In this document: positions 1 through 64,000 of the stretch, piece by piece | Numbering within the stretch: position 1 is the stretch's first letter | Layout of the letters: each line of letters begins with the position of its first letter | Assembly (NCBI GenBank): GCA_027485575.1 | Contig: JAIXQU010000115.1 | Coordinates: 1-64,000, forward strand | Direction of reading: 5' to 3' | Source of the DNA: Cytophagaceae bacterium | GTDB lineage: Bacteria > Bacteroidota > Bacteroidia > Cytophagales > Flexibacteraceae | DNA length: 64,000 bases | Position numbers and translations under genes: made by a program | Notes under the pieces: model-generated | What the model saw: the letters and a program-made list of their open reading frames with translations, nothing else | The model's database searches: none | What the model was told of the DNA's origin: nothing

Positions 1-90
1 CCCAAATAAGCTTTGTTACGAGCTTTGGGTCTAATAAAAACGTTAACCTACTCCTTTCGGACCGGAAATAAGGACCGGAAAATCTTTGTT

Positions 91-255
91 TAATTTAACC
101 CGGAATTGCCATTAGGAAATCTACTCCGAGTCTGAATTATTTCAAATCAGAGGCTTTGCCACCTTTTCTTTTGTATACGTAGCACTTAAAAGGTGCTGAT
201 TTTTTGCACTTTAGCCTCTCGTAACGAAGTACTAACGACAAATCCCGGTTTAAGG
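91..255 (-). repeat. Degenerate intergenic repeat element, copy A (boundaries approximate)
   Basis: Arms 91-122 and 211-247 match copy B in inverse orientation (29/32 and 28/37 identical by eye). Confidence 0.65.
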
Positions 256-1398
256 CTAAATCATTTTTTTAAAAAACGTCAACCATTCATTGGAAATGGC
301 TTTGGCCGTAAAATGGTCTAAAACATACTGCCGACCTGCAATACCCATTTTCTTTCTATTTTCGAAATTAGAAACCAGGTTTCGCATGCCCTCTGTTATG
401 GAACCGATATCCCCGGTTCTATGTCTGATGCCTGTCTCGTTTTCGATGATGGTTTCCCTTAAACCATAGGTATCACTACACAATATTGGCAACTCCAGCA
501 ATGATGCTTCAATGACACTTGTTCCAAAGCCCTCCCGATGGCTTGGCAGGCAAAATACATCTGAGGCTAAAAGCAATTCATTTGGCCTGGGCGTAGGGCC
601 AAAAAAATGAACCTTTTCAGAATTGTTAGTTATTGACTTTACAATTGGCATAAGATTTTCCTCATCATAACCGACAAGCAAAAGCCTCACATTTGAAAAT
701 TCATTTTGAATATTATGGAAAGCCTTGGCCAGATCGAGCACACCTTTGTCAATATTCAATCGACCCAGAAACATAAAAACGACATCGTCATTTTTATATC
801 CCAATTGAGTTCTCAGGTGCATCCTCACTTCAGGATTGAGAATAAAACGATCTGAATTAACACCCGAAATTGAGCCTTTTCCCAGAACAGATGACCGTTC
901 CTTTGTTATTACTCCATTTTCAATCAAGTATTCCTGCTGGGCAAATCCATCCACCAAAACCTGGGTTGAAAGCTTAAAAGTAATTTGATCTATCCCTTTT
1001 AAAATTTGCTTGAATAAACCGGATTGGGTGTGCCAAACCTGACCCGTAAATATGTGGAGCCGATATTGAATTCCAGCAAGGTAGGCCGCTAGAATACCTA
1101 AAAACCCAGCCTTTGGTGTAACGGTAAAAACAAAATCAAATTTTTCCTTTTTAAAATATTCCTTTAAACCCAATAATGCATGGAAGTCTTTAACCAAGTG
1201 AATATCCCGCTGAATTCCAATGCTATATATAGCTTTCAAATTTGGATTCTCTTTTAGATCAGAATTAACGCCTTCAAAATTTGCGACGAGGTAAATGTCA
1301 AATTTCTGCGCCAAAACTTCGAAGTGGTTTAAGAGAAATGCTGTGGCAGTCATTGGTGCTGCTACTACAAAACAAATGGACTTTCTGGCGATAGTCAT
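256..1398 (-). CDS. Glycosyltransferase family 4 (GT1/GT4 fold)
   Basis: ORF 380 aa; C-terminal motif LLLASDVFCLPSHREGFGTSVIEASLLELPILCSDTYGLRE typical of GT4 EX7E region; in tight minus-strand cluster. Confidence 0.85.
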   Translation of the reverse strand: MTIARKSICFVVAAPMTATAFLLNHFEVLAQKFDIYLVANFEGVNSDLKENPNLKAIYSIGIQRDIHLVKDFHALLGLKEYFKKEKFDFVFTVTPKAGFLGILAAYLAGIQYRLHIFTGQVWHTQSGLFKQILKGIDQITFKLSTQVLVDGFAQQEYLIENGVITKERSSVLGKGSISGVNSDRFILNPEVRMHLRTQLGYKNDDVVFMFLGRLNIDKGVLDLAKAFHNIQNEFSNVRLLLVGYDEENLMPIVKSITNNSEKVHFFGPTPRPNELLLASDVFCLPSHREGFGTSVIEASLLELPILCSDTYGLRETIIENETGIRHRTGDIGSITEGMRNLVSNFENRKKMGIAGRQYVLDHFTAKAISNEWLTFFKKMI

Positions 1399-1400
1399 AT

Positions 1401-2384
1401 TTATGAAATCAGGTTTTTTGTAACTTTATTTAGAATTGCCAATAGAGAAAAGTTTTTGAGTAATATTTTCCGGAACAAATTTTTATCTCTTTGATGAATC
1501 GGGTTTGCAATCAAAAAAAGCCCTTCCTCAATTAGCTGCTTTTTCTTTAATTTCATTTCCTGATAAGAAAACCCATTTTTCAGCATCAGATAGAAAATAG
1601 AAACTACCAGAAATGAAATCCGCTCACTCAAAAAACCTATTTCGTTTTCCGTTTTTGAAAGACCTAGCAGTTTGTGGGTTTCCTTTACTACAATTGTATG
1701 GTCCTCAATCATTTTCGTTTTCTTGGCTTTGTCTTTTGTTCTGGTGATGGAGTCGGGGGATTGCCGGTATTGATAAATCAGGTCTGGAATGGCCATCACA
1801 TTTTTAGCGACAAGCAATGCCCTTGTATTAAACTCAAAATCTTCCACATAAATTTTCTCTATAAAGAAAAGCTGGTGATTGATGACCAAATCCCTCCTAT
1901 AAATCTTATTGAAAACAGAATTTACATAACGCACATTTTTGTAATACTCCACACCAGAGAAAACTTCTGTCTGCCTTTGAATCGAAAATTCCCCTTCAAT
2001 AACAAGTTCATTGTTAACCTTTTGAATCCCAAATTCCAGAATATCGAGGTTGTACTTTTCAGAAAGTTGGACCAGTTTTTTCAAAGTATTTGGTTTTAGC
2101 CAATCATCGGAATCTACAAACAAAATGTACTTTCCTTTGGCCAACCGAATTCCTGAATTTCTGGCACCACTTATCCCGGTATTTTTCTGTGTAAAAACCT
2201 GAATGTTGGACCATTTTTCAGCCAAAGCCCGCACTATATCCATGCTCTTGTCAGGGCTACCGTCGTCCACCACAATTAATTCAAAATCAGAGGCATCCAA
2301 ATCGTTTTCCAAAATAGAAAGCAGACAGGTAGAAATGTACTTTTCTACATTGTAAACCGGAACTATGATGGAAAGCAATGGCAT
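1401..2384 (-). CDS. Glycosyltransferase family 2
   Basis: N-term LSIIVPVYNVEKYISTCLLSIL...ELIVVDDGSPDKS...NTGISGARNSGI...FVDSDDW, classic GT-A family 2. Confidence 0.9.
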   Translation of the reverse strand: MPLLSIIVPVYNVEKYISTCLLSILENDLDASDFELIVVDDGSPDKSMDIVRALAEKWSNIQVFTQKNTGISGARNSGIRLAKGKYILFVDSDDWLKPNTLKKLVQLSEKYNLDILEFGIQKVNNELVIEGEFSIQRQTEVFSGVEYYKNVRYVNSVFNKIYRRDLVINHQLFFIEKIYVEDFEFNTRALLVAKNVMAIPDLIYQYRQSPDSITRTKDKAKKTKMIEDHTIVVKETHKLLGLSKTENEIGFLSERISFLVVSIFYLMLKNGFSYQEMKLKKKQLIEEGLFLIANPIHQRDKNLFRKILLKNFSLLAILNKVTKNLIS

Positions 2385-3475
2385 TACTTGAGATAGATGA
2401 AATTAACAAGATAGGTAAATGCAAAATATCCAAACATGATTCCACTGGCAACGCGGTTCTGACTTCTGGTTAAAGTTTCGATGCAAATGGGATAAATAAT
2501 GACACTGCCAAGCATAAACCAGGAAAGATAAGAAAACCGGTCTGAGAAATTTGCACGGATGACAAGGATCCAGAAACCATTGGCAATCAAGTAGGTACTA
2601 TAGAAAATATTGTAAAATTTATCCTCGAAATTCCGTTTGAAGATAAAATACCAACCTGAAATTACTCCCATGGAACTGTACAACAAAAAATCCCAACGGA
2701 AACCAACGCTTCTAAATTCTTTTGGGTCGGCTTTGGTGGTAAGGTAGCTGGTTCGCTCATCCCCAAACCCTAAATTAGCAAAAAGGCTTTCCCAATATCC
2801 TGAAAACATGAGCGATAGAAAAATACAAGCAATCCAAAAAGCCAGATAAACCCTGGGCTTTGGGAAAATATTGGCAGCCAGGAAAGCCGCTATGGGAAGC
2901 AATAAACTTTTGTGAAAAAATGTGCATAGGTAAAGCAAAAGAATCATCACTACTTTTCTGTCATAAAAAGAAATGGCCAGCATAAAAATCGAAGTTGCCA
3001 TTCCGTTTCGAATGGTGTTGGTTCCATAGGCAAAAAAAGAAATGGAAAAAGTAATCATCGCAAAACCATAAGGCCAATATTTTCCATACCACCGTTTCGT
3101 TGCAATAAAAAGGGGCAAAATATAAATACAGGCGACAGTAAAATAGTATCCTTCCAGACCCATTAACTCTGCACAATACTCATTTAGAATCAGAAAACCC
3201 TTATCTTCAGTTATCTCCAGCGGTTTGCCAAGTTGATAACTTTGAAACACGGCTGAGTACAAAGGCATATCCGTAAAAACTGAATCATTGGGCCTGAGAC
3301 CAATAAAAACCATGACCAGAAAAAACAAAACATAGCCAAGAAAATTCATGGCTGCAATGCTTCGGGAGGTAGTTTGCTCTAATGTGAGCGTGTGAATGAG
3401 CATCAATACCAACACCAGCAAAAGGACATTGTAGTACACTTTATGGTATAAAATGGCTGGAATTAATTCTCCCAT
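2384..3475 (-). CDS. EpsG-like / Wzy-like polysaccharide polymerase (multi-pass membrane protein)
   Basis: 363 aa, many hydrophobic segments, GLRPNDSVFTDMPLY motif resembling the EpsG family; embedded between glycosyltransferases. Confidence 0.7.
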   Translation of the reverse strand: MGELIPAILYHKVYYNVLLLVLVLMLIHTLTLEQTTSRSIAAMNFLGYVLFFLVMVFIGLRPNDSVFTDMPLYSAVFQSYQLGKPLEITEDKGFLILNEYCAELMGLEGYYFTVACIYILPLFIATKRWYGKYWPYGFAMITFSISFFAYGTNTIRNGMATSIFMLAISFYDRKVVMILLLYLCTFFHKSLLLPIAAFLAANIFPKPRVYLAFWIACIFLSLMFSGYWESLFANLGFGDERTSYLTTKADPKEFRSVGFRWDFLLYSSMGVISGWYFIFKRNFEDKFYNIFYSTYLIANGFWILVIRANFSDRFSYLSWFMLGSVIIYPICIETLTRSQNRVASGIMFGYFAFTYLVNFIYLK

Positions 3476-3476
3476 T

Positions 3477-4583
3477 TTAATCGTCAGATTTGGTTAAAGA
3501 GCGAAACAAAACATCCCATTGGTTCACTATCCCGTCTTTTGAAAATCGGCCCACATTTTGTCTGGCCAGTTTTCCCATTGCTTTTCTGGATTCCTCATTT
3601 TCAATCATATAGATGATATTTTTGGTTAATTCCTCCACATTTCCATCGGGAACCAAAAGCCCATCAGCACCATTTTGAATGATATCTGCCGGCCCACAGG
3701 GGCAATCGAATGAAACACATGGTACGCCACAAGCCATGGCTTCAGTTAAAACCATTCCAAAGCCTTCAAATCTGGAGGATAAAATATAAAAACTGCTTTC
3801 CAGGTATTTTTCTTCAATTGCCTTTACGGGTTCAAAAAATGAAACATGGTCTGAGATTTTGAGATTTTCGGCCAACTTTTTCAAACCAACTTCCGGGTCT
3901 TCTTTACCATAAATATCCAAATGCCAGTCCGGATGCTTTTCAACCACAGGCTTCCAGGACTTTAAAAGCAAATCAAAACCTTTTTGAAAAGCGTGCCTGC
4001 CGACAGCTATGGCTTTTTTGCTTTGCAAATTTGAAACCCGTTCTGGAAAAAATGTTAATGGATTTGGCATAACAACCAGATTTGGCAAATCCCATTCTCC
4101 CACATTTCCATTGGTCAAAACTACAAAGCGTGTAAAATATCTGGCCAGGAAATCCATCAAGGCAAATTTCACCTGAATGATTGCCTTTTTTAAAAAGCTG
4201 GTATTTAAGGAATTGTATTCAATTACTTTTGAAACATGCCTTTCATACACGATCGGATTCTTCCTTCCTAAAATCAAGGGTAAGAAAAAAGCCTTCAGCC
4301 CATCGTCGCAAACATCAATCAAATCTGGCTTCAGGGTAGAAACCAGCTTTTGAATTCCCATTATATATCCTAAACCATAGCCAAAAGGACCAGGGGGCAA
4401 AACCAAATCGTGCATGGTTATTTTGGAACTAAAGTCGTGAAAAACACGCTCATCCCGTTGGTTAAGTGTCAGAATATGAACTTCATGACCAAATACATCT
4501 GCCAACGCACTTGTCTTGATGGCCAGCACTCTTTCGAGGCCACCCGCAGGATTTATTTTGTTTGTGATGTATAAAATCTTCAT
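3477..4583 (-). CDS. Glycosyltransferase family 4
   Basis: MKILYITNKINPAGGLERVL...SSRFEGFGMVLTEAMACGVPCVSFDCPCGPADII. Confidence 0.9.
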   Translation of the reverse strand: MKILYITNKINPAGGLERVLAIKTSALADVFGHEVHILTLNQRDERVFHDFSSKITMHDLVLPPGPFGYGLGYIMGIQKLVSTLKPDLIDVCDDGLKAFFLPLILGRKNPIVYERHVSKVIEYNSLNTSFLKKAIIQVKFALMDFLARYFTRFVVLTNGNVGEWDLPNLVVMPNPLTFFPERVSNLQSKKAIAVGRHAFQKGFDLLLKSWKPVVEKHPDWHLDIYGKEDPEVGLKKLAENLKISDHVSFFEPVKAIEEKYLESSFYILSSRFEGFGMVLTEAMACGVPCVSFDCPCGPADIIQNGADGLLVPDGNVEELTKNIIYMIENEESRKAMGKLARQNVGRFSKDGIVNQWDVLFRSLTKSDD

Positions 4584-4594
4584 TTGTCAGATGT

Positions 4595-5557
4595 CTATTT
4601 GATGAATTTTCTCAAACTTGTATAAAACTTTAAGTCGATGTTCATCAATGTTTTGTATAGAATAAACTTTGGATTAAAACTTCCTTTCCAGGCTATCGGG
4701 TAAAAAGAAGATGTTTTCAGTTTTTCAAGAATAAGTGCCTGGTCTTTTGGGCTATGCGTCAAAAAACTGGAAGGCATAAGCATGGTTTGAAAAATGATAA
4801 AGGCTCTGTAATTCAAGCCATTGACAAATCGTTTTGAACAGGTATGACTTTGAATAAAAAACTGAAAACGCTCAAGAACTATGCATTTATTCAAATCCGA
4901 CTTCAGACTTTTTGTACCCATAATGGAACTTGAATTTTCAAAATAGGCATACAATAATTTATCCAATGTCTGGACCCTTTTTGCAAAAAACATAACCCTT
5001 GGCAAAAACTCCTCGTCTTCATGTATGATGCCTTCAAAAAATTCTAAATTGTTGTCAATCAGGTTTTTTCGATTATGAACAAATGACCAGGCAGTTGGAA
5101 CCGTTTGAATTTCGCTAAAAAACTTTTCGCCGGTAACCACCCCATCCGGATGCGATTTGGGATGATAGACGGTTTCAGACCCGTCATTGAAAAAATGGGT
5201 AAAACCAAGATGTGCAACGTCCAGGTTTCCAACTTCCATGAAATCATAAAGCCCTTTTAAACAATTGCTTACAATCTTGTCATCTGAATCAATAAACCAT
5301 ACATATTTTCCAGTTGCATGTTTAAGTCCGGTATTTCTTGCTCCACTCAGGCCCTTATTGTCCTGTGAAATGATTTTGATGTTTCTGTTCCCTGATTCAA
5401 ATTTTTCGGCTATGGCCAAACTGTTGTCTTTCGTCCCGTCGTTTACCAGAATAATTTCATACTCACTTGCTTTCAAATCCTGGTCCAGCAAACTCAGCAC
5501 GCACCGTTCCAGGTATTTTTCAACATTATAAATCGGTATGACCAGAGAGAACAACAT
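4595..5557 (-). CDS. Glycosyltransferase family 2
   Basis: MLFSLVIPIYNVEKYLERCVLSLLDQD...ILVNDGTKDNS...NKGLSGARNTGL...FIDSDD. Confidence 0.9.
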   Translation of the reverse strand: MLFSLVIPIYNVEKYLERCVLSLLDQDLKASEYEIILVNDGTKDNSLAIAEKFESGNRNIKIISQDNKGLSGARNTGLKHATGKYVWFIDSDDKIVSNCLKGLYDFMEVGNLDVAHLGFTHFFNDGSETVYHPKSHPDGVVTGEKFFSEIQTVPTAWSFVHNRKNLIDNNLEFFEGIIHEDEEFLPRVMFFAKRVQTLDKLLYAYFENSSSIMGTKSLKSDLNKCIVLERFQFFIQSHTCSKRFVNGLNYRAFIIFQTMLMPSSFLTHSPKDQALILEKLKTSSFYPIAWKGSFNPKFILYKTLMNIDLKFYTSLRKFIK

Positions 5558-5558
5558 T

Positions 5559-6689
5559 TTAAACTTGATTTCTGATTAGTTCAACAAGTGGTTTGAAATG
5601 TTCTTTAAAGCTTTCATTGTCAACCGAATGATCGATTGATTTCAATCTGGTTTCTATGTTTAAGTCTGGATTTTCTCCAAGCAGAAACGAGCGTTTGGAA
5701 CTTGAAATCCAGTTAAAAAACTCGGTTAACTTATGGTCTACCGTTGGAATTGCCATTACAGGGGTATTGCTGATGTAGCTCAAAATGACGCCATGTAGCC
5801 TGTCGGTTATAACCAATTCAGCTGCACTAAGTCTTTCGACAAGCTTTTTAACTTCATTTCTGCCTTCTTCGATGGTAAAGGAGGTATCATCAATTGTGGT
5901 TGCAAAGGAAACACAGTTCTCAAATTTGCTTTCAATCTCAGACATCAGTTTTCTCCTTTCTTCGGGTTTAAATCGACTTTCCACATCCTCCCGCAAGCAA
6001 TACATGACACCTGAACGGGCTTTGTTTGACTTAAATTCATCCAGATAAAGCACGATATCCGGATAAAAATAAAAGTTAACTCCCGGAAAGTTTTCCTGCA
6101 TAAATGATAATGAAAATTTATCCCTGATGCAGATAATCAGATTTTTAGAATAGGTTTTATAAAGCCACTGTGAAAAAGAAGTAAAACGTTTCCCCCAGGA
6201 GGTTGTCAAATCAAAGCTTGAAGATTGTGGAAACAGAACCCTGGTATTATTTTTCAATTGAGAAAAAATAACCCAGCGTGAAAGCTCCTCAATCATGTAA
6301 CGCGTACCCATACTGCCACCTCCCTGAACAAAAACAAGGTCGCCTTTTTTCAGATGTCGCTTCAATGGAAAGATTTCTCTGAATAAATCTGGCATGGTAA
6401 TTTCAACCACCTCAAATTCAGGAAAATTGTCGTCCACAAAACGCCTTCCTGCCAATCCAAGTGCCTGGTCTCCAATGTTTCCATGAATAGGAACCAAAAG
6501 AATTACGGCTTTCGGCTTTTCTGTTTTAAAACCTTTGGGTCTCCGGAAACTAAAAAAGCTGCCGATTAATTTTATGATACTAAAAATGTAAAGCTTCACC
6601 TTGAATTGAAATGTTATGGATTGAAGGTTTTTAATCGGCCTGGCAAAAATTTTTGAAGAAGGCCCGTAATTACTTTTTTGTTCATCCAT
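5559..6689 (-). CDS. Polysaccharide pyruvyl transferase family protein
   Basis: HGNIGDQALGLAGRRFV, FVQGGGSMGTRY, ELVITDRLHGVILSYISNTPVMAIP motifs; ORF overlaps the flippase by 76 bp, and an in-frame GTG at 6599 is an alternative start. Confidence 0.82.
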   Translation of the reverse strand: MDEQKSNYGPSSKIFARPIKNLQSITFQFKVKLYIFSIIKLIGSFFSFRRPKGFKTEKPKAVILLVPIHGNIGDQALGLAGRRFVDDNFPEFEVVEITMPDLFREIFPLKRHLKKGDLVFVQGGGSMGTRYMIEELSRWVIFSQLKNNTRVLFPQSSSFDLTTSWGKRFTSFSQWLYKTYSKNLIICIRDKFSLSFMQENFPGVNFYFYPDIVLYLDEFKSNKARSGVMYCLREDVESRFKPEERRKLMSEIESKFENCVSFATTIDDTSFTIEEGRNEVKKLVERLSAAELVITDRLHGVILSYISNTPVMAIPTVDHKLTEFFNWISSSKRSFLLGENPDLNIETRLKSIDHSVDNESFKEHFKPLVELIRNQV

Positions 6690-8035
6690 AAAAGTATGGC
6701 TGTTGAAAAGACAATGTTGGCAAAATCTACATACATGTTTTCCAGGTAGTTAATAGAAGAAGACACCAGGAATAAAACCATGAAAGTCAGAAACAAACCT
6801 GAGGGAAATTTGATTCCATAAAATTTGTAGGCATCATAATTCCGGATGGCAAAAACAATAAAATAACCAAACAGGATTCCAAAGCCTGCCCCGTATAAAC
6901 CGTAAATCGGAATCAAAATCCAGGAGGAAAATACGGTAATGACGCCTCCACTAATGCTGCTAAACATGGCTCCTTTGGTATCTTTTTTATTCAAATAACT
7001 TGTGCCTAAAAAACTTGATAAGGAGTTGAAAATGACACCCAGCAATAATATGGAAGTGTATTTCCATGACTCAAAAAACTGGGGACTTACCAAAAATTTC
7101 AACAGGATTCTGCTTGTTGTTACAATCCCGATTGTGATGGTAAACATGATGCGGATGTATAATTCAAAAACCTCTGCATGGTATTTTCCGGAATTTTTAT
7201 CTGTAGCAATTGAGATGGATTTCTCCTGCCATGCCTGGTAAAAAATGCTGGTAAAGATTAGGAGTATGGTCGGTATTTTTTGTGAAATCGAGAAGATTCC
7301 ATTGGCCGCTTTTCCACAATAAGCGAGAATAAAAAATCGATTTGCAGAGGCAATTGCCCACCAACTCAAGGTGTTGGGAATAAGTGGGATAGAATACTTT
7401 AAAAGAGATAAGGAAAGATGTTTACTAAAAGTTGAAATGGAAAAATAACTGGAGAGGCCGCCTGCAAAAAACAAATAAGTACAGGTAAAAATTGAGCCGA
7501 TAATGTTGGCCCAAATCAAACCATCTATTTTGGTATTGGTAAAATAGAGACTGGAAACAGCAAGGATTGCATAAAGGAAGGAGTACAAAATACTACTTGC
7601 AACAAAAAGTTTGTTTTTACCAATTCCCCTTACAATCTGTTGAAAAACAATGAAATAACTTTGAAAAAAGACAAGGGCATACAATTTGAATTCATTTGAT
7701 AGCCAGTCCAGATATTTGAGGCCCGCGAAAACCAAACCCATGACCGATAGGCAAAGAGTTAGCAGAATGAGGATATTGGAAAATACTTTTTTGGCCTTTT
7801 CGGGAGAAGAATCTTCTATCAACCAACGAAGTGCCGACTCCGCAAGTTGCAAAGTTGCAATTGGCGTTAGGAGACTTAAAGAAATGACAAACAAATCATA
7901 ATCACCTACTTCCTCTTTGGTGAGATAAAAAGTAGTGACAAAAACCAACCCAAAATTGATTAATCTGGTAGCCAGATTTCCTACCGTATAAAGCAGGGTT
8001 AAATTCAACAAGGGTTTTCCAGACTGGCTACTCAT
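6614..8035 (-). CDS. Polysaccharide biosynthesis flippase (Wzx/MATE-like)
   Basis: 473 aa, ~12 hydrophobic segments, N-term LLYTVGNLATRLINFGLVFVTTFYLTKEEVGDYDL typical of Wzx. Confidence 0.82.
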   Translation of the reverse strand: MSSQSGKPLLNLTLLYTVGNLATRLINFGLVFVTTFYLTKEEVGDYDLFVISLSLLTPIATLQLAESALRWLIEDSSPEKAKKVFSNILILLTLCLSVMGLVFAGLKYLDWLSNEFKLYALVFFQSYFIVFQQIVRGIGKNKLFVASSILYSFLYAILAVSSLYFTNTKIDGLIWANIIGSIFTCTYLFFAGGLSSYFSISTFSKHLSLSLLKYSIPLIPNTLSWWAIASANRFFILAYCGKAANGIFSISQKIPTILLIFTSIFYQAWQEKSISIATDKNSGKYHAEVFELYIRIMFTITIGIVTTSRILLKFLVSPQFFESWKYTSILLLGVIFNSLSSFLGTSYLNKKDTKGAMFSSISGGVITVFSSWILIPIYGLYGAGFGILFGYFIVFAIRNYDAYKFYGIKFPSGLFLTFMVLFLVSSSINYLENMYVDFANIVFSTAILLWMNKKVITGLLQKFLPGRLKTFNP

Positions 8036-8228
8036 AGGGTTCCTGAAACAAAGTTCAGGTAAACGTCATAATAGCCAGCAAATATGCCGGTTGACACTTA
8101 AATAAGTTTTTGAAAAGCCGATTGCTTATGTACTTGTAAGTTATAAGCCAACTTTGCGGAAGCGAACAACAATCATTTGAGGTTGAGTAAGGTGAAAACC
8201 CTTAAAAAACCTTCTGCAAAAACTAATG

Positions 8229-8804
8229 TTATTTCAGCTTATCCATTATGGCGCAGAGATTTGAGAAAATCTCTTCGATTTCTCCAATGCCATAAACTGA
8301 GAAATATTTGTTTTGCTCTTTGTAAAATGAAGCGACAGGAGCCGTTTTGGTATTGTATTCTTTTACCCTGTTTTCTATCAGCTCCTCATTTTGGTCATCT
8401 GTCCTACCTGAAGATTGACCACGGATTAAAAGTCTGCTTATCAGCTCTTTTTCCTCAACTTCAAGTGCAATCATTGCGGAAATTCCGGTTCCTCTATTGG
8501 TTAAAAGAGAATCCAGAGCCTGCGCTTGCGGAATCGTCCGCGGAAATCCATCAAAAATGAAGCCTTTTGCAGTTGGATTTTGGGCCAATTTGTTGTCAAT
8601 CATACCAATCACAACTTCGTCAGGAACCAGCAGACCTGCATCCATCAAACCTTTGGCTTTTAGGCCAAGTTCCGTTCCTCCTGCAATTTCAGAGCGTAGG
8701 AGGTCACCTGTAGAAAGATGAACCAACTGATAGGTTTCTATTAGTTTGGCAGATTGTGTACCCTTCCCTGCACCGGGAGGTCCGAACAAGACAATATTTA
8801 ACAT
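8229..8804 (-). CDS. adk: Adenylate kinase
   Basis: MLNIVLFGPPGAGKGTQSAKLIETY...HLSTGDLLRSEI...GFIFDGFPRTIPQAQAL. Confidence 0.96.
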   Translation of the reverse strand: MLNIVLFGPPGAGKGTQSAKLIETYQLVHLSTGDLLRSEIAGGTELGLKAKGLMDAGLLVPDEVVIGMIDNKLAQNPTAKGFIFDGFPRTIPQAQALDSLLTNRGTGISAMIALEVEEKELISRLLIRGQSSGRTDDQNEELIENRVKEYNTKTAPVASFYKEQNKYFSVYGIGEIEEIFSNLCAIMDKLK

Positions 8805-8977
8805 TTTATCTGGTTAATCTCAGAAATGGATCGCAAGTATAATACAATTGAAAGGCCTTTCGAATGTAAGCGGTTCAATTTATGTAGCAATTTTTTGGAT
8901 TTCTGATTTTAGAGATTTAACAAACGATAAGAAACCTGAACAATTTTGCTTGTTTTAGTGTCTATTTGAAATCTGGA

Positions 8978-10453
8978 ATGGAGAAAAAAAAAGCAATAGT
9001 AATAGGGGCCGGTGTGGCTGGATTGGCGGTTTCAATCCGGCTGGTTTTACAGGGATTTGAAGTTACAATCTTTGAATCGAATTGGTATGTTGGAGGTAAA
9101 CTATCTGAATTTCAATTAGATAAATATCGTTTTGATGCAGGCCCTTCGCTTTTTACAATGCCCCATTTGGTAGAAGAATTGTTCTGGATTGCAGGTAAAA
9201 AATCAGAGAAATTTCCTTTCAAAAAGCTGGATGAAGTTTGCCGGTATTTTTTCCCGGATGGAACTAAATTTATTGCACCTGCTGAAAAAGAAAAATTAGT
9301 TGAAGAAATTCATTTTCATCTCGGTGAAGAAAAAAAGGTGGTAGAAAAATATTTGGAAAGGGGAAAATTCAAATATGAAACAGTAGGAAAACTATTTTTA
9401 GAACGATGCCTAAGAAAACCATCCACTTTTTTGAATAAACAAGCTTTAAAAGCATATTTGAAAATCAATACTTTGGGCCTAAGCACAAGCCTGAACAGCT
9501 ACAACGAAGCGACCTTCAAAAATCCAAAAACGGTTCAACTTTTTAACCGGTATGCCACTTATAATGGTTCCGACCCATACCAGACACCAGCCATCATGAG
9601 TATGATTCCCCATCTGGAATTCGGTATTGGGGCGTTTTTTCCTGAAAATGGAATGATTCAGATTTCTGAATCGATTGCCAAACTTGCTGAATCGCTGGGT
9701 GTTGTCATTCATTTGAATGCTAAGGTTTCAGGTATCAAAACGGAAAATGGAAAGGCAATAGGCCTCGAAACTGAAAAAGGGTTTTGTAAAGCAGATGTGG
9801 TGGTTTCGGCCGTAGATGTAAGCCAAACTTATAGCAAACTGCTGGGCATGAAGGGAATTGGAGAAAAATATTTAAAACTTCCTAAATCCACTTCAGCGAT
9901 AATATGGTATTGGGGTGTAAAGCGGAAAACAGAACAAACTGGTCTACACAATATTTTCTTTTCGAAGGATTATAAAGAGGAGTTTCAATCTCTTTTTAAG
10001 AAGAAAGAAATGCCCAATGAGCCAACCATTTACTTAAATATAAGCTCCAAAGAGAGAATAGAAGATGCCCCTGATTACGGAGAGAATTGGTTTGTGATGG
10101 TAAATGCCCCTGCGAATGAAGGCCAGGATTGGGACAATTGGATTCCTGCAACCCGGAAAATTGTGCTAAAAAGGTTAAGTCAGGAACTGGGTTTTGACGT
10201 AGAAAAGGAAATTGAAGTTGAAACCACTTTAGAACCCAGGACTTTGGAATCCCGAACCGGAGCTATTGGCGGGGCGTTGTATGGAAGTAATTCCAACAGC
10301 CAGTTTGCCGCTTTTTTGCGACACGCCAACTTTTCAACCGAGGTGAAAAATCTGTTTTTTTGTGGAGGGACCGTTCATCCCGGGGGCGGAATTCCTTTGG
10401 CTTTGCAAAGTGCTTCTATTGCAGCAGATTATGTGAAAGCTTGCAATTTTTAA
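8978..10453 (+). CDS. Carotenoid desaturase of the CrtI/CrtD family (phytoene / 1-hydroxycarotenoid 3,4-desaturase-like)
   Basis: Rossmann FAD motif KAIVIGAGVAGLAVSIRL, FDAGPSLFTMPHLVEELF, C-term FFCGGTVHPGGGIPLALQSASIAADYV. The ORF track start at 8966 is a TTG; ATG at 8978 preferred. Confidence 0.88.
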   Translation: MEKKKAIVIGAGVAGLAVSIRLVLQGFEVTIFESNWYVGGKLSEFQLDKYRFDAGPSLFTMPHLVEELFWIAGKKSEKFPFKKLDEVCRYFFPDGTKFIAPAEKEKLVEEIHFHLGEEKKVVEKYLERGKFKYETVGKLFLERCLRKPSTFLNKQALKAYLKINTLGLSTSLNSYNEATFKNPKTVQLFNRYATYNGSDPYQTPAIMSMIPHLEFGIGAFFPENGMIQISESIAKLAESLGVVIHLNAKVSGIKTENGKAIGLETEKGFCKADVVVSAVDVSQTYSKLLGMKGIGEKYLKLPKSTSAIIWYWGVKRKTEQTGLHNIFFSKDYKEEFQSLFKKKEMPNEPTIYLNISSKERIEDAPDYGENWFVMVNAPANEGQDWDNWIPATRKIVLKRLSQELGFDVEKEIEVETTLEPRTLESRTGAIGGALYGSNSNSQFAAFLRHANFSTEVKNLFFCGGTVHPGGGIPLALQSASIAADYVKACNF

Positions 10454-10465
10454 TTGTTCGGACAT

Positions 10466-12271
10466 CTATTTTTCACCCAAAATTTCCTTTCTATATTCTC
10501 CAAGCAAAACTCCTTTGGTTATAAAGCCAAGATAGCGTTTACCATCCAAAACCGGCAAGCGAAAAGACATAGTCCGCTCAAATTTTTCAATGAGGCTTTG
10601 TGGACTTTCATCCACCTGAATGATTGCCTTTGGTTTTGACATGATTTGAAACATATTCAAATTTTCCCCTTTCGGTGGATTGAAAACCAACTCCTTGACT
10701 TTACTAAAAACAACAACTCCCAAAAACTCGCCCTCGTTTCCAACGACAGGAAAAGTATTGTGAGCAGAAACTGCCAAAACATTCACAAACTCTTCAATAG
10801 ACATTTCGGGTGGAATGGGATCGTAGTCTGTTTCCATCATCCGGTTGATTTGCAAACGGCTTAATATTTTTTGGTCTTCCTGCTCCCTGCTTTTCCCAAA
10901 AATTTTGATTTTTCTCAGTTCAATATTGATGGGCTCAAAACGCCTGACCACAGAATAACTCGTGGCAGAAACCAGCATAAGGGGAATCATAAGTTCATAA
11001 CCACCAGTGAGTTCTGCGATAAGGAAAATGCCGGTCATTGGTGCATAAAATACACCGCTTAGTAAACCAGCCATAGCCACAATGGTAAAATTGCTGATGG
11101 AAACAGAGATAAATCCAAGTTTATGGCAAACCATTGCAAATGCAAAACCTGTATTTGCACCTATAAAAAGCGAAGGAGCAAACTGCCCGCCATTTCCTCC
11201 ACCAGCTAAAGTGAAAGTGGTTGCCAATACCTTAAGCAAAGCAGTAAGGACAATCGCAGAGATGAAAAACCAGGTCTTTCGCTCCATAAAATTTCCCAGA
11301 ATACTGCCTTCAAATAGTTTATAGGTGTGAAAAGTGGCCAGGTCTTTGATATAGGCATATCCTTCACCATAAAACGAAGGAAAAACAAGCAGCAAGGCAC
11401 CCAGAGAAAATGAAGCGAGCAACGCTCTTTTGTAAGGATTAGAGATTAAGAAAAACCACCCTGAAAGCTTGTGAAATGTCCTTCCAAACCAAAGGGACAT
11501 GAATCCGGTAATAATTCCCAGAATGAGATAAAAAGGCAGATTTTCTGATTTAAAGGGTTCCTGCATGGTAAAATGAAGCAGGATGGATTCATTTAAAATT
11601 ATCTTTGAAAGCAGGGCCCCGGTTGCTGAGGCTATGATGATGGGAATGATGGCCGAAATACTGATTTCTATCAAAAATACTTCAGCCGCAAAAAGGACGC
11701 CTGCAATGGGCGCATTGAAAGCGGCACTAACTCCAGCCGCAATTCCACACGCCAACAGAAGGGTTCTCTCCTTAATTCGGAGGTTATTAAAATCAGCAAA
11801 ATTTGAACCAATTGCAGCACCTGTAGAAACAATTGGGGACTCCAATCCGGCAGAACCCCCAAATCCAACAGTGATTCCGCTGGTAATGATGTGGTTATAG
11901 GTTTGAGAGAAAGGAAGTTTGCCACCCTCATTTCTGATGGACCTGACCACGGGTGCCAGCCCTTTATTAAACTGTTCCGGCCAAAGGAACCGAATCAGAA
12001 AAATGGTGAAAAAAATTCCTACCATGGGTGTTAAAGCCCTTGAATAAGTCCACATTTGAGACGCACTCAAGTGGTGAAAAAACTCGTGTAAAAAGAAAAC
12101 GAAAGACTTTAAAAGAATAGATGCACCTCCGGAAAGCAATCCAACAAGAATACTTAATACAAGCATAAACTGCCTGTCTGACAAGCGCTTACGGCTTAGC
12201 CAAAGGATGTCTTTTACTTTTTCAAGAAATTTGGAAACTCGTTTCATGAAGGTTGCTCGGCAAATTAACAA
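10466..12271 (-). CDS. ClC-family chloride channel/transporter with C-terminal CBS domains
   Basis: GGSAGLESPIVSTGAAIGSN, GGGNGGQFAPSLFIGANTG, C-terminal CBS pair. Confidence 0.92.
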   Translation of the reverse strand: MLICRATFMKRVSKFLEKVKDILWLSRKRLSDRQFMLVLSILVGLLSGGASILLKSFVFFLHEFFHHLSASQMWTYSRALTPMVGIFFTIFLIRFLWPEQFNKGLAPVVRSIRNEGGKLPFSQTYNHIITSGITVGFGGSAGLESPIVSTGAAIGSNFADFNNLRIKERTLLLACGIAAGVSAAFNAPIAGVLFAAEVFLIEISISAIIPIIIASATGALLSKIILNESILLHFTMQEPFKSENLPFYLILGIITGFMSLWFGRTFHKLSGWFFLISNPYKRALLASFSLGALLLVFPSFYGEGYAYIKDLATFHTYKLFEGSILGNFMERKTWFFISAIVLTALLKVLATTFTLAGGGNGGQFAPSLFIGANTGFAFAMVCHKLGFISVSISNFTIVAMAGLLSGVFYAPMTGIFLIAELTGGYELMIPLMLVSATSYSVVRRFEPINIELRKIKIFGKSREQEDQKILSRLQINRMMETDYDPIPPEMSIEEFVNVLAVSAHNTFPVVGNEGEFLGVVVFSKVKELVFNPPKGENLNMFQIMSKPKAIIQVDESPQSLIEKFERTMSFRLPVLDGKRYLGFITKGVLLGEYRKEILGEK

Positions 12272-12362
12272 ACCAGAACATAATAAAACGATTTTCGGCC
12301 TCCTTCATTTTAAATCTTTTAAAATTAAAAGGAAAGACTTTTTTTTCTATTCAGATGGAGCT

Positions 12363-13082
12363 TTACCTGGTCTTTATCAATTGGTTAATAAGGGCTTCCA
12401 TATCTTTGGGATAAGGAGCCTCAACCATTTGCCTTTCGCCATTCATCAGGGCAAAGTTTAAAGCCCTGGCATGAAGAGCCACTCTTGAAATCAATGGCTG
12501 CTCTTCAGTGTCTTTGGCCAGTTTGAACTTTCTTTTTATATCAGAAAGGAAAATTTTGGGTCCGCCATACAATTCATCCATTACGATTGGGGCTTTCAGG
12601 CATTGCAGGTGAATCCTGATTTGGTGCATGCGGCCTGTAAATGGAATACACTCAACCAAAGTATGAGAACGATAAACCTCAAGTGTATTAAAAACAGTTT
12701 CAGCTTCTTTTCCCTCCAGTTTATCTATTCTTACCACCGCAGTTTTCAAAGGAAGAATGGGTAGATTGACCAAATCGCCTTTAAAATCATGAATACCTCC
12801 AACAACTGCATGGTAGATTTTGGTAACTTCTCTATGCTCAAACTGCATGGAAATATGCCTGTATGCAGCTGGGTGTTTGGCAAAAATCAATACGCCGGAA
12901 GTTTCTTTATCTAACCGATGTCCCACCTGAGCATCAGGCCAGTAGGCTTTGGCTTGCCTGAGCATACTTTCTCCTTTGTCATCATGCCTTTCGTCAAGCG
13001 TGGCCGTATGAGGTGGTTTGTTGATAAGAAAGAAATCCTCGTTTTCAAAGAGGATGAGCCTGGAGAATTCTGTTTTTTTCAA
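12363..13082 (-). CDS. RluA-family pseudouridine synthase
   Basis: GHRLDKETSGVLIFAK motif with catalytic Asp; PFTGRMHQIRIHL. Confidence 0.92.
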   Translation of the reverse strand: MKKTEFSRLILFENEDFFLINKPPHTATLDERHDDKGESMLRQAKAYWPDAQVGHRLDKETSGVLIFAKHPAAYRHISMQFEHREVTKIYHAVVGGIHDFKGDLVNLPILPLKTAVVRIDKLEGKEAETVFNTLEVYRSHTLVECIPFTGRMHQIRIHLQCLKAPIVMDELYGGPKIFLSDIKRKFKLAKDTEEQPLISRVALHARALNFALMNGERQMVEAPYPKDMEALINQLIKTR

Positions 13083-13208
13083 ATTAAGTTGGTCGGGTAA
13101 AGTCCGGACTGGCCAAAACGGACTGCAAAGCTAATCAGACAGGTGGATTCATTTTCCATTTTCGTTTCAGAGAAAAAACGGAATTTTGAATCTGATTTTT
13201 TTTAAAAA

Positions 13209-13775
13209 ATGGAAGAGCAAAAAAAACCAATGACCTATTGCGATGTGGTATTGACTATGGAGGAAAACAATGTCCATAAAATTTACCACAATTCGGCGTA
13301 TGGATTTCCTATTGAGAGCGACAATGAACTTTTTGGCAGGCTAATTTTGGAAATCAACCAGGCGGGATTGAGCTGGACAACCATCCTCAATAAACAGGAA
13401 AATTTTCGGAATGCCTACCATAAGTTTGATATTCAGACCATTGCAAACTATGGAGAAATGGATTTCCAGCGGCTAATGGCAGATGCGGGAATCATTAGAA
13501 ACCGGTTGAAAATTAATGCTGCCATAGAAAATGCCAAAAAGATAGTGGAGCTACAGGAAGAATTTGGGTCGTTTAAAAACTGGCTTTACCACCATCATCC
13601 GCTTACAAAAGCCGAATGGGTCAAAATTTTCAGAAAAACATTTCGGTTTACAGGAGGTGAAATCGTAAACGAATTTTTGATGAGTACCGGATTTTTGCCT
13701 GGAGCGCATTCGGAAGATTGTCCGGTTTATCCAGACTTTGTTGCCTCAAAGCCAGCTTTCTTACAAAAAAACTAG
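13209..13775 (+). CDS. tag: DNA-3-methyladenine glycosylase I
   Basis: YHNSAYGFPIESDNELFGRLILEINQAGLSWTTILNKQENFRNAYHKFD; Tag-family layout. Confidence 0.88.
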   Translation: MEEQKKPMTYCDVVLTMEENNVHKIYHNSAYGFPIESDNELFGRLILEINQAGLSWTTILNKQENFRNAYHKFDIQTIANYGEMDFQRLMADAGIIRNRLKINAAIENAKKIVELQEEFGSFKNWLYHHHPLTKAEWVKIFRKTFRFTGGEIVNEFLMSTGFLPGAHSEDCPVYPDFVASKPAFLQKN

Positions 13776-14479
13776 GCTGATTTCCTCAGTTTTTCAACTT
13801 CCTCCCAATTGATCAGATTCCAAAAGGCGTCGATATATTCCGCCCTTCGGTTTTGGTATTTCAGATAATAGGCATGTTCCCATACATCTATTCCCAAAAG
13901 GGGTTTTCCTTGAACCAAACCCTGGATATTCATTAAAGGATTGTCCTGATTTGGGGTAGAAGTTATGAACAATTTTCCATCCTTTCCCTTGCAAAGCCAG
14001 GCCCATCCTGATCCAAACCTTTCAAGCGCCGTTATTTTCAAATTAACCATAAAAGACTCGATAGATTCAAATTCTGTAATAATCTCGATCTGAAGATCTG
14101 CAGGCATATTTGTTTTGGCAGACCCGGGTTTGACCAAAGTTTTCCACATCAAACTATGGTTGTAATGTCCACCACCATTGTTTCTGATAGTTTTATTTTC
14201 GTGGGCATATTTTTCTAATAAATCCTCCAAACCGGTGTACTTGAAAGACTGTTTGGCCAATTCAGCATTCAACTTTTCCACATAGCCGGCATGATGCTTT
14301 GAGTAATGAATCTCCATTGTTCTGGCATCAATCATGGGTTCTAAATCACTGTAGGAGTAGGGGAGTTTGGGAAGTTCAAATGCAGGAACTGTTGCTAAAG
14401 CTTCAATGGATTGCGTTGGATTGATCAGGCTGAGTCCCGCTATTCCAAGGCCCGATTTTATAAATTGTCTTTTGTTCAT
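13772..14479 (-). CDS. Fe/Mn superoxide dismutase with N-terminal export-like leader
   Basis: ELPKLPYSYSDLEPMIDARTMEIHYSKHHAGYV, GSGWAWL, DVWEHAYYLKYQNRRAEYI; leader MNKRQFIKSGLGIAGLSLI. Confidence 0.93.
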   Translation of the reverse strand: MNKRQFIKSGLGIAGLSLINPTQSIEALATVPAFELPKLPYSYSDLEPMIDARTMEIHYSKHHAGYVEKLNAELAKQSFKYTGLEDLLEKYAHENKTIRNNGGGHYNHSLMWKTLVKPGSAKTNMPADLQIEIITEFESIESFMVNLKITALERFGSGWAWLCKGKDGKLFITSTPNQDNPLMNIQGLVQGKPLLGIDVWEHAYYLKYQNRRAEYIDAFWNLINWEEVEKLRKSA

Positions 14480-14590
14480 TTCAGGAGTTAAATGATGGGT
14501 GTAAAAGTAGGAAACCTTTCAAATAGTAAGGCCTTAATGTCAGAATTTCAATGAAATAGAAAATAAAAATGCAACAAGGCCAATGATTTT

Positions 14591-16015
14591 TTATAAACCC
14601 TGGTTATGAAGTTTAACTATGTCTACCCGCTGGTCTGATTTGGCCGTTAATATATAAATTCCTTTTCCAGAAAGGGCTAAATTAAAAACTTGTTGATTGA
14701 AAGAATTGGAATAAATCAACCTTCCATTCACATTGAACACCTGAATATCAATGGTTTGTCCAGGATTTAAATTTTCAATTTCAACTCCCTTTTCTTTTTG
14801 CTGAAGCTGGATGATCCGCTTTTGATTTTCTTTTTTTTTAACGGGGGTGGTTGTGGAAAAAAGCCAGCTTATCCCACTTTTTACCTGTGAAGACCAAAAT
14901 CCTTCACTGTGCGTTCCGCCGGTAACAACGGTCTTTTTCATTTGTGTTGAAGGCATACCTGCTGTAATTAAATCAGCATAACATGCATTCATATCTGGAA
15001 CCATATCCGGGTCTCCTTCATTGGTGCCGCAAACCCAGTACAATCGGGAGTTCGCAGGTTGGCTTTGGGCCAGACAGAATTGCCTCAAGCTATCAGAAAA
15101 CCACAAACTCGGACTGAAAATCAAGGCTTTTGAATAAATAGCTGGATATTTGTATGCCATGAACAAAGTTTCAACTCCACCCAGAGAACTTCCGCCAATG
15201 GCTGTATTTTCTGCATCGGTTTTAGTCCTGAATCTTGAATCGACCAGGTTTTTAACGTCTGTTGCCAAAGCTTCTGCATACTTTTCTCCATTTCCACCTC
15301 CATACGTTGGATGGCGAAAGGGAGTAAGTTCGGATAATCTGTCTGCGCCTCCATTGTCAATTCCAACTGTAATAATAGGTTCAAAACCAGCAGCCGCTTC
15401 CAACTGCGCCTGGGCTTCATCCACTTTCCACTCTCCGGCAAATGACGTTGCGGCGTCAAAAAGATTTTGCCCATCATGAAAATACATGACAGGATATCTT
15501 TTAGTGGGTTGACTGCTGTACTCTGCAGGCAAGCAAACCCAGATTCTGCGGTATTTCTTTAAAGCTGAAAGCCACAATTGTGAAGTTAAAACCTGGACCT
15601 GGGCCGTTGAAGTGTGGGTACCTTTGGTGTCTTTCCAATCTGCAACATCTATGTTTATAGTTGAATTGGGGACGTTGGTTGATACTCTGTTTTGAATAGC
15701 TTGCCCTGTGGCTGACACCTCTTCCACATTCCATGAGCCTCTTGTGATCTTATATTCCAGAGAAGAAAGGACTGAATTAACCCTTATTTCCAGTTGATTC
15801 TGGAGATTTCTTTTAAAACGGTAAGCAGTATCCCTTGGATTCCAATTGTTAAAATTACCAGCGAGAAATAAGGTATCTAATTCCGGAGTGTATTTGAGCG
15901 GCAGCGAGTTAAGCCTGAATGCAACCTGAGATTGAGCAGTAAAAAAGATAAAAAAGCAGAAACCCGATAAGAGACCTTTTTTTGGCATGGTTGATGACAG
16001 CGAAAACAACATCAC
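14591..16015 (-). CDS. Secreted putative esterase (Fes/esterase D-like) with N-terminal early-set-like domain and T9SS-type C-terminal domain
   Basis: LFLAGNFNNWNPRD...; VMYFHDGQNLFDA, AIGGSSLGGVETLFMAYKYP (GxSxG-like), C-term sorting-domain-like IQVFNVNGRLIYSNSFNQQVFNLALSGKGIYIL. Start may be internal Met at 15988. Confidence 0.8.
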   Translation of the reverse strand: MMLFSLSSTMPKKGLLSGFCFFIFFTAQSQVAFRLNSLPLKYTPELDTLFLAGNFNNWNPRDTAYRFKRNLQNQLEIRVNSVLSSLEYKITRGSWNVEEVSATGQAIQNRVSTNVPNSTINIDVADWKDTKGTHTSTAQVQVLTSQLWLSALKKYRRIWVCLPAEYSSQPTKRYPVMYFHDGQNLFDAATSFAGEWKVDEAQAQLEAAAGFEPIITVGIDNGGADRLSELTPFRHPTYGGGNGEKYAEALATDVKNLVDSRFRTKTDAENTAIGGSSLGGVETLFMAYKYPAIYSKALIFSPSLWFSDSLRQFCLAQSQPANSRLYWVCGTNEGDPDMVPDMNACYADLITAGMPSTQMKKTVVTGGTHSEGFWSSQVKSGISWLFSTTTPVKKKENQKRIIQLQQKEKGVEIENLNPGQTIDIQVFNVNGRLIYSNSFNQQVFNLALSGKGIYILTAKSDQRVDIVKLHNQGL

Positions 16016-16221
16016 AAAACTAGTCTAACCAAAGCAGCAGGCAAAAAGAATATTGGCTTGGTAGAGCTTTGATTATCTGATTCTGATTCCTTATTTGGAA
16101 AATCCTGACCTTTAGATGGATTAAAAAACCGTCTGTTTTCATCTTTTAAAACTAAAATACTAACCATTATACTTGCGAATAATGCCAAATTGATGGCAAG
16201 CAGAAACAAGAGTTTTTTCAC
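16012..16221 (-). CDS. Small putative membrane protein
   Basis: 69 aa with one N-terminal hydrophobic segment MKKLLFLLAINLALFASIMVSILVL; no family recognised. Confidence 0.35.
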   Translation of the reverse strand: MKKLLFLLAINLALFASIMVSILVLKDENRRFFNPSKGQDFPNKESESDNQSSTKPIFFLPAALVRLVL

Positions 16222-16454
16222 TTTGTATTTGAATCAATCGATTCAAAACTAGGTTTCGGGATTGATTCGGCCGACCTTAATTCGGGTGAAGCGGAAAAAA
16301 CGAGAGGCGAACTGTATTATTTATGACTTGTACAATTCTGGCTTAGCCAATCTAAGAACCAGTCATTTACCTTTTGTTTTTATTTCCCAACTTAAATCGG
16401 GCCCGATGGTATTAGATTTGCAGGTTTCTTTTTCAAAAAAACCATTTCATCTGT

Positions 16455-18695
16455 ATGAGCAATTTTCTGGACCAACTCAATGATATACAAAGAAAGGCTG
16501 TAACCCACACAGAAGGGCCAAGCATGATCATTGCGGGCGCAGGTTCAGGGAAAACAAGGGTGCTTACATACCGGATTGCATATCTGCTTTCCAAGGGAGT
16601 GGAGCCCTACAATATTTTGTCACTTACTTTTACAAACCGGGCGTCAAAAGAAATGCGAAACCGGGTGGAGGCCTTGGTTGGAGGCCATGCCAAGAGCCTT
16701 TGGATGGGGACATTCCACTCTGTCTTTGCCAAAATATTAAGGACTGAAGCGCCTAAACTTAATTTTCCTCAAAATTTTACAATTTACGACACGGATGACT
16801 CCAAATCTTTGATAAAAAGCATTTTGAAAGAAATGAATCTGGACGATAAAACATATAAACCAGGCCAGGTATTGTCAAGAATTTCATCGGCTAAAAACAG
16901 GCTTATTTCGTGGGACCAATATGCCAAAGACCCGGAATTGGTCATGGAAGACGAAGCAACAGGAAAACCACAAATGGCCAAAATATTCCAAATGTATCAA
17001 ACAAGGGCTTTCCGTTCAGGAGCGATGGATTTTGACGATATCCTGTTTTTTACAAATGTACTCTTCCGCGATCACCTGGATGTGCTCAACAAATATCAGC
17101 AAAAGTTTCACCATGTGTTGGTAGATGAGTATCAGGATACCAACCTGGCGCAGTACCTGATAGCCAGAAAACTAGCTGCAGTACGGAGAAATATTTGTGT
17201 GGTTGGAGATGATGCGCAAAGTATTTATGCATTCCGTGGGGCAGATATTCAAAATATCCTCAATTTCGAAAAGGACTATCCTGATGCGGAAATTTTCAGG
17301 TTGGAGCAAAACTACCGGTCCACACAAAACATTGTTGAGATAGCCAATTCAGTTATCAGACACAACAAAGCCCAGCTCAAAAAAAATGTCTGGACTTCGA
17401 ATGCCCAGGGTGAACCGATTGAAGTTTTAAAAGCAGAAAGCGACAATGAAGAGGCAAGAATGGTGGCCCAATCTATTTTTGAAGAAAAGGTAAAATCAGC
17501 TTGCAGAAACAAAGACTTTGCAATTTTATATCGCACCAACGCTCAATCCAGACCGTTGGAAGAAGCCTTGAGAAAGCTGAATCTTAAATATAGAATCGTA
17601 GGTGGATTGTCGTTTTACGACAGGAAAGAAATCAAAGATTTAATGGGTTATCTCCGTCTGGCGGTCAATCAAAACGATGAAGAAGCATTTAAGCGGGTAA
17701 TCAATTATCCAAAGCGGGGAATTGGAGATACAACCTTGGCTAAAATACAGGTGGTGGCCAATGACAATGGTGTTCCGATCTGGGATGTGGTTTCAAACAT
17801 TAAGCTTGTTTTACAAGGAAAAGCAGTGGGTGAAATTGAATCCTTTGTGAATCTGATTAAGAGTTTCTCCATTCTTGCTACAGCAAAAAATGCCTTTGAA
17901 GTTGTGGACCACATAGCCAAAGCTTCTGGCATTGTCAGAGATTTAACTGCCGATAAAAGCATAGAAGGAATTGGCCGTTATGAAAATATCCAAAGCTTAC
18001 TTTCTGGTGTTCAGCAATTTGTAAATGACCCGGAGGTAGAGGACAAAAGCCTGGCTGTTTATCTTCAGGACGTTGCCCTTTTAACCGATGAAGACAGAAA
18101 CAAAAAAGATGAGGATGCCATTACATTAATGACCATCCACTCCAGCAAAGGCCTGGAGTTTAAAAATGTTTTTCTGGTAGGTTTAGAGGAAGAGCTATTT
18201 CCATCCATGATGATGACCGGAAGCAGAGAAGACCTTGAAGAAGAACGAAGGCTTTTTTATGTGGCTGTAACCAGAGCAGAACACCGGCTGACATTTTCTT
18301 ATGCCTCCAGCCGGTTCAGGTTTGGTACGGTAAGGCCGATGGAACCAAGTCGGTTTTTGAATGAGGTTGATGCCAAATACCTGAAAGTAAGTAAAAAACT
18401 GGACATGGAAGAATCCAGCGGAATGCGGTTTTCAGACCAGTTTAAAAGACCGGCTTCAAAATCAAATTCTGTGGCTCCACTTCAAATTGTGGCCCACACG
18501 GTATCCGCTAATTTCACCCCCAGCGATGTTTCTAAACTTAAAATTGGGCTTCGCGTTGAGCATCAAAAATTTGGCTTTGGCACAGTTCAGGACCTTGATA
18601 TTCAGAGTCCTGATAAAAAAGCGAAAATCCTGTTTGACAACCATGGGGAAAAAACCCTGATTCTGGGCTTTGCCAAATTGATGGTAGTTGAATAA
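16455..18695 (+). CDS. UvrD/PcrA-like SF1 DNA helicase
   Basis: IIAGAGSGKTRVLTYRIAYLL, LSLTFTNRASKEM, VDEYQDTN, GDDAQSIYAFRGA, MTIHSSKGLEF. Confidence 0.95.
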   Translation: MSNFLDQLNDIQRKAVTHTEGPSMIIAGAGSGKTRVLTYRIAYLLSKGVEPYNILSLTFTNRASKEMRNRVEALVGGHAKSLWMGTFHSVFAKILRTEAPKLNFPQNFTIYDTDDSKSLIKSILKEMNLDDKTYKPGQVLSRISSAKNRLISWDQYAKDPELVMEDEATGKPQMAKIFQMYQTRAFRSGAMDFDDILFFTNVLFRDHLDVLNKYQQKFHHVLVDEYQDTNLAQYLIARKLAAVRRNICVVGDDAQSIYAFRGADIQNILNFEKDYPDAEIFRLEQNYRSTQNIVEIANSVIRHNKAQLKKNVWTSNAQGEPIEVLKAESDNEEARMVAQSIFEEKVKSACRNKDFAILYRTNAQSRPLEEALRKLNLKYRIVGGLSFYDRKEIKDLMGYLRLAVNQNDEEAFKRVINYPKRGIGDTTLAKIQVVANDNGVPIWDVVSNIKLVLQGKAVGEIESFVNLIKSFSILATAKNAFEVVDHIAKASGIVRDLTADKSIEGIGRYENIQSLLSGVQQFVNDPEVEDKSLAVYLQDVALLTDEDRNKKDEDAITLMTIHSSKGLEFKNVFLVGLEEELFPSMMMTGSREDLEEERRLFYVAVTRAEHRLTFSYASSRFRFGTVRPMEPSRFLNEVDAKYLKVSKKLDMEESSGMRFSDQFKRPASKSNSVAPLQIVAHTVSANFTPSDVSKLKIGLRVEHQKFGFGTVQDLDIQSPDKKAKILFDNHGEKTLILGFAKLMVVE

Positions 18696-18758
18696 AATCA
18701 ATGCATAAAAATCCTATCCCCTGTTTCCAGATTCCTATTTCCCAACTACCCATAAAAA

Positions 18759-19997
18759 ATGCGCTTCGATAAATACGCCATTGCCGATCCAATTAAAAGA
18801 AGTTTGGCAGAATCAGGTTTTGTAAAACCTACGGATATACAGTTTAAGGCCATTCCTTCCATAATGAAAGGGGAAGATGTTTTGGCCATTGCCCAGACCG
18901 GAACTGGAAAAACAGCAGCTTTCGCCATTCCAATTATCAATTGGATGCATGAAAATCAGGAAAAATTGCCGAAAGGAATCGTCCGTTGTCTTGTGATGGT
19001 TCCGACGAGGGAATTGGCAGTTCAAATCACTGAAGTATTTCAAAATCTGGCAAAATACACGCCTGTAAAAATATTGAGCATGTTTGGGGGAGTGGACCAG
19101 ACACCACAGACCAAAGGTCTGGATAGAGGTGTTGATGTGTTGATAACGACTCCAGGCAGAATGTTTGACCTTAGAAGTCAGGGATTTATAGATTTGAGCC
19201 AAACCCAGATTCTTGTATTGGATGAAGCCGACCATATGCTGGCACTTGGGTTTATTCGGGATATTCGGGACACAATTAAAAACCTGCCAAAAAATCACCA
19301 GACACTTTTTTTCTCAGCGACCATCAACGAAGAAATCAAAAATCTGGCCTACTCCATTGTCCGAAACCCAATTCGGATTCAGATTTCCCCAAAGGACAGA
19401 GTTTCTAAAAATGTAGACCATCAGGTGGCTTTTATAGAAATGGATGACAAGCGGTTTTTTCTTGAACGCATTATTAAAGAACATGAAACGAGCAAGTTTC
19501 TGGTTTTTGTCAGAACCAAAGTTAGGGCTGAGAGGGTCTTTTCAGCCATGCAACGCGTTGGCATAGAAACCATTACCATGCATGGAGATAAAGATCAGCT
19601 GGATAGACTGGACGTGATGGAAAAATTCAGAACAGGCAAGGTAAGGGTACTCATTGCTACCGATGTCAGCGCACGTGGAATAGATATTTCAGGTGTAAAT
19701 TATGTCATCAACTATGACCTGCCGGATATAGACGAAAATTATGTCCACAGGGTAGGTAGGACAGGACGTGGAATGGAGAAAGGAATCGCAGTATCCTTTT
19801 GCGCTACAGAAGAAAAGCCGGTTTTAGAGGAGATTCAAAAGTTTCTTGGAAAACCAATTCAGGTTCTAGAAATTGAAAAAGATGAATATAAAATGACCCT
19901 GGCATTGACTGAAGAGCCTGGAACAAACTGGCGCAAACTCATTGAAGACCACGAGGCTGAGCTTGCTAAAAAACGAAAGAAAAAGGGAAAAAAGTAA
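18759..19997 (+). CDS. DEAD-box RNA helicase
   Basis: AIAQTGTGKTAAFAIP, PTRELAVQ, VLDEADHML, SATI, HRVGRTGR. Confidence 0.96.
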   Translation: MRFDKYAIADPIKRSLAESGFVKPTDIQFKAIPSIMKGEDVLAIAQTGTGKTAAFAIPIINWMHENQEKLPKGIVRCLVMVPTRELAVQITEVFQNLAKYTPVKILSMFGGVDQTPQTKGLDRGVDVLITTPGRMFDLRSQGFIDLSQTQILVLDEADHMLALGFIRDIRDTIKNLPKNHQTLFFSATINEEIKNLAYSIVRNPIRIQISPKDRVSKNVDHQVAFIEMDDKRFFLERIIKEHETSKFLVFVRTKVRAERVFSAMQRVGIETITMHGDKDQLDRLDVMEKFRTGKVRVLIATDVSARGIDISGVNYVINYDLPDIDENYVHRVGRTGRGMEKGIAVSFCATEEKPVLEEIQKFLGKPIQVLEIEKDEYKMTLALTEEPGTNWRKLIEDHEAELAKKRKKKGKK

Positions 19998-20005
19998 AAG
20001 GAAGT

Positions 20006-21082
20006 TTAGCCTTTACCCATTTCTTTTAAATGTCGTAAATGAGAGAGGAATGCACTCCAAAAGGAATCAAACTGTACATATTCAACATTATGTTCCTCGC
20101 AGGTTTGAAGGATAATGTTGTGCAACGCCGGATAATGGATATGACTGATTTTGGGAAAAAGATGATGAACCATTTGATAGTTCAAACCTCCCAGAAGCCA
20201 TGTTAAAATTTTGTTATCTGTCGCAAAATTTACCGTGGTATTAATTTGATAAATACTCCACTCAGACTCTATCTGAATGTCGTCACCAGCCACCTCAGGT
20301 GCTGAAAAAATTGTACCTTCAACTATGTGCGCCAATTGAAAAACAACAGCCAGCGTAAAACCACAAATCAGACTAAGAACAATATATCCGGTTATGGCTA
20401 ACAGTGGCCCAATAATCAATGAAGGAATAACCAGAAAGATTGAAATATGGATGACTTTGGTGGTCCAGAAGATCAAATGATCGGTAAATTCTAATTCGAC
20501 CATTGGAGTGTTTTCCGCTACCATTCTTGTAAAATACTTTTTGAAATCTCTGTAGTAAATCCAAAAAATGTAGGTAAAACAATAAAGAACCAAGGCATAA
20601 TATTGCTGAAAGCGGTGATACCACTTGATCGATTGATGTTCACTAAGTCTAATAAAAGGCTTTATGTCTATGTCATCATCAAGTCCTTCTATGTTGGTGT
20701 ATGTATGATGGTTCATAACATGCTTTTGGTGCCAAAATAATGCACTCCCTCCTAAAACATTAAGTGTATGGGCCATTATAACATTGATGCTTTTTCTCTT
20801 GGAAAAGCTTTTATGAGAGCCGTCGTGCATGACATTGAAGCCTACAAGAGCGAAAACAATCCCTTGAATAAAGTAAATCAAGAAAACAATTGAAACCGGA
20901 AGATTTGTAAATATCAACGGCAATAAATACAGAGATATCAACAATAGCATCAAAATGAAACCCTTAAGATAAAGTTCAAAGTTGCCATACTGTGAAATTT
21001 CGCCTTGGTTAAAATGCTGGTTTACTCTCTTTCTTAGCAACGACATAAAGTTTTGTTGCGAAGTCTGGAATTTAATATTCAT
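20006..21082 (-). CDS. Membrane fatty acid desaturase (acyl-CoA desaturase-like)
   Basis: Histidine boxes MHDGSH, HVMNHHTYTN and MVHHLFPKISHIHYP; several TM segments. Confidence 0.92.
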   Translation of the reverse strand: MNIKFQTSQQNFMSLLRKRVNQHFNQGEISQYGNFELYLKGFILMLLLISLYLLPLIFTNLPVSIVFLIYFIQGIVFALVGFNVMHDGSHKSFSKRKSINVIMAHTLNVLGGSALFWHQKHVMNHHTYTNIEGLDDDIDIKPFIRLSEHQSIKWYHRFQQYYALVLYCFTYIFWIYYRDFKKYFTRMVAENTPMVELEFTDHLIFWTTKVIHISIFLVIPSLIIGPLLAITGYIVLSLICGFTLAVVFQLAHIVEGTIFSAPEVAGDDIQIESEWSIYQINTTVNFATDNKILTWLLGGLNYQMVHHLFPKISHIHYPALHNIILQTCEEHNVEYVQFDSFWSAFLSHLRHLKEMGKG

Positions 21083-21229
21083 TAAAAAATAAGAAGGTAT
21101 AAAAAAACGAGGAGGACTTGATGTAAAGAAATATGCAAATTTTCGTGACTTTTGAATATTGACAGCAAGTTAATCAATGTTAAGTAGAAAAGCAATGCCA
21201 GAGTTAAAACCCATATCTTCGGAAAGTGT

Positions 21230-22129
21230 TTAACTTTTTATTGAAATAACATGATAGGTTTCTGAAACTCCACCTAAACTGGAGAAGAAATCTCTAACCC
21301 CGGGAATGCTGCTTCCTTCAAAATCAAAAACTAAATCCTGACTTAAAAACACGGAAATCATCTCATAAAAAATTCGGGTTAAAGCCTCCTTTTTAAATCC
21401 AGTCCGGCTGGAGATAGAAAACAAATAATATAACCTGTCCGCCCATTTCAAAACCAAAACAGCAGACAAAGGCTCCTGATCATCAAAAACCACAAAGCGG
21501 TAAATAGACTTTGAAAAGTCATCCGATTTGGAAAGCGAATTCAGAATTGATATTTCTTTTTTAACGGGCTTCCAGATCTGGCCAGGGCTATTCACAATTT
21601 GAAGTAACAATTCAAAAAAATCACTATGGCTTACCTGCCTGGTATTTAGTGCTTTAGACTTATTTAGTGCTTGCTTTCGGTTTTGCTTCCAATGGGAAAT
21701 TACACTTTCTATATTTCCACCCAATTGGAAATATTGGTTATTCTTTGGCTGAGCAGAAAGAGAATTGTCTATCGGATAGGAAGGCAAAAATCCTGCAGGC
21801 CATTTTGGATTCAACGTTTTTTGAGCCAAAAACCTGAACCAACATTCCCAGTGATGCGCATTGGGCTGACCTTCCTGGCAAAATGGGTTATACTTCTGGC
21901 AAAATCCAACCTGAAAAACCCGCCACTTAAAGTATAGATTTTGACCTGCAAAAGGGAAAAAAGCCACCAAACCTTTTGGGTCAGCAATCCGGGCATAAAA
22001 ACATTTTCCGGGTGCAATGGTGGACAAAAAAACAGGATGGTTATAAAGACTGGATCCCGCAAACCAATTTAAGGGGACCTCTTTTAATATGTCTTTTGCC
22101 TTGATGATTGAAAAGTTGGAATCGCTCAA
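21230..22129 (-). CDS. FemAB/GNAT-like acyltransferase-family protein
   Basis: WKQNRKQALNKSK... and LVFDFEGSSIPGVRDFFSSLGG pattern seen in FemAB-like GNAT proteins. Confidence 0.6.
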   Translation of the reverse strand: MSDSNFSIIKAKDILKEVPLNWFAGSSLYNHPVFLSTIAPGKCFYARIADPKGLVAFFPFAGQNLYFKWRVFQVGFCQKYNPFCQEGQPNAHHWECWFRFLAQKTLNPKWPAGFLPSYPIDNSLSAQPKNNQYFQLGGNIESVISHWKQNRKQALNKSKALNTRQVSHSDFFELLLQIVNSPGQIWKPVKKEISILNSLSKSDDFSKSIYRFVVFDDQEPLSAVLVLKWADRLYYLFSISSRTGFKKEALTRIFYEMISVFLSQDLVFDFEGSSIPGVRDFFSSLGGVSETYHVISIKS

Positions 22130-22551
22130 TTGTTTGCTGGTTTGTATTGTTTAAGCGATAACTTATTGATGCTAAGCTCTCTGTTTGAGTTCAAGGCTTC
22201 ATAGTTGGAAATATCCTTGATTAAAACGGCTTCCTTTTCAACAAATTCAAACCAAAACCGAAGTATTTCAATGGCCTCTTCTTTCACCTTGTAAAAGACC
22301 CAATGGTCGTTTCTGTGGCTTTGGACAAGATTTGCCTGTTTTAATATTCCAACAAGGCGGGCGGTTTTGGTTTGGGTAAAATCTAAAATCAATTCCAAAT
22401 CTGTAATTGAAAGTTCTCCCTTGTGAAACAGAAGGTGAAGAATTCTGAGTCTGGATTCATCGCCCATAGCCTTAAGTAGCTGAACTCCAAAGGAAAGAGC
22501 GAAGTTTTTAAGCTTTAGCGACGGCGGTTTTTCCATTCCTAAGATTGACAT
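22126..22551 (-). CDS. ArsR-family winged-helix transcriptional regulator
   Basis: LKAMGDESRLRILHLLFHKGELSITDLELILDFTQTKTARLVGILKQANLVQSHRNDHWVFYKV. Confidence 0.9.
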   Translation of the reverse strand: MSILGMEKPPSLKLKNFALSFGVQLLKAMGDESRLRILHLLFHKGELSITDLELILDFTQTKTARLVGILKQANLVQSHRNDHWVFYKVKEEAIEILRFWFEFVEKEAVLIKDISNYEALNSNRELSINKLSLKQYKPANN

Positions 22552-22608
22552 GGGGTAATCTTTCCAACTTTTTTTAATTCAAATGCAAAAAAAATGAATA
22601 CTTAATAG

Positions 22609-25098
22609 ATGTGCTTCACATATTGCCAAAGGAAACTAATATTTTTTCTTTTGTTGTCATTTTCAAGCCTTGTGGCTATTTTAGGTTCTGAGGTGTATGG
22701 CCTGACCGACCCAAACCGGGACGTTGTTCAATTGTTTTATGACAGCCGGTTAATTGCCAATGGACATGGAGGGGTGTTTTTTGCCTTCCAAAGTATAAAA
22801 TCAGATGGGCATTTGTTTATTCCTGCGGCTGCAGAAAAAGGCGTGAATCAATGGGTTATTTCAGATTTAAAATGGAAAGACTGGCTTGAGAAACAAGGAA
22901 ATCATAATTGGGTTTGGGTTGAGAATGTTCTGGAGGCTTTTCAGAAAATCGTTGCACAACACCGTGGTGAATTTGAAATCCCCGTCGTAGGAATTACCGG
23001 AAGCAATGGGAAAACCATTGTAAAAGAATGGCTTTCCCAACTCATTGGTTTTGAATATTTGTATTGTAAAAGTCCCAAAAGCTTTAATTCCCAGATTGGG
23101 GTAGGAATTTCAGTATGGAATTTAAACCAGGGGCATAATCTGGGGATTTTTGAGGCTGGCATTTCTCAAAAAGGAGAAATGCAAAATCTTTCAACCATGA
23201 TCCAACCCACACTTGGAGTTATGACCAGTTTCGGCTCTGCCCATGATGAAGGATTTGGTTCTTCGGAGGAAAAATTCCTGGAAAAAATCTCTCTTTTTGG
23301 CCATTCAAAAAACTTAATTCTCTCAGATTCGCTTTACCGCCAATTCGAAAAGTTAATTGCGGACCATTTAGCCGGGGTTTCAATTCTAACCTGGACTTGG
23401 GAAAAAACGGAAGAAATGCAGAAAAGTAAACTGCAGTTCAACAATTCAGGATTTAGTTTTTCTCTCCCGTTTTCAGATGAGGCTTCATTGGAAAATCTGG
23501 GAAATGCCATTTCAGCGGCCCTTTTTCTTGGTATAAAACCAGAAAAAATTCAAAACAGGTTGCTGCATTTAAGTCTGCCCGAAATGAGACTTAGCCTAAA
23601 AGAAGGTTTTAATGGAAACCTCATAATAGACGACACATATACAAATGACTTTGCAGGATTGGAGGCCGCCCTTCAGTTTGCCAGTCTTCAACGAAAAGAA
23701 AACCAAAGCCTTGTTCTGATTTTAAGTGATTTACAAGAATCCAGTTTGGATAAAGAAAGCATCAAATCCAAAATTCCGGGCCTTGCCGATAACTTTTCGC
23801 TAAACCAGCTTATAACTGTAGGAACGCAGTTTGAAGATTCCAGTGATTTTAAAAACCTGAAGCATTCCAATTTCCAGACGACCGATTTGTTGATGGAGTC
23901 AAAATCTTATGCTTCAATCAAAGATTCTATTCTGTTAATCAAAGGCGCCCGAATATTTAAACTTGAAAATCTTGTAAAAATTCTGCAAAAAAAGGTCCAC
24001 GGCACAAGGTTGGAAATCAACCTGGATGCGATGGTGAATAATCTCAATTTCTACAAAAGCCAGCTTCCAAAAGGGACAGGAATCGTAGCCATGGTAAAGG
24101 CGTTGGGATATGGAAGTGGCGGAGAAGAAATTGCAAGAATACTGGAATACCATCATGTAGATTACCTGGCAGTGGCTTATGCGGACGAAGGAATAAAGCT
24201 GCGAGAAGCTGGGATCAAACTGCCCATCATGGTTTTAAACCCAATGCCAGAGGCAATTGAAAGCATGATAGCCAACAACCTGGAACCTGAGATTTATGGA
24301 TTTAATGTTTTAAAAGCCTGGCTGGAAGCTGCAAAACCAGGAACTGAAAAAAGGGTCCCACCTGTTCACTTAAAGATTGATACAGGAATGCACCGACTGG
24401 GTTTTTTGGATTTCGAACTTGAAGATTTATCGGAAATTTTACTTCAAAATCCATGGATAAAGATTGCAACCGTATTCAGCCATCTGGCAGGAGCAGATGA
24501 GGATGGCTTACTTGATTACAGCAAGCTTCAGATAAAAAAATTCGAGACAGCATGCACTTTTCTGAAGCAAAAATTAGAGCAGAATTTCAAAATGCATATT
24601 TTGAATTCCGCTGGAATCCTAAGATTTCCAGAGGCAAATTTCGATATGGTCAGGTTAGGAATAGGGCTATATGGCATTGAAATCAACTCCTGGTTCCAAA
24701 ATCAACTTCAATCTGTTTCAACTTTTAAAACCACAATTTCTCAAATTAAAAAACTAAAAGCAGGTGAAACGGTTGGTTATGGAAGAAAAGGATTGGTAAC
24801 CACCGATAGCGAAATTGCCACAATTGCCATTGGTTATGCGGATGGCTTCAGAAGGGACTTTTCACTTGGCAAAGCCATGGTAAAAGTAAAAAACCAATGG
24901 GTGCCTGTCATCGGCAACGTGTGCATGGATATGACAATGGTTAATGTTACAGGATTAAATGCAGAAGAAGGAGATGAAGTTATTATCTTTGATGATGCGG
25001 AGTCACTTTTAAAGTTGGCAAGTGCGGCTGAGACCATTCCTTACGAGATTTTAACAGGTATTGGCCACAGAGTAAAACGAATTTTTTACAGAGAATGA
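22609..25098 (+). CDS. Bifunctional UDP-N-acetylmuramoyl-tripeptide:D-Ala-D-Ala ligase / alanine racemase fusion
   Basis: MurF part: VVGITGSNGKTIVKEWL; Alr part: LEINLDAMVNNLNFYKSQLP...MVKALGYGSG and C-term IGNVCMDMTMVNVTG. Start uncertain (TTG 22651/22654 possible). Confidence 0.93.
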   Translation: MCFTYCQRKLIFFLLLSFSSLVAILGSEVYGLTDPNRDVVQLFYDSRLIANGHGGVFFAFQSIKSDGHLFIPAAAEKGVNQWVISDLKWKDWLEKQGNHNWVWVENVLEAFQKIVAQHRGEFEIPVVGITGSNGKTIVKEWLSQLIGFEYLYCKSPKSFNSQIGVGISVWNLNQGHNLGIFEAGISQKGEMQNLSTMIQPTLGVMTSFGSAHDEGFGSSEEKFLEKISLFGHSKNLILSDSLYRQFEKLIADHLAGVSILTWTWEKTEEMQKSKLQFNNSGFSFSLPFSDEASLENLGNAISAALFLGIKPEKIQNRLLHLSLPEMRLSLKEGFNGNLIIDDTYTNDFAGLEAALQFASLQRKENQSLVLILSDLQESSLDKESIKSKIPGLADNFSLNQLITVGTQFEDSSDFKNLKHSNFQTTDLLMESKSYASIKDSILLIKGARIFKLENLVKILQKKVHGTRLEINLDAMVNNLNFYKSQLPKGTGIVAMVKALGYGSGGEEIARILEYHHVDYLAVAYADEGIKLREAGIKLPIMVLNPMPEAIESMIANNLEPEIYGFNVLKAWLEAAKPGTEKRVPPVHLKIDTGMHRLGFLDFELEDLSEILLQNPWIKIATVFSHLAGADEDGLLDYSKLQIKKFETACTFLKQKLEQNFKMHILNSAGILRFPEANFDMVRLGIGLYGIEINSWFQNQLQSVSTFKTTISQIKKLKAGETVGYGRKGLVTTDSEIATIAIGYADGFRRDFSLGKAMVKVKNQWVPVIGNVCMDMTMVNVTGLNAEEGDEVIIFDDAESLLKLASAAETIPYEILTGIGHRVKRIFYRE

Positions 25099-27296
25099 AG
25101 AAAATAGGCATCATACTTTTTTTTCTGATTAGCAGTCATTTGGGATGGTCTACCCATATTGTGGGAGGTGGATTTTCTTACAGGATTACTTCGGGGAACA
25201 ATTATATTTTTTCCCTCACCCTGTATTTTGATTTTATCAATGGAAACCTGGGCGCCAAAGACCGGAATGCCACTTGTTTTCTTTTTGCTAAATCAACCAA
25301 TGTTCTTATCGATTCTTTGGTTTTAAATTTAGTTGACAGCAGTAGATTTTTGCCATTTACCAACCCCAACTGTGCGGCGGGTAGTAACATCAGAACCCAG
25401 ATTTTTATTTATGAAAAGCCATACAATATGGACCCCTTTGAATTTAACGACCCCAATGGATATTATCTTGTTTGGGAGCGTTGCTGCAGAAACAACGGGA
25501 TATCCAATATTTTATCGCCTGGAGAAACCGGTCAAACTTTTTACATGGAATTTCCACCGGTTATAAAAAATGGGCAATCTTTTTTCAACAGTTCTCCTGG
25601 TTTTATTGACCTCAACTCAGACTATCCATGTGTCAATCAACCTTTTAAAATTTCATTTAAGGCCTTTGATCCCGATGGTGATTCTTTGGTCTATTCTTTA
25701 ATTGCCCCGATAAAAGGAAATTCTACATCTACCAGACCTTTGCGTGTATTGCCATTTCCGGCACCTTATGCCCTTGTCAACTGGAGACCTGGATATTCTG
25801 CAAATAACCCCTTACCGGGCAACCCGGGTTTGGTGGTTAATTCCTCAAATGGTTTGGTCACCTGCGTTGCTTCTCAGGTTGGGCTTTTTGTCTTTTCGGT
25901 ACTTTGCCAGGAATTCAGGAATGGACAGAAAATTGGTGAAATCAGGAGGGAAATGCAGCTCAACGTGAAAGATTGCCAACCCAACTCACCACCAACACTT
26001 GTTGTAAAAGATCCTGCCAGAAATCTCCTTTTAGATAAAAATGACACGCTGTATTTAAATTCAGGATCAACCCAGGGCTGCTATAAGCTCAAACTCACAG
26101 ATGCCCAGATAAACCAAGCTGTCAGATTCAGGGTTGAACGTTTGTCGCTGAATACACCTTTGGCGGTTCAAAAAGACACAACTGTAAAACTTCTTCAAAT
26201 TGGAGATTCTATTGCTGTAAGATTCTGTATTCCTGCATGTTCAAATGCAAACCCAACACAGCCATGGAAGATTCTCTTAATCGCCACCGACGATGGTTGC
26301 AGTCAGCCCCTTTCTGACAGCCTCAATTTGAACCTGGTAATAAAAAGAAAGCCAGTCATGCCCCCAACAATAAAAACGATTGATATCCTTGCTGATACCA
26401 TAACGGTAATACAAACAGAGATTTTCAGATTCAGGCTTGAAGCACTTCAAATAGAACCGGGAGACCTGTCGGTTTTTTCAACCCTGACAGATTCAAAAGG
26501 AGTAGCAATCTCTGTCCAAACCAATGGAATTACACTGCCGGCCGGTAACGGAACAAACCGTATAGAAACCAGTTTTAACTGGCCTGAAATATGCTTTTTA
26601 CCAGAGAATCAACCGCTAAAATTAATGAGCATAGCCCGTTCTACGGTTTGCGATTCTGTCAAATATGACACTGTATATCAATACATTCGTATCATCCCTA
26701 AAATACTGGAAGTTGGTATAACCTCTGATTATTCCGGCAAAAATCCGATTGAGGTTTTTGAAAACCGAAACATTAACTTTACTGTCAACGGCAAAGCTTC
26801 TGAAAACAGATTGGTAACCCTTTCTTCCAGTGGAACTCTGGTTGGAGTTCCAGGATTTTCATTTCCCGGAATCACAGCAAATGGTTCCGCGGTTTCTACT
26901 TTTTTGGTCAATACCAATTGTGAATCTCCCGGAGGCGATTTTGATGTTAAAATTATGAGTTCAAGTCTTTTTTGTGGTGTAAACTTTAAAGATTCACTTG
27001 AGTACAAAATCAGAATAAGAAAGTCTTCCGACAGTCTTGGGGTCATACCCAACCTGATTACAGCCAATGGAGACGAGTACAATGAGTCATTTAATATTCT
27101 GGACATTCTCCCGGAAGACAATTGCAAATTGACTTTCGATTTTATAGAAATATTTGACCGCTGGGGAAAAAGAATATTCTATTCCAAAGACCGGAAATTT
27201 GTGTGGAAACCAGAACAGAATTGGGAAGGGGTTTTTTTCTTTGCGCTTCATTTTAAGGAAAAAACCATTCGCGATTGGCTTACGGTAGTTCGTTAA
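25095..27296 (+). CDS. Secreted protein with gliding-motility-associated (CHU_C / T9SS type B) C-terminal domain
   Basis: Signal peptide MKKIGIILFFLISSHLGWS; C-term VIPNLITANGDEYNESFNI...FIEIFDRWGKRIFYSKDRKFVWKPEQNWEGVFFFALHF...WLTVVR. Confidence 0.85.
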   Translation: MKKIGIILFFLISSHLGWSTHIVGGGFSYRITSGNNYIFSLTLYFDFINGNLGAKDRNATCFLFAKSTNVLIDSLVLNLVDSSRFLPFTNPNCAAGSNIRTQIFIYEKPYNMDPFEFNDPNGYYLVWERCCRNNGISNILSPGETGQTFYMEFPPVIKNGQSFFNSSPGFIDLNSDYPCVNQPFKISFKAFDPDGDSLVYSLIAPIKGNSTSTRPLRVLPFPAPYALVNWRPGYSANNPLPGNPGLVVNSSNGLVTCVASQVGLFVFSVLCQEFRNGQKIGEIRREMQLNVKDCQPNSPPTLVVKDPARNLLLDKNDTLYLNSGSTQGCYKLKLTDAQINQAVRFRVERLSLNTPLAVQKDTTVKLLQIGDSIAVRFCIPACSNANPTQPWKILLIATDDGCSQPLSDSLNLNLVIKRKPVMPPTIKTIDILADTITVIQTEIFRFRLEALQIEPGDLSVFSTLTDSKGVAISVQTNGITLPAGNGTNRIETSFNWPEICFLPENQPLKLMSIARSTVCDSVKYDTVYQYIRIIPKILEVGITSDYSGKNPIEVFENRNINFTVNGKASENRLVTLSSSGTLVGVPGFSFPGITANGSAVSTFLVNTNCESPGGDFDVKIMSSSLFCGVNFKDSLEYKIRIRKSSDSLGVIPNLITANGDEYNESFNILDILPEDNCKLTFDFIEIFDRWGKRIFYSKDRKFVWKPEQNWEGVFFFALHFKEKTIRDWLTVVR

Positions 27297-27331
27297 CCCG
27301 GAATTTCATTTGTTTTTTTACTTTTGAATTG

Positions 27332-27634
27332 ATGACAAAGCATAACAAAGGCTATTTATCAAAACTGGAAGACCTCGTGTCTGAAGGAGGATTTATGGTC
27401 CGATACGAAAGGGGAAATTTTAAATCTGGATATTGCATCCTGAAAGACACGAAAATGGTATTGGTAAACAACTTTTTGCCTGTAGAAGGAAGGATAAGTT
27501 GCCTGCTCGAACTTGCCGATATTTTGCCCCTGGACCTGGAAAAGCTTTCTGAAAAAAGCAAAAAAATCTGGATAGAATTGAAAAACGCAAAAACCGAACT
27601 TCCTGAAATCGAATTCGGAAAACAAGAAAAATAA
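27332..27634 (+). CDS. Conserved hypothetical protein
   Basis: ORF track start 27275 is likely too early; MTKHNKGYLSKLEDLVSEGGFMVRYERGNFKSGYC begins at 27332, after the preceding stop at 27296. Confidence 0.72.
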   Translation: MTKHNKGYLSKLEDLVSEGGFMVRYERGNFKSGYCILKDTKMVLVNNFLPVEGRISCLLELADILPLDLEKLSEKSKKIWIELKNAKTELPEIEFGKQEK

Positions 27635-27638
27635 AACC

Positions 27639-28403
27639 TTGAAAATTACATTTTTAGGAACCGGAACCTCACAGGGAATTCCCATGATAGGGTGCCAATG
27701 TGGAGCATGTAAATCTTTGGATTACAGAGACAAACGGTTTAGAGCGTCCATTCTGATTGAAACCAAAACCACAACCATTGCCGTAGATGCAGGACCTGAT
27801 TTCAGGCAACAAATGCTTCGGGCAGGTACCAAAAAAATGGATGCCCTTTTGGTTACCCACGAACACAAAGACCATGTGGCTGGCCTGGATGATTTGAGGG
27901 CCTTCAATTACATCCAGGAAAAATCGATGCCCATTTTTTCCCTTCAGCGGGTTTTGGACCACATAAAAGTTGAGTTTGCTTATGCCTTTGCCGAAAAGCG
28001 CTACCCGGGTGTACCTCAATTGGATTTGTTTCCAATAATAGAAAATCAAAAATTTGAAATTGGGGATATAGAAATAGAAACCATCCCCGTTATGCACGCA
28101 AAACTGCCCATTTTGGGATTTCGTTTTGGTGATTTTACCTACATCACGGATGCTAATTTTTTAAGCGAATCTGCCATCAACCAAATCAAGGGAAGTAAAG
28201 TTCTGGTTTTGAACGCCCTACAGAAAGAACCACATATCTCTCATTTCACCTTGGATCAGGCCGTAGAAATGGCTATAAAAATTGGAGTACCAAAGGTTTA
28301 TTTCACACACATGAGCCATAAACTTGGTCCACAAAAAGAAGTTGAAAAGGAGCTGCCAAATGGAATTCACTTTTCTTATGATGGGCTGGAGGTAAATCTT
28401 TAA
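27639..28403 (+). CDS. MBL-fold metal-dependent hydrolase (PhnP-like)
   Basis: GTGTSQGIPMIGCQC, VTHEHKDHVAGLDDLRAFN, YITDANFL, FTHMSH. Confidence 0.9.
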   Translation: MKITFLGTGTSQGIPMIGCQCGACKSLDYRDKRFRASILIETKTTTIAVDAGPDFRQQMLRAGTKKMDALLVTHEHKDHVAGLDDLRAFNYIQEKSMPIFSLQRVLDHIKVEFAYAFAEKRYPGVPQLDLFPIIENQKFEIGDIEIETIPVMHAKLPILGFRFGDFTYITDANFLSESAINQIKGSKVLVLNALQKEPHISHFTLDQAVEMAIKIGVPKVYFTHMSHKLGPQKEVEKELPNGIHFSYDGLEVNL

Positions 28404-28449
28404 GGGTTTAATGGTAGTTTGAGAGACTCTAACCCAGTCGGAACATTTT

Positions 28450-29427
28450 TTATTTAATATCTGTCAACTTTTCCAGGGTTTTAAGCGGAACCTGAAGAAC
28501 GCTTCCCGACCCGATTCCTTTAGGGAAAGACAAGGTATCTGAAATGTCTTTCCATTTTTTAAAATCCCTTGTCGCCATCGCACCGATTTTCCTATTCCGA
28601 TACTTGTGAAAATAAACTACAAATTGGCTGTCTATTCGCGTGCCTGTAGGAGCTTCTGCCCATGTGCGCCGGCTTATCAAATTGGGTTTGATGGAATATC
28701 CATTGGTTAGGCTCCCGGATGTGCTCATTTTAATATTGTTCTGAATGTTCTTGCCCATCTGCGTTCCATCTTTATAAAACATCATAATCCGACCGCTATC
28801 TGTAGAAATGGAGGCATCAGAACAATTGAATCCAGCCTCAAAAAACAACTCGGTCGGTCCCCAGGACCTTAGATCTGAACTAAACTTACGGTAAATCCTG
28901 TTGTTGAATTTGAAACCCGATGGCAAGGAATCATTTTGTTTGTCAGAATCCTTAAATTTTCCCGGAACCGTGCTTGACCAAAATATCATAAACCGCTGCT
29001 CATCTGCATCATATAAAAGCTCTGGAGATTTGGCATTCAAGACCAATGAGTCATTTTCCATGACCGGAATTAATCTTTGGGCTGCCCAGTCTATTAGGTT
29101 TTTTGAATATGAATATCCGAGATCTTTCCTGCCTGGTCCAGTTGCCCAAACCAAATGATACATACCATCTGGTGTTTGCGATAAATGGGGATCCAGCATG
29201 ACATAATCGCCAATTCCGGGCTTGGCAAAGCTCTTTCCACCTTTGAGTAATTGCCACTTAAACCCATCTTCAGACCAGGCCAAATGAAGCCCCGATCCGC
29301 CATCTCCAAAATGGTATGCATAGATAAAAGGGTCCATTTTTTTCTTTTTTCCAGGTAGAATCCAAAAACCGGTCAGGATTAATATCAGGCAAATGAAAAT
29401 TGGGGTCTTACTATAATTTTTGGTCAT
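28450..29427 (-). CDS. Glycoside hydrolase family 43-like five-bladed propeller protein
   Basis: Membrane anchor/signal, HLAWSEDGFKW, YVMLDPHLSQTPDGMYHLVWATG, KSPELLYDADEQRFMIFWSST. Confidence 0.75.
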   Translation of the reverse strand: MTKNYSKTPIFICLILILTGFWILPGKKKKMDPFIYAYHFGDGGSGLHLAWSEDGFKWQLLKGGKSFAKPGIGDYVMLDPHLSQTPDGMYHLVWATGPGRKDLGYSYSKNLIDWAAQRLIPVMENDSLVLNAKSPELLYDADEQRFMIFWSSTVPGKFKDSDKQNDSLPSGFKFNNRIYRKFSSDLRSWGPTELFFEAGFNCSDASISTDSGRIMMFYKDGTQMGKNIQNNIKMSTSGSLTNGYSIKPNLISRRTWAEAPTGTRIDSQFVVYFHKYRNRKIGAMATRDFKKWKDISDTLSFPKGIGSGSVLQVPLKTLEKLTDIK

Positions 29428-29642
29428 TGTTATTTCAAAAAGTCATTGGAAAATACCAGGATTTATAGATATGTGAATTCGATTTTAATGGAAACTAAGT
29501 TAAAAACTCCCCTTTTAAAAATTGAAATTACCAAACTTGATGTTTCAAACAAAATGAAAAAAAAACTGATTTTAAACAATGTTTTTGTTTCCATAGTTAT
29601 TAATCTGGGTTTTATTTGTTTGTTTCATTGTGGTTTTTATAC

Positions 29643-29677
29643 TAGAAAAAAGCTGCGCCAAAGGTGTAGCTTTTTCT
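29643..29677 (+). terminator. Rho-independent terminator-like hairpin
   Basis: AAAAAAGCTGCGCC-AAA-GGTGTAGCTTTTTC; stem GCTGCGCC/GGTGTAGC (29652-29659/29663-29670) followed by T5CT4. Confidence 0.7.
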
Positions 29678-29778
29678 TTTTCAGGCTATTTAAATGGAAA
29701 ATTTAAAACTTAAGCCACTAATTTTTTATCGGATGGCTTAATATCCTTTGCTTTGCAATTATAATTCAATTTCCATTC

Positions 29779-30510
29779 ATGCGACTTCGGGCCGAAAATC
29801 TCTTCAAAAAATACAAAAGCCGATTGGTAGTGAATGATGTATCCGTTCATGTAGATCAAGGTGAAATCGTTGGGCTTTTGGGACCAAATGGCGCCGGGAA
29901 AACCACTTCATTTTATATGATTGTTGGTTTAATAAAACCAAATTCTGGTCAAATATTTCTTGATAACGAAGAAATTACAAACATCCCGATGTATAAAAGA
30001 GCCCAGAAGGGTGTTGGATATCTGGCCCAGGAAGCTTCCGTTTTCAGAACCCTGACGGTTGAGGAAAATATCCTTGGAGTTTTGGAGATGACCGATCTTT
30101 CAAGGTCACAGCAAATAGAAAAAATGGAGGGCTTGTTAGAGGAATTCAGCCTTACGCATGTACGGAAAAACCTGGGCAAAGTCCTTTCAGGGGGTGAGAG
30201 AAGAAGGACTGAAATCGCCAGGGCATTGGCTGTAAACCCAAGTTTTGTCCTTCTGGATGAGCCATTTGCGGGTGTAGATCCCATTGCCGTGGAAGAAATT
30301 CAAACCATCGTTTCCAAGTTGAAGAAAAAAAATATTGGCATTTTAATTACCGACCACAATGTGATTGAAACATTAAGCATCACCGATAGAGCCTATCTTC
30401 TTTTCGAAGGTAAAATATTAAAAAGCGGAACCCCGGAAGAACTTGCTGCCGACGAAACCGTTAGAAGGGTTTATCTCGGTAGAAATTTTGAACTGAAAAA
30501 GAAGTTTTAG
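29779..30510 (+). CDS. lptB: LPS export ABC transporter ATP-binding protein
   Basis: [66 protein letters not shown]. Confidence 0.95.
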
Positions 30511-30512
30511 GC

Positions 30513-31016
30513 TCAGGAAGCCATTTTCTGGCAAATTTTTTCCAACCATCTTTTATCTGTCAGGTCGAAGTCATTCACGATTGCACTATCAATATCAAGA
30601 ACAGCAATGATGGATGCGGCTGATTCCAAAGATTCCACAAAGCCTGTTTGCAAGCCAAAAACAGGAACAACAATCTCAGACCTTGAAAGTGCAGAACAGG
30701 CTATATGGCCAGGGAAAAGCTCCACATCGGGAACCAAAATCGTCTGACCCTCTTCCCAGGCTTTTCCACAAACTCCCTTTCCAAATGGAATTCGTGTACA
30801 TGCGATTGGCCCTTGAAAAGGCCCTAAAACCAAATCACTTTCTTTTACAAAATAAAAACCAACCCAATGAAAATCAAATACTTGTTTAATTGCGGCAACG
30901 GTGTTGGCCATATTGGCGATTAAATCATCCTCACCAGCCCAAAGTGCTTCCAATTGTGGAAAAAGAGATTCATATTTTTCTTCTTTTGTGCCTTTAGCAA
31001 GTATGATTTCTTCCAT
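30513..31016 (-). CDS. GAF-domain protein, free methionine-(R)-sulfoxide reductase-like
   Basis: FHWVGFYFVKESDLVLGPFQGPIACTRIPFGKGVCGKAWEEGQTILVPDVELFPGHIACSALSRSEIVVP with conserved Cys. Confidence 0.9.
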   Translation of the reverse strand: MEEIILAKGTKEEKYESLFPQLEALWAGEDDLIANMANTVAAIKQVFDFHWVGFYFVKESDLVLGPFQGPIACTRIPFGKGVCGKAWEEGQTILVPDVELFPGHIACSALSRSEIVVPVFGLQTGFVESLESAASIIAVLDIDSAIVNDFDLTDKRWLEKICQKMAS

Positions 31017-31203
31017 GGAAACAATTAATGAAATTTAAAGAGATATGACTGAAAATATGGTCTTTAATTGAAATCAGATTGTCCTGATTCAGATTTATGA
31101 TTTCAAAAAGCATCGCGTGTAAAAATGCAAATAAAGAACCAAAACAAGGCCTTTTCAAATTAGGAGTTGATAAATTTCATTCGGTAACTTTGCCACGATA
31201 AGC

Positions 31204-32421
31204 ATGGCAAAAACTTCCTTAGTTTCGTTTATTTCAAATCGGCTGGAATACCAGAGTGGAAACTCTTTTTCAGCTTCTGTAATTGGTATTGCCAAGATTT
31301 CTATTGCACTGGGAATTTCAATTTTAGTGACTTCACTTTTGATTTATGAAGGCTTCAGGGAGGAAATACAAAACAGGATTTTTTCGGTTTCCGGTCACAT
31401 TAGCCTTCGCCAGTTTTCTACAGGGACCTTGTATGAGGAAAAAGCACTTGAAAAAAATGCAGAATTCCTGGACAAACTGAAAAAACTGCCTGAGATAACC
31501 CATATCCAGTCTTTCGCCTACAAACCCGCTTTGATTGGAGCAGAAAATGAAGTTTCCGGCATTGTTTTAAAGGGCATTTCGAGCGACTTCAACTTTAAAA
31601 TTTTTGAACCCAACCTTATTCAAAAACCACGGAAAAAACAACCTGAAGAGGGTGAAATCTGGATAAGCCAAAAGCTGGCAAAAACTATGCAGCTGGCAAA
31701 AAATAAGGAGATTGTTTTATTTTTTATTCAGAATCCACCCAGGTACCGCAAGGTTAAAATTACTGCAATATTTCAAACAGGAATTGAGGATGTGGACGAC
31801 AATGTTGGCTTTGTATCTCAAAATTTATTACAGGAACTCAATGAATGGGGGCCAAATCAAGTGGGTGGCTTTGAGGTTTTTGTCAATGATTTCAAGCATA
31901 TGGATTTTTTTCTGGAAAATATCGGGAAAGAACTTCCTTATAACATTGGACTTGAAACCGTTACGCAGACGTATATCCAACTTTTTGATTGGTTGAATGT
32001 GATTGCCAGAAATGTGCTCATTATGTTCATTTTAATTTCCATTGTGGCTGGATTTAATCTGGCAGCTACATTGTTAATCATGGTTTTGGAAAGGAAGCAA
32101 ATGATTGGGGTGTTTAAATCTATGGGAGCTCAAAATAGCCTTATACGAAAGGTTTTTGTTAGAAATGGCATCAAAATAATGGTTCAAGGGATGCTGTTGG
32201 GAAATGGGATTGCACTTGCCATTTGCTTCCTGCAGGATACCTTTAAGATTGTAGACCTCAATCCTGAGAATTACTATCTAAACTCAGTGCCCATTTCATG
32301 GAATTGGCCTGGAATTTTAGGAATTAATATTGGCGTTCTGGCAATTACCTGGTTGGTGATTCTGATTCCTGTTCGGGTTGTCAATAAAATAAATCCTTCA
32401 GAGGCAATCCGCCAGGGCTAA
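31204..32421 (+). CDS. FtsX-like ABC transporter permease (LolC/E-type)
   Basis: N-term TM + long extracytoplasmic loop, C-term MVLERKQMIGVFKSMGAQNSLIRKVFVRNG and VVNKINPSEAIRQG. Confidence 0.9.
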   Translation: MAKTSLVSFISNRLEYQSGNSFSASVIGIAKISIALGISILVTSLLIYEGFREEIQNRIFSVSGHISLRQFSTGTLYEEKALEKNAEFLDKLKKLPEITHIQSFAYKPALIGAENEVSGIVLKGISSDFNFKIFEPNLIQKPRKKQPEEGEIWISQKLAKTMQLAKNKEIVLFFIQNPPRYRKVKITAIFQTGIEDVDDNVGFVSQNLLQELNEWGPNQVGGFEVFVNDFKHMDFFLENIGKELPYNIGLETVTQTYIQLFDWLNVIARNVLIMFILISIVAGFNLAATLLIMVLERKQMIGVFKSMGAQNSLIRKVFVRNGIKIMVQGMLLGNGIALAICFLQDTFKIVDLNPENYYLNSVPISWNWPGILGINIGVLAITWLVILIPVRVVNKINPSEAIRQG

Positions 32422-32523
32422 ATTTTAGCTTGCTGCCTAAATATCATCACCAAACGGCAGTTCCTTCTACCACCGATACTTGAATCAGTAGCGGCATTTC
32501 ACTATAACTTTCTATAAAAGTGA

Positions 32524-32655
32524 TTAATCCCGGATTTGTCGCTGGGACCTCGTTATGAGCAACTAACCCAGACCGCAGCGCTATGCGGGGTTAGCCGCGG
32601 AATACCGGCCTGTTGGCAGACTAGGATTTCCTAATGGAAATTCCGGGATAAATTA
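32524..32655 (+). repeat. Degenerate intergenic repeat element, copy B (boundaries approximate)
   Basis: Arms 32530-32566 and 32624-32655 match copy A; interior contains bulged hairpin CTAACC-CAGA-CCGCA-gcgcta-TGCGG-GGTTAG. Confidence 0.65.
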
Positions 32656-32703
32656 CCAGAGAAATGGGGTTTGATATTCAAGACAGATTGAAGATTACTT
32701 CAC

Positions 32704-32737
32704 AAAAAAAGCCTCTGTTTTTGACAAGGGCTTTTTA
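32704..32737. terminator. Bidirectional terminator-like hairpin between convergent genes
   Basis: AAAAAGCC (32706-32713) / GGCTTTTT (32729-32736) with A-run and T-run flanks, between FtsX-like (+) and YceI (-). Confidence 0.6.
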
Positions 32738-32772
32738 ATAAATGGTTAAACCGTTTTTTATGAACTTTTTAA

Positions 32773-33375
32773 TTATTCGCCAGCCTCAAGATTCAAATCA
32801 ATTACGAAATCATCATAAATTAATTTATCGCCAAGACCTTCGAAAAATTTACCAGAGCGAAATTTGATGTCAAACTTGGTTCTATCAACGGTAATTTTTG
32901 CGGTAGCTTTCACGCCTTTTGGGCTTGTGGTGATAGTAGCCGGAAAAGTAACTTCATTGGTAATGCCTTTGATGGTCAATTTACCGGTTACATCATATTC
33001 GTTTCCTTTTGCAGGAACTACTTTTTGAATTTCAAAATGTGCTGTTTTGTGCTTGTCAATTGAGAAAAATTCTTCAGAACGTAAGTGGCCCAAAAAGTTT
33101 CCATTGGTTTCTTTGTCTGTAATATCTGTACAAGCCAAAGAGTTCATATCGATATCGAATGCACCACCAGTCACCATTTTGCCATTTGATTCCAAAGAAC
33201 CGCTGGCTAATTTTAGTGTACCATCATGTTTTCCAGTTACTTTGCTTGCAACCCACTTTAAAGTTGATTTTGCAACGTTCACTTTAAATCCACCACTCAC
33301 TTTACCAGTGAAAGCTGAACCTACCAGCAATGAACCTACCAGGGCCATTGCTGCAAGAGATTTGAATTTTGTCAT
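32773..33375 (-). CDS. YceI-family protein
   Basis: MTKFKSLAAMALVGSLLVGSAFTG signal; FKVNVAKSTLKWVASKVTGKHDGTLKLASGSL; ORF track start at 33444 likely overextended. Confidence 0.9.
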   Translation of the reverse strand: MTKFKSLAAMALVGSLLVGSAFTGKVSGGFKVNVAKSTLKWVASKVTGKHDGTLKLASGSLESNGKMVTGGAFDIDMNSLACTDITDKETNGNFLGHLRSEEFFSIDKHKTAHFEIQKVVPAKGNEYDVTGKLTIKGITNEVTFPATITTSPKGVKATAKITVDRTKFDIKFRSGKFFEGLGDKLIYDDFVIDLNLEAGE

Positions 33376-33400
33376 TTTCTGTTTTGTATATTGTTGAATA

Positions 33401-34108
33401 TTAATTCCTTGGATTGGTTGCCCAGACCGAAAGTTCCGGTACAAAGGCTTTTTCAGGTAACATCAAAACCGACACTATTGTTTGAGCCAATTGTTCTGGC
33501 CCAAGTTTAAAGTCGATTTCCTTTCGTTCTTCTCTTTCAGGATTTCCCAAAGCAGTTGTTACTTCTGAAGGATTCACCTGAAAAACCCTGATGTTGAATG
33601 GCCTCAATTCTTCCATGAGGCTTTGTGTGAAACCTCTTAATGCAAATTTGGAGGCAGAATAAGCTGATCCGTTGGCAAAACCTTTCATTGAAGATGTTGA
33701 GGCAACGTTGACAATACTGCCGGCTTTTTTACCTTTCATTAGCGGTAAAGCCTTCTTTACCATCATGATGGGTCCAAAAATATTAACACCAAAAACCCTG
33801 TGGTAGCTTTCTATTGGTGTTTCTTCAACGGAAGCAAATTCTCCAAGTCCTGCATTGTTAATCAATACATCCAATTTGTTGCTCCAGTTTTCTGCAACCC
33901 AATCAAACACCTTGTTCACATCTTCCTGCTTGCTTACATCAGATTCTATCCAGGCACAACCAATTTGATTGGCTGCTTTTTCCAGTCGTTCTTTGCTTCT
34001 GCCTGTTATCAAAACTTTTGCGCCCAAATCGCTCAATTTTTTTGCAGTAGCTTTTCCGATTCCGGAAGACCCACCAGTAATAATTATTGTTTTGCCCGCA
34101 AACTCCAT
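33401..34108 (-). CDS. Short-chain dehydrogenase/reductase
   Basis: IIITGGSSGIGKATAKKL, NNAGLGEF, YSASKFALRGFTQ. Confidence 0.94.
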   Translation of the reverse strand: MEFAGKTIIITGGSSGIGKATAKKLSDLGAKVLITGRSKERLEKAANQIGCAWIESDVSKQEDVNKVFDWVAENWSNKLDVLINNAGLGEFASVEETPIESYHRVFGVNIFGPIMMVKKALPLMKGKKAGSIVNVASTSSMKGFANGSAYSASKFALRGFTQSLMEELRPFNIRVFQVNPSEVTTALGNPEREERKEIDFKLGPEQLAQTIVSVLMLPEKAFVPELSVWATNPRN

Positions 34109-34167
34109 TAGATTAATTGTATATACAGCTAATTCTGTGCCATAATTATTTTTATCTGTTTTTAACT

Positions 34168-37100
34168 CTATTCTTCTCCTAAGTCGTCACAATGCCACAA
34201 GTGTTGAACCTTTGGAGAAGGCGGCATTGCTGGTGCGCCCGCCTGTTTAGCCAATATCATTTTTTGGATAATACGTTGACGTTCAGTTTCTATTTCTTTT
34301 TCAAGCACCCTCGTTTCGTCCAAATCAAAATATTTAACACCTTCAATGAATGTTTTTTCAGCCCTGGCATAAATTGATAATGGGTTGTCAGTCCAAATGA
34401 CAAAGTCAGCATCTTTTCCTTCCTTTAAACTGCCAATCTGTTTATCCAGATGCAAAAGTTTGGAAGGATTCAGCGTTACCATTTTCCAGGCTTCCTCTTC
34501 TGAAATCCCACCGTATTTCATTGTCTTTGCCGCTTCCTGGTTCAATCTTCTCGCCATTTCGGCGTCATCAGAATTGATGGCCACCGTAACACCTGCCTTG
34601 TGCAAAAGTGCTGCATTGTACGGAATGGCGTCTTTTACCTCCATTTTATATGCCCACCAATCTGAAAAAGTAGAAGCTCCTGCTCCATGTTTTTTCATTT
34701 TATCTGCCACTTTATACCCTTCCAGAATATGTGTAAAAGTATTGACAGTAAAGCCCATGCTGTCACCCACATGCATCAGCATATTGATTTCGGATTGCAC
34801 ATAGCTATGGCAGGAAATAAATCTTTTTTTATCCAGAATCTCTACCAAAGCTTCGAGTTTCAGGTCTCTCTTAAACTCAGTTTTGGCTGATTTTAAGGCA
34901 AGTTCCTTGTCCGCTTTGTATTGTTTCGCTTTGTGAAAAGCATCATACAACAATTGCTCAACACCCATTCTGGTTTGTGGATATCTAACCGTATTAAAAT
35001 CTCCCCAATTGGATTGTTTTACATTTTCTCCCAAAGCAAATTTTATAAAACCGTCCGCATTGGCAATTTTCATTTCTTCCGGACTCTTTCCCCATTTCAA
35101 CTTAATCAATGAGGATTGACCACCGATGGTATTTGCTGAACCGTGTAATTGCTGAACGGCAGTAACTCCGCCTGCCAAATGCCTGTAAATGTTCACATCA
35201 TCTGCCTCAACCACATCGCCAATTCTAACTTCGGCACTTGTTGTAGATGAACCTTCGTTTACACCTTTCGAAATTGCAATGTGTGAATGTTCGTCAACGA
35301 TACCCGAGGTGACATGTTTTCCTTTGGCATCTATTGTAATGGCCGAACCGGGCGCTTCAAGATTTTTTCCAACTTTTTTGATTTTCCCATTGGCAACCCA
35401 TAAGTCCGCATTTTCAAGTTTCCCTTCCGTTTCATTGGTCCAGATGGTTGCATTTTTAATTATATACTCTTTTTGCTCTGGCACTTGCGCTTGTCCATAT
35501 GCCTGGAATGGATGCCAGATTTTGCCTAAAATTTCAGGCTTTTTCTTTTTTGATGAATCAGCAGCTTTGGCAACAGGCAAGTCAGAAATTCTTTTTGCCG
35601 ACCAGGAGGTTTTTCCAGATGCAAGTCCGGTTACAAATCCGGAAAAGCCATTGCCCTCCTGCCATCCGGAAAATTGAAGCCTGGAACTGGTATCCAATCG
35701 CTTTATCAAACCGAGAAAATTGATTTTACCTGCATCATAACTCCCTTGAAGTTTGGTTTTCTGGGTGTCTTTTTCCAAAACCGTAAAATCATTTTTTCCT
35801 TCCTTTTGCTCAATTCTAAACTTAAAACTGGAATCTTTTCCAATGGTTAGCCGGTAATCGGCAGCAAGGTTTTTGTCCATCAAACTGGTTACCAGATATT
35901 TTTTGCCATTTACCCAGTTTTCTAAAATCTGAGTGCCTGGTTTGAAAATATTTCCCGAAGCCACAAAAAATGACGCCTGCAAACCTGCCTTGATTTGCCC
36001 GATTTGGTTTTCGGCTTTCAATAAAATAGCAGGTTTTGTTGTAAGAGATGCAAGGGCAGCATCTTCTGGCAAACCATTTTCAACTACTTTTTTCAGGTTG
36101 CTCCAAAAACTCTTTTGGTCTTTGAGATCGGTTGAAGTCAAAATAAATTCTACATTTTTTTCGTTCAAAAGCCTTGGATTATGGGCAGCCATTTCCCAAT
36201 GTTTCAGGTCAGAAATGGAAACCAAATCAGCATCCATCGGGTCTTCCACATCCGGCAATTCCGGAAATTGCAACGGTAATATTAAGGGAAATCCAGATGC
36301 CTTGATTTCATTAATCCTTTGATATTCATCGCCTTTGCCTTTGACAATAAGTTTTAAGTTGAATTCCTTGGCCAATCTGGCAGCACGTAAAACCTCGTAT
36401 TTCTGTCCTGTTTCAAAAATGATAGGCAGGTTTTTATTTCTTTGTAGTGCGTCAAGGCCAAGATTGGGGCTTTTGGAACTTTGCTTTTCGTACCAATCCA
36501 AATCAATATAGGTCTGCCTTAACAAAGCTATTGAACCCATTTGAGAACCTGGATATTGTTGGTTGGAACTGCCTTTTTGAAACGACATACCCTGAACTAC
36601 CTTATCTTTTAAAATCAGTTCCGACGTTTTTCCTTCACCCAGCATTGCCAGAAATCCAGTCCCCCGCATGATGCCATCTTTTAATGTACTAACTGCATAT
36701 CCAAAACCATTTTTCCGAAGTTCTTCCGCCTCTTTTGGATTTGGTGTGAAACTGCTTACTGCATCAAATTCCGGTTTTAATGCCTGGTTCCACAAATAGC
36801 TTCCCGCCCTTTTTGATTCATATTGGGGGTTGAAATCAGTCATTTCCATTCTGCCTCCAGGTCCTTTTGGTTGAATTGCTGGTTGGCCATAGCTGGAATT
36901 GATTTCTATAAAAGATGGATAAACCCAGGCACCTTTCATGTCTATGGTTTTTACCTTGGAGGGAAATACAATTTCCTTACCTGCAGATACAATTTTTCCT
37001 TCTTTAACATAGAGTTTTCCATTTTCTATTTTCTGGCCAGGAGCAGAAATTATAGTACAATTAATCAATACAAATTCTATTGGCCGCTCATCTGTAAGTG

Positions 37101-37212
37101 CCGCCTGAGGCAAACCAAACTGAGCAAAGGAGGCTCTGGAAAAAGATAAGATTAACAATGAAACGATTAAAGCCTTGACTGAAAGGCGAATGTTGAAATT
37201 AAATGTGTTCAT
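34168..37212 (-). CDS. Tandem two-domain amidohydrolase-family protein, secreted
   Basis: 1014 aa; C-terminal half has GIVDEHSHIA metal-binding motif and INSDDAEMARRLNQEAAKTMKYGGISEEEAWKMVTLNPSKLL; N-terminal half has the related scaffold but lacks HxH. Confidence 0.88.
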   Translation of the reverse strand: MNTFNFNIRLSVKALIVSLLILSFSRASFAQFGLPQAALTDERPIEFVLINCTIISAPGQKIENGKLYVKEGKIVSAGKEIVFPSKVKTIDMKGAWVYPSFIEINSSYGQPAIQPKGPGGRMEMTDFNPQYESKRAGSYLWNQALKPEFDAVSSFTPNPKEAEELRKNGFGYAVSTLKDGIMRGTGFLAMLGEGKTSELILKDKVVQGMSFQKGSSNQQYPGSQMGSIALLRQTYIDLDWYEKQSSKSPNLGLDALQRNKNLPIIFETGQKYEVLRAARLAKEFNLKLIVKGKGDEYQRINEIKASGFPLILPLQFPELPDVEDPMDADLVSISDLKHWEMAAHNPRLLNEKNVEFILTSTDLKDQKSFWSNLKKVVENGLPEDAALASLTTKPAILLKAENQIGQIKAGLQASFFVASGNIFKPGTQILENWVNGKKYLVTSLMDKNLAADYRLTIGKDSSFKFRIEQKEGKNDFTVLEKDTQKTKLQGSYDAGKINFLGLIKRLDTSSRLQFSGWQEGNGFSGFVTGLASGKTSWSAKRISDLPVAKAADSSKKKKPEILGKIWHPFQAYGQAQVPEQKEYIIKNATIWTNETEGKLENADLWVANGKIKKVGKNLEAPGSAITIDAKGKHVTSGIVDEHSHIAISKGVNEGSSTTSAEVRIGDVVEADDVNIYRHLAGGVTAVQQLHGSANTIGGQSSLIKLKWGKSPEEMKIANADGFIKFALGENVKQSNWGDFNTVRYPQTRMGVEQLLYDAFHKAKQYKADKELALKSAKTEFKRDLKLEALVEILDKKRFISCHSYVQSEINMLMHVGDSMGFTVNTFTHILEGYKVADKMKKHGAGASTFSDWWAYKMEVKDAIPYNAALLHKAGVTVAINSDDAEMARRLNQEAAKTMKYGGISEEEAWKMVTLNPSKLLHLDKQIGSLKEGKDADFVIWTDNPLSIYARAEKTFIEGVKYFDLDETRVLEKEIETERQRIIQKMILAKQAGAPAMPPSPKVQHLWHCDDLGEE

Positions 37213-37231
37213 AAAAATGAAAATCTGGCCT

Positions 37232-37477
37232 TTAGTTTTTTGAAGGTTTTAAAAGATTATCAATGGCTAATGCAAGTTTCCTGTCCTTTTCGGTCACTAA
37301 ATTTCCTGCATCGTGGGTGGTTAGTTCAATACTTACTTTATTGTACACATTAGACCAATTTGGATGATGGTCCATTTTTTCTGCCAAAAAAGCGACCCTG
37401 GTCATGAAAGCAAATGCCTCCTGAAAGTCAGAAAATTGAAAGTTTTGAACCAATTTGTTGTTTTGCTCCTCCCACAT
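37232..37477 (-). CDS. 4a-hydroxytetrahydrobiopterin (pterin-4a-carbinolamine) dehydratase
   Basis: [52 protein letters not shown]. Confidence 0.92.
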
Positions 37478-37797
37478 GCGTTAAAAATGATGTTTATAAA
37501 GTATAAAAGTAAATGCCTGAAAAGTAAATGGTTAAATAGTGTTATGGCTATTTGTCTCAATGCAAATAAGGCGATTTGCAAGACAATAAGAAATAGCAAA
37601 ACGAATGTAATTTTTTCATTCTATCCAGAAGAAATATGAATATTTTTAGAAATACCTTTGACCTATCAAAAAACAAGTCTGATACCTGACTTGAAATAGT
37701 AAAAATCCCATCCGCTTTCCGAATCGGATAGGACATTGAAACTTCAGATAAATGGCATCAGAACTCAAATTAATAACATTTTTACCAACGTACCGCC

Positions 37798-38082
37798 ATG
37801 CATACCTCCAAATTTATTTTGAAAGAACAATTGGAATTGTTCAAGTTTTCACCATCCGAAGTTTTGAAAGGCGAATGGGAAAAAGTCTACCGCAAATTTT
37901 CCCTTCAAAGAGCCGAACGTTTAGGAAACGCCTTTAAAGGAAAAGTACGGATTATTTTCCGCACGCACGACAATGAAACAAAAGTTGTAGACACCACCAT
38001 CTGGTCTGCCAATGATGACCATATTTCATTGAAAGGTGGTCAATCTATTCCGGTTCGGGCCATTTTAGGCATTGAATTCTAG
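37798..38082 (+). CDS. Conserved hypothetical protein (94 aa)
   Basis: Coherent charged ORF followed by terminator hairpin; no family recognised. Confidence 0.65.
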   Translation: MHTSKFILKEQLELFKFSPSEVLKGEWEKVYRKFSLQRAERLGNAFKGKVRIIFRTHDNETKVVDTTIWSANDDHISLKGGQSIPVRAILGIEF

Positions 38083-38121
38083 AAAAGCATCAACTCAAGT
38101 TTTAATATACTATAATTTTGA

Positions 38122-38147
38122 AACCTGGCTCTGGCCGGGTTTTTTTA
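38122..38147 (+). terminator. Rho-independent terminator
   Basis: AACCTGGC-TCTG-GCCGGGTT then T-run, downstream of 37798..38082. Confidence 0.8.
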
Positions 38148-38260
38148 TGTCCTGACTTTTATAAAATTTTAAGTTAAATCGCTAGATATTGAAAACATCT
38201 CCATATCTTGCTTTCTCGAATTTTAAATCTTTTTCAATACTAATAGACTGATTATCAATT

Positions 38261-39325
38261 ATGTCTGATAACAAAGCAGAAAAATTAAAAGCCCTTCAGC
38301 TCACCATCGATAAACTGGACAAAGAATACGGAAAGGGAACCGTAATGAAACTCAGCGATGAAAAGGTAATGGATGTTCCGGCCATTTCAACAGGTTCTTT
38401 GGGCCTTGATATTGCCTTGGGCATTGGTGGTTTGCCAAGAGGCCGGGTTGTGGAAATTTATGGCCCCGAATCGTCTGGTAAAACAACACTTTCTATGCAT
38501 TGCATTGCTGAAGCCCAAAAGGCAGGAGGCATTGCAGCGTTTATTGATGCGGAACACGCCTTCGATAAAGGTTATGCCGAAAAATTAGGAATAGACACTG
38601 AAAATCTGCTCATTAGCCAACCAGATAACGGAGAGCAAGCCCTGGAAATTGCCGAGCATTTAATTCGCTCCGGAGCAATTGATATTATAGTGATTGACTC
38701 AGTGGCCGCACTTGTTCCAAAAGCGGAATTGGAAGGTGATATGGGTGACAGCAAAATGGGATTGCAGGCCAGATTGATGAGTCAGGCTTTGAGAAAACTA
38801 ACAGGTACAATCAACAAAACCGGTTGTCTTTGCATTTTTATCAACCAGCTTAGGGATAAAATTGGTGTTATGTTTGGAAGTCCGGAAACAACAACAGGTG
38901 GAAATGCACTAAAATTCTATGCCTCAGTTAGGTTGGACATAAGAAGAATAGGTCAGATTAAGGAATCCGCAGATAACATTACCGGAAACAGAACCAAGGT
39001 AAAAGTGGTTAAAAATAAAGTTGCGCCTCCTTTCAAAGTTATTGAATTCGACATTATGTATGGCGAAGGTATTTCAAAAGTTGGTGAACTTGTTGACCTT
39101 GGCGTCGAACTTGAAATAATTAAAAAATCAGGAAGTTGGTTTTCTTATGAAGCCAATAAGTTAGGCCAGGGAAGAGATTCTGTAAAACAAATTCTCCTTG
39201 ACAATCCTGAGCTTTTTGATAAAATCGAAGGACAAATCAGAGCCAAGTTCACAGAAGATAAAGGTGCAGTAAAAGTCCTGGAAGACAAGAATATTGCTAA
39301 ACCTGCCTTTGCGGACGCGGACTAG
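38261..39325 (+). CDS. recA: Recombinase A
   Basis: [74 protein letters not shown]. Confidence 0.98.
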
Positions 39326-39342
39326 ACATTTTTAATATCCTG

Positions 39343-39380
39343 AACAAAAAAAGCATCTTAATGAGATGCTTTTTTTGTTT
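39343..39380 (+). terminator. recA rho-independent terminator
   Basis: 16-bp perfect stem (39343-39358 / 39364-39379) AACAAAAAAAGCATCT-TAATG-AGATGCTTTTTTTGTT. Confidence 0.88.
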
Positions 39381-39464
39381 AAAACTGCGAAAGGATTTGA
39401 CCCTATGTAAACATAAATCAGGTATTAAAGGTTAATTTGTCTTCCATAAAACAATCCAATTGAA

Positions 39465-39902
39465 TTGGAACTTACGCTCAATACTCCAGCTTTGTTATTT
39501 CCTGCGCTAACCCTAATCATGTTGGCCTATACAAATCGGTTTCTGGCTATTAGTAGTTTAATCCGGAATTTGTATAGAGAATATGAAAAGGAACGTACGG
39601 ACATGATGCTCAGCCAAATATATAATTTGAAGCATCGGCTTAGGCTAATCAGAGATATGCAGGTTATGGGCGTTTTGAGCCTATTGTCTTGTGTCTTCAG
39701 CATGGCTTTTATTTATTTCCGTTTGCAAACTGCTGCCCAATGGATATTTGGCCTTGGCCTGTTACTTTTGGCAGGGTCTTTGTTTGTTTCTGTTTACGAA
39801 GTAGTTATTTCTACAAAGGCACTGAACATCCAGCTTAGCAATCTTGAAGAGGAGGAAAAGGATAAAGGATTTTTAGCTACCAAATTATTTTCAAAAACTT
39901 AA
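39465..39902 (+). CDS. DUF2721-like membrane protein
   Basis: PALLFPALTLIMLAYTNRFLAISSLIRNLY...two to three TM segments. Confidence 0.75.
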   Translation: MELTLNTPALLFPALTLIMLAYTNRFLAISSLIRNLYREYEKERTDMMLSQIYNLKHRLRLIRDMQVMGVLSLLSCVFSMAFIYFRLQTAAQWIFGLGLLLLAGSLFVSVYEVVISTKALNIQLSNLEEEEKDKGFLATKLFSKT

Positions 39903-39904
39903 TA

Positions 39905-41044
39905 ATGCGCATAGGAATTGTTTGTTACCCAACATTTGGAGGGTCAGGTGTAGTGGCAACAGAACTAGGTAAAGGCCTGGCAGACAAAGGACATCAGGTT
40001 CATTTCATAACCTATAATCAACCGCAGCGTCTTGATTTTCTTAATGAAAACGTGTTTTTTCATGAGGTCCGGTTTCAACACTATCCTTTGTTTGAATATC
40101 CACCGTATGAAACAGCCCTGGCCAGTAAAATGGTTGACGTGGTTAAGTACGAAAAGCTTGATTTGCTGCATGTTCACTATGCCATTCCCCATGCCTCGGC
40201 GGCCTTTATGGCAAAACAAATCCTAGCAAGTCAGGGAATTTCCATTCCTGTTATTACAACTTTGCATGGGACAGATATTACCTTGGTTGGAAAAGATTCG
40301 AGTTATGAACCCGTTGTAACATTCAGCATCAACCAGTCAGATGGAGTAACCGCGGTTTCTGCTGACCTGGCCAGGGAAACGTATGAAACTTTTCAGATTA
40401 CCAGACACATTGAGGTAATTCCGAATTTTATTGATTTATCCCGATTTAAAAAACAACCCAAGGAGCATTTCAAAATGGCCATTTGCCCGAATGGCGAAAA
40501 ACTTTTGGTCCACACATCAAACTTCCGTAAGGTAAAAAGAATAGAGGATGTGATTGGTATGTTTGCCCAGGTCAGAAAAGAAATTGAAGCCAAACTATTA
40601 TTGGTAGGCGATGGCCCTGAACGCCCAAAAATGGAGGCTCTTTGCAGAGAAGTTGGTCTTTGCGATGATATTAGATTTCTTGGAAAACTAGATGCGGTAG
40701 AGGAGCTGCTTTCGGTTTGTGATTTGTTTGTAATGCCCTCTGAAAAAGAAAGTTTTGGTCTTGCGGCTTTAGAAGCAATGGCATGCGAAGTGCCTGTGAT
40801 TTCCAGCAACACAGGAGGATTACCAGAACTGATTATTCAGGGTAAAACAGGCCTTATGAGCGATGTTGGTGATATTAATGACATGGCTAAAAATGCCTTA
40901 TTTATTTTAAAAGAAGAAAATCTTCCAGCATTTAAGGCTGCCGCTCTGGCAAGAGCAAAAGAATTTGAAATCCATAAAATTTTACCTCAATATGAGGCAT
41001 TTTATGATCAAATCATTTTTCAAACCAAATCCGTTTTGGCTTAA
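39905..41044 (+). CDS. bshA: N-acetyl-alpha-D-glucosaminyl L-malate synthase (bacillithiol biosynthesis)
   Basis: MRIGIVCYPTFGGSGVVATELGKGLADKGHQVHFITYNQPQRLD...VHYAIPHASAAFMAKQIL...TLHGTDITLVG. Confidence 0.93.
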   Translation: MRIGIVCYPTFGGSGVVATELGKGLADKGHQVHFITYNQPQRLDFLNENVFFHEVRFQHYPLFEYPPYETALASKMVDVVKYEKLDLLHVHYAIPHASAAFMAKQILASQGISIPVITTLHGTDITLVGKDSSYEPVVTFSINQSDGVTAVSADLARETYETFQITRHIEVIPNFIDLSRFKKQPKEHFKMAICPNGEKLLVHTSNFRKVKRIEDVIGMFAQVRKEIEAKLLLVGDGPERPKMEALCREVGLCDDIRFLGKLDAVEELLSVCDLFVMPSEKESFGLAALEAMACEVPVISSNTGGLPELIIQGKTGLMSDVGDINDMAKNALFILKEENLPAFKAAALARAKEFEIHKILPQYEAFYDQIIFQTKSVLA

Positions 41045-41072
41045 TTGCGCTTCACTACCACCTTACCAAAAA

Positions 41073-42320
41073 ATGAATCAAACAGAAATATTCCCGGAAA
41101 TTGATTTAAACCAATGGGAAGAAAGGGTTAAAAAAGAACTAAAAGCACCACATACTTTTGAATCGCTTCAATGGCAGGTTTCAGAATTTTTTAGTCTAAA
41201 CCCTGTCTATGACGAAAAGATATTCGAAAATGAAGATTTGGAATATCTAAAAACCTTCCATCAATACTGGCTTAAAAACAAAAATAAAGACCGGGCAGAC
41301 ATTCTTGCATTTGGAAATCAAAAACTAAATGAAGATTCTCAGGAATTTAATATTGCGGAATCTTATAATTTTCAACGTTGGGTCTATCATTTCAATCCAA
41401 AAAATACAGGAAAACTTCCCTTTTCAATTAGAAACCCATTTGAAGAAGCTTCTGGCTGGGATTCAAATTCTGAAATAGACCCTTTAATGGATGGTTTGCT
41501 GGTTGGCAAATGGAAAACATTTAGCCCTGCAGATTTGAAAAAAGGAACAATACATATCCATGCATCTGATATACACAATGCCGGAGGATCTGCTGTCCAG
41601 GAATTAGCCGCAGCATTATTGGTGGCCGAGACCTATAAAAATGCTTTGGGTGAAACCACAGACTGGGCACAAAATGCCATTATTCATCTTGGGATTGGGC
41701 CACTTTTCTGGCTCGAACTGGCTAAAATCAGAGCCATGAGGTTGCTTTATATTAATTTCTGCTCCATCAATAATCTGAAAGTGAAAGAAGGAAACATCAG
41801 GGCAGAAACCTCAAAATTCTTCTGGAGTAAAACAGATTCTGAACTCAATTTACTGCGGCATTCAACTGAAGTAATGTCCTCAATTTTAGGAGGTGCAGAC
41901 CAGATTCTGGTTTATCCGCACAGTTTTGAAAGTTCAATATCATTGGATTCCAACAGATTAGCAGTTAATATTCCATTGCTTGCCTTTGAAGAGTCACAAC
42001 TACATACAGCGCACGATCCTGCAGCTGGCAGTTATATTCTGGAGTTACTTACCCACAAGCTTGCCAAAGAAGCCTGGACATTATTTTCAAAATGGAATGA
42101 AATTGGATTTGAAAAAATGGTGAAAGAAAACCAGCTCCAATCTCTTATCAGGAAAAACTCGGATATTCAATTCCGGCATTTCATGGAAAAAAAGATTCAA
42201 ATGGTTGGAGTTAATGTTTTTACAAGTCCAATGGCTAAAACAAGTCCGAAATTTCCAGTTGTTGAAAAAGTGGACAACCCTGAATTTAGTCCTTTAGAGT
42301 CTGTATTTCTGGATGCCTGA
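41073..42320 (+). CDS. mutA: Methylmalonyl-CoA mutase small subunit
   Basis: MNQTEIFPEIDLNQWEERVKKELKAPHTFESLQW...IHASDIHNAGGSAVQELAAALLVAETY...AHDPAAGSYILELLTHKLAKEAW; ORF track start 40965 lies inside bshA, ATG at 41073 preferred. Confidence 0.88.
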   Translation: MNQTEIFPEIDLNQWEERVKKELKAPHTFESLQWQVSEFFSLNPVYDEKIFENEDLEYLKTFHQYWLKNKNKDRADILAFGNQKLNEDSQEFNIAESYNFQRWVYHFNPKNTGKLPFSIRNPFEEASGWDSNSEIDPLMDGLLVGKWKTFSPADLKKGTIHIHASDIHNAGGSAVQELAAALLVAETYKNALGETTDWAQNAIIHLGIGPLFWLELAKIRAMRLLYINFCSINNLKVKEGNIRAETSKFFWSKTDSELNLLRHSTEVMSSILGGADQILVYPHSFESSISLDSNRLAVNIPLLAFEESQLHTAHDPAAGSYILELLTHKLAKEAWTLFSKWNEIGFEKMVKENQLQSLIRKNSDIQFRHFMEKKIQMVGVNVFTSPMAKTSPKFPVVEKVDNPEFSPLESVFLDA

Positions 42321-43191
42321 GTTGTTTCACGGCAATACTGGATTTCAATTGCCAGTTCCATTTCAGTTAAAGATTGGAAACCAATTAATCGACCTGGCTG
42401 CACCAAGAGTAATGGGTATATTAAACCTTACTCCAGATTCTTTTTTCAGCGGTAGTCGAACTCAGGCCATAGGAAATGCAATAGAAAAAACCGCCAAAAT
42501 GCTTTCCGAAGGGGCTGATTTCATTGATATTGGTGCGATTTCCACAAGGCCGGGGTCCATTGAAATAACTGAAGAAGAAGAGAAGGAAAGGCTTAGACCG
42601 GTTTTAACTTCTTTAGCCAGAGAGTTTCCAAAGGCATTGATTTCGGTAGATACCTTTAGAAGTGGTGTTGCCAATGAAGCTTTAGATTTAGGTGCCTCAT
42701 GTATCAATGACATAAGTGGCGGTAAATTTGATACCCAAATGTTTGAATTGATTGGAAGAAGAAAAGTACCCTTCATTTTAATGCACTGCCGGGGAGATTT
42801 CAATTCAATGCATCATGGGCAAGAATACATTAATATAGAGGTTGAAATTGCAAGGGAATTACAAGAACTTATTGTTAAGGCCCGGGAAAATGGAATCGTA
42901 GATTTGATAGTTGATCCTGGTTTTGGATTTAGTAAAAACGTTGCCCAAAATTTTGAATTACTACGAAAATTAAGATATTTTGAAATTTTGGATTGCCCCA
43001 TTCTTGCAGGTCTTTCCCGAAAATCGATGATTTACAAGACAATCGAAAAAGAACCAGACCAGGCCTTAAACGGAACTACTGCACTAAATATGGTGGCTTT
43101 AATTCAGGGAGCACATATTCTCAGAGTTCATGATGTTGCAGAAGCCAAAGAAACGATACAGTTGTTTGAAAAATTATGTTTACAGGAATAG
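42313..43191 (+). CDS. folP: Dihydropteroate synthase
   Basis: VMGILNLTPDSFFSGSR, GADFIDIGAISTRPGS, ISVDTFRSGVANEAL, DPGFGFSK. Confidence 0.96.
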   Translation: MPELFHGNTGFQLPVPFQLKIGNQLIDLAAPRVMGILNLTPDSFFSGSRTQAIGNAIEKTAKMLSEGADFIDIGAISTRPGSIEITEEEEKERLRPVLTSLAREFPKALISVDTFRSGVANEALDLGASCINDISGGKFDTQMFELIGRRKVPFILMHCRGDFNSMHHGQEYINIEVEIARELQELIVKARENGIVDLIVDPGFGFSKNVAQNFELLRKLRYFEILDCPILAGLSRKSMIYKTIEKEPDQALNGTTALNMVALIQGAHILRVHDVAEAKETIQLFEKLCLQE

Positions 43192-43772
43192 TAGAAGCCA
43201 TCGGCGAGATAATTGAAATTCGCCAGGAAATGGGCAATTTTCATTTTTTGATTTCCAGCCCAATCAGCCATGAGTTAAAAGTAGACCAGAGCTTAAGCCA
43301 TAATGGCGTTTGCCTTACAGTAACAAAAATTGAAGACTTTTCTCATTGGGTTACTGCCATTTCTGAAACCTTAAGTAAAACGAATCTTGGCCTTTGGCAA
43401 AAAGGAACAAAGGTAAATCTCGAAAGATGCTTGTCGGTGAATGGGCGTTTCGATGGCCACATCGTTCAAGGACATGTAGATGGAACAGCCAAATGCACAA
43501 AAGTTTTGGAAGAGAATGGTTCCTGGAGATATAGATTTGAATATAGTTCTCAGCTAAATCAAATCACAGTGGAGAAAGGGTCTATTTGCGTAAACGGAAT
43601 TAGCCTTACTGTTGTTGAATCCGGCACAAATAGCTTTTCTGTGGCCATTATTCCTTATACATACAATCACACCACTTTTGGCCTTTTAAAAGAAGGTGAA
43701 TTAGTCAACCTTGAGTTTGATATTCTCGGAAAGTATATTCAAAAAATTGCCCTGATGAATCAAAGCAAATAA
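43176..43772 (+). CDS. ribE: Riboflavin synthase, alpha subunit
   Basis: MFTGIVEAIGEI...; two tandem lumazine-binding repeats; GHIVQGHVDGTAK, GSICVNGISLTVV. Confidence 0.96.
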   Translation: MFTGIVEAIGEIIEIRQEMGNFHFLISSPISHELKVDQSLSHNGVCLTVTKIEDFSHWVTAISETLSKTNLGLWQKGTKVNLERCLSVNGRFDGHIVQGHVDGTAKCTKVLEENGSWRYRFEYSSQLNQITVEKGSICVNGISLTVVESGTNSFSVAIIPYTYNHTTFGLLKEGELVNLEFDILGKYIQKIALMNQSK

Positions 43773-43783
43773 AGAACTACGGA

Positions 43784-45391
43784 TTACTCGCCAGGAGTTG
43801 TATCACTTTCTTTTTCTCTTTCCTGAATTTCCTTTGGAACCAATTGGATTTGAATATTTTCTATCTGGCTGGGATTGGTTGGAAATGCAATGCTTAAACT
43901 ATACTCAAGGTTTGTTTTGTCTTTGCTCTTAAAATGAACCAGATACGTTTGACCGGCCACAAGGTCAGCTGAAAAATTGCCGTTTTGGTCAGTATTTACT
44001 TTTATATTCTGAAAGTTTTCAGGGTCATCAAAAAAGACTGTGGAAGAAACGATTGGATTACCAGTTTCATCAATTATCCTGCCTTTTGCTTTGACAATTT
44101 CTGTTTTGGTGACCTTATATATATCGGTCTGGCCTTTGGTTGTTCCCCGGATTGAAGAAAAATACTGAACATCTGGTTTTTCAGAATCTGCGAAAAAATA
44201 AAAGTCGTTATTCGGAGTGTTGTATGGGAATCCCATATTGACTGCTTTTCCCCAGGATTTTGTTTCTTCATTCCAAACAGACTTGTAAAGGTCATAGTCA
44301 CCCAATCCGTCTTCAGATTTTGAACTAAAAACCAATGTTTTTTCATTGATAAAAAAGGGTGCCGCCTCATCTGCATTTGTATTAACTCCTTTTCCGATTA
44401 ATACCGGTTCAGACCACTTTTCTGTTTTATCATCATACTTACTGGTATATAAGTCATTTTGGAACTTGTTGGTATTGGCATTGTTTGTAAAAACTACAGT
44501 CTTCAAATCCTTGGAAAAAACAATATCTCCGGTAAAAAAACTTGGATCAGGTTCTATAGGAACAAGGGTTGGAAGCTTCCATGACTCATTAGCATATTCT
44601 GAAATATATAACTTGGCTCCTTCCGAACTCATTTTATACAAAAGAATGTTGGAAGAATTTTCAATTTGCTGGATAAGGTTGAAATCCAAATCCTTATTTC
44701 TTCCTTCCATTAACCGGATGGGAATTCCTTTACTCCATGTACCGTCGGCAAGCTTGTGGGAAGAAAATATTTTTTCTTTGTACTCACCATCATCCAAAAT
44801 CTTTTCTTCAGGAAAGCCCTTTTTCCTCCCTGAAAAGACCATCATCTTTCCATCTTTGGTCAAAATCGGGTGGAATTCGGAATACACCGAGTTGATTCCA
44901 TTTCCCATATTTTCAATAACAATAGGTTGGAGTGATGTTGGCGCCATTTCTTTGGCCCTAACAATTTGCCTGAGATACCGTTCCGTGTCTCTTTTGTATG
45001 ATTTGTCTATGGGAAATACATCCAAATATTCATTGAAATATTTGGAGGCAGAATCCCACTGCTCGTCAAGATGGAAAGCTCTTCCCAACCAAAATGGTAG
45101 ATAGTTATCAATTTCGCCAGATTTTTTTGCCGCTTTAATGTGTTGAACGGCCCGTTTGCCTATCCCAAGTCTTGTCGCACATATACCGGCTTTGTAAGAC
45201 ACCTTTTTGTTGAATTGAATGTTGAGCAAATATTCTTCAAACCCAATCAAAGCATTTCGATAGTCTTTGTCCAAATAGTAATTTTCAGCAGAAATAATGC
45301 TGATCCCTTCAACCTGGGCAAAAACACAAATTTTGGTTGACAATCCAACAAAAAAGGCCAACAAAAAGGCCTTACCTATATTAAATTTCAT
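43784..45391 (-). CDS. TPR + PD40/WD40-like propeller + carboxypeptidase-regulatory-like domain protein
   Basis: Signal peptide; N-term TPR-like repeats; propeller motifs EFHPILTKDGKMMVFSGRKKG, AAPFFINEKTLVFSSKSEDGLGDYDLYKS; GRIIDETGNPIVSSTVFFD; no C-terminal OmpA domain. Confidence 0.8.
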   Translation of the reverse strand: MKFNIGKAFLLAFFVGLSTKICVFAQVEGISIISAENYYLDKDYRNALIGFEEYLLNIQFNKKVSYKAGICATRLGIGKRAVQHIKAAKKSGEIDNYLPFWLGRAFHLDEQWDSASKYFNEYLDVFPIDKSYKRDTERYLRQIVRAKEMAPTSLQPIVIENMGNGINSVYSEFHPILTKDGKMMVFSGRKKGFPEEKILDDGEYKEKIFSSHKLADGTWSKGIPIRLMEGRNKDLDFNLIQQIENSSNILLYKMSSEGAKLYISEYANESWKLPTLVPIEPDPSFFTGDIVFSKDLKTVVFTNNANTNKFQNDLYTSKYDDKTEKWSEPVLIGKGVNTNADEAAPFFINEKTLVFSSKSEDGLGDYDLYKSVWNEETKSWGKAVNMGFPYNTPNNDFYFFADSEKPDVQYFSSIRGTTKGQTDIYKVTKTEIVKAKGRIIDETGNPIVSSTVFFDDPENFQNIKVNTDQNGNFSADLVAGQTYLVHFKSKDKTNLEYSLSIAFPTNPSQIENIQIQLVPKEIQEREKESDTTPGE

Positions 45392-45566
45392 TAAATAGAT
45401 TGAATATAAATTCTATTTCTCTTAATCCCTTAAATCTGTTGCAAAGTAAACAACCAAATTGCCATTGGCAAACATTTCATTTCTATTCCGGCCGGGAATG
45501 ACTTCAATCTCCCTTATTCAAATTTAAATACCCTTTATTTCCTTCGACCCAAAAAACTTCAATACA

Positions 45567-45600
45567 TAAAAAAAGGCTACCAGAATCTGATAGCCTTTGA
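45567..45600 (-). terminator. Rho-independent terminator of the 45620..49204 gene
   Basis: On minus strand AAAGGCTA-TCAG-ATT-CTGG-TAGCCTTT followed by T-run. Confidence 0.82.
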
Positions 45601-45619
45601 TAGTTAGATAAATTAGTAT

Positions 45620-48600
45620 TTAATTTTTATTAAATCTTGCTGTTTCTCCAGTATTAGAGAATCTGATGATGTAAGAACCCAAAGGCAAATTTTCAACATT
45701 AATGGTCGACTGTCCTTCTTCAATTTTTGAAGAAAGTATCTTTTTGCCTGTAACATCCATTATTACAAAGGCTTCATTTGTGTGTGCTTTATCTACCGAT
45801 AAGAAGTTCTTTACAGGATTTGGCCAAACAAGAATCAGTGACTTTTTATTTAACTCCTTGTTGCTCAACACACCTTGAGTTACCAAAAGGCTAAATCTAT
45901 CAGAATCAAAACCAGTTGATACAAAACTGAATGTTTGGTTAGACTGGTTAATTTCCTGAAGAGTACCATTCATATTGTCTTTCAAAAATATCTGATTGTT
46001 TGTCCAGAAATCACCTTCCTTTTCAAATTCAAATGAAAACGAATTGGAATTGTTTTTTAATCCGACAGGGATAACTCCATTTGAAGAAACCGTGTTTAGA
46101 CCGGCAATACAAAATCCTTTTCCTTCACCAATAGAAACATTAACACCTGGATTAAGTAATTTAGAAACAGCGGTATTCAATCTTTCAGTTGAAAAATCTA
46201 CCCATGCTTCGTCAATCAATCCTCCATTGTTTACACGAATTCGGATGCCATCAACTGGCGCAACATTTGTTCTTAAGCCAGAAGTATAGACATTGGCTTT
46301 TGCATCTTCATTAATTGATAAAGAGGCTGATCCGCTTGTCGCTTCTACAAAAAATGCTTGTCCGGCAGCGATATTCTGAGAACCACCATTTAGTGATACT
46401 GTTCCATCATAAGAAGAATAATTGCCAGCGGCCGCATTCCAGATCCTTACTGCATTAGATGCAATTCCTGATTTTGACCAGCCTGTGGCTGCATTCCAAT
46501 CTACTGGGCAAGGATATGGGTTTGCAACCAAATTCCATCCGTTAGTTGCTGCGGAAGCAAGGTTTGAACATCCTGATGAACAAAAAGTGATTGGCAAAGA
46601 AAGCGATCCTGAAAACGGAACCCCGGTAAATTGCATAACACCATTTGAAGTTACTTTTCTGGCCCATACTCTTGCGCCGCTTCCACTTGTCAAAACTTGT
46701 GATGGATTGTTTGATTTTGCCCAACCAAATTCATCAAAACTACCTGCAGCGGTTTGACTATATAAGTATATTGACGCCGGATCTGGATTGGTTGGTAAAA
46801 ATGTTGCAGGGTGAAGGTTATTTCCCCCCTGGTCAAACCCATTCAATGGAAATCCTCCAACAGGAGAAGATAAAAAATACCATCCACCATTTGGGGTAGA
46901 ATTGATTCCAGCAAGATATTTTTGATAGGAAACATTTCCTGTTATTCCTGATCCAGATTCTACTTTCAAAATTCTGGCTTCAGAGATTGGGGTAGCAGCC
47001 AAAATAAAACTACCTCCGGTTGTATTCAAAAACCCGTTTTGTAATTTTAAAGAACCACTGACCCGAACTATTGTACCAGGGGATAAGTTCACACCTGATG
47101 AATTTTCAACCCTCAAATTGGAAACATTTACAATTCCTCCAATTGTTTGTAGAGCGGTTCCATTAAGGTTAACTGTTCCTGCTCCTGTCAAATTGCAATT
47201 TGTTCCTTGCAGACCTCCGCAAATATTTAATGTTGCTCCAGAGTTAATTGTCAAGGTTGCCCCAGAGTTTAAGGCAACGCTACTGGCTGAAAATGTTCCA
47301 CCACCAATAACTGGCTGGACACCTGTTTCTTTTATTCTAATATTGAAATTGCAGCTGGTTGGTGGCACACCTGCTGTCCAGTTGTTACCATCATTGAAAT
47401 TTGAGCTTACGCCTCTCCACTCACTGAGGGCGCCGCAATCAATACATTGGGAAAAACAAATAATAGGAAGTACTTTGCCTACAGTGGCTACCGATACGTT
47501 TCTGTTGTTTCCGCCAAACCCGTCATCAGTTCCGCAGACTGCGGATACACTTTCAACTCCTCCAAAACTATTGTCATTCAGAAATTTGTAAGTATGACTT
47601 GTATTGGCGGGCACATTTACTGTTGCAGTAAATATCTTGGACCCCGGAGCTGTTTCGGTCATTGGATTGGCAGAAGTGCTAAAGCTATTGAAGCTACCTG
47701 CCAAATGTACTCCGTTTCCACTAACAGTTACATTGGCAAGGTTTACTCTGAAAGTGATTGGAACCACCAACGGACATGCAGAGCAAGAATTGTAACAAAC
47801 AAGAGGTAAGGTAGCTGGTCCGGTTACGTTAACAGTCCTGTTGTTTCCATTTCCGCATGGTGCCCCCTGATTGCCTTCGTAGCTGCCTGAATTTACAAAT
47901 TTGAATTCATAAGATCCTAATGGCAAAGTTATGTTGGCTTCCCAAAGTGTGCCGCTTACGTTTGTCATTGGGTTTGCAGTGATGTTGTAGCCATTGAAAC
48001 TTCCTGATACTGAAACACCACTGCTTACTGTTTGTGTGGCCATATCTACTCTGAATTTAACCACAACCGGAGCCACACAATTTGCACATTGCGTAAAACA
48101 TACTGTTGGCAAAGTCGCTGCACCTGTTACTGTGTAGATTCTGTTTGAACCATTGCCACAAGGAGCGCTTAAGTTGCTTTCGAAGTTGGAACCGTTTACA
48201 AATTTGTACTCAATGTTTGCGCCAACTGCCAAAGCAACAGTGGTTTCGTAAATTTTTGACCCTGGGGTGGTTTCTGTCATTGGGTTTGCAGAAGTACTGA
48301 AACCATTGAAATTACCAGCTAAATTAACTCCACTGGATACAGTTTCATTGGCCATATTAACCCTGAAAACTACGTTTACCGGAGGGGCAGCAGCTACTGT
48401 GTATACATAATTACTTCCACCATTTGTGTTGGAGCGCATGGTGTACATGTCGTGATTACTAGAAACAGAAGCTACAGTTGAAGTGAAAACATAATATGCT
48501 ACTATGGTTCCATTGGTTTGGCCAGGGATGTTGATTGTTCCTTGCGTATTGCCTGCCTGGTCCATTGTGACTGCCACACTTGTACTCGTTGTAAAGTTGT

Positions 48601-49204
48601 TTGTACTGTAACGCACATAGACAATTTCCTCAGGGCTTGGGGCAGAAGAAGCAGTTACAGTAACTGCCACTGATGTGGAAGGTGTAACAGAAGCCGGTAG
48701 TTGTGTTACGTTGGTGATGTTGACTGGAGCATTGGTGGTTTCCATAAATATGGCATCAGAAAACTGCTGGCTATAAGCAGTGTTGCCATTAAAATTTACC
48801 GTGTAATACTTGTTTTGGTCCATTCCAGATAACGAATTATTGTTATCCGGGGTTCCCAAAAAACTTACTCCAACTTGTTGAAGGGTGTTTGGTGTAAAGT
48901 TGGTGTTTCTCCATTGATCACCCCATGGATTACCGGAGTTGCCGCTGGCAAATTTAAATTGCCTGGAAGTAGGTGCATCTGTGTATTGGAATGTGGTGGT
49001 GTAAATATTGCCTGGAGCAATCCTTGTCATATTAAAAGGACCCGTTAAAGGATTTGAATTGGTATATCCATTCCATTCGCCGGGGATTCGAAGTCCGTTG
49101 GGTTCGAACAATTGAGCATGAACAGTCAAGCTGCTGGTGATTCCAGCAGATACTAATAAAACGATAAAGAGCCTGATGCTCCATTTTTTGTAGAGTTTTA
49201 CCAT
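45620..49204 (-). CDS. Large secreted multi-domain protein with three starch-binding-like tandem repeats and T9SS type A sorting domain
   Basis: 1194 aa; repeats FRVNMANETVSSGVNLAGNFNGF..., FRVDMATQTVSSGVSVSGSFNGY..., FRVNLANVTVSGNGVHLAGSFNSF...; C-term VWPNPVKNFLSVDKAHTNEAFVIMDVTGKKILSSKIEEGQSTINVENLPLGSYIIRFSN. Confidence 0.88.
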   Translation of the reverse strand: MVKLYKKWSIRLFIVLLVSAGITSSLTVHAQLFEPNGLRIPGEWNGYTNSNPLTGPFNMTRIAPGNIYTTTFQYTDAPTSRQFKFASGNSGNPWGDQWRNTNFTPNTLQQVGVSFLGTPDNNNSLSGMDQNKYYTVNFNGNTAYSQQFSDAIFMETTNAPVNITNVTQLPASVTPSTSVAVTVTASSAPSPEEIVYVRYSTNNFTTSTSVAVTMDQAGNTQGTINIPGQTNGTIVAYYVFTSTVASVSSNHDMYTMRSNTNGGSNYVYTVAAAPPVNVVFRVNMANETVSSGVNLAGNFNGFSTSANPMTETTPGSKIYETTVALAVGANIEYKFVNGSNFESNLSAPCGNGSNRIYTVTGAATLPTVCFTQCANCVAPVVVKFRVDMATQTVSSGVSVSGSFNGYNITANPMTNVSGTLWEANITLPLGSYEFKFVNSGSYEGNQGAPCGNGNNRTVNVTGPATLPLVCYNSCSACPLVVPITFRVNLANVTVSGNGVHLAGSFNSFSTSANPMTETAPGSKIFTATVNVPANTSHTYKFLNDNSFGGVESVSAVCGTDDGFGGNNRNVSVATVGKVLPIICFSQCIDCGALSEWRGVSSNFNDGNNWTAGVPPTSCNFNIRIKETGVQPVIGGGTFSASSVALNSGATLTINSGATLNICGGLQGTNCNLTGAGTVNLNGTALQTIGGIVNVSNLRVENSSGVNLSPGTIVRVSGSLKLQNGFLNTTGGSFILAATPISEARILKVESGSGITGNVSYQKYLAGINSTPNGGWYFLSSPVGGFPLNGFDQGGNNLHPATFLPTNPDPASIYLYSQTAAGSFDEFGWAKSNNPSQVLTSGSGARVWARKVTSNGVMQFTGVPFSGSLSLPITFCSSGCSNLASAATNGWNLVANPYPCPVDWNAATGWSKSGIASNAVRIWNAAAGNYSSYDGTVSLNGGSQNIAAGQAFFVEATSGSASLSINEDAKANVYTSGLRTNVAPVDGIRIRVNNGGLIDEAWVDFSTERLNTAVSKLLNPGVNVSIGEGKGFCIAGLNTVSSNGVIPVGLKNNSNSFSFEFEKEGDFWTNNQIFLKDNMNGTLQEINQSNQTFSFVSTGFDSDRFSLLVTQGVLSNKELNKKSLILVWPNPVKNFLSVDKAHTNEAFVIMDVTGKKILSSKIEEGQSTINVENLPLGSYIIRFSNTGETARFNKN
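47430..48375 (-). repeat. Three tandem ~310-bp (~103 aa) coding repeats
   Basis: Repeat starts near 48372, 48062 and 47755, each ending in a CxxC-bearing motif (VCFTQCANC, VCYNSCSAC, ICFSQCIDC). Confidence 0.8.
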
Positions 49205-49292
49205 TGGTTATTTTGATGATAATTATATAAAACACTTTTTGTTTTCAATCTGCTGATTTAGCATGTTTAAGTCAAATCATAAGACCAAATGC

Positions 49293-49317
49293 AAAAAGGC
49301 CCGTCCACTCGGATGGG
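49293..49317 (-). terminator. Terminator-like hairpin in the long leader/intergenic region
   Basis: CCCGTCC (49300-49306)/GGATGGG (49311-49317) with T5 on the minus strand. Confidence 0.4.
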
Positions 49318-49531
49318 AAAACAAATATAAATTCAGCTTAAGCCAAAGTGTATAGCATCAAAATATGTAATATAGAAAATCTAAAAAATATATAGAACTA
49401 AAACCTTGATTTTCAACATAAACACTTATAAAAGAATATTGAAAATTGTTGGGCAAATGAGGAATTTGGGTTCGGTTTTAGCCAATAAAAAGTTCCCTTG
49501 GAGGTTGGCGTTTCCTGACTAGTTTCAAAAA

Positions 49532-49565
49532 AAAGTCCTTTTGATTTGCATGCCAAAAGGACTTT
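49532..49565 (-). terminator. Rho-independent terminator of the 49584..54506 gene
   Basis: 12-bp perfect stem AAAGTCCTTTTG / CAAAAGGACTTT followed by T-run on the minus strand. Confidence 0.87.
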
Positions 49566-49583
49566 AATCAATTCATTAATGAC

Positions 49584-52500
49584 TTATTTTTGGACTACCC
49601 AGCGAAGAGATGTTGAAATGCTATCGGCTTCAATTCTAATTAAATATATACCGGGAATAAGATTGTCTGGCAGTGCGACTTCAGAACTTTCTCCTCCGGT
49701 TTGTTCCGCATTCAATTTTTCAACAAGAGCACCATTCATATTATATATATCAATACTTACCTTTTGAGAATTAGGAAGGTTGAAGCCAAGTTTAGACTTA
49801 CCCTGAGAAGGATTGGGGATGATTTTTATGTCTTCATTTTTGGTGAGCATATCTTCAACTGAGCCACATATAACAAATGAGACATTTGCCGTATCTCTGA
49901 ATGTGCATCCACCCTGAGTAACCACTGAAACCCAATAAGACCCATTACTTGAAACAACTATTTGTGGGGTTGAAAGATTATTACTCCAGGTATAACTTAC
50001 CATATTGATTGGAGCAATAAGGGTATAAGTGGGTTGAAGGTTTTGACAAACCACGGTATCTTTTCCAAGATTAACCGGATTTGCCTCTCTGTTGATGGTA
50101 ATGGTATCAGATACATTGGAGGCACAAAGAGGAACAGAAACTGAAAAAGCAAACTTATTCAGGCCAAACCCAAGATTGTTTACTGTAGCTGCTCCATTTC
50201 CCGAATTTAAAATCGTCCCTGAACCGGAAATAAGGCTCCAGGTACCAGATAGCCCTGTTGGAATATTTGTGGCTGTTAAGGAAATGTTTGGTGTACATTC
50301 AGTTTTATCCGTTCCGGCGTTTGGCCTGGCTGGTAAGTTATTTGTTATTATCAAATCAGCGAAAGAAGAAGGGCATGGAGAATCAGAAACCGTCCACCTA
50401 AAAGTATTGGCCCCAAACCCTAAATTTGAAACCGTAGAATTTGGTTGGCTTGAATTGGAAATATTTCCTGAACCGAAAACCAATGTCCAAACTCCCAAAC
50501 CAGAAGTTGGTGCCGTTGCTGAGAGCGTGGCATTTGGTCCGCAAAGAGTTTGGTTGTTTCCAACTGTAGCAGTTGATGGGTCAGACTTCCGTAAAATGGT
50601 TACTGTATCTGCATCCTGAGGGCATCCTGTTCTGGTTAAACGCCAAACAAACTGATTTGTCCCAACCGATAAATTCGACACCGATGAGTTGTTTTGTGCT
50701 GGTTGCAAAACATTTCCGGTACCAGAAATTTTTGTCCACACACCGGTTTCACCCGCTCCTGGTGGATTTCCTGCCAATGCGACACTCGTAGTGCATACGT
50801 TTTGGTCCGAGCCAGCATTGGCATTTGGAGGACTTGTAACAGTTAAGATTACATCATCTGATTTAGTAGGACAAGTGCCATTTGAAACAGTCCACCTTAA
50901 GGTTGTATTGCCATTGTTTAACCCATTCACCACTGTTGCAGGACTTGTGTTGTTTACAAAAGTTGCATTCCCGGTTACTACAGTCCAGATCCCCGAACCT
51001 ACTGCTGGTGGAGTAGCAGCAAGTGATGTTGAGTTTCCACAAAAAGCTTGGTCTGGACCAGCCAAAGCACTGAATTGATCCGAGCTTCTGGTTATACTTA
51101 CAGTATCTTTAACCGGAAGACATCCAAATATTGAACTTGTAACTGTCCAGATAAATTTATTTTCGCCAATGGCAAGATTGGTTACGGCAGAGTTTCTTAC
51201 TGTAGGAGAAGTAACAGATGCACCACCGGAAAGTGTTGACCAAACACCATTTCCATTTGGAGGCGTAGCCGCATTTAATGTTGCCGTTGCAAGACAAACA
51301 GATTGATCTGAACCTGCATTGGCACTTACATTGCTTGAGGTAATTGTAACATTTGCATTAGTGGAACCGCAGCTATTGGAAATGGTCCACTTAAAAACAT
51401 TTGGACCAGCCGAGAGACCAGAAACTATAGTACCAAATGCAGCTGGATTTGCAAAAACGCCTGAACCAGAAACTACAGTCCATAAACCTGTTGCTCCGGC
51501 ACCAGGATCATTTCCAGCCATAGTTGCAATGGTTCCGCAAAGACTTTGGTTGGGTCCGGCATTTGCCAACAACCCCGCTGAGATATTAACTGTATATTCT
51601 TCAATCTCACCAAAATCATTAGGCCCTGTTTCACAAGGGTTATTTGAAGAAATCGTTGTTGGGTTATAAATAATTGCAATCCTCATTCTCGAACTTCCCA
51701 AGGCGGCAGTTGCTGGAATCAAAATGTTATTGGTAACGGTTGCCCCCGTGATAAATGCGCCATTAAGAACATTTTCACCCGCATCGGCAAAATCTCCATC
51801 CTGGTTAAAATCAATCCAGGCCATTCGATTGCTGGCATCTATGCCATTTCCTGTTGTGATTCCCAGTGGGTAGGTATTTCCTCTGCATAGACCCGTTGTC
51901 AGGGTCGAAAAATCCTGAACATTTCCTCCCAAAGGATTTACGCTTGAGGTTTGGTCAATTGACCCAAAAGTTATTCTGGTTATTCTGTTTGGTCCGGGCT
52001 CATTGGCAAAAGGTGTTGCACATCTGATTGATACCGGAACAATGTTAGAAAATGCAGGAAAACAATCGTTCGTTCTGGTTTTTACCCTTAAATACAGAAT
52101 ATTGCTAACAGAAGATTTTCCTATCAATGTATCAACAGCAGTACTTCCCTCTTCAATCGGATTCCAAATGGTTTGATTGGTCGAGGTCTCATATTGAAAG
52201 GAACCGGTAAGACTCGATATCTGGGTTGTGAATGCCTGATTTGATAAAATATTTGTTAGGTTGGTTGCTAAAACAGAGGGAGTTGAATTGCAGTTTGGAT
52301 TGAAAACACAAATGGAAAAGCTCCCTGTTCCAGCGGCTTTGCCATAAACCCTGACATAATACTGTTGACCAACTATCAGATTAAGTAAAGTAACCTCTTC
52401 TATGGAAGGAAAATCAGGATCAATACTTGCTAAAAAAGCATCTGCACAGCCCAAAGAGGTTGGCCCAAAACAACTTCCTGAATAGACTTGAATTGCTCCA

Positions 52501-54506
52501 TCAAAGCCAACATTACAAACCAATCTTGCAATCGCTTTTGTGCTGTTTGCTGTAAATGAAAACCAGACATCATTGGCCTGACCTGGATTGCTGCCCGAAC
52601 AGGTGCCGGCAGGAACACTTTCTGTACTTCCAGCATTTGTCGCGTTGGTACCATTGCAGGTTGTGCTTACAGTTAAGGCAATGGCATCAAAACACTCATC
52701 GTTGGCGGGTGGATTAACAATAGAAATTGCATCCAGAAACTGAATGGTAAAATTTCCCGTTGTCCCATCTCGTCCATAGACTCTTAATAAATAAGTTGTT
52801 CCATCTACTAAAAATCCAATGTCTGATTTTTTTTCACCGGTACCCAAACCATCATTGCATGCAATGACAGTACCTTCTGGACAAATGTTCTGTCTCACAT
52901 CAAAAAGCACATCCAGGCTTCCAAGGCCATTGACAACCAATGTATCTATTTGAGCAGTTTTTGTAAAGCGATACCAAACATCATTCATTATGGAAGAGCC
53001 CGGGCCACCACAAGCAAAACCTGGTGCTGTTTGGGTTGCATTGTTGTTGTCTCCATTTGAAACAACCGCAGTATTGATATCGATTGGTGCGGTGCAATTG
53101 TCATTTGCCGGAGCATCTACATTTCCTTGTGTCAGGCAAATATTAAATGTTCCCTGTATCGTTTGTTTGCTATAAATTCTTACAAAATATGTGTTTCCAA
53201 CAGTCAGGTCACCTACAAAAACCTTTTCGGAAATATTGGCACCTCCTATGTCTGAACATCTAACATTTGTTGATGAAGCACAAGAACCAGACCTTAAATC
53301 AATGACAGCATCGAAAAGGCCAATTGGGCTTACCGTAATTGTATCTAAACCAGCTATCATATCAAATTTATACCAGACATCATCGTCTGCATTACCAGGA
53401 ATCGTATTGCACAAAACACCTGGCAAAGATTGGGTCGCATCTACAGTAGAACCCAGCACTGAAACACAAGTTAATGCCGGATTTAAAGTAATTGCACCAG
53501 CGCAATTGTTGTTTGCCGGTGCCGATTTAATTTTAATTGAAAATGCACCTCCAGCCCCATCAACACCGTAAGCCCTTACCAAATAATTTGTTCCATTTGG
53601 AAGAGCGGACAAACTAATTTTTTCAACACCTGAATTTCCGGCTGAATTTGAACAAACAACAGAACTACCTGCAGTACAATTGTTTGACCTTATCTCTAAT
53701 ACAAAATTCTCAGACGAAAACGGAGTTAAAACAAGTGAGTCCATCACCGCTGTTTTAGAAAAGCTATACCAAACATCATTTGCAGAAGTAGAAATTCCAG
53801 AACAGTTAACTGGTGCCAAGGATTGGGTGGCACCAATTGAGGTTCCATTTCTAATTTGGCCTGCAGTTAAGGGTAAAGCTGCAGTACATCCATCATTTGC
53901 CGGTGGTGGTAAAGTGGCGGCATTTTTAATTATGACCCTAAAATTGCATTCCACACCATCATATCCGTACACCCTGAATTTATACACTGTACCAACCGTT
54001 AAACCCAATGCTGATAGCATCATACCTTCGGTTTGGTTGTTTTGATTTACATCAGCATAATCGCTGCAAGTGATTAAATTCAGTCCGCCAGTAGGGGGAG
54101 GGCATGTTCCACTAAATAGTTCTACGACAATGTCATTTACTGGACTGGGGTCTGGGATTACTTTCAAAGTATCCATGCCGGTGGCATAGGTAAAACTAAA
54201 CCAAACGTCTTTTGATAAATTAGATGTGGAAAAGTTGCAGGTGTTTGCGCCGAACGATTCTGTTGCTCCGATATTGTTGTCAACAACGGGTACTCCTAAA
54301 GTTACCGTGGTTGCCCCTGTGCATTCATTGTTGGCAGTTGCAAAAACAGAATTTTGGGGGCTTTTATTTAAAAAAGAATTGGAAAGCAAATTGCCTTTTT
54401 TATGATTTTTTTCAGGATATGGGGCTGTTTGACTTTGGCCGAAAGCCTCAATTGAAAAAACAGAAAAACAGAAAAACAGAAAAAATGGGTAATAAAAGTA
54501 TCGCAT
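49584..54506 (-). CDS. Giant secreted repeat protein: five PPC-like repeats, GEVED-like domain, PKD/SprB-like repeats, T9SS type A sorting domain
   Basis: 1640 aa; repeated ANDxCxxAxxL...DVWYxF...YxVRxYG units; MAWIDFNQDGDFADAGENV...; six to seven NAGxDQxxC...GxWTxxSGxG units; C-term IIPNPSQGKSKLGFNLPNSQKVSIDIYNMNGALVEKL...PGIYLIRI. Confidence 0.88.
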   Translation of the reverse strand: MRYFYYPFFLFFCFSVFSIEAFGQSQTAPYPEKNHKKGNLLSNSFLNKSPQNSVFATANNECTGATTVTLGVPVVDNNIGATESFGANTCNFSTSNLSKDVWFSFTYATGMDTLKVIPDPSPVNDIVVELFSGTCPPPTGGLNLITCSDYADVNQNNQTEGMMLSALGLTVGTVYKFRVYGYDGVECNFRVIIKNAATLPPPANDGCTAALPLTAGQIRNGTSIGATQSLAPVNCSGISTSANDVWYSFSKTAVMDSLVLTPFSSENFVLEIRSNNCTAGSSVVCSNSAGNSGVEKISLSALPNGTNYLVRAYGVDGAGGAFSIKIKSAPANNNCAGAITLNPALTCVSVLGSTVDATQSLPGVLCNTIPGNADDDVWYKFDMIAGLDTITVSPIGLFDAVIDLRSGSCASSTNVRCSDIGGANISEKVFVGDLTVGNTYFVRIYSKQTIQGTFNICLTQGNVDAPANDNCTAPIDINTAVVSNGDNNNATQTAPGFACGGPGSSIMNDVWYRFTKTAQIDTLVVNGLGSLDVLFDVRQNICPEGTVIACNDGLGTGEKKSDIGFLVDGTTYLLRVYGRDGTTGNFTIQFLDAISIVNPPANDECFDAIALTVSTTCNGTNATNAGSTESVPAGTCSGSNPGQANDVWFSFTANSTKAIARLVCNVGFDGAIQVYSGSCFGPTSLGCADAFLASIDPDFPSIEEVTLLNLIVGQQYYVRVYGKAAGTGSFSICVFNPNCNSTPSVLATNLTNILSNQAFTTQISSLTGSFQYETSTNQTIWNPIEEGSTAVDTLIGKSSVSNILYLRVKTRTNDCFPAFSNIVPVSIRCATPFANEPGPNRITRITFGSIDQTSSVNPLGGNVQDFSTLTTGLCRGNTYPLGITTGNGIDASNRMAWIDFNQDGDFADAGENVLNGAFITGATVTNNILIPATAALGSSRMRIAIIYNPTTISSNNPCETGPNDFGEIEEYTVNISAGLLANAGPNQSLCGTIATMAGNDPGAGATGLWTVVSGSGVFANPAAFGTIVSGLSAGPNVFKWTISNSCGSTNANVTITSSNVSANAGSDQSVCLATATLNAATPPNGNGVWSTLSGGASVTSPTVRNSAVTNLAIGENKFIWTVTSSIFGCLPVKDTVSITRSSDQFSALAGPDQAFCGNSTSLAATPPAVGSGIWTVVTGNATFVNNTSPATVVNGLNNGNTTLRWTVSNGTCPTKSDDVILTVTSPPNANAGSDQNVCTTSVALAGNPPGAGETGVWTKISGTGNVLQPAQNNSSVSNLSVGTNQFVWRLTRTGCPQDADTVTILRKSDPSTATVGNNQTLCGPNATLSATAPTSGLGVWTLVFGSGNISNSSQPNSTVSNLGFGANTFRWTVSDSPCPSSFADLIITNNLPARPNAGTDKTECTPNISLTATNIPTGLSGTWSLISGSGTILNSGNGAATVNNLGFGLNKFAFSVSVPLCASNVSDTITINREANPVNLGKDTVVCQNLQPTYTLIAPINMVSYTWSNNLSTPQIVVSSNGSYWVSVVTQGGCTFRDTANVSFVICGSVEDMLTKNEDIKIIPNPSQGKSKLGFNLPNSQKVSIDIYNMNGALVEKLNAEQTGGESSEVALPDNLIPGIYLIRIEADSISTSLRWVVQK
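54461..54484. repeat. Three perfect tandem copies of 8-bp unit CAGAAAAA within signal-peptide codons
   Basis: 54461-54468, 54469-54476, 54477-54484 identical; 20-46 bp after the start codon of the 1640-aa gene. Confidence 0.92.
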
Positions 54507-54618
54507 GTTGTTTTATTAAAGTACCCCAAATAAAAAACAAATTACAACTCTTTCAAAGCAAGTGAGTTGCCAACAGTGAAATAGATAATATAAACTGATA
54601 AAAGAACACCCGGAATCT

Positions 54619-55881
54619 TTAATTCAATAACAAATAACACATGCTTCCTCCCAAATATCCGGAAAAAGCAAGGAGTGAAATTCTTTTAGTGTACCATAAA
54701 AAATCGATCTTTTCCATCCCCATGGCAGCTACGCCCGCTGCAGATCCAATTATCAAAATACTTCCACCTGTTCCTGCGGCATATGCTAGGAAAATCCAGA
54801 AAGAATCATCCATTGGAATGGTTTGTAAATCGTACATAGCAATGGATGCTGCGACTAGTGGAACATTGTCAACAACTGCCGAACCCAGACCTATTACAAA
54901 TACAATGAGACTTTTGTTTCCCAAAGTTTTATCTAAAAGCTGAGCAAAATCTTTCATTGCTCCACAGGTTTCCAAAGCACTAACCGCCAATAAGATTCCA
55001 AGAAAAAACAAAATACTTGGCGTATCTATTTTAGCCAAAGCATGACCAGGAGTATATATAGAACGGGAGTGGGGTTCTTTTGATTTGTGGATCCATTCAG
55101 TTAAGGCCCATAAAATACTTAATGCAAGCAAAATACCCATGTAAGGCGGTAAATGAGTTATATTTTTAAAAACTGGCACAAGCAACAATCCGCTCAAACC
55201 AATTATTAAAATCAAAACCTCGCCATCAACTTTTTCTGATTCCTGATTTGCTTTAGCCGGGATTACTTTTTCTTTTCCGATAAAAAAACTAACCAATACC
55301 AATGGAATAAGTAAATTGATCAAGCTTGGCAAAAAAAGTTTAGAAATTACTCCCATCGAAGAAACATTTCCTGAAACCCATAACATGGTCGTAGTAACAT
55401 CGCCAATTGGAGACCAGGCACCTCCGGCATTTGCCGCAATAACGACCATTGAAACCATGTAAAGCCTTGCTTTAATGTTGACTACCAACTTTCTGCAAAG
55501 TGAGACCATTACTATTGTAGTAGTCAGATTGTCTAAAACAGCCGAAAGGAAAAAGGAAATTATTGAAAAAATCCAGACCAACTCAATCATATTATTGGCC
55601 TTAATCCTTGAGGTCACAATTCTAAACCCATTGTGAGAATCGATTACCTCAACTATGGTCATTGCTCCCAGCAGGAAAAATAGAATTTCAGAAATGCCCG
55701 CTAAATGGTGTGAAAGGGAATCTAATAAAAGCTGATTTGAAATGCCATTTCCAAAGGACAGAAACACCCAACAAATAATTCCTGTTGCTAATGCAGAGGC
55801 TGTTTTATTGATGTGAATCTTCTCTTCAAAGATTATCAAAAGATAGCCAAAGAGAAAAAAAACAACAATGGTACTGTTCAA
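54619..55881 (-). CDS. nhaD: NhaD-family Na+/H+ antiporter
   Basis: GIICWVFLSFGNG..., LLGAMTIVEVIDSHNGFRIV, SAVLDNLTTTIVMVSL, ANAGGAWSPIGDVTTTMLW. Confidence 0.9.
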   Translation of the reverse strand: MNSTIVVFFLFGYLLIIFEEKIHINKTASALATGIICWVFLSFGNGISNQLLLDSLSHHLAGISEILFFLLGAMTIVEVIDSHNGFRIVTSRIKANNMIELVWIFSIISFFLSAVLDNLTTTIVMVSLCRKLVVNIKARLYMVSMVVIAANAGGAWSPIGDVTTTMLWVSGNVSSMGVISKLFLPSLINLLIPLVLVSFFIGKEKVIPAKANQESEKVDGEVLILIIGLSGLLLVPVFKNITHLPPYMGILLALSILWALTEWIHKSKEPHSRSIYTPGHALAKIDTPSILFFLGILLAVSALETCGAMKDFAQLLDKTLGNKSLIVFVIGLGSAVVDNVPLVAASIAMYDLQTIPMDDSFWIFLAYAAGTGGSILIIGSAAGVAAMGMEKIDFLWYTKRISLLAFSGYLGGSMCYLLLN

Positions 55882-55913
55882 TGATACCTACGGTTCAAGT
55901 GTGCTAAAAAAAT

Positions 55914-56552
55914 CTACCACTTGGAAGGATTCTTTCTCCATTGCTCAAGTGCGTTAACGTCTTGTTCCTTAATAATTCCCTTTTGTAAGGCGATAGAAAT
56001 AAGACTTAGATAATCTGTTAGTGGGAAACATTTTATTCCAGCTTTATCAAATGATTCCCATGCTTCAGGAAAGCCATAGGTAAAAACCGAAACCATCCCT
56101 AAAACTTCAGCACCTCCTTCCTGCAAAGCCTCAACGGCTCTTAAAGAACTTTTTCCAGTTGAAATCAAGTCTTCAACAACTACCACTTTTTGACCTTCCT
56201 GGATATGTCCTTCTATCAGATTCCTCAATCCATGACCCTTGGGCTCTGCCCTCACATAAACAAAAGAAACACCTATTTCATCAGCAGTAAGTGCACCTTG
56301 TGGTATTCCACCGGTTGCCACACCGGCTATACAATCGACAGTAGGGAAATTGTTGATTATCAATGAAACAAGTTGGTTTTTAATATAGGTCCTGACCTGG
56401 GGAAATGACAATGTCACCCTATTGTCAGTATAAATTGGTGATTTCCAACCAGAAGCCCAGGTGTAAGGTTGTTCTAGATTAAATTTAACAGCCTGGCAAT
56501 CCAAAAGAAAACCTGCTACTGTATTGGCTACTTGTTGTTGGAAAATCTGCAT
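55914..56552 (-). CDS. pyrE: Orotate phosphoribosyltransferase
   Basis: WASGWKSPIYTDNRVTLSFP, GVATGGIPQGALTA, VVVVEDLISTGKSSLRAVEAL. Confidence 0.95.
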   Translation of the reverse strand: MQIFQQQVANTVAGFLLDCQAVKFNLEQPYTWASGWKSPIYTDNRVTLSFPQVRTYIKNQLVSLIINNFPTVDCIAGVATGGIPQGALTADEIGVSFVYVRAEPKGHGLRNLIEGHIQEGQKVVVVEDLISTGKSSLRAVEALQEGGAEVLGMVSVFTYGFPEAWESFDKAGIKCFPLTDYLSLISIALQKGIIKEQDVNALEQWRKNPSKW

Positions 56553-56653
56553 TTTTTTATATAAATCTGGCGTATAAACATTGCAAAATTAGAAGCATTG
56601 CTGGGTTTTGAAAAAGAATGAATAAATATTTCATATTCTCCAAAGAGAGGATT

Positions 56654-57535
56654 CTAATTTCGATTCATTTGATTTTTGGCAGCCATTAATGTGTTTTCCA
56701 TTAAGGCAATAATAGTCATAGGACCTACACCTCCCGGAACAGGCGTTATTGCAGCGCACTTGGGTGCTACGTTCATATAATCAACATCTCCAACCAATCG
56801 GAATCCGGATTTTTTTGTTTCATCCTTTATTCTTGAGATTCCAACATCTATAACAACTGCCCCTTGTTTCACAAAATCGGAAGTTACAAACTCAGGAATG
56901 CCTAACGCTGCAACCAATATATCGGCCTGAATGGCTAAATCTTTTATATTCTTTGTCTTACTGTGGCAAATTGTAACGGTTGCATTGCCGGGATTGCTGT
57001 TTCTGGACAACAGCAAACTCATCGGGAGTCCAACAATCTGACTTCTGCCAAGAACAACTACATGCTTTCCTTCCGTATCAATATTGTAATACTTCAATAA
57101 CTTAATTATGCCCCAAGGTGTAGCAGAGGCGAAAGCAGGTTGACCTTTTGCCATTTTTCCTAAGTTTATAGGGTGAAACCCATCTACATCTTTTTCAGGC
57201 TTTACAGATTCGATTATCCGGTCTACTGATATATGAGAAGGGAGAGGTAATTGAACAATAAATCCGTGTATCGAAGGGTCCGAATTCAATTTCTCAATTT
57301 CACCCAACAACTCCTCCTCTGAAATGGATTCTTCAAATCGAAATAAGGAAGACTGAAAACCAATTTTTTTGCAGGCTTCCATTTTTGCGGCAACATATGT
57401 TTCACTGGGACCACTTTTCCCCACCATTAAGGCAGCAAGATGGGGTTTTAGTTTATGGACCCTTTCAAATTCAGCAACCTCTTTTGAAAGCGATTCTGAA
57501 AAAAAATTGGCTGCTATTTTTCCATCTAAAATCAT
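56654..57535 (-). CDS. folD: Bifunctional methylenetetrahydrofolate dehydrogenase/cyclohydrolase
   Basis: GFIVQLPLPSHI, ATPWGIIKLLKYYNIDTEGKHVVVLGRSQIVGLPMSLLL, ITPVPGGVGPMTIIALMENTL. Confidence 0.96.
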   Translation of the reverse strand: MILDGKIAANFFSESLSKEVAEFERVHKLKPHLAALMVGKSGPSETYVAAKMEACKKIGFQSSLFRFEESISEEELLGEIEKLNSDPSIHGFIVQLPLPSHISVDRIIESVKPEKDVDGFHPINLGKMAKGQPAFASATPWGIIKLLKYYNIDTEGKHVVVLGRSQIVGLPMSLLLSRNSNPGNATVTICHSKTKNIKDLAIQADILVAALGIPEFVTSDFVKQGAVVIDVGISRIKDETKKSGFRLVGDVDYMNVAPKCAAITPVPGGVGPMTIIALMENTLMAAKNQMNRN

Positions 57536-57551
57536 TAATACTTGTTTTTTA

Positions 57552-59339
57552 TTAATCCAATTTCAAAACAGCCATAAATGCCTCTTGAGGAATTTCTACA
57601 TTTCCGACCTGACGCATTCTCTTTTTTCCTTTTTTCTGTTTTTCCAAAAGTTTCCTTTTCCTACTGATATCACCTCCATAACATTTTGCCAAAACATCTT
57701 TGCGCATTGCTTTTACCGTTTCTCTGGCAATAATTTTAGCTCCAATTGCTGCCTGAACGGCAATTTCAAACATTTGTCTGGGAATAAGTTCCCTGAGCTT
57801 TTCGCATAGTCTCTTACCCCATTCATAGGCCTTCTCTCTATGTACAATTGCCGAAAGTGCGTCAACTTTCTCTCCATTCAGCATAATATCAAGCTTGACC
57901 ATTGTGCTTTCTTTGAAACCAATTAACTCATAATCTAGAGAAGCATACCCTCTGGAAATCGTTTTTAATTTGTCAAAAAAATCGAAAACAATTTCTGACA
58001 AAGGCAACTCAAACTGAAGTTCAACTCTATCGGTTGTTAAATAGACCTGATTTTTTATAATGCCCCGCTTATCCATGCAAAGACCAATGATTCCACCAAC
58101 ATAATCAGACTTTGTAATTATCTGGGCTTTTATGAATGGCTCTTCAACTCTATCAAGAAAATTCGGGTCGGGAAGTTCGCTTGGGGCATTTACAACTAAA
58201 AGTTCATTTTTTGTAGTGTAGGCCTTAAATTGAACTGAAGGAACCGTTGTAATGACTGTCATTCCAAATTCTCTTTCCAGCCTCTCTTGAACGATTTCCA
58301 TATGGAGCATTCCTAAAAACCCACAACGGAACCCAAACCCTAAGGCTGCAGAGGTTTCCGGCTCCCAAACCAATGAGGCATCATTTAATTGAAGCTTTTC
58401 CATTGAGGCCCTTAATTCCTCAAATTCTGATGTTTCAACAGGATAAATTCCTGCAAAAACCATTGGTTTTACATCCTCAAAACCCTGAATTGCCGATTTA
58501 CAAGGATTTGTTGATTGGGTAATGGTATCACCCACTTTCACCTCTTTGGCTTCTTTAATCCCAGAAATCAAATAACCCACATTACCCGCTTCCATTACGG
58601 TTTGAGCTTCCTGGGTTAGTTTAAGAACTCCTACCTCATCCGCAAAGTATTCTTTGCCGGTTGCCATAAACTTAATTCTATCTCCTTTAGAAATTCTGCC
58701 GTTAAATATCCGAAAATAGACCTCTATTCCTCTAAAAGAATTATAAACCGAATCGAAAATCAATGCTTGTAAGGGAGCTTCCGGATCGCCTTTTGGGTGC
58801 GGAATTCTTTCGATGACCGCATTTAGAATTTCTTCAATTCCAATTCCGGCTTTACCGCTTGCGTGAATAATTTCCTCCCGCTTACATCCCAATAAATCAA
58901 CCATTTCATCCTTAACCTCATCTGGCATGGCACCAGGTAGATCTACCTTATTTAAAACAGGAATTATCTCCAGATCATTACCCATAGCCAAGTAAAGATT
59001 TGAAATGGTTTGAGCTTCAATGCCTTGAGATGCATCAACTAAAAGCAACGCTCCTTCACATGCAGCAATAGACCTGGAGACTTCATAAGAGAAATCAACA
59101 TGGCCAGGTGTATCTATGAGGTTGAAAATATAGTTTTCTCCCTTGTAAGGATAAACCATTTGTATAGCATGACTTTTGATGGTAATCCCTCTTTCTCGTT
59201 CAAGGTCCATGTCATCAAGCAGTTGAGCCTGCATGTGCCTCTTATCAACAGTTTGAGTAAACTCTAAAAGTCTATCAGCGAGTGTGCTCTTTCCGTGGTC
59301 GATATGAGCAATTATACAAAAATTCCTTATGTTTTTCAT
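57552..59339 (-). CDS. lepA: Elongation factor 4 (LepA)
   Basis: [42 protein letters not shown]-term [19 protein letters not shown]. Confidence 0.98.
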
Positions 59340-61798
59340 GTATCTTTAGCAGTTCCGGATTTGTCCTTGGTAACAATATTTTTGAACCAATCCAAATTAA
59401 CATTGGTTTCTGGCGCATCATCTGAGTAATAACCAGACCCATATCCGTAACCGTAACCGTATCCATATCCGTATGTTTTGAAATTATCCAAGCTATTCAG
59501 AATGGTAGCTAAATTTCTAAAGCCATTCACTCTTATTAGTTTGTTAACATTTTTCAAGTATGACTTTTTTGAGTATTCAGACCTTACCACATAAATGGGC
59601 AAATCTGCTTTTTGCATAATAAGAATTCCATCCGTAACCAATCCAACTGGAGGACTATCAATAATAATCACGTCATAGTCCTTGTGCAATATTTCAAAAA
59701 TGCTGTTTAGTTGAGGACGCATTATCAACTCTGATGGGTTAGGGGGTACTGGTCCGGCAGAGATGATATCCAGATTTTCCAGCGATGTTTTAGAAATACA
59801 TTCCTTAACTTCATTCCTTCCAATCAACATTGTGCTCATTCCAATATCATTACTGACATCAAATGCAAGATGAAGTTTTGGTTTCCTCATATCCATGTCC
59901 AACATGATGACGCGTTGATTTGACATGGCCAATACACCGCCAAGATTAATAGCAAAAAATGTTTTCCCTTCTCCAGCGACCGTACTTGTAACGGAAATAA
60001 TTTTCTTTTTCTCAGGAATAATGAAGTCAATATTTGTCCTGATTGACCTCAAGGATTCACTTATGGCCGATTTAGGATTTTTATCTACAACCAACCGGGC
60101 AATCCTAAGTTTCTCCTTGGAGTAAACCGGAACAATACCCAAGACTGGCGCAGAAGAATTGACCTCCAGCTCTTTTTGAGTAACGACTGTATCCTGAAGT
60201 AAATATCTTACGACAATTAGACCAATTCCGGAAATAACACCAATAATAATCCAGGTACTATAAACCGAACCCTTTTGAGGAATCAGTGGAACTGTAGGCA
60301 GGTTGGCAGGTGCCAGAATTTGAAAATTAGGAATGGTTCCTGCTTTGGCAATTTCAAATTCAGCTTTTTTCTCGATAAACATCAAATAGTACTTTTCGTT
60401 TATTGAAAAAAACCTTTTGATTTGGGTCAACTCTTTCTCCTTTGATGGTAAAGAAAGAAACTCAACCTCTAATCGCTCTAATTCAGTATTCAGCTCCTGA
60501 ATTTTTTTAGCATTTGTCATTTTGGTAATGGCAATTACTGAATTTATATCCTTTTTGAGGTCCTCAATTTTCTGTGCAGAAATTCGAAAGGCTGCTGTAG
60601 ATTCTTTGGCATTATACAACATCAATGCCTGCTGATTCAGCAAAAGGTTCAATTGTTTTGCAAGGTCAACCAGATTCGGGTCGTTGATATAATTGAGCGA
60701 CGGAAAAACTTGTTTTTTACCTGGATTCTGGGAAAAACTCTCTATCAATTTCTCAAGATCGGCTATCTGTACTCTCTGTAACTCAAGCTCAAATTTCTTA
60801 ACTACAAGTTCATCTGATTTAGATTTTATTTTGTCACCAGTAACATTAACATCAGAAATTTTATTTCTTTTAATAAAATCTTGCATTTTTTGTTCGGAGG
60901 CATCTAGTTTTTTTGCTGTAGCATCCATCTGTTGCTCCAAAAACGTCAAAGTCTGCTCGTTCGCAAGATTTTTATTTGCCAGGGTTTGTTGTCTGTAAAT
61001 GGTATCAATAACGTTTACAATATCTTGCGCTTTTTGAGGAGAATTGTCCTGAAAACCAACTCTAATTGTGTTGGCTGCAGCATTTAATATATATGCATTT
61101 GTTCCCCTTGACAAAAAATCTACCAGAAACTGCTTGGAATTTAATGTAAATAAATACTTCTGTCCATTACATTCCGGCGAATAAAACTTAGTTAATGTTA
61201 CCTTAAATTTTAAGAATTCATTTTCATAAGCGGTATTAAATTTGAAAATCTCAGAGTTTTCAACCCCAACCAAATCATATTTCATTATATACTGCTTGTC
61301 ATCTATAAACTCCAAGCTAATTGGGACATTATAAAATGCACTATTTTTTACTTCATAAACAACTTTAAAAGGAGTTATTGTATAAAGTTCGCTTGAAAGA
61401 AAATTACCAGATTGTTGATAAGTAACACTTAAATCAATTTTCTCAAGAACCTGCTCATACAAAACCTGGGATTTAATTATCTCTATCTCCCCGACCAAAT
61501 TTGCCCCTGAGCCTTCATCGTCCTTTAAGCCTAACAGTTCGTCAGCTCTTTTCTGAATATCAAGCTTCAAAATAGAATAGGACTCATAAATTGGCTTTGT
61601 ATACCGCAGATATAAATACGCTCCGGATAACGACATTACCACGAAGAGAATAATCCACCATAAGCTTTTATTTAATATGGCGAGTAACTTTTCTAAGTCT
61701 ATTCCGCCAATACCCCCACCAGAGTTTAATTCAGATGGTATATCAGAAAAGCCAACTGGCATGTTGGAATTTGATTCTTTGCCAAACCCATTTGTCAT
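59336..61798 (-). CDS. Polysaccharide biosynthesis tyrosine autokinase / chain-length regulator (Wzc-like)
   Basis: N-term Wzz domain with TM; Walker [19 protein letters not shown], Walker A' [25 protein letters not shown]; Tyr-rich C-tail [19 protein letters not shown]. Confidence 0.93.
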
Positions 61799-62601
61799 AG
61801 CCTTGTAATTAAAATGATACTTAAAATTATGGTAGAGACCTGAGCAATAATATTGAAATCTCTAAGGAAATCAAATCCTTTTCTCCTTGTAGGCTCAATA
61901 TAAATGATATCGTTTGGCAGGATTATTAAATTTGAACTTTGAAATGAATTCCAATGCGTTAAATCAACTGAAAATATTTTTGGATCCTTTAAATCACCAC
62001 GTATCACCTTTATTCTGTTTACATTACTATAGGTTGCAACTCCTATCTGCGTCATTACTTCCATTAGGGTCACATTTTCATGTTCCAGATTGATTACCCT
62101 TCCTCCAGAGGATCCACCTCCGCCTTGTATGTTAGAGGCTCCTGTCCCTATAACAAATATTCTTCTGTTTGCCACCCTGGTCTTTACAAAGGGTTCAAGA
62201 TAATATTTCGAATAGAGGTTGGCAAGTAAACTATCACATTGGTGAACATTAATGCTGTCAACTTTAACTCTTCCAAGTATAGGAAGATCAACCGTGCCAT
62301 CATTTTGAACCAGATATTTAATGGTTCCCCCTCCATTTCCACCTGCCGAACCGCCAACAATCTGCTTGGCAAATTCAGAAGTTGGATCTATGATAATTTC
62401 ACCCTTATTGGTAAAAACCAAAAACTCTATCAGATCATTTTTTGTGATTAAATAATTATTCGGGGTCTTTAAGCTTTTTGAAGCCTCTAAAAATTCCTTT
62501 TCTTTTTCTTTGTCTGCCCGAAAAAGTATATCTTTTTTATACACTCTACAAGAAGAAAATCCAATTAAGGTAAGAATCAATAATAATAAAAAATTCTTCA
62601 T
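61795..62601 (-). CDS. Polysaccharide export lipoprotein (Wza-like, SLBB)
   Basis: MKNFLLLLILTLIGFSSCRVYKKDILF lipobox; YLVQNDGTVDLPILGRVKVDSI; ORF track start 62799 overextended, ATG at 62601. Confidence 0.9.
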   Translation of the reverse strand: MKNFLLLLILTLIGFSSCRVYKKDILFRADKEKEKEFLEASKSLKTPNNYLITKNDLIEFLVFTNKGEIIIDPTSEFAKQIVGGSAGGNGGGTIKYLVQNDGTVDLPILGRVKVDSINVHQCDSLLANLYSKYYLEPFVKTRVANRRIFVIGTGASNIQGGGGSSGGRVINLEHENVTLMEVMTQIGVATYSNVNRIKVIRGDLKDPKIFSVDLTHWNSFQSSNLIILPNDIIYIEPTRRKGFDFLRDFNIIAQVSTIILSIILITRL

Positions 62602-62602
62602 T

Positions 62603-63145
62603 TTATTGAAAAGGAGAAGAAAATGAATGAAAATCGGGAAGCTCCATATCTTTTTGCGAAACATTTGGGTTTGAAACCTTCCAATCAATGGATAGTACTG
62701 AATCCAGAGGATGAACGCCCATTTCTGCTTGTTTAACATAAATATTAGAACACTTATATTGGAAAACCGAATCTTCAAAGGCCGAAAAACCATGGGCAAA
62801 CCCTTCTGGAATGTAAACCATATTATTCAAGGAAGAATCCAATATGATAGAAGTATATTTTCCATAAGTAGGCGACGACTTCCTGCAATCTAAAACAATA
62901 TCCAGAACTTTTCCTTGAAGGGCCCTGACCAGTTTGATCTGCGCAAAAGGAGGTGCTTGAAAATGCAAACCTCTTACCACTCCCGCTTTTGAAAAGGATT
63001 GGTTGTCTTGTACAAATTTGGTTGTAATACCTTGGCTTTTAAAGGATTCAAAATTGTATGATTCAAAAAAATGACCTCTTTCATCATAAAAAACCTTAGG
63101 TATTATTTCAAGAACCCCAGGCAAATCCAACTCTTTTACTTCCAT
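62603..63145 (-). CDS. rfbC: dTDP-4-dehydrorhamnose 3,5-epimerase
   Basis: YDERGHFFESYNFESFKSQGI, FVQDNQSFSKAGVVRGLHFQAPPFAQIKLVRALQGKVLDIVLDCRKSSPTYGKY, YIPEGFAHGF. Confidence 0.95.
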   Translation of the reverse strand: MEVKELDLPGVLEIIPKVFYDERGHFFESYNFESFKSQGITTKFVQDNQSFSKAGVVRGLHFQAPPFAQIKLVRALQGKVLDIVLDCRKSSPTYGKYTSIILDSSLNNMVYIPEGFAHGFSAFEDSVFQYKCSNIYVKQAEMGVHPLDSVLSIDWKVSNPNVSQKDMELPDFHSFSSPFQ

Positions 63146-63439
63146 TATATGGAACTATATTCTTTGTTAAGCCGCAAAAATCGGAATAATTTGCCATAGT
63201 AAAAAGAAAAGAAGAGGTTGATTAATAAAACTTTATACCCAATATCTGACATTAGTAACCCCAAGTTCAATGTTTATTTATTCGAATTTGATTCTGACAG
63301 TTTTTCTGTTACTTCACTTCTTTTATGACCTCAATGTATTGTAATAAAGCAGTTTACAAAATTGAGTTGTTAATTCTATTTCATGCTTTTTCAGTATATA
63401 AAAATTAAAAAACAGACACTTTTGGCCTTTGAATAAAGG

Positions 63440-64000
63440 CTATTCGATAGACAATAAATTGTTATTAAAAAGCTTTTCAAGAATCTGAACTGCTGCTTCG
63501 GCAAGCTTGGTTCCTGGGCCAAAAACAAAATCAACTCCATTTTCATAAAGAAAACTGTAATCTTCACCAGGAATAACTCCTCCAGCGACAAGAAGAACAT
63601 CTCCGATTCCAGATTTTTTAAGTTCTTTTTTTAACTGAGGAAGCCAAATTTTATGACCTCCAGCTAGTGAAGAAACGCCAACAATATGGACATCATTTTC
63701 CAAAGCCTGTTTAGCCACTTCATCTGGCATAGAAAATAAAGGACCCATATCCACATCAAAACCCAAATCTGCATAACCAGAGGCTACAATTTTTGCTCCT
63801 CTGTCATGCCCATCCTGACCTAATTTTGCTACAAGGATTCTTGGCCTTCTTCCTTCCTTTTCAGAAAATAAATCAGCTAGCTTTTTTGCTCTTAAAAAAT
63901 GAATGTCCTTTTCCACGATTGATTTATAAACACCTGAAATTAATCTTATCGGTGGGTTATATCTTGTAAATGCAACCTCAATAGCACTTGATATTTCTCC
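63440..64000 (-). CDS. mutB: Methylmalonyl-CoA mutase large subunit, partial (C-terminal B12-binding domain; 5' end beyond window)
   Basis: GRRPRILVAKLGQDGHDRGAKIVASGYADLGFDVDMGPLF (DxHxxG); frame stays open to position 64000 with GEISSAIEVAFTRYNPPIRLISGVYKSI upstream of the GTG chosen by the ORF track. Confidence 0.93.
   Translation of the reverse strand, partial: GEISSAIEVAFTRYNPPIRLISGVYKSIVEKDIHFLRAKKLADLFSEKEGRRPRILVAKLGQDGHDRGAKIVASGYADLGFDVDMGPLFSMPDEVAKQALENDVHIVGVSSLAGGHKIWLPQLKKELKKSGIGDVLLVAGGVIPGEDYSFLYENGVDFVFGPGTKLAEAAVQILEKLFNNNLLSIE

Follow-up and report, generated by a model that had tools for sequence, protein, structure and literature searches.

A short transposase-free mobile element of Bacteroidia with IS1380-type ends and a covarying hairpin fold

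The repeated element analysed here, found in a window of 64,000 nucleotides (i.e. the whole stretch of DNA studied, C81:1-64000 of the draft genome G000, 3.9 Mb in 198 contigs), is a non-autonomous DNA transposon (MITE), an identification about which we have next to no doubt. It is short, bounded by terminal inverted repeats and devoid of transposase; it shows a fixed 5-bp target duplication and empty sites in relatives, and it is present in several copies per genome (48 in G000 and at least 40 in G058). MITEs are usually viewed as short-lived local deletion products of one insertion sequence (IS). This single non-autonomous element keeps its length, layout and hairpin over many families of the class, with strong compensatory evolution, and comparison of the sequences makes a structural role of the folded strand probable.

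Two copies, A and B, lie in the window (Table 1). They were scored with a covariance model built from other lineages and the consensus of this genome, which gave 108.9 bits (E 1.4e-24) for copy A and 30.9 bits (E 1.3e-5) for copy B; copy A was also retrieved by nhmmer (E 4.4e-32). An earlier note, made on the window alone, had aligned two arms of these copies at 28/37 and 29/32 positions, and a hand recount from the sequence reproduced both figures. The arm patterns match only these two places in 64 kb, 0 being expected from shuffles. The note had also described the outer ends as imperfect terminal inverted repeats, whose exact limits (CCC/GGG) lie a few bases inside those it proposed, and it had reported no transposase, none being found between the element ends. 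It had taken a lack of further copies as counting against its reading, a case that did not arise, and had expected many genome-wide; they are indeed many, BLAST giving 47 matches in G000 with copy B as query and 57 with copy A.

Table 1. Features of the two element copies in the window
Feature	Position	Strand	Basis or remark
Copy A, full-length element	99..248	-	150 bp; covariance model and nhmmer
Copy A, 5-bp target duplication TTTAA, one side	94..98	.	Read from sequence; entered the 5-bp test
Copy A, 5-bp target duplication TTTAA, other side	249..253	.	Read from sequence; entered the 5-bp test
Copy A, 5' outer arm (terminal inverted repeat)	226..248	-	Helix 1 of the consensus
Copy A, 3' outer arm (terminal inverted repeat)	99..121	-	Helix 1 of the consensus
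Copy A, conserved unpaired motif GTTACGA (consensus GTTATGA)	219..225	-	Loop columns 24-30; mean pairwise identity 0.79 across lineages
Copy B, internally deleted element	32529..32647	+	119 bp; covariance model
Copy B, 5' outer arm	32529..32551	+	Arm pattern and covariance model
Copy B, 3' outer arm	32625..32647	+	Arm pattern and covariance model
Copy B, small hairpin module CTAACCC..GGGGTTAG	32563..32594	+	Alignment of copies
Copy B, left flank TTAAT, decayed target duplication	32524..32528	.	Matches right flank 3/5
Copy B, right flank ATAAA, decayed target duplication	32648..32652	.	Matches left flank 3/5

Copy A, whose flanks form an exact duplication, is 15 bp shorter than the 165-bp standard form, part of its central hairpin being missing. 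Copy B has lost its centre and retains the outer arms, the CTAACCC..GGGGTTAG module and part of a second small hairpin; in the alignment, this module recurs in four other copies (L006, L002, L024 and L015). The suggestion of a structured RNA with variable cargo was partly right: the interior is a conserved, covarying structure that may act as an RNA. As to the cargo, copies A and B differ by an internal deletion and by small exchangeable hairpins, without cargo genes. At the contig edge (positions 1-60), CCCAAATAAGCTTTGTTACGAGCTTTGGG holds a TTTGTTACGAG motif resembling the conserved loop region of the element; it was unscored by the model.

The draft genome contains at least 48 copies (48 covariance-model matches), a count which, like those above, relies on BLAST and model searches, and 33 full-length copies were present among the first loci retrieved. 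In the standard form, with ends CCC[AG]GATT...AATC[TC]GGG, one end reads CCC[AG]GATT.......ATTAG and the other CTAAT.......AATC[TC]GGG, and the two pair together. Inward of them come a second helix, a third and a fourth helix, and a small terminal hairpin, which is CGTAGCAGCGCTACG in G000 versus CATAGCACCGCTATG elsewhere. The consensus has a much better fold than its shuffles do (z -10.6 as RNA, -8.7 as DNA). Two subfamilies were distinguished in G000, where many copies also carry, in the alignment, extra small palindromes at fixed places (CCTGCCTGTCGGCAGACAGG toward the 3' side, CCCCGACAGCAAAGCTGTGCGGGG toward the 5' side). Across species, small palindromes (TCCGCCTGAGGCGGA, CCCGAGTGCTCGGG, CCTGTGCGCCGTGGCG and CCTGCCTGTCGGCAGACAGG) were seen inserted at, or replacing, the same few positions of the element; their carriers are five Algoriphagus loci (L153, L156, L158, L170 and L173) and most G000 copies, and these palindromes look like a further unit, smaller than the element and itself mobile or copied. 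Minimal forms, scarcely more than the two ends and about 65 bp long, were encountered at L078 and L088 (G058), both with TTAAA on each side, and at L124 (G259). Runs of N occur within or beside the element at three loci of Algoriphagus algorifonticola (L155, L167 and L175); repeats of this element break or gap assemblies and are thus probably undercounted.

All the full-length G000 copies examined lie between long ORFs, several of them adjoining stop codons. Where the neighbouring genes are in tandem, the plus strand of the element is antisense to them in 14/15 cases in G000 (P 0.001). As this orientation bias (14 antisense to 1 sense) was restricted to G000 and absent from the other groups, it was dropped as evidence.

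Mobility is recorded in the flanks of the copies. The direct repeat immediately outside CCC/GGG is exactly 5 bp long, mostly TTTAA or TTAAA. Exact 5-bp duplications were counted in 12/33 copies of G000 (permutation mean 5.0, P 0.0002) and in 12/18 of G058 (5.8 expected, P 0.0004), and no excess was observed at the other lengths considered (3, 4, 6 and 7 in G000; 4 and 6 in G058). In a wider set, 22/33 were exact when 9.4 were expected, a number reached by none of 5000 permutations, and these included TTGAA, TTCAA and TGGAA. Empty sites were sought by joining the flanks, with one copy of the duplication removed, and aligning them to relatives without the element: the insertion L166 of A. algorifonticola corresponds to a gap-free site in G218 (92% identity) and the insertion L163 of A. 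hitonicola to a gap-free site in G238 (88% identity). Other insertions are common to species pairs (A. limi and A. kandeliae; A. formosus and A. marincola), hence some of them are old. The earlier proposal of a non-autonomous mobile element is upheld by these duplications and empty sites, together with the lack of transposase between the ends.

That proposal had stood beside a REP/BIME-like repeat. Like REP, REPIN and BIME sequences, the element is palindromic, intergenic and repeated in many copies; it differs from them in its fixed 5-bp duplications, in its DDE-type ends, i.e. ends shared with a DDE transposon family, and in its length of 165 bp in place of palindromes of 20-40 bp. That the element belongs to the REP/REPIN type and is mobilised by a RAYT tyrosine transposase is thus unsupported and, in our judgement, extremely improbable.

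To survey candidate sources of transposase for the MITE, the IS1380 model PF13701 was run over 242 genomes of the order. At locus L229 of G191, a 440-aa IS1380 transposase (NF033539, 242 bits for a cut-off of 180; PF13701, 160 bits) is enclosed by CCCAAAATAAGCGATAGGAA and CCCGGATTAAGCATTAGAAA, and TTTAA is found on either side. A decayed IS1380 copy of G055 bears CCCAAAATTGTCATTAGG at both ends, and in G107, G197 and G044 the same end type is located 65-123 bp past the matched part of the PF13701 gene; such ends were not found at the IS1380 locus of G225. ISEcp1, a member of this family, generates 5-bp duplications (PMC2887853), and its left repeat, CCTAGATTCTACGT (PMC7864471), is close to CCCAGATTCCGCAT of the element. 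The element resembles IS1380-family IS (ISEcp1, ISPme1 and the L229 member) in end type and in the AT-rich 5-bp target duplication (PMC2887853, PMC7864471), and differs from them in having no transposase and an interior that is absent from the IS1380 loci searched. The type of ends and duplication is common to the element and to IS1380 loci of the order, among which no exact parent was found.

No PF13701 match was obtained in G000, G001, G003, G058, G002 or G004, all of them drafts, and G058, a 410-contig draft with 40 or more very similar copies, yielded no match to PF13701 or PF01609. Conversely, IS1380 is present in G191, G055 and G107, which gave no match to the element model. An intact IS1380 element and numerous copies of the MITE were in no case found together in one genome, G044 having the transposase and one copy. 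As no IS1380 transposase was found in G000, the element is an orphan there and its copies are probably immobile now; copies in the window's genus and in G058 likewise look orphaned, the absence of PF13701 being that observed in drafts. Solitary ends in G058, G000 and G001 were considered as possible autonomous copies and rejected, being short elements, contig ends within the repeat, or ends with no adjoining transposase.

The many carrier genomes without detectable IS1380 gene would suit movement by transposases of another DDE family that has similar ends and likewise duplicates 5 bp. We regard this as improbable: the PF01609 transposases of G000 and G001 were discarded as movers because their flanks lack these ends, and wherever such ends flanked a transposase, the latter was of IS1380 type. 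Mobilisation in trans by IS1380-type transposases is the best mechanism available and a likely one, the actual movement of the element by these enzymes being what we infer. In this scheme, an IS1380-family DDE transposase would recognise the ends of about 20 bp, CCC[AG]GATTNNNCATTAG, and, acting in trans, would excise the element, which would then be inserted into AT-rich 5-bp targets (TTTAA/TTAAA) with duplication of the target. After insertion, the copies of G000 drift free of structural constraint.

The whole element folds as a single long interrupted hairpin, and the helices are supported by covariation, as in structured RNAs. When 19 elements were aligned by sequence only, 36 of the 46 predicted pairs proved to change on both sides yet stay paired. 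Paired cells amount to 91.4%, shuffles giving 77.8% and sliding by 1-3 columns 32-38%, and the covariation score was reached by 0/500 shuffles, the shuffle and Wilcoxon figures overstating independence since the lineages are related. Among class-wide sequences, one of which supplied the structure, 83.8% of cells were paired versus 33-43% when slid, and 49/58 pairs change on both sides. Two internal loops are better conserved than the adjoining arm of helix 2 (identity of 0.79 for GTTATGA and 0.88 for GTAATA, versus 0.53). In a strand-neutral count over 20 lineages, G-U pairs outnumber A-C on one strand (84 versus 37), an excess that persists under a structure predicted from the opposite strand (40 versus 22), and the plus strand folds more stably than the minus strand in 19/20 lineages. 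Such a one-sided wobble bias is what a folded RNA or single strand would be expected to show; the constraint thus probably acts on a strand of this kind, for which RNA transcribed from the mobile form is the simplest candidate.

The main dull rival is that the element is an ordinary MITE whose arms stay paired solely because replication switches template from one arm to the other, a process that makes palindromes more perfect without selection. A long quasi-palindrome lends itself to such arm-to-arm copying, which gives matched changes on both sides, and the neutral decay of resident copies described below is in line with it. Correction between arms should, however, erase the unpaired loops, which are instead better conserved, and it offers no reason for a one-strand excess of G-U over A-C, seen with the fold of either strand. 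The fixed loops and the wobble bias both weaken template switching, which is rather unlikely to account for the pairing.

Within G000, the structural constraint on individual copies disappears. Private changes of the resident copies yield G-U and A-C without bias (31:31 and 61:48), and divergence is about the same at paired and at unpaired sites, i.e. the copies decay neutrally, and neither measure gave any sign of inserted G000 copies working as RNA. The same count gives 24:4 in Algoriphagus, whose copies share recent subfamily changes. Neutral decay of resident copies indicates that the constraint seems to lie on the transposing lineage and not on copies after insertion. On the same ground, the copies were rejected as RNA genes of the host. 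A structured RNA gene in use by the hosts (regulatory or small RNA) and mobile by chance would agree with the class-wide conservation and covariation, the plus-strand wobble bias and the more stable plus-strand fold; we nevertheless consider it unlikely, given neutrally decaying copies placed as typical insertions and a patchy distribution, the sister genera of the window's family (G005-G010) being without the element according to the first covariance model.

That first model detected the element in the window's genus, in 11/29 tested Algoriphagus-family genomes and in three of family f20; by covariance models, the element spans three families of the order. With the 19-element model, it was found in 24/395 genomes of the class; 21 carriers lie outside the order and represent 13 families, of which 11 had E below 1e-9. 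An exact interior 22-mer matched, among named genomes, only Algoriphagus. A plasmid of Microscilla sp. PRE1, pSD15, also carries the element (114.7 bits), with ATAAT flanks on both sides. No exact match to the core pattern was detected in viral contigs and no BLAST match in phages. At the gathering score, Rfam 15 gave no match in the window or in nine out-of-order loci, and a relaxed Rfam search of nine in-order loci returned chance-level matches only. No description of the element in Bacteroidetes or Cytophagales was found in the open-access literature.

Among described elements, QMITE2 of Coxiella (PMC5896051) and MITECca01 of Cardinium (PMC9769881) are likewise short, non-autonomous, intergenic and present in tens of copies, with terminal inverted repeats and a foldable transcript. 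Each was described in one species or strain (PMC5896051, PMC9769881), whereas the present element keeps its interior layout and length over many families of the class, with compensatory changes in its stems. MITECca01, considered as the same element, is a different one, derived from IS982. With Rfam structured RNAs, the element shares covarying helices and conserved unpaired motifs; unlike them, it is mobile and has target duplications. We propose tentatively, and with more doubt than confidence, that it may be an ancient mobile structured RNA of Bacteroidia, with a 165-nt fold and fixed internal loops required for the spread or tolerance of the transposon, long carried between families on borrowed IS1380-type transposases. 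If the constraint is real, DNA transposition of a gene-less parasite would depend on, or be tolerated through, a folded strand. Caution is also warranted in RNA discovery, as mobile hairpins of this kind can pass covariation tests for functional RNA.

Two other mobile sequences were noticed in these genomes. At locus L181 (G000:C179), a PF01609 transposase is accompanied by 18-bp inverted repeats (ATTTTCCCGACTTGTACC) that lie 1.6 kb from each other, apparently an intact IS of another family. In G001, loci L213-L225 and L138 correspond to a second MITE with the same ends (CCCAGATTCCGCATTAGG) and a different palindromic interior of about 100-215 bp, present in about a dozen copies.
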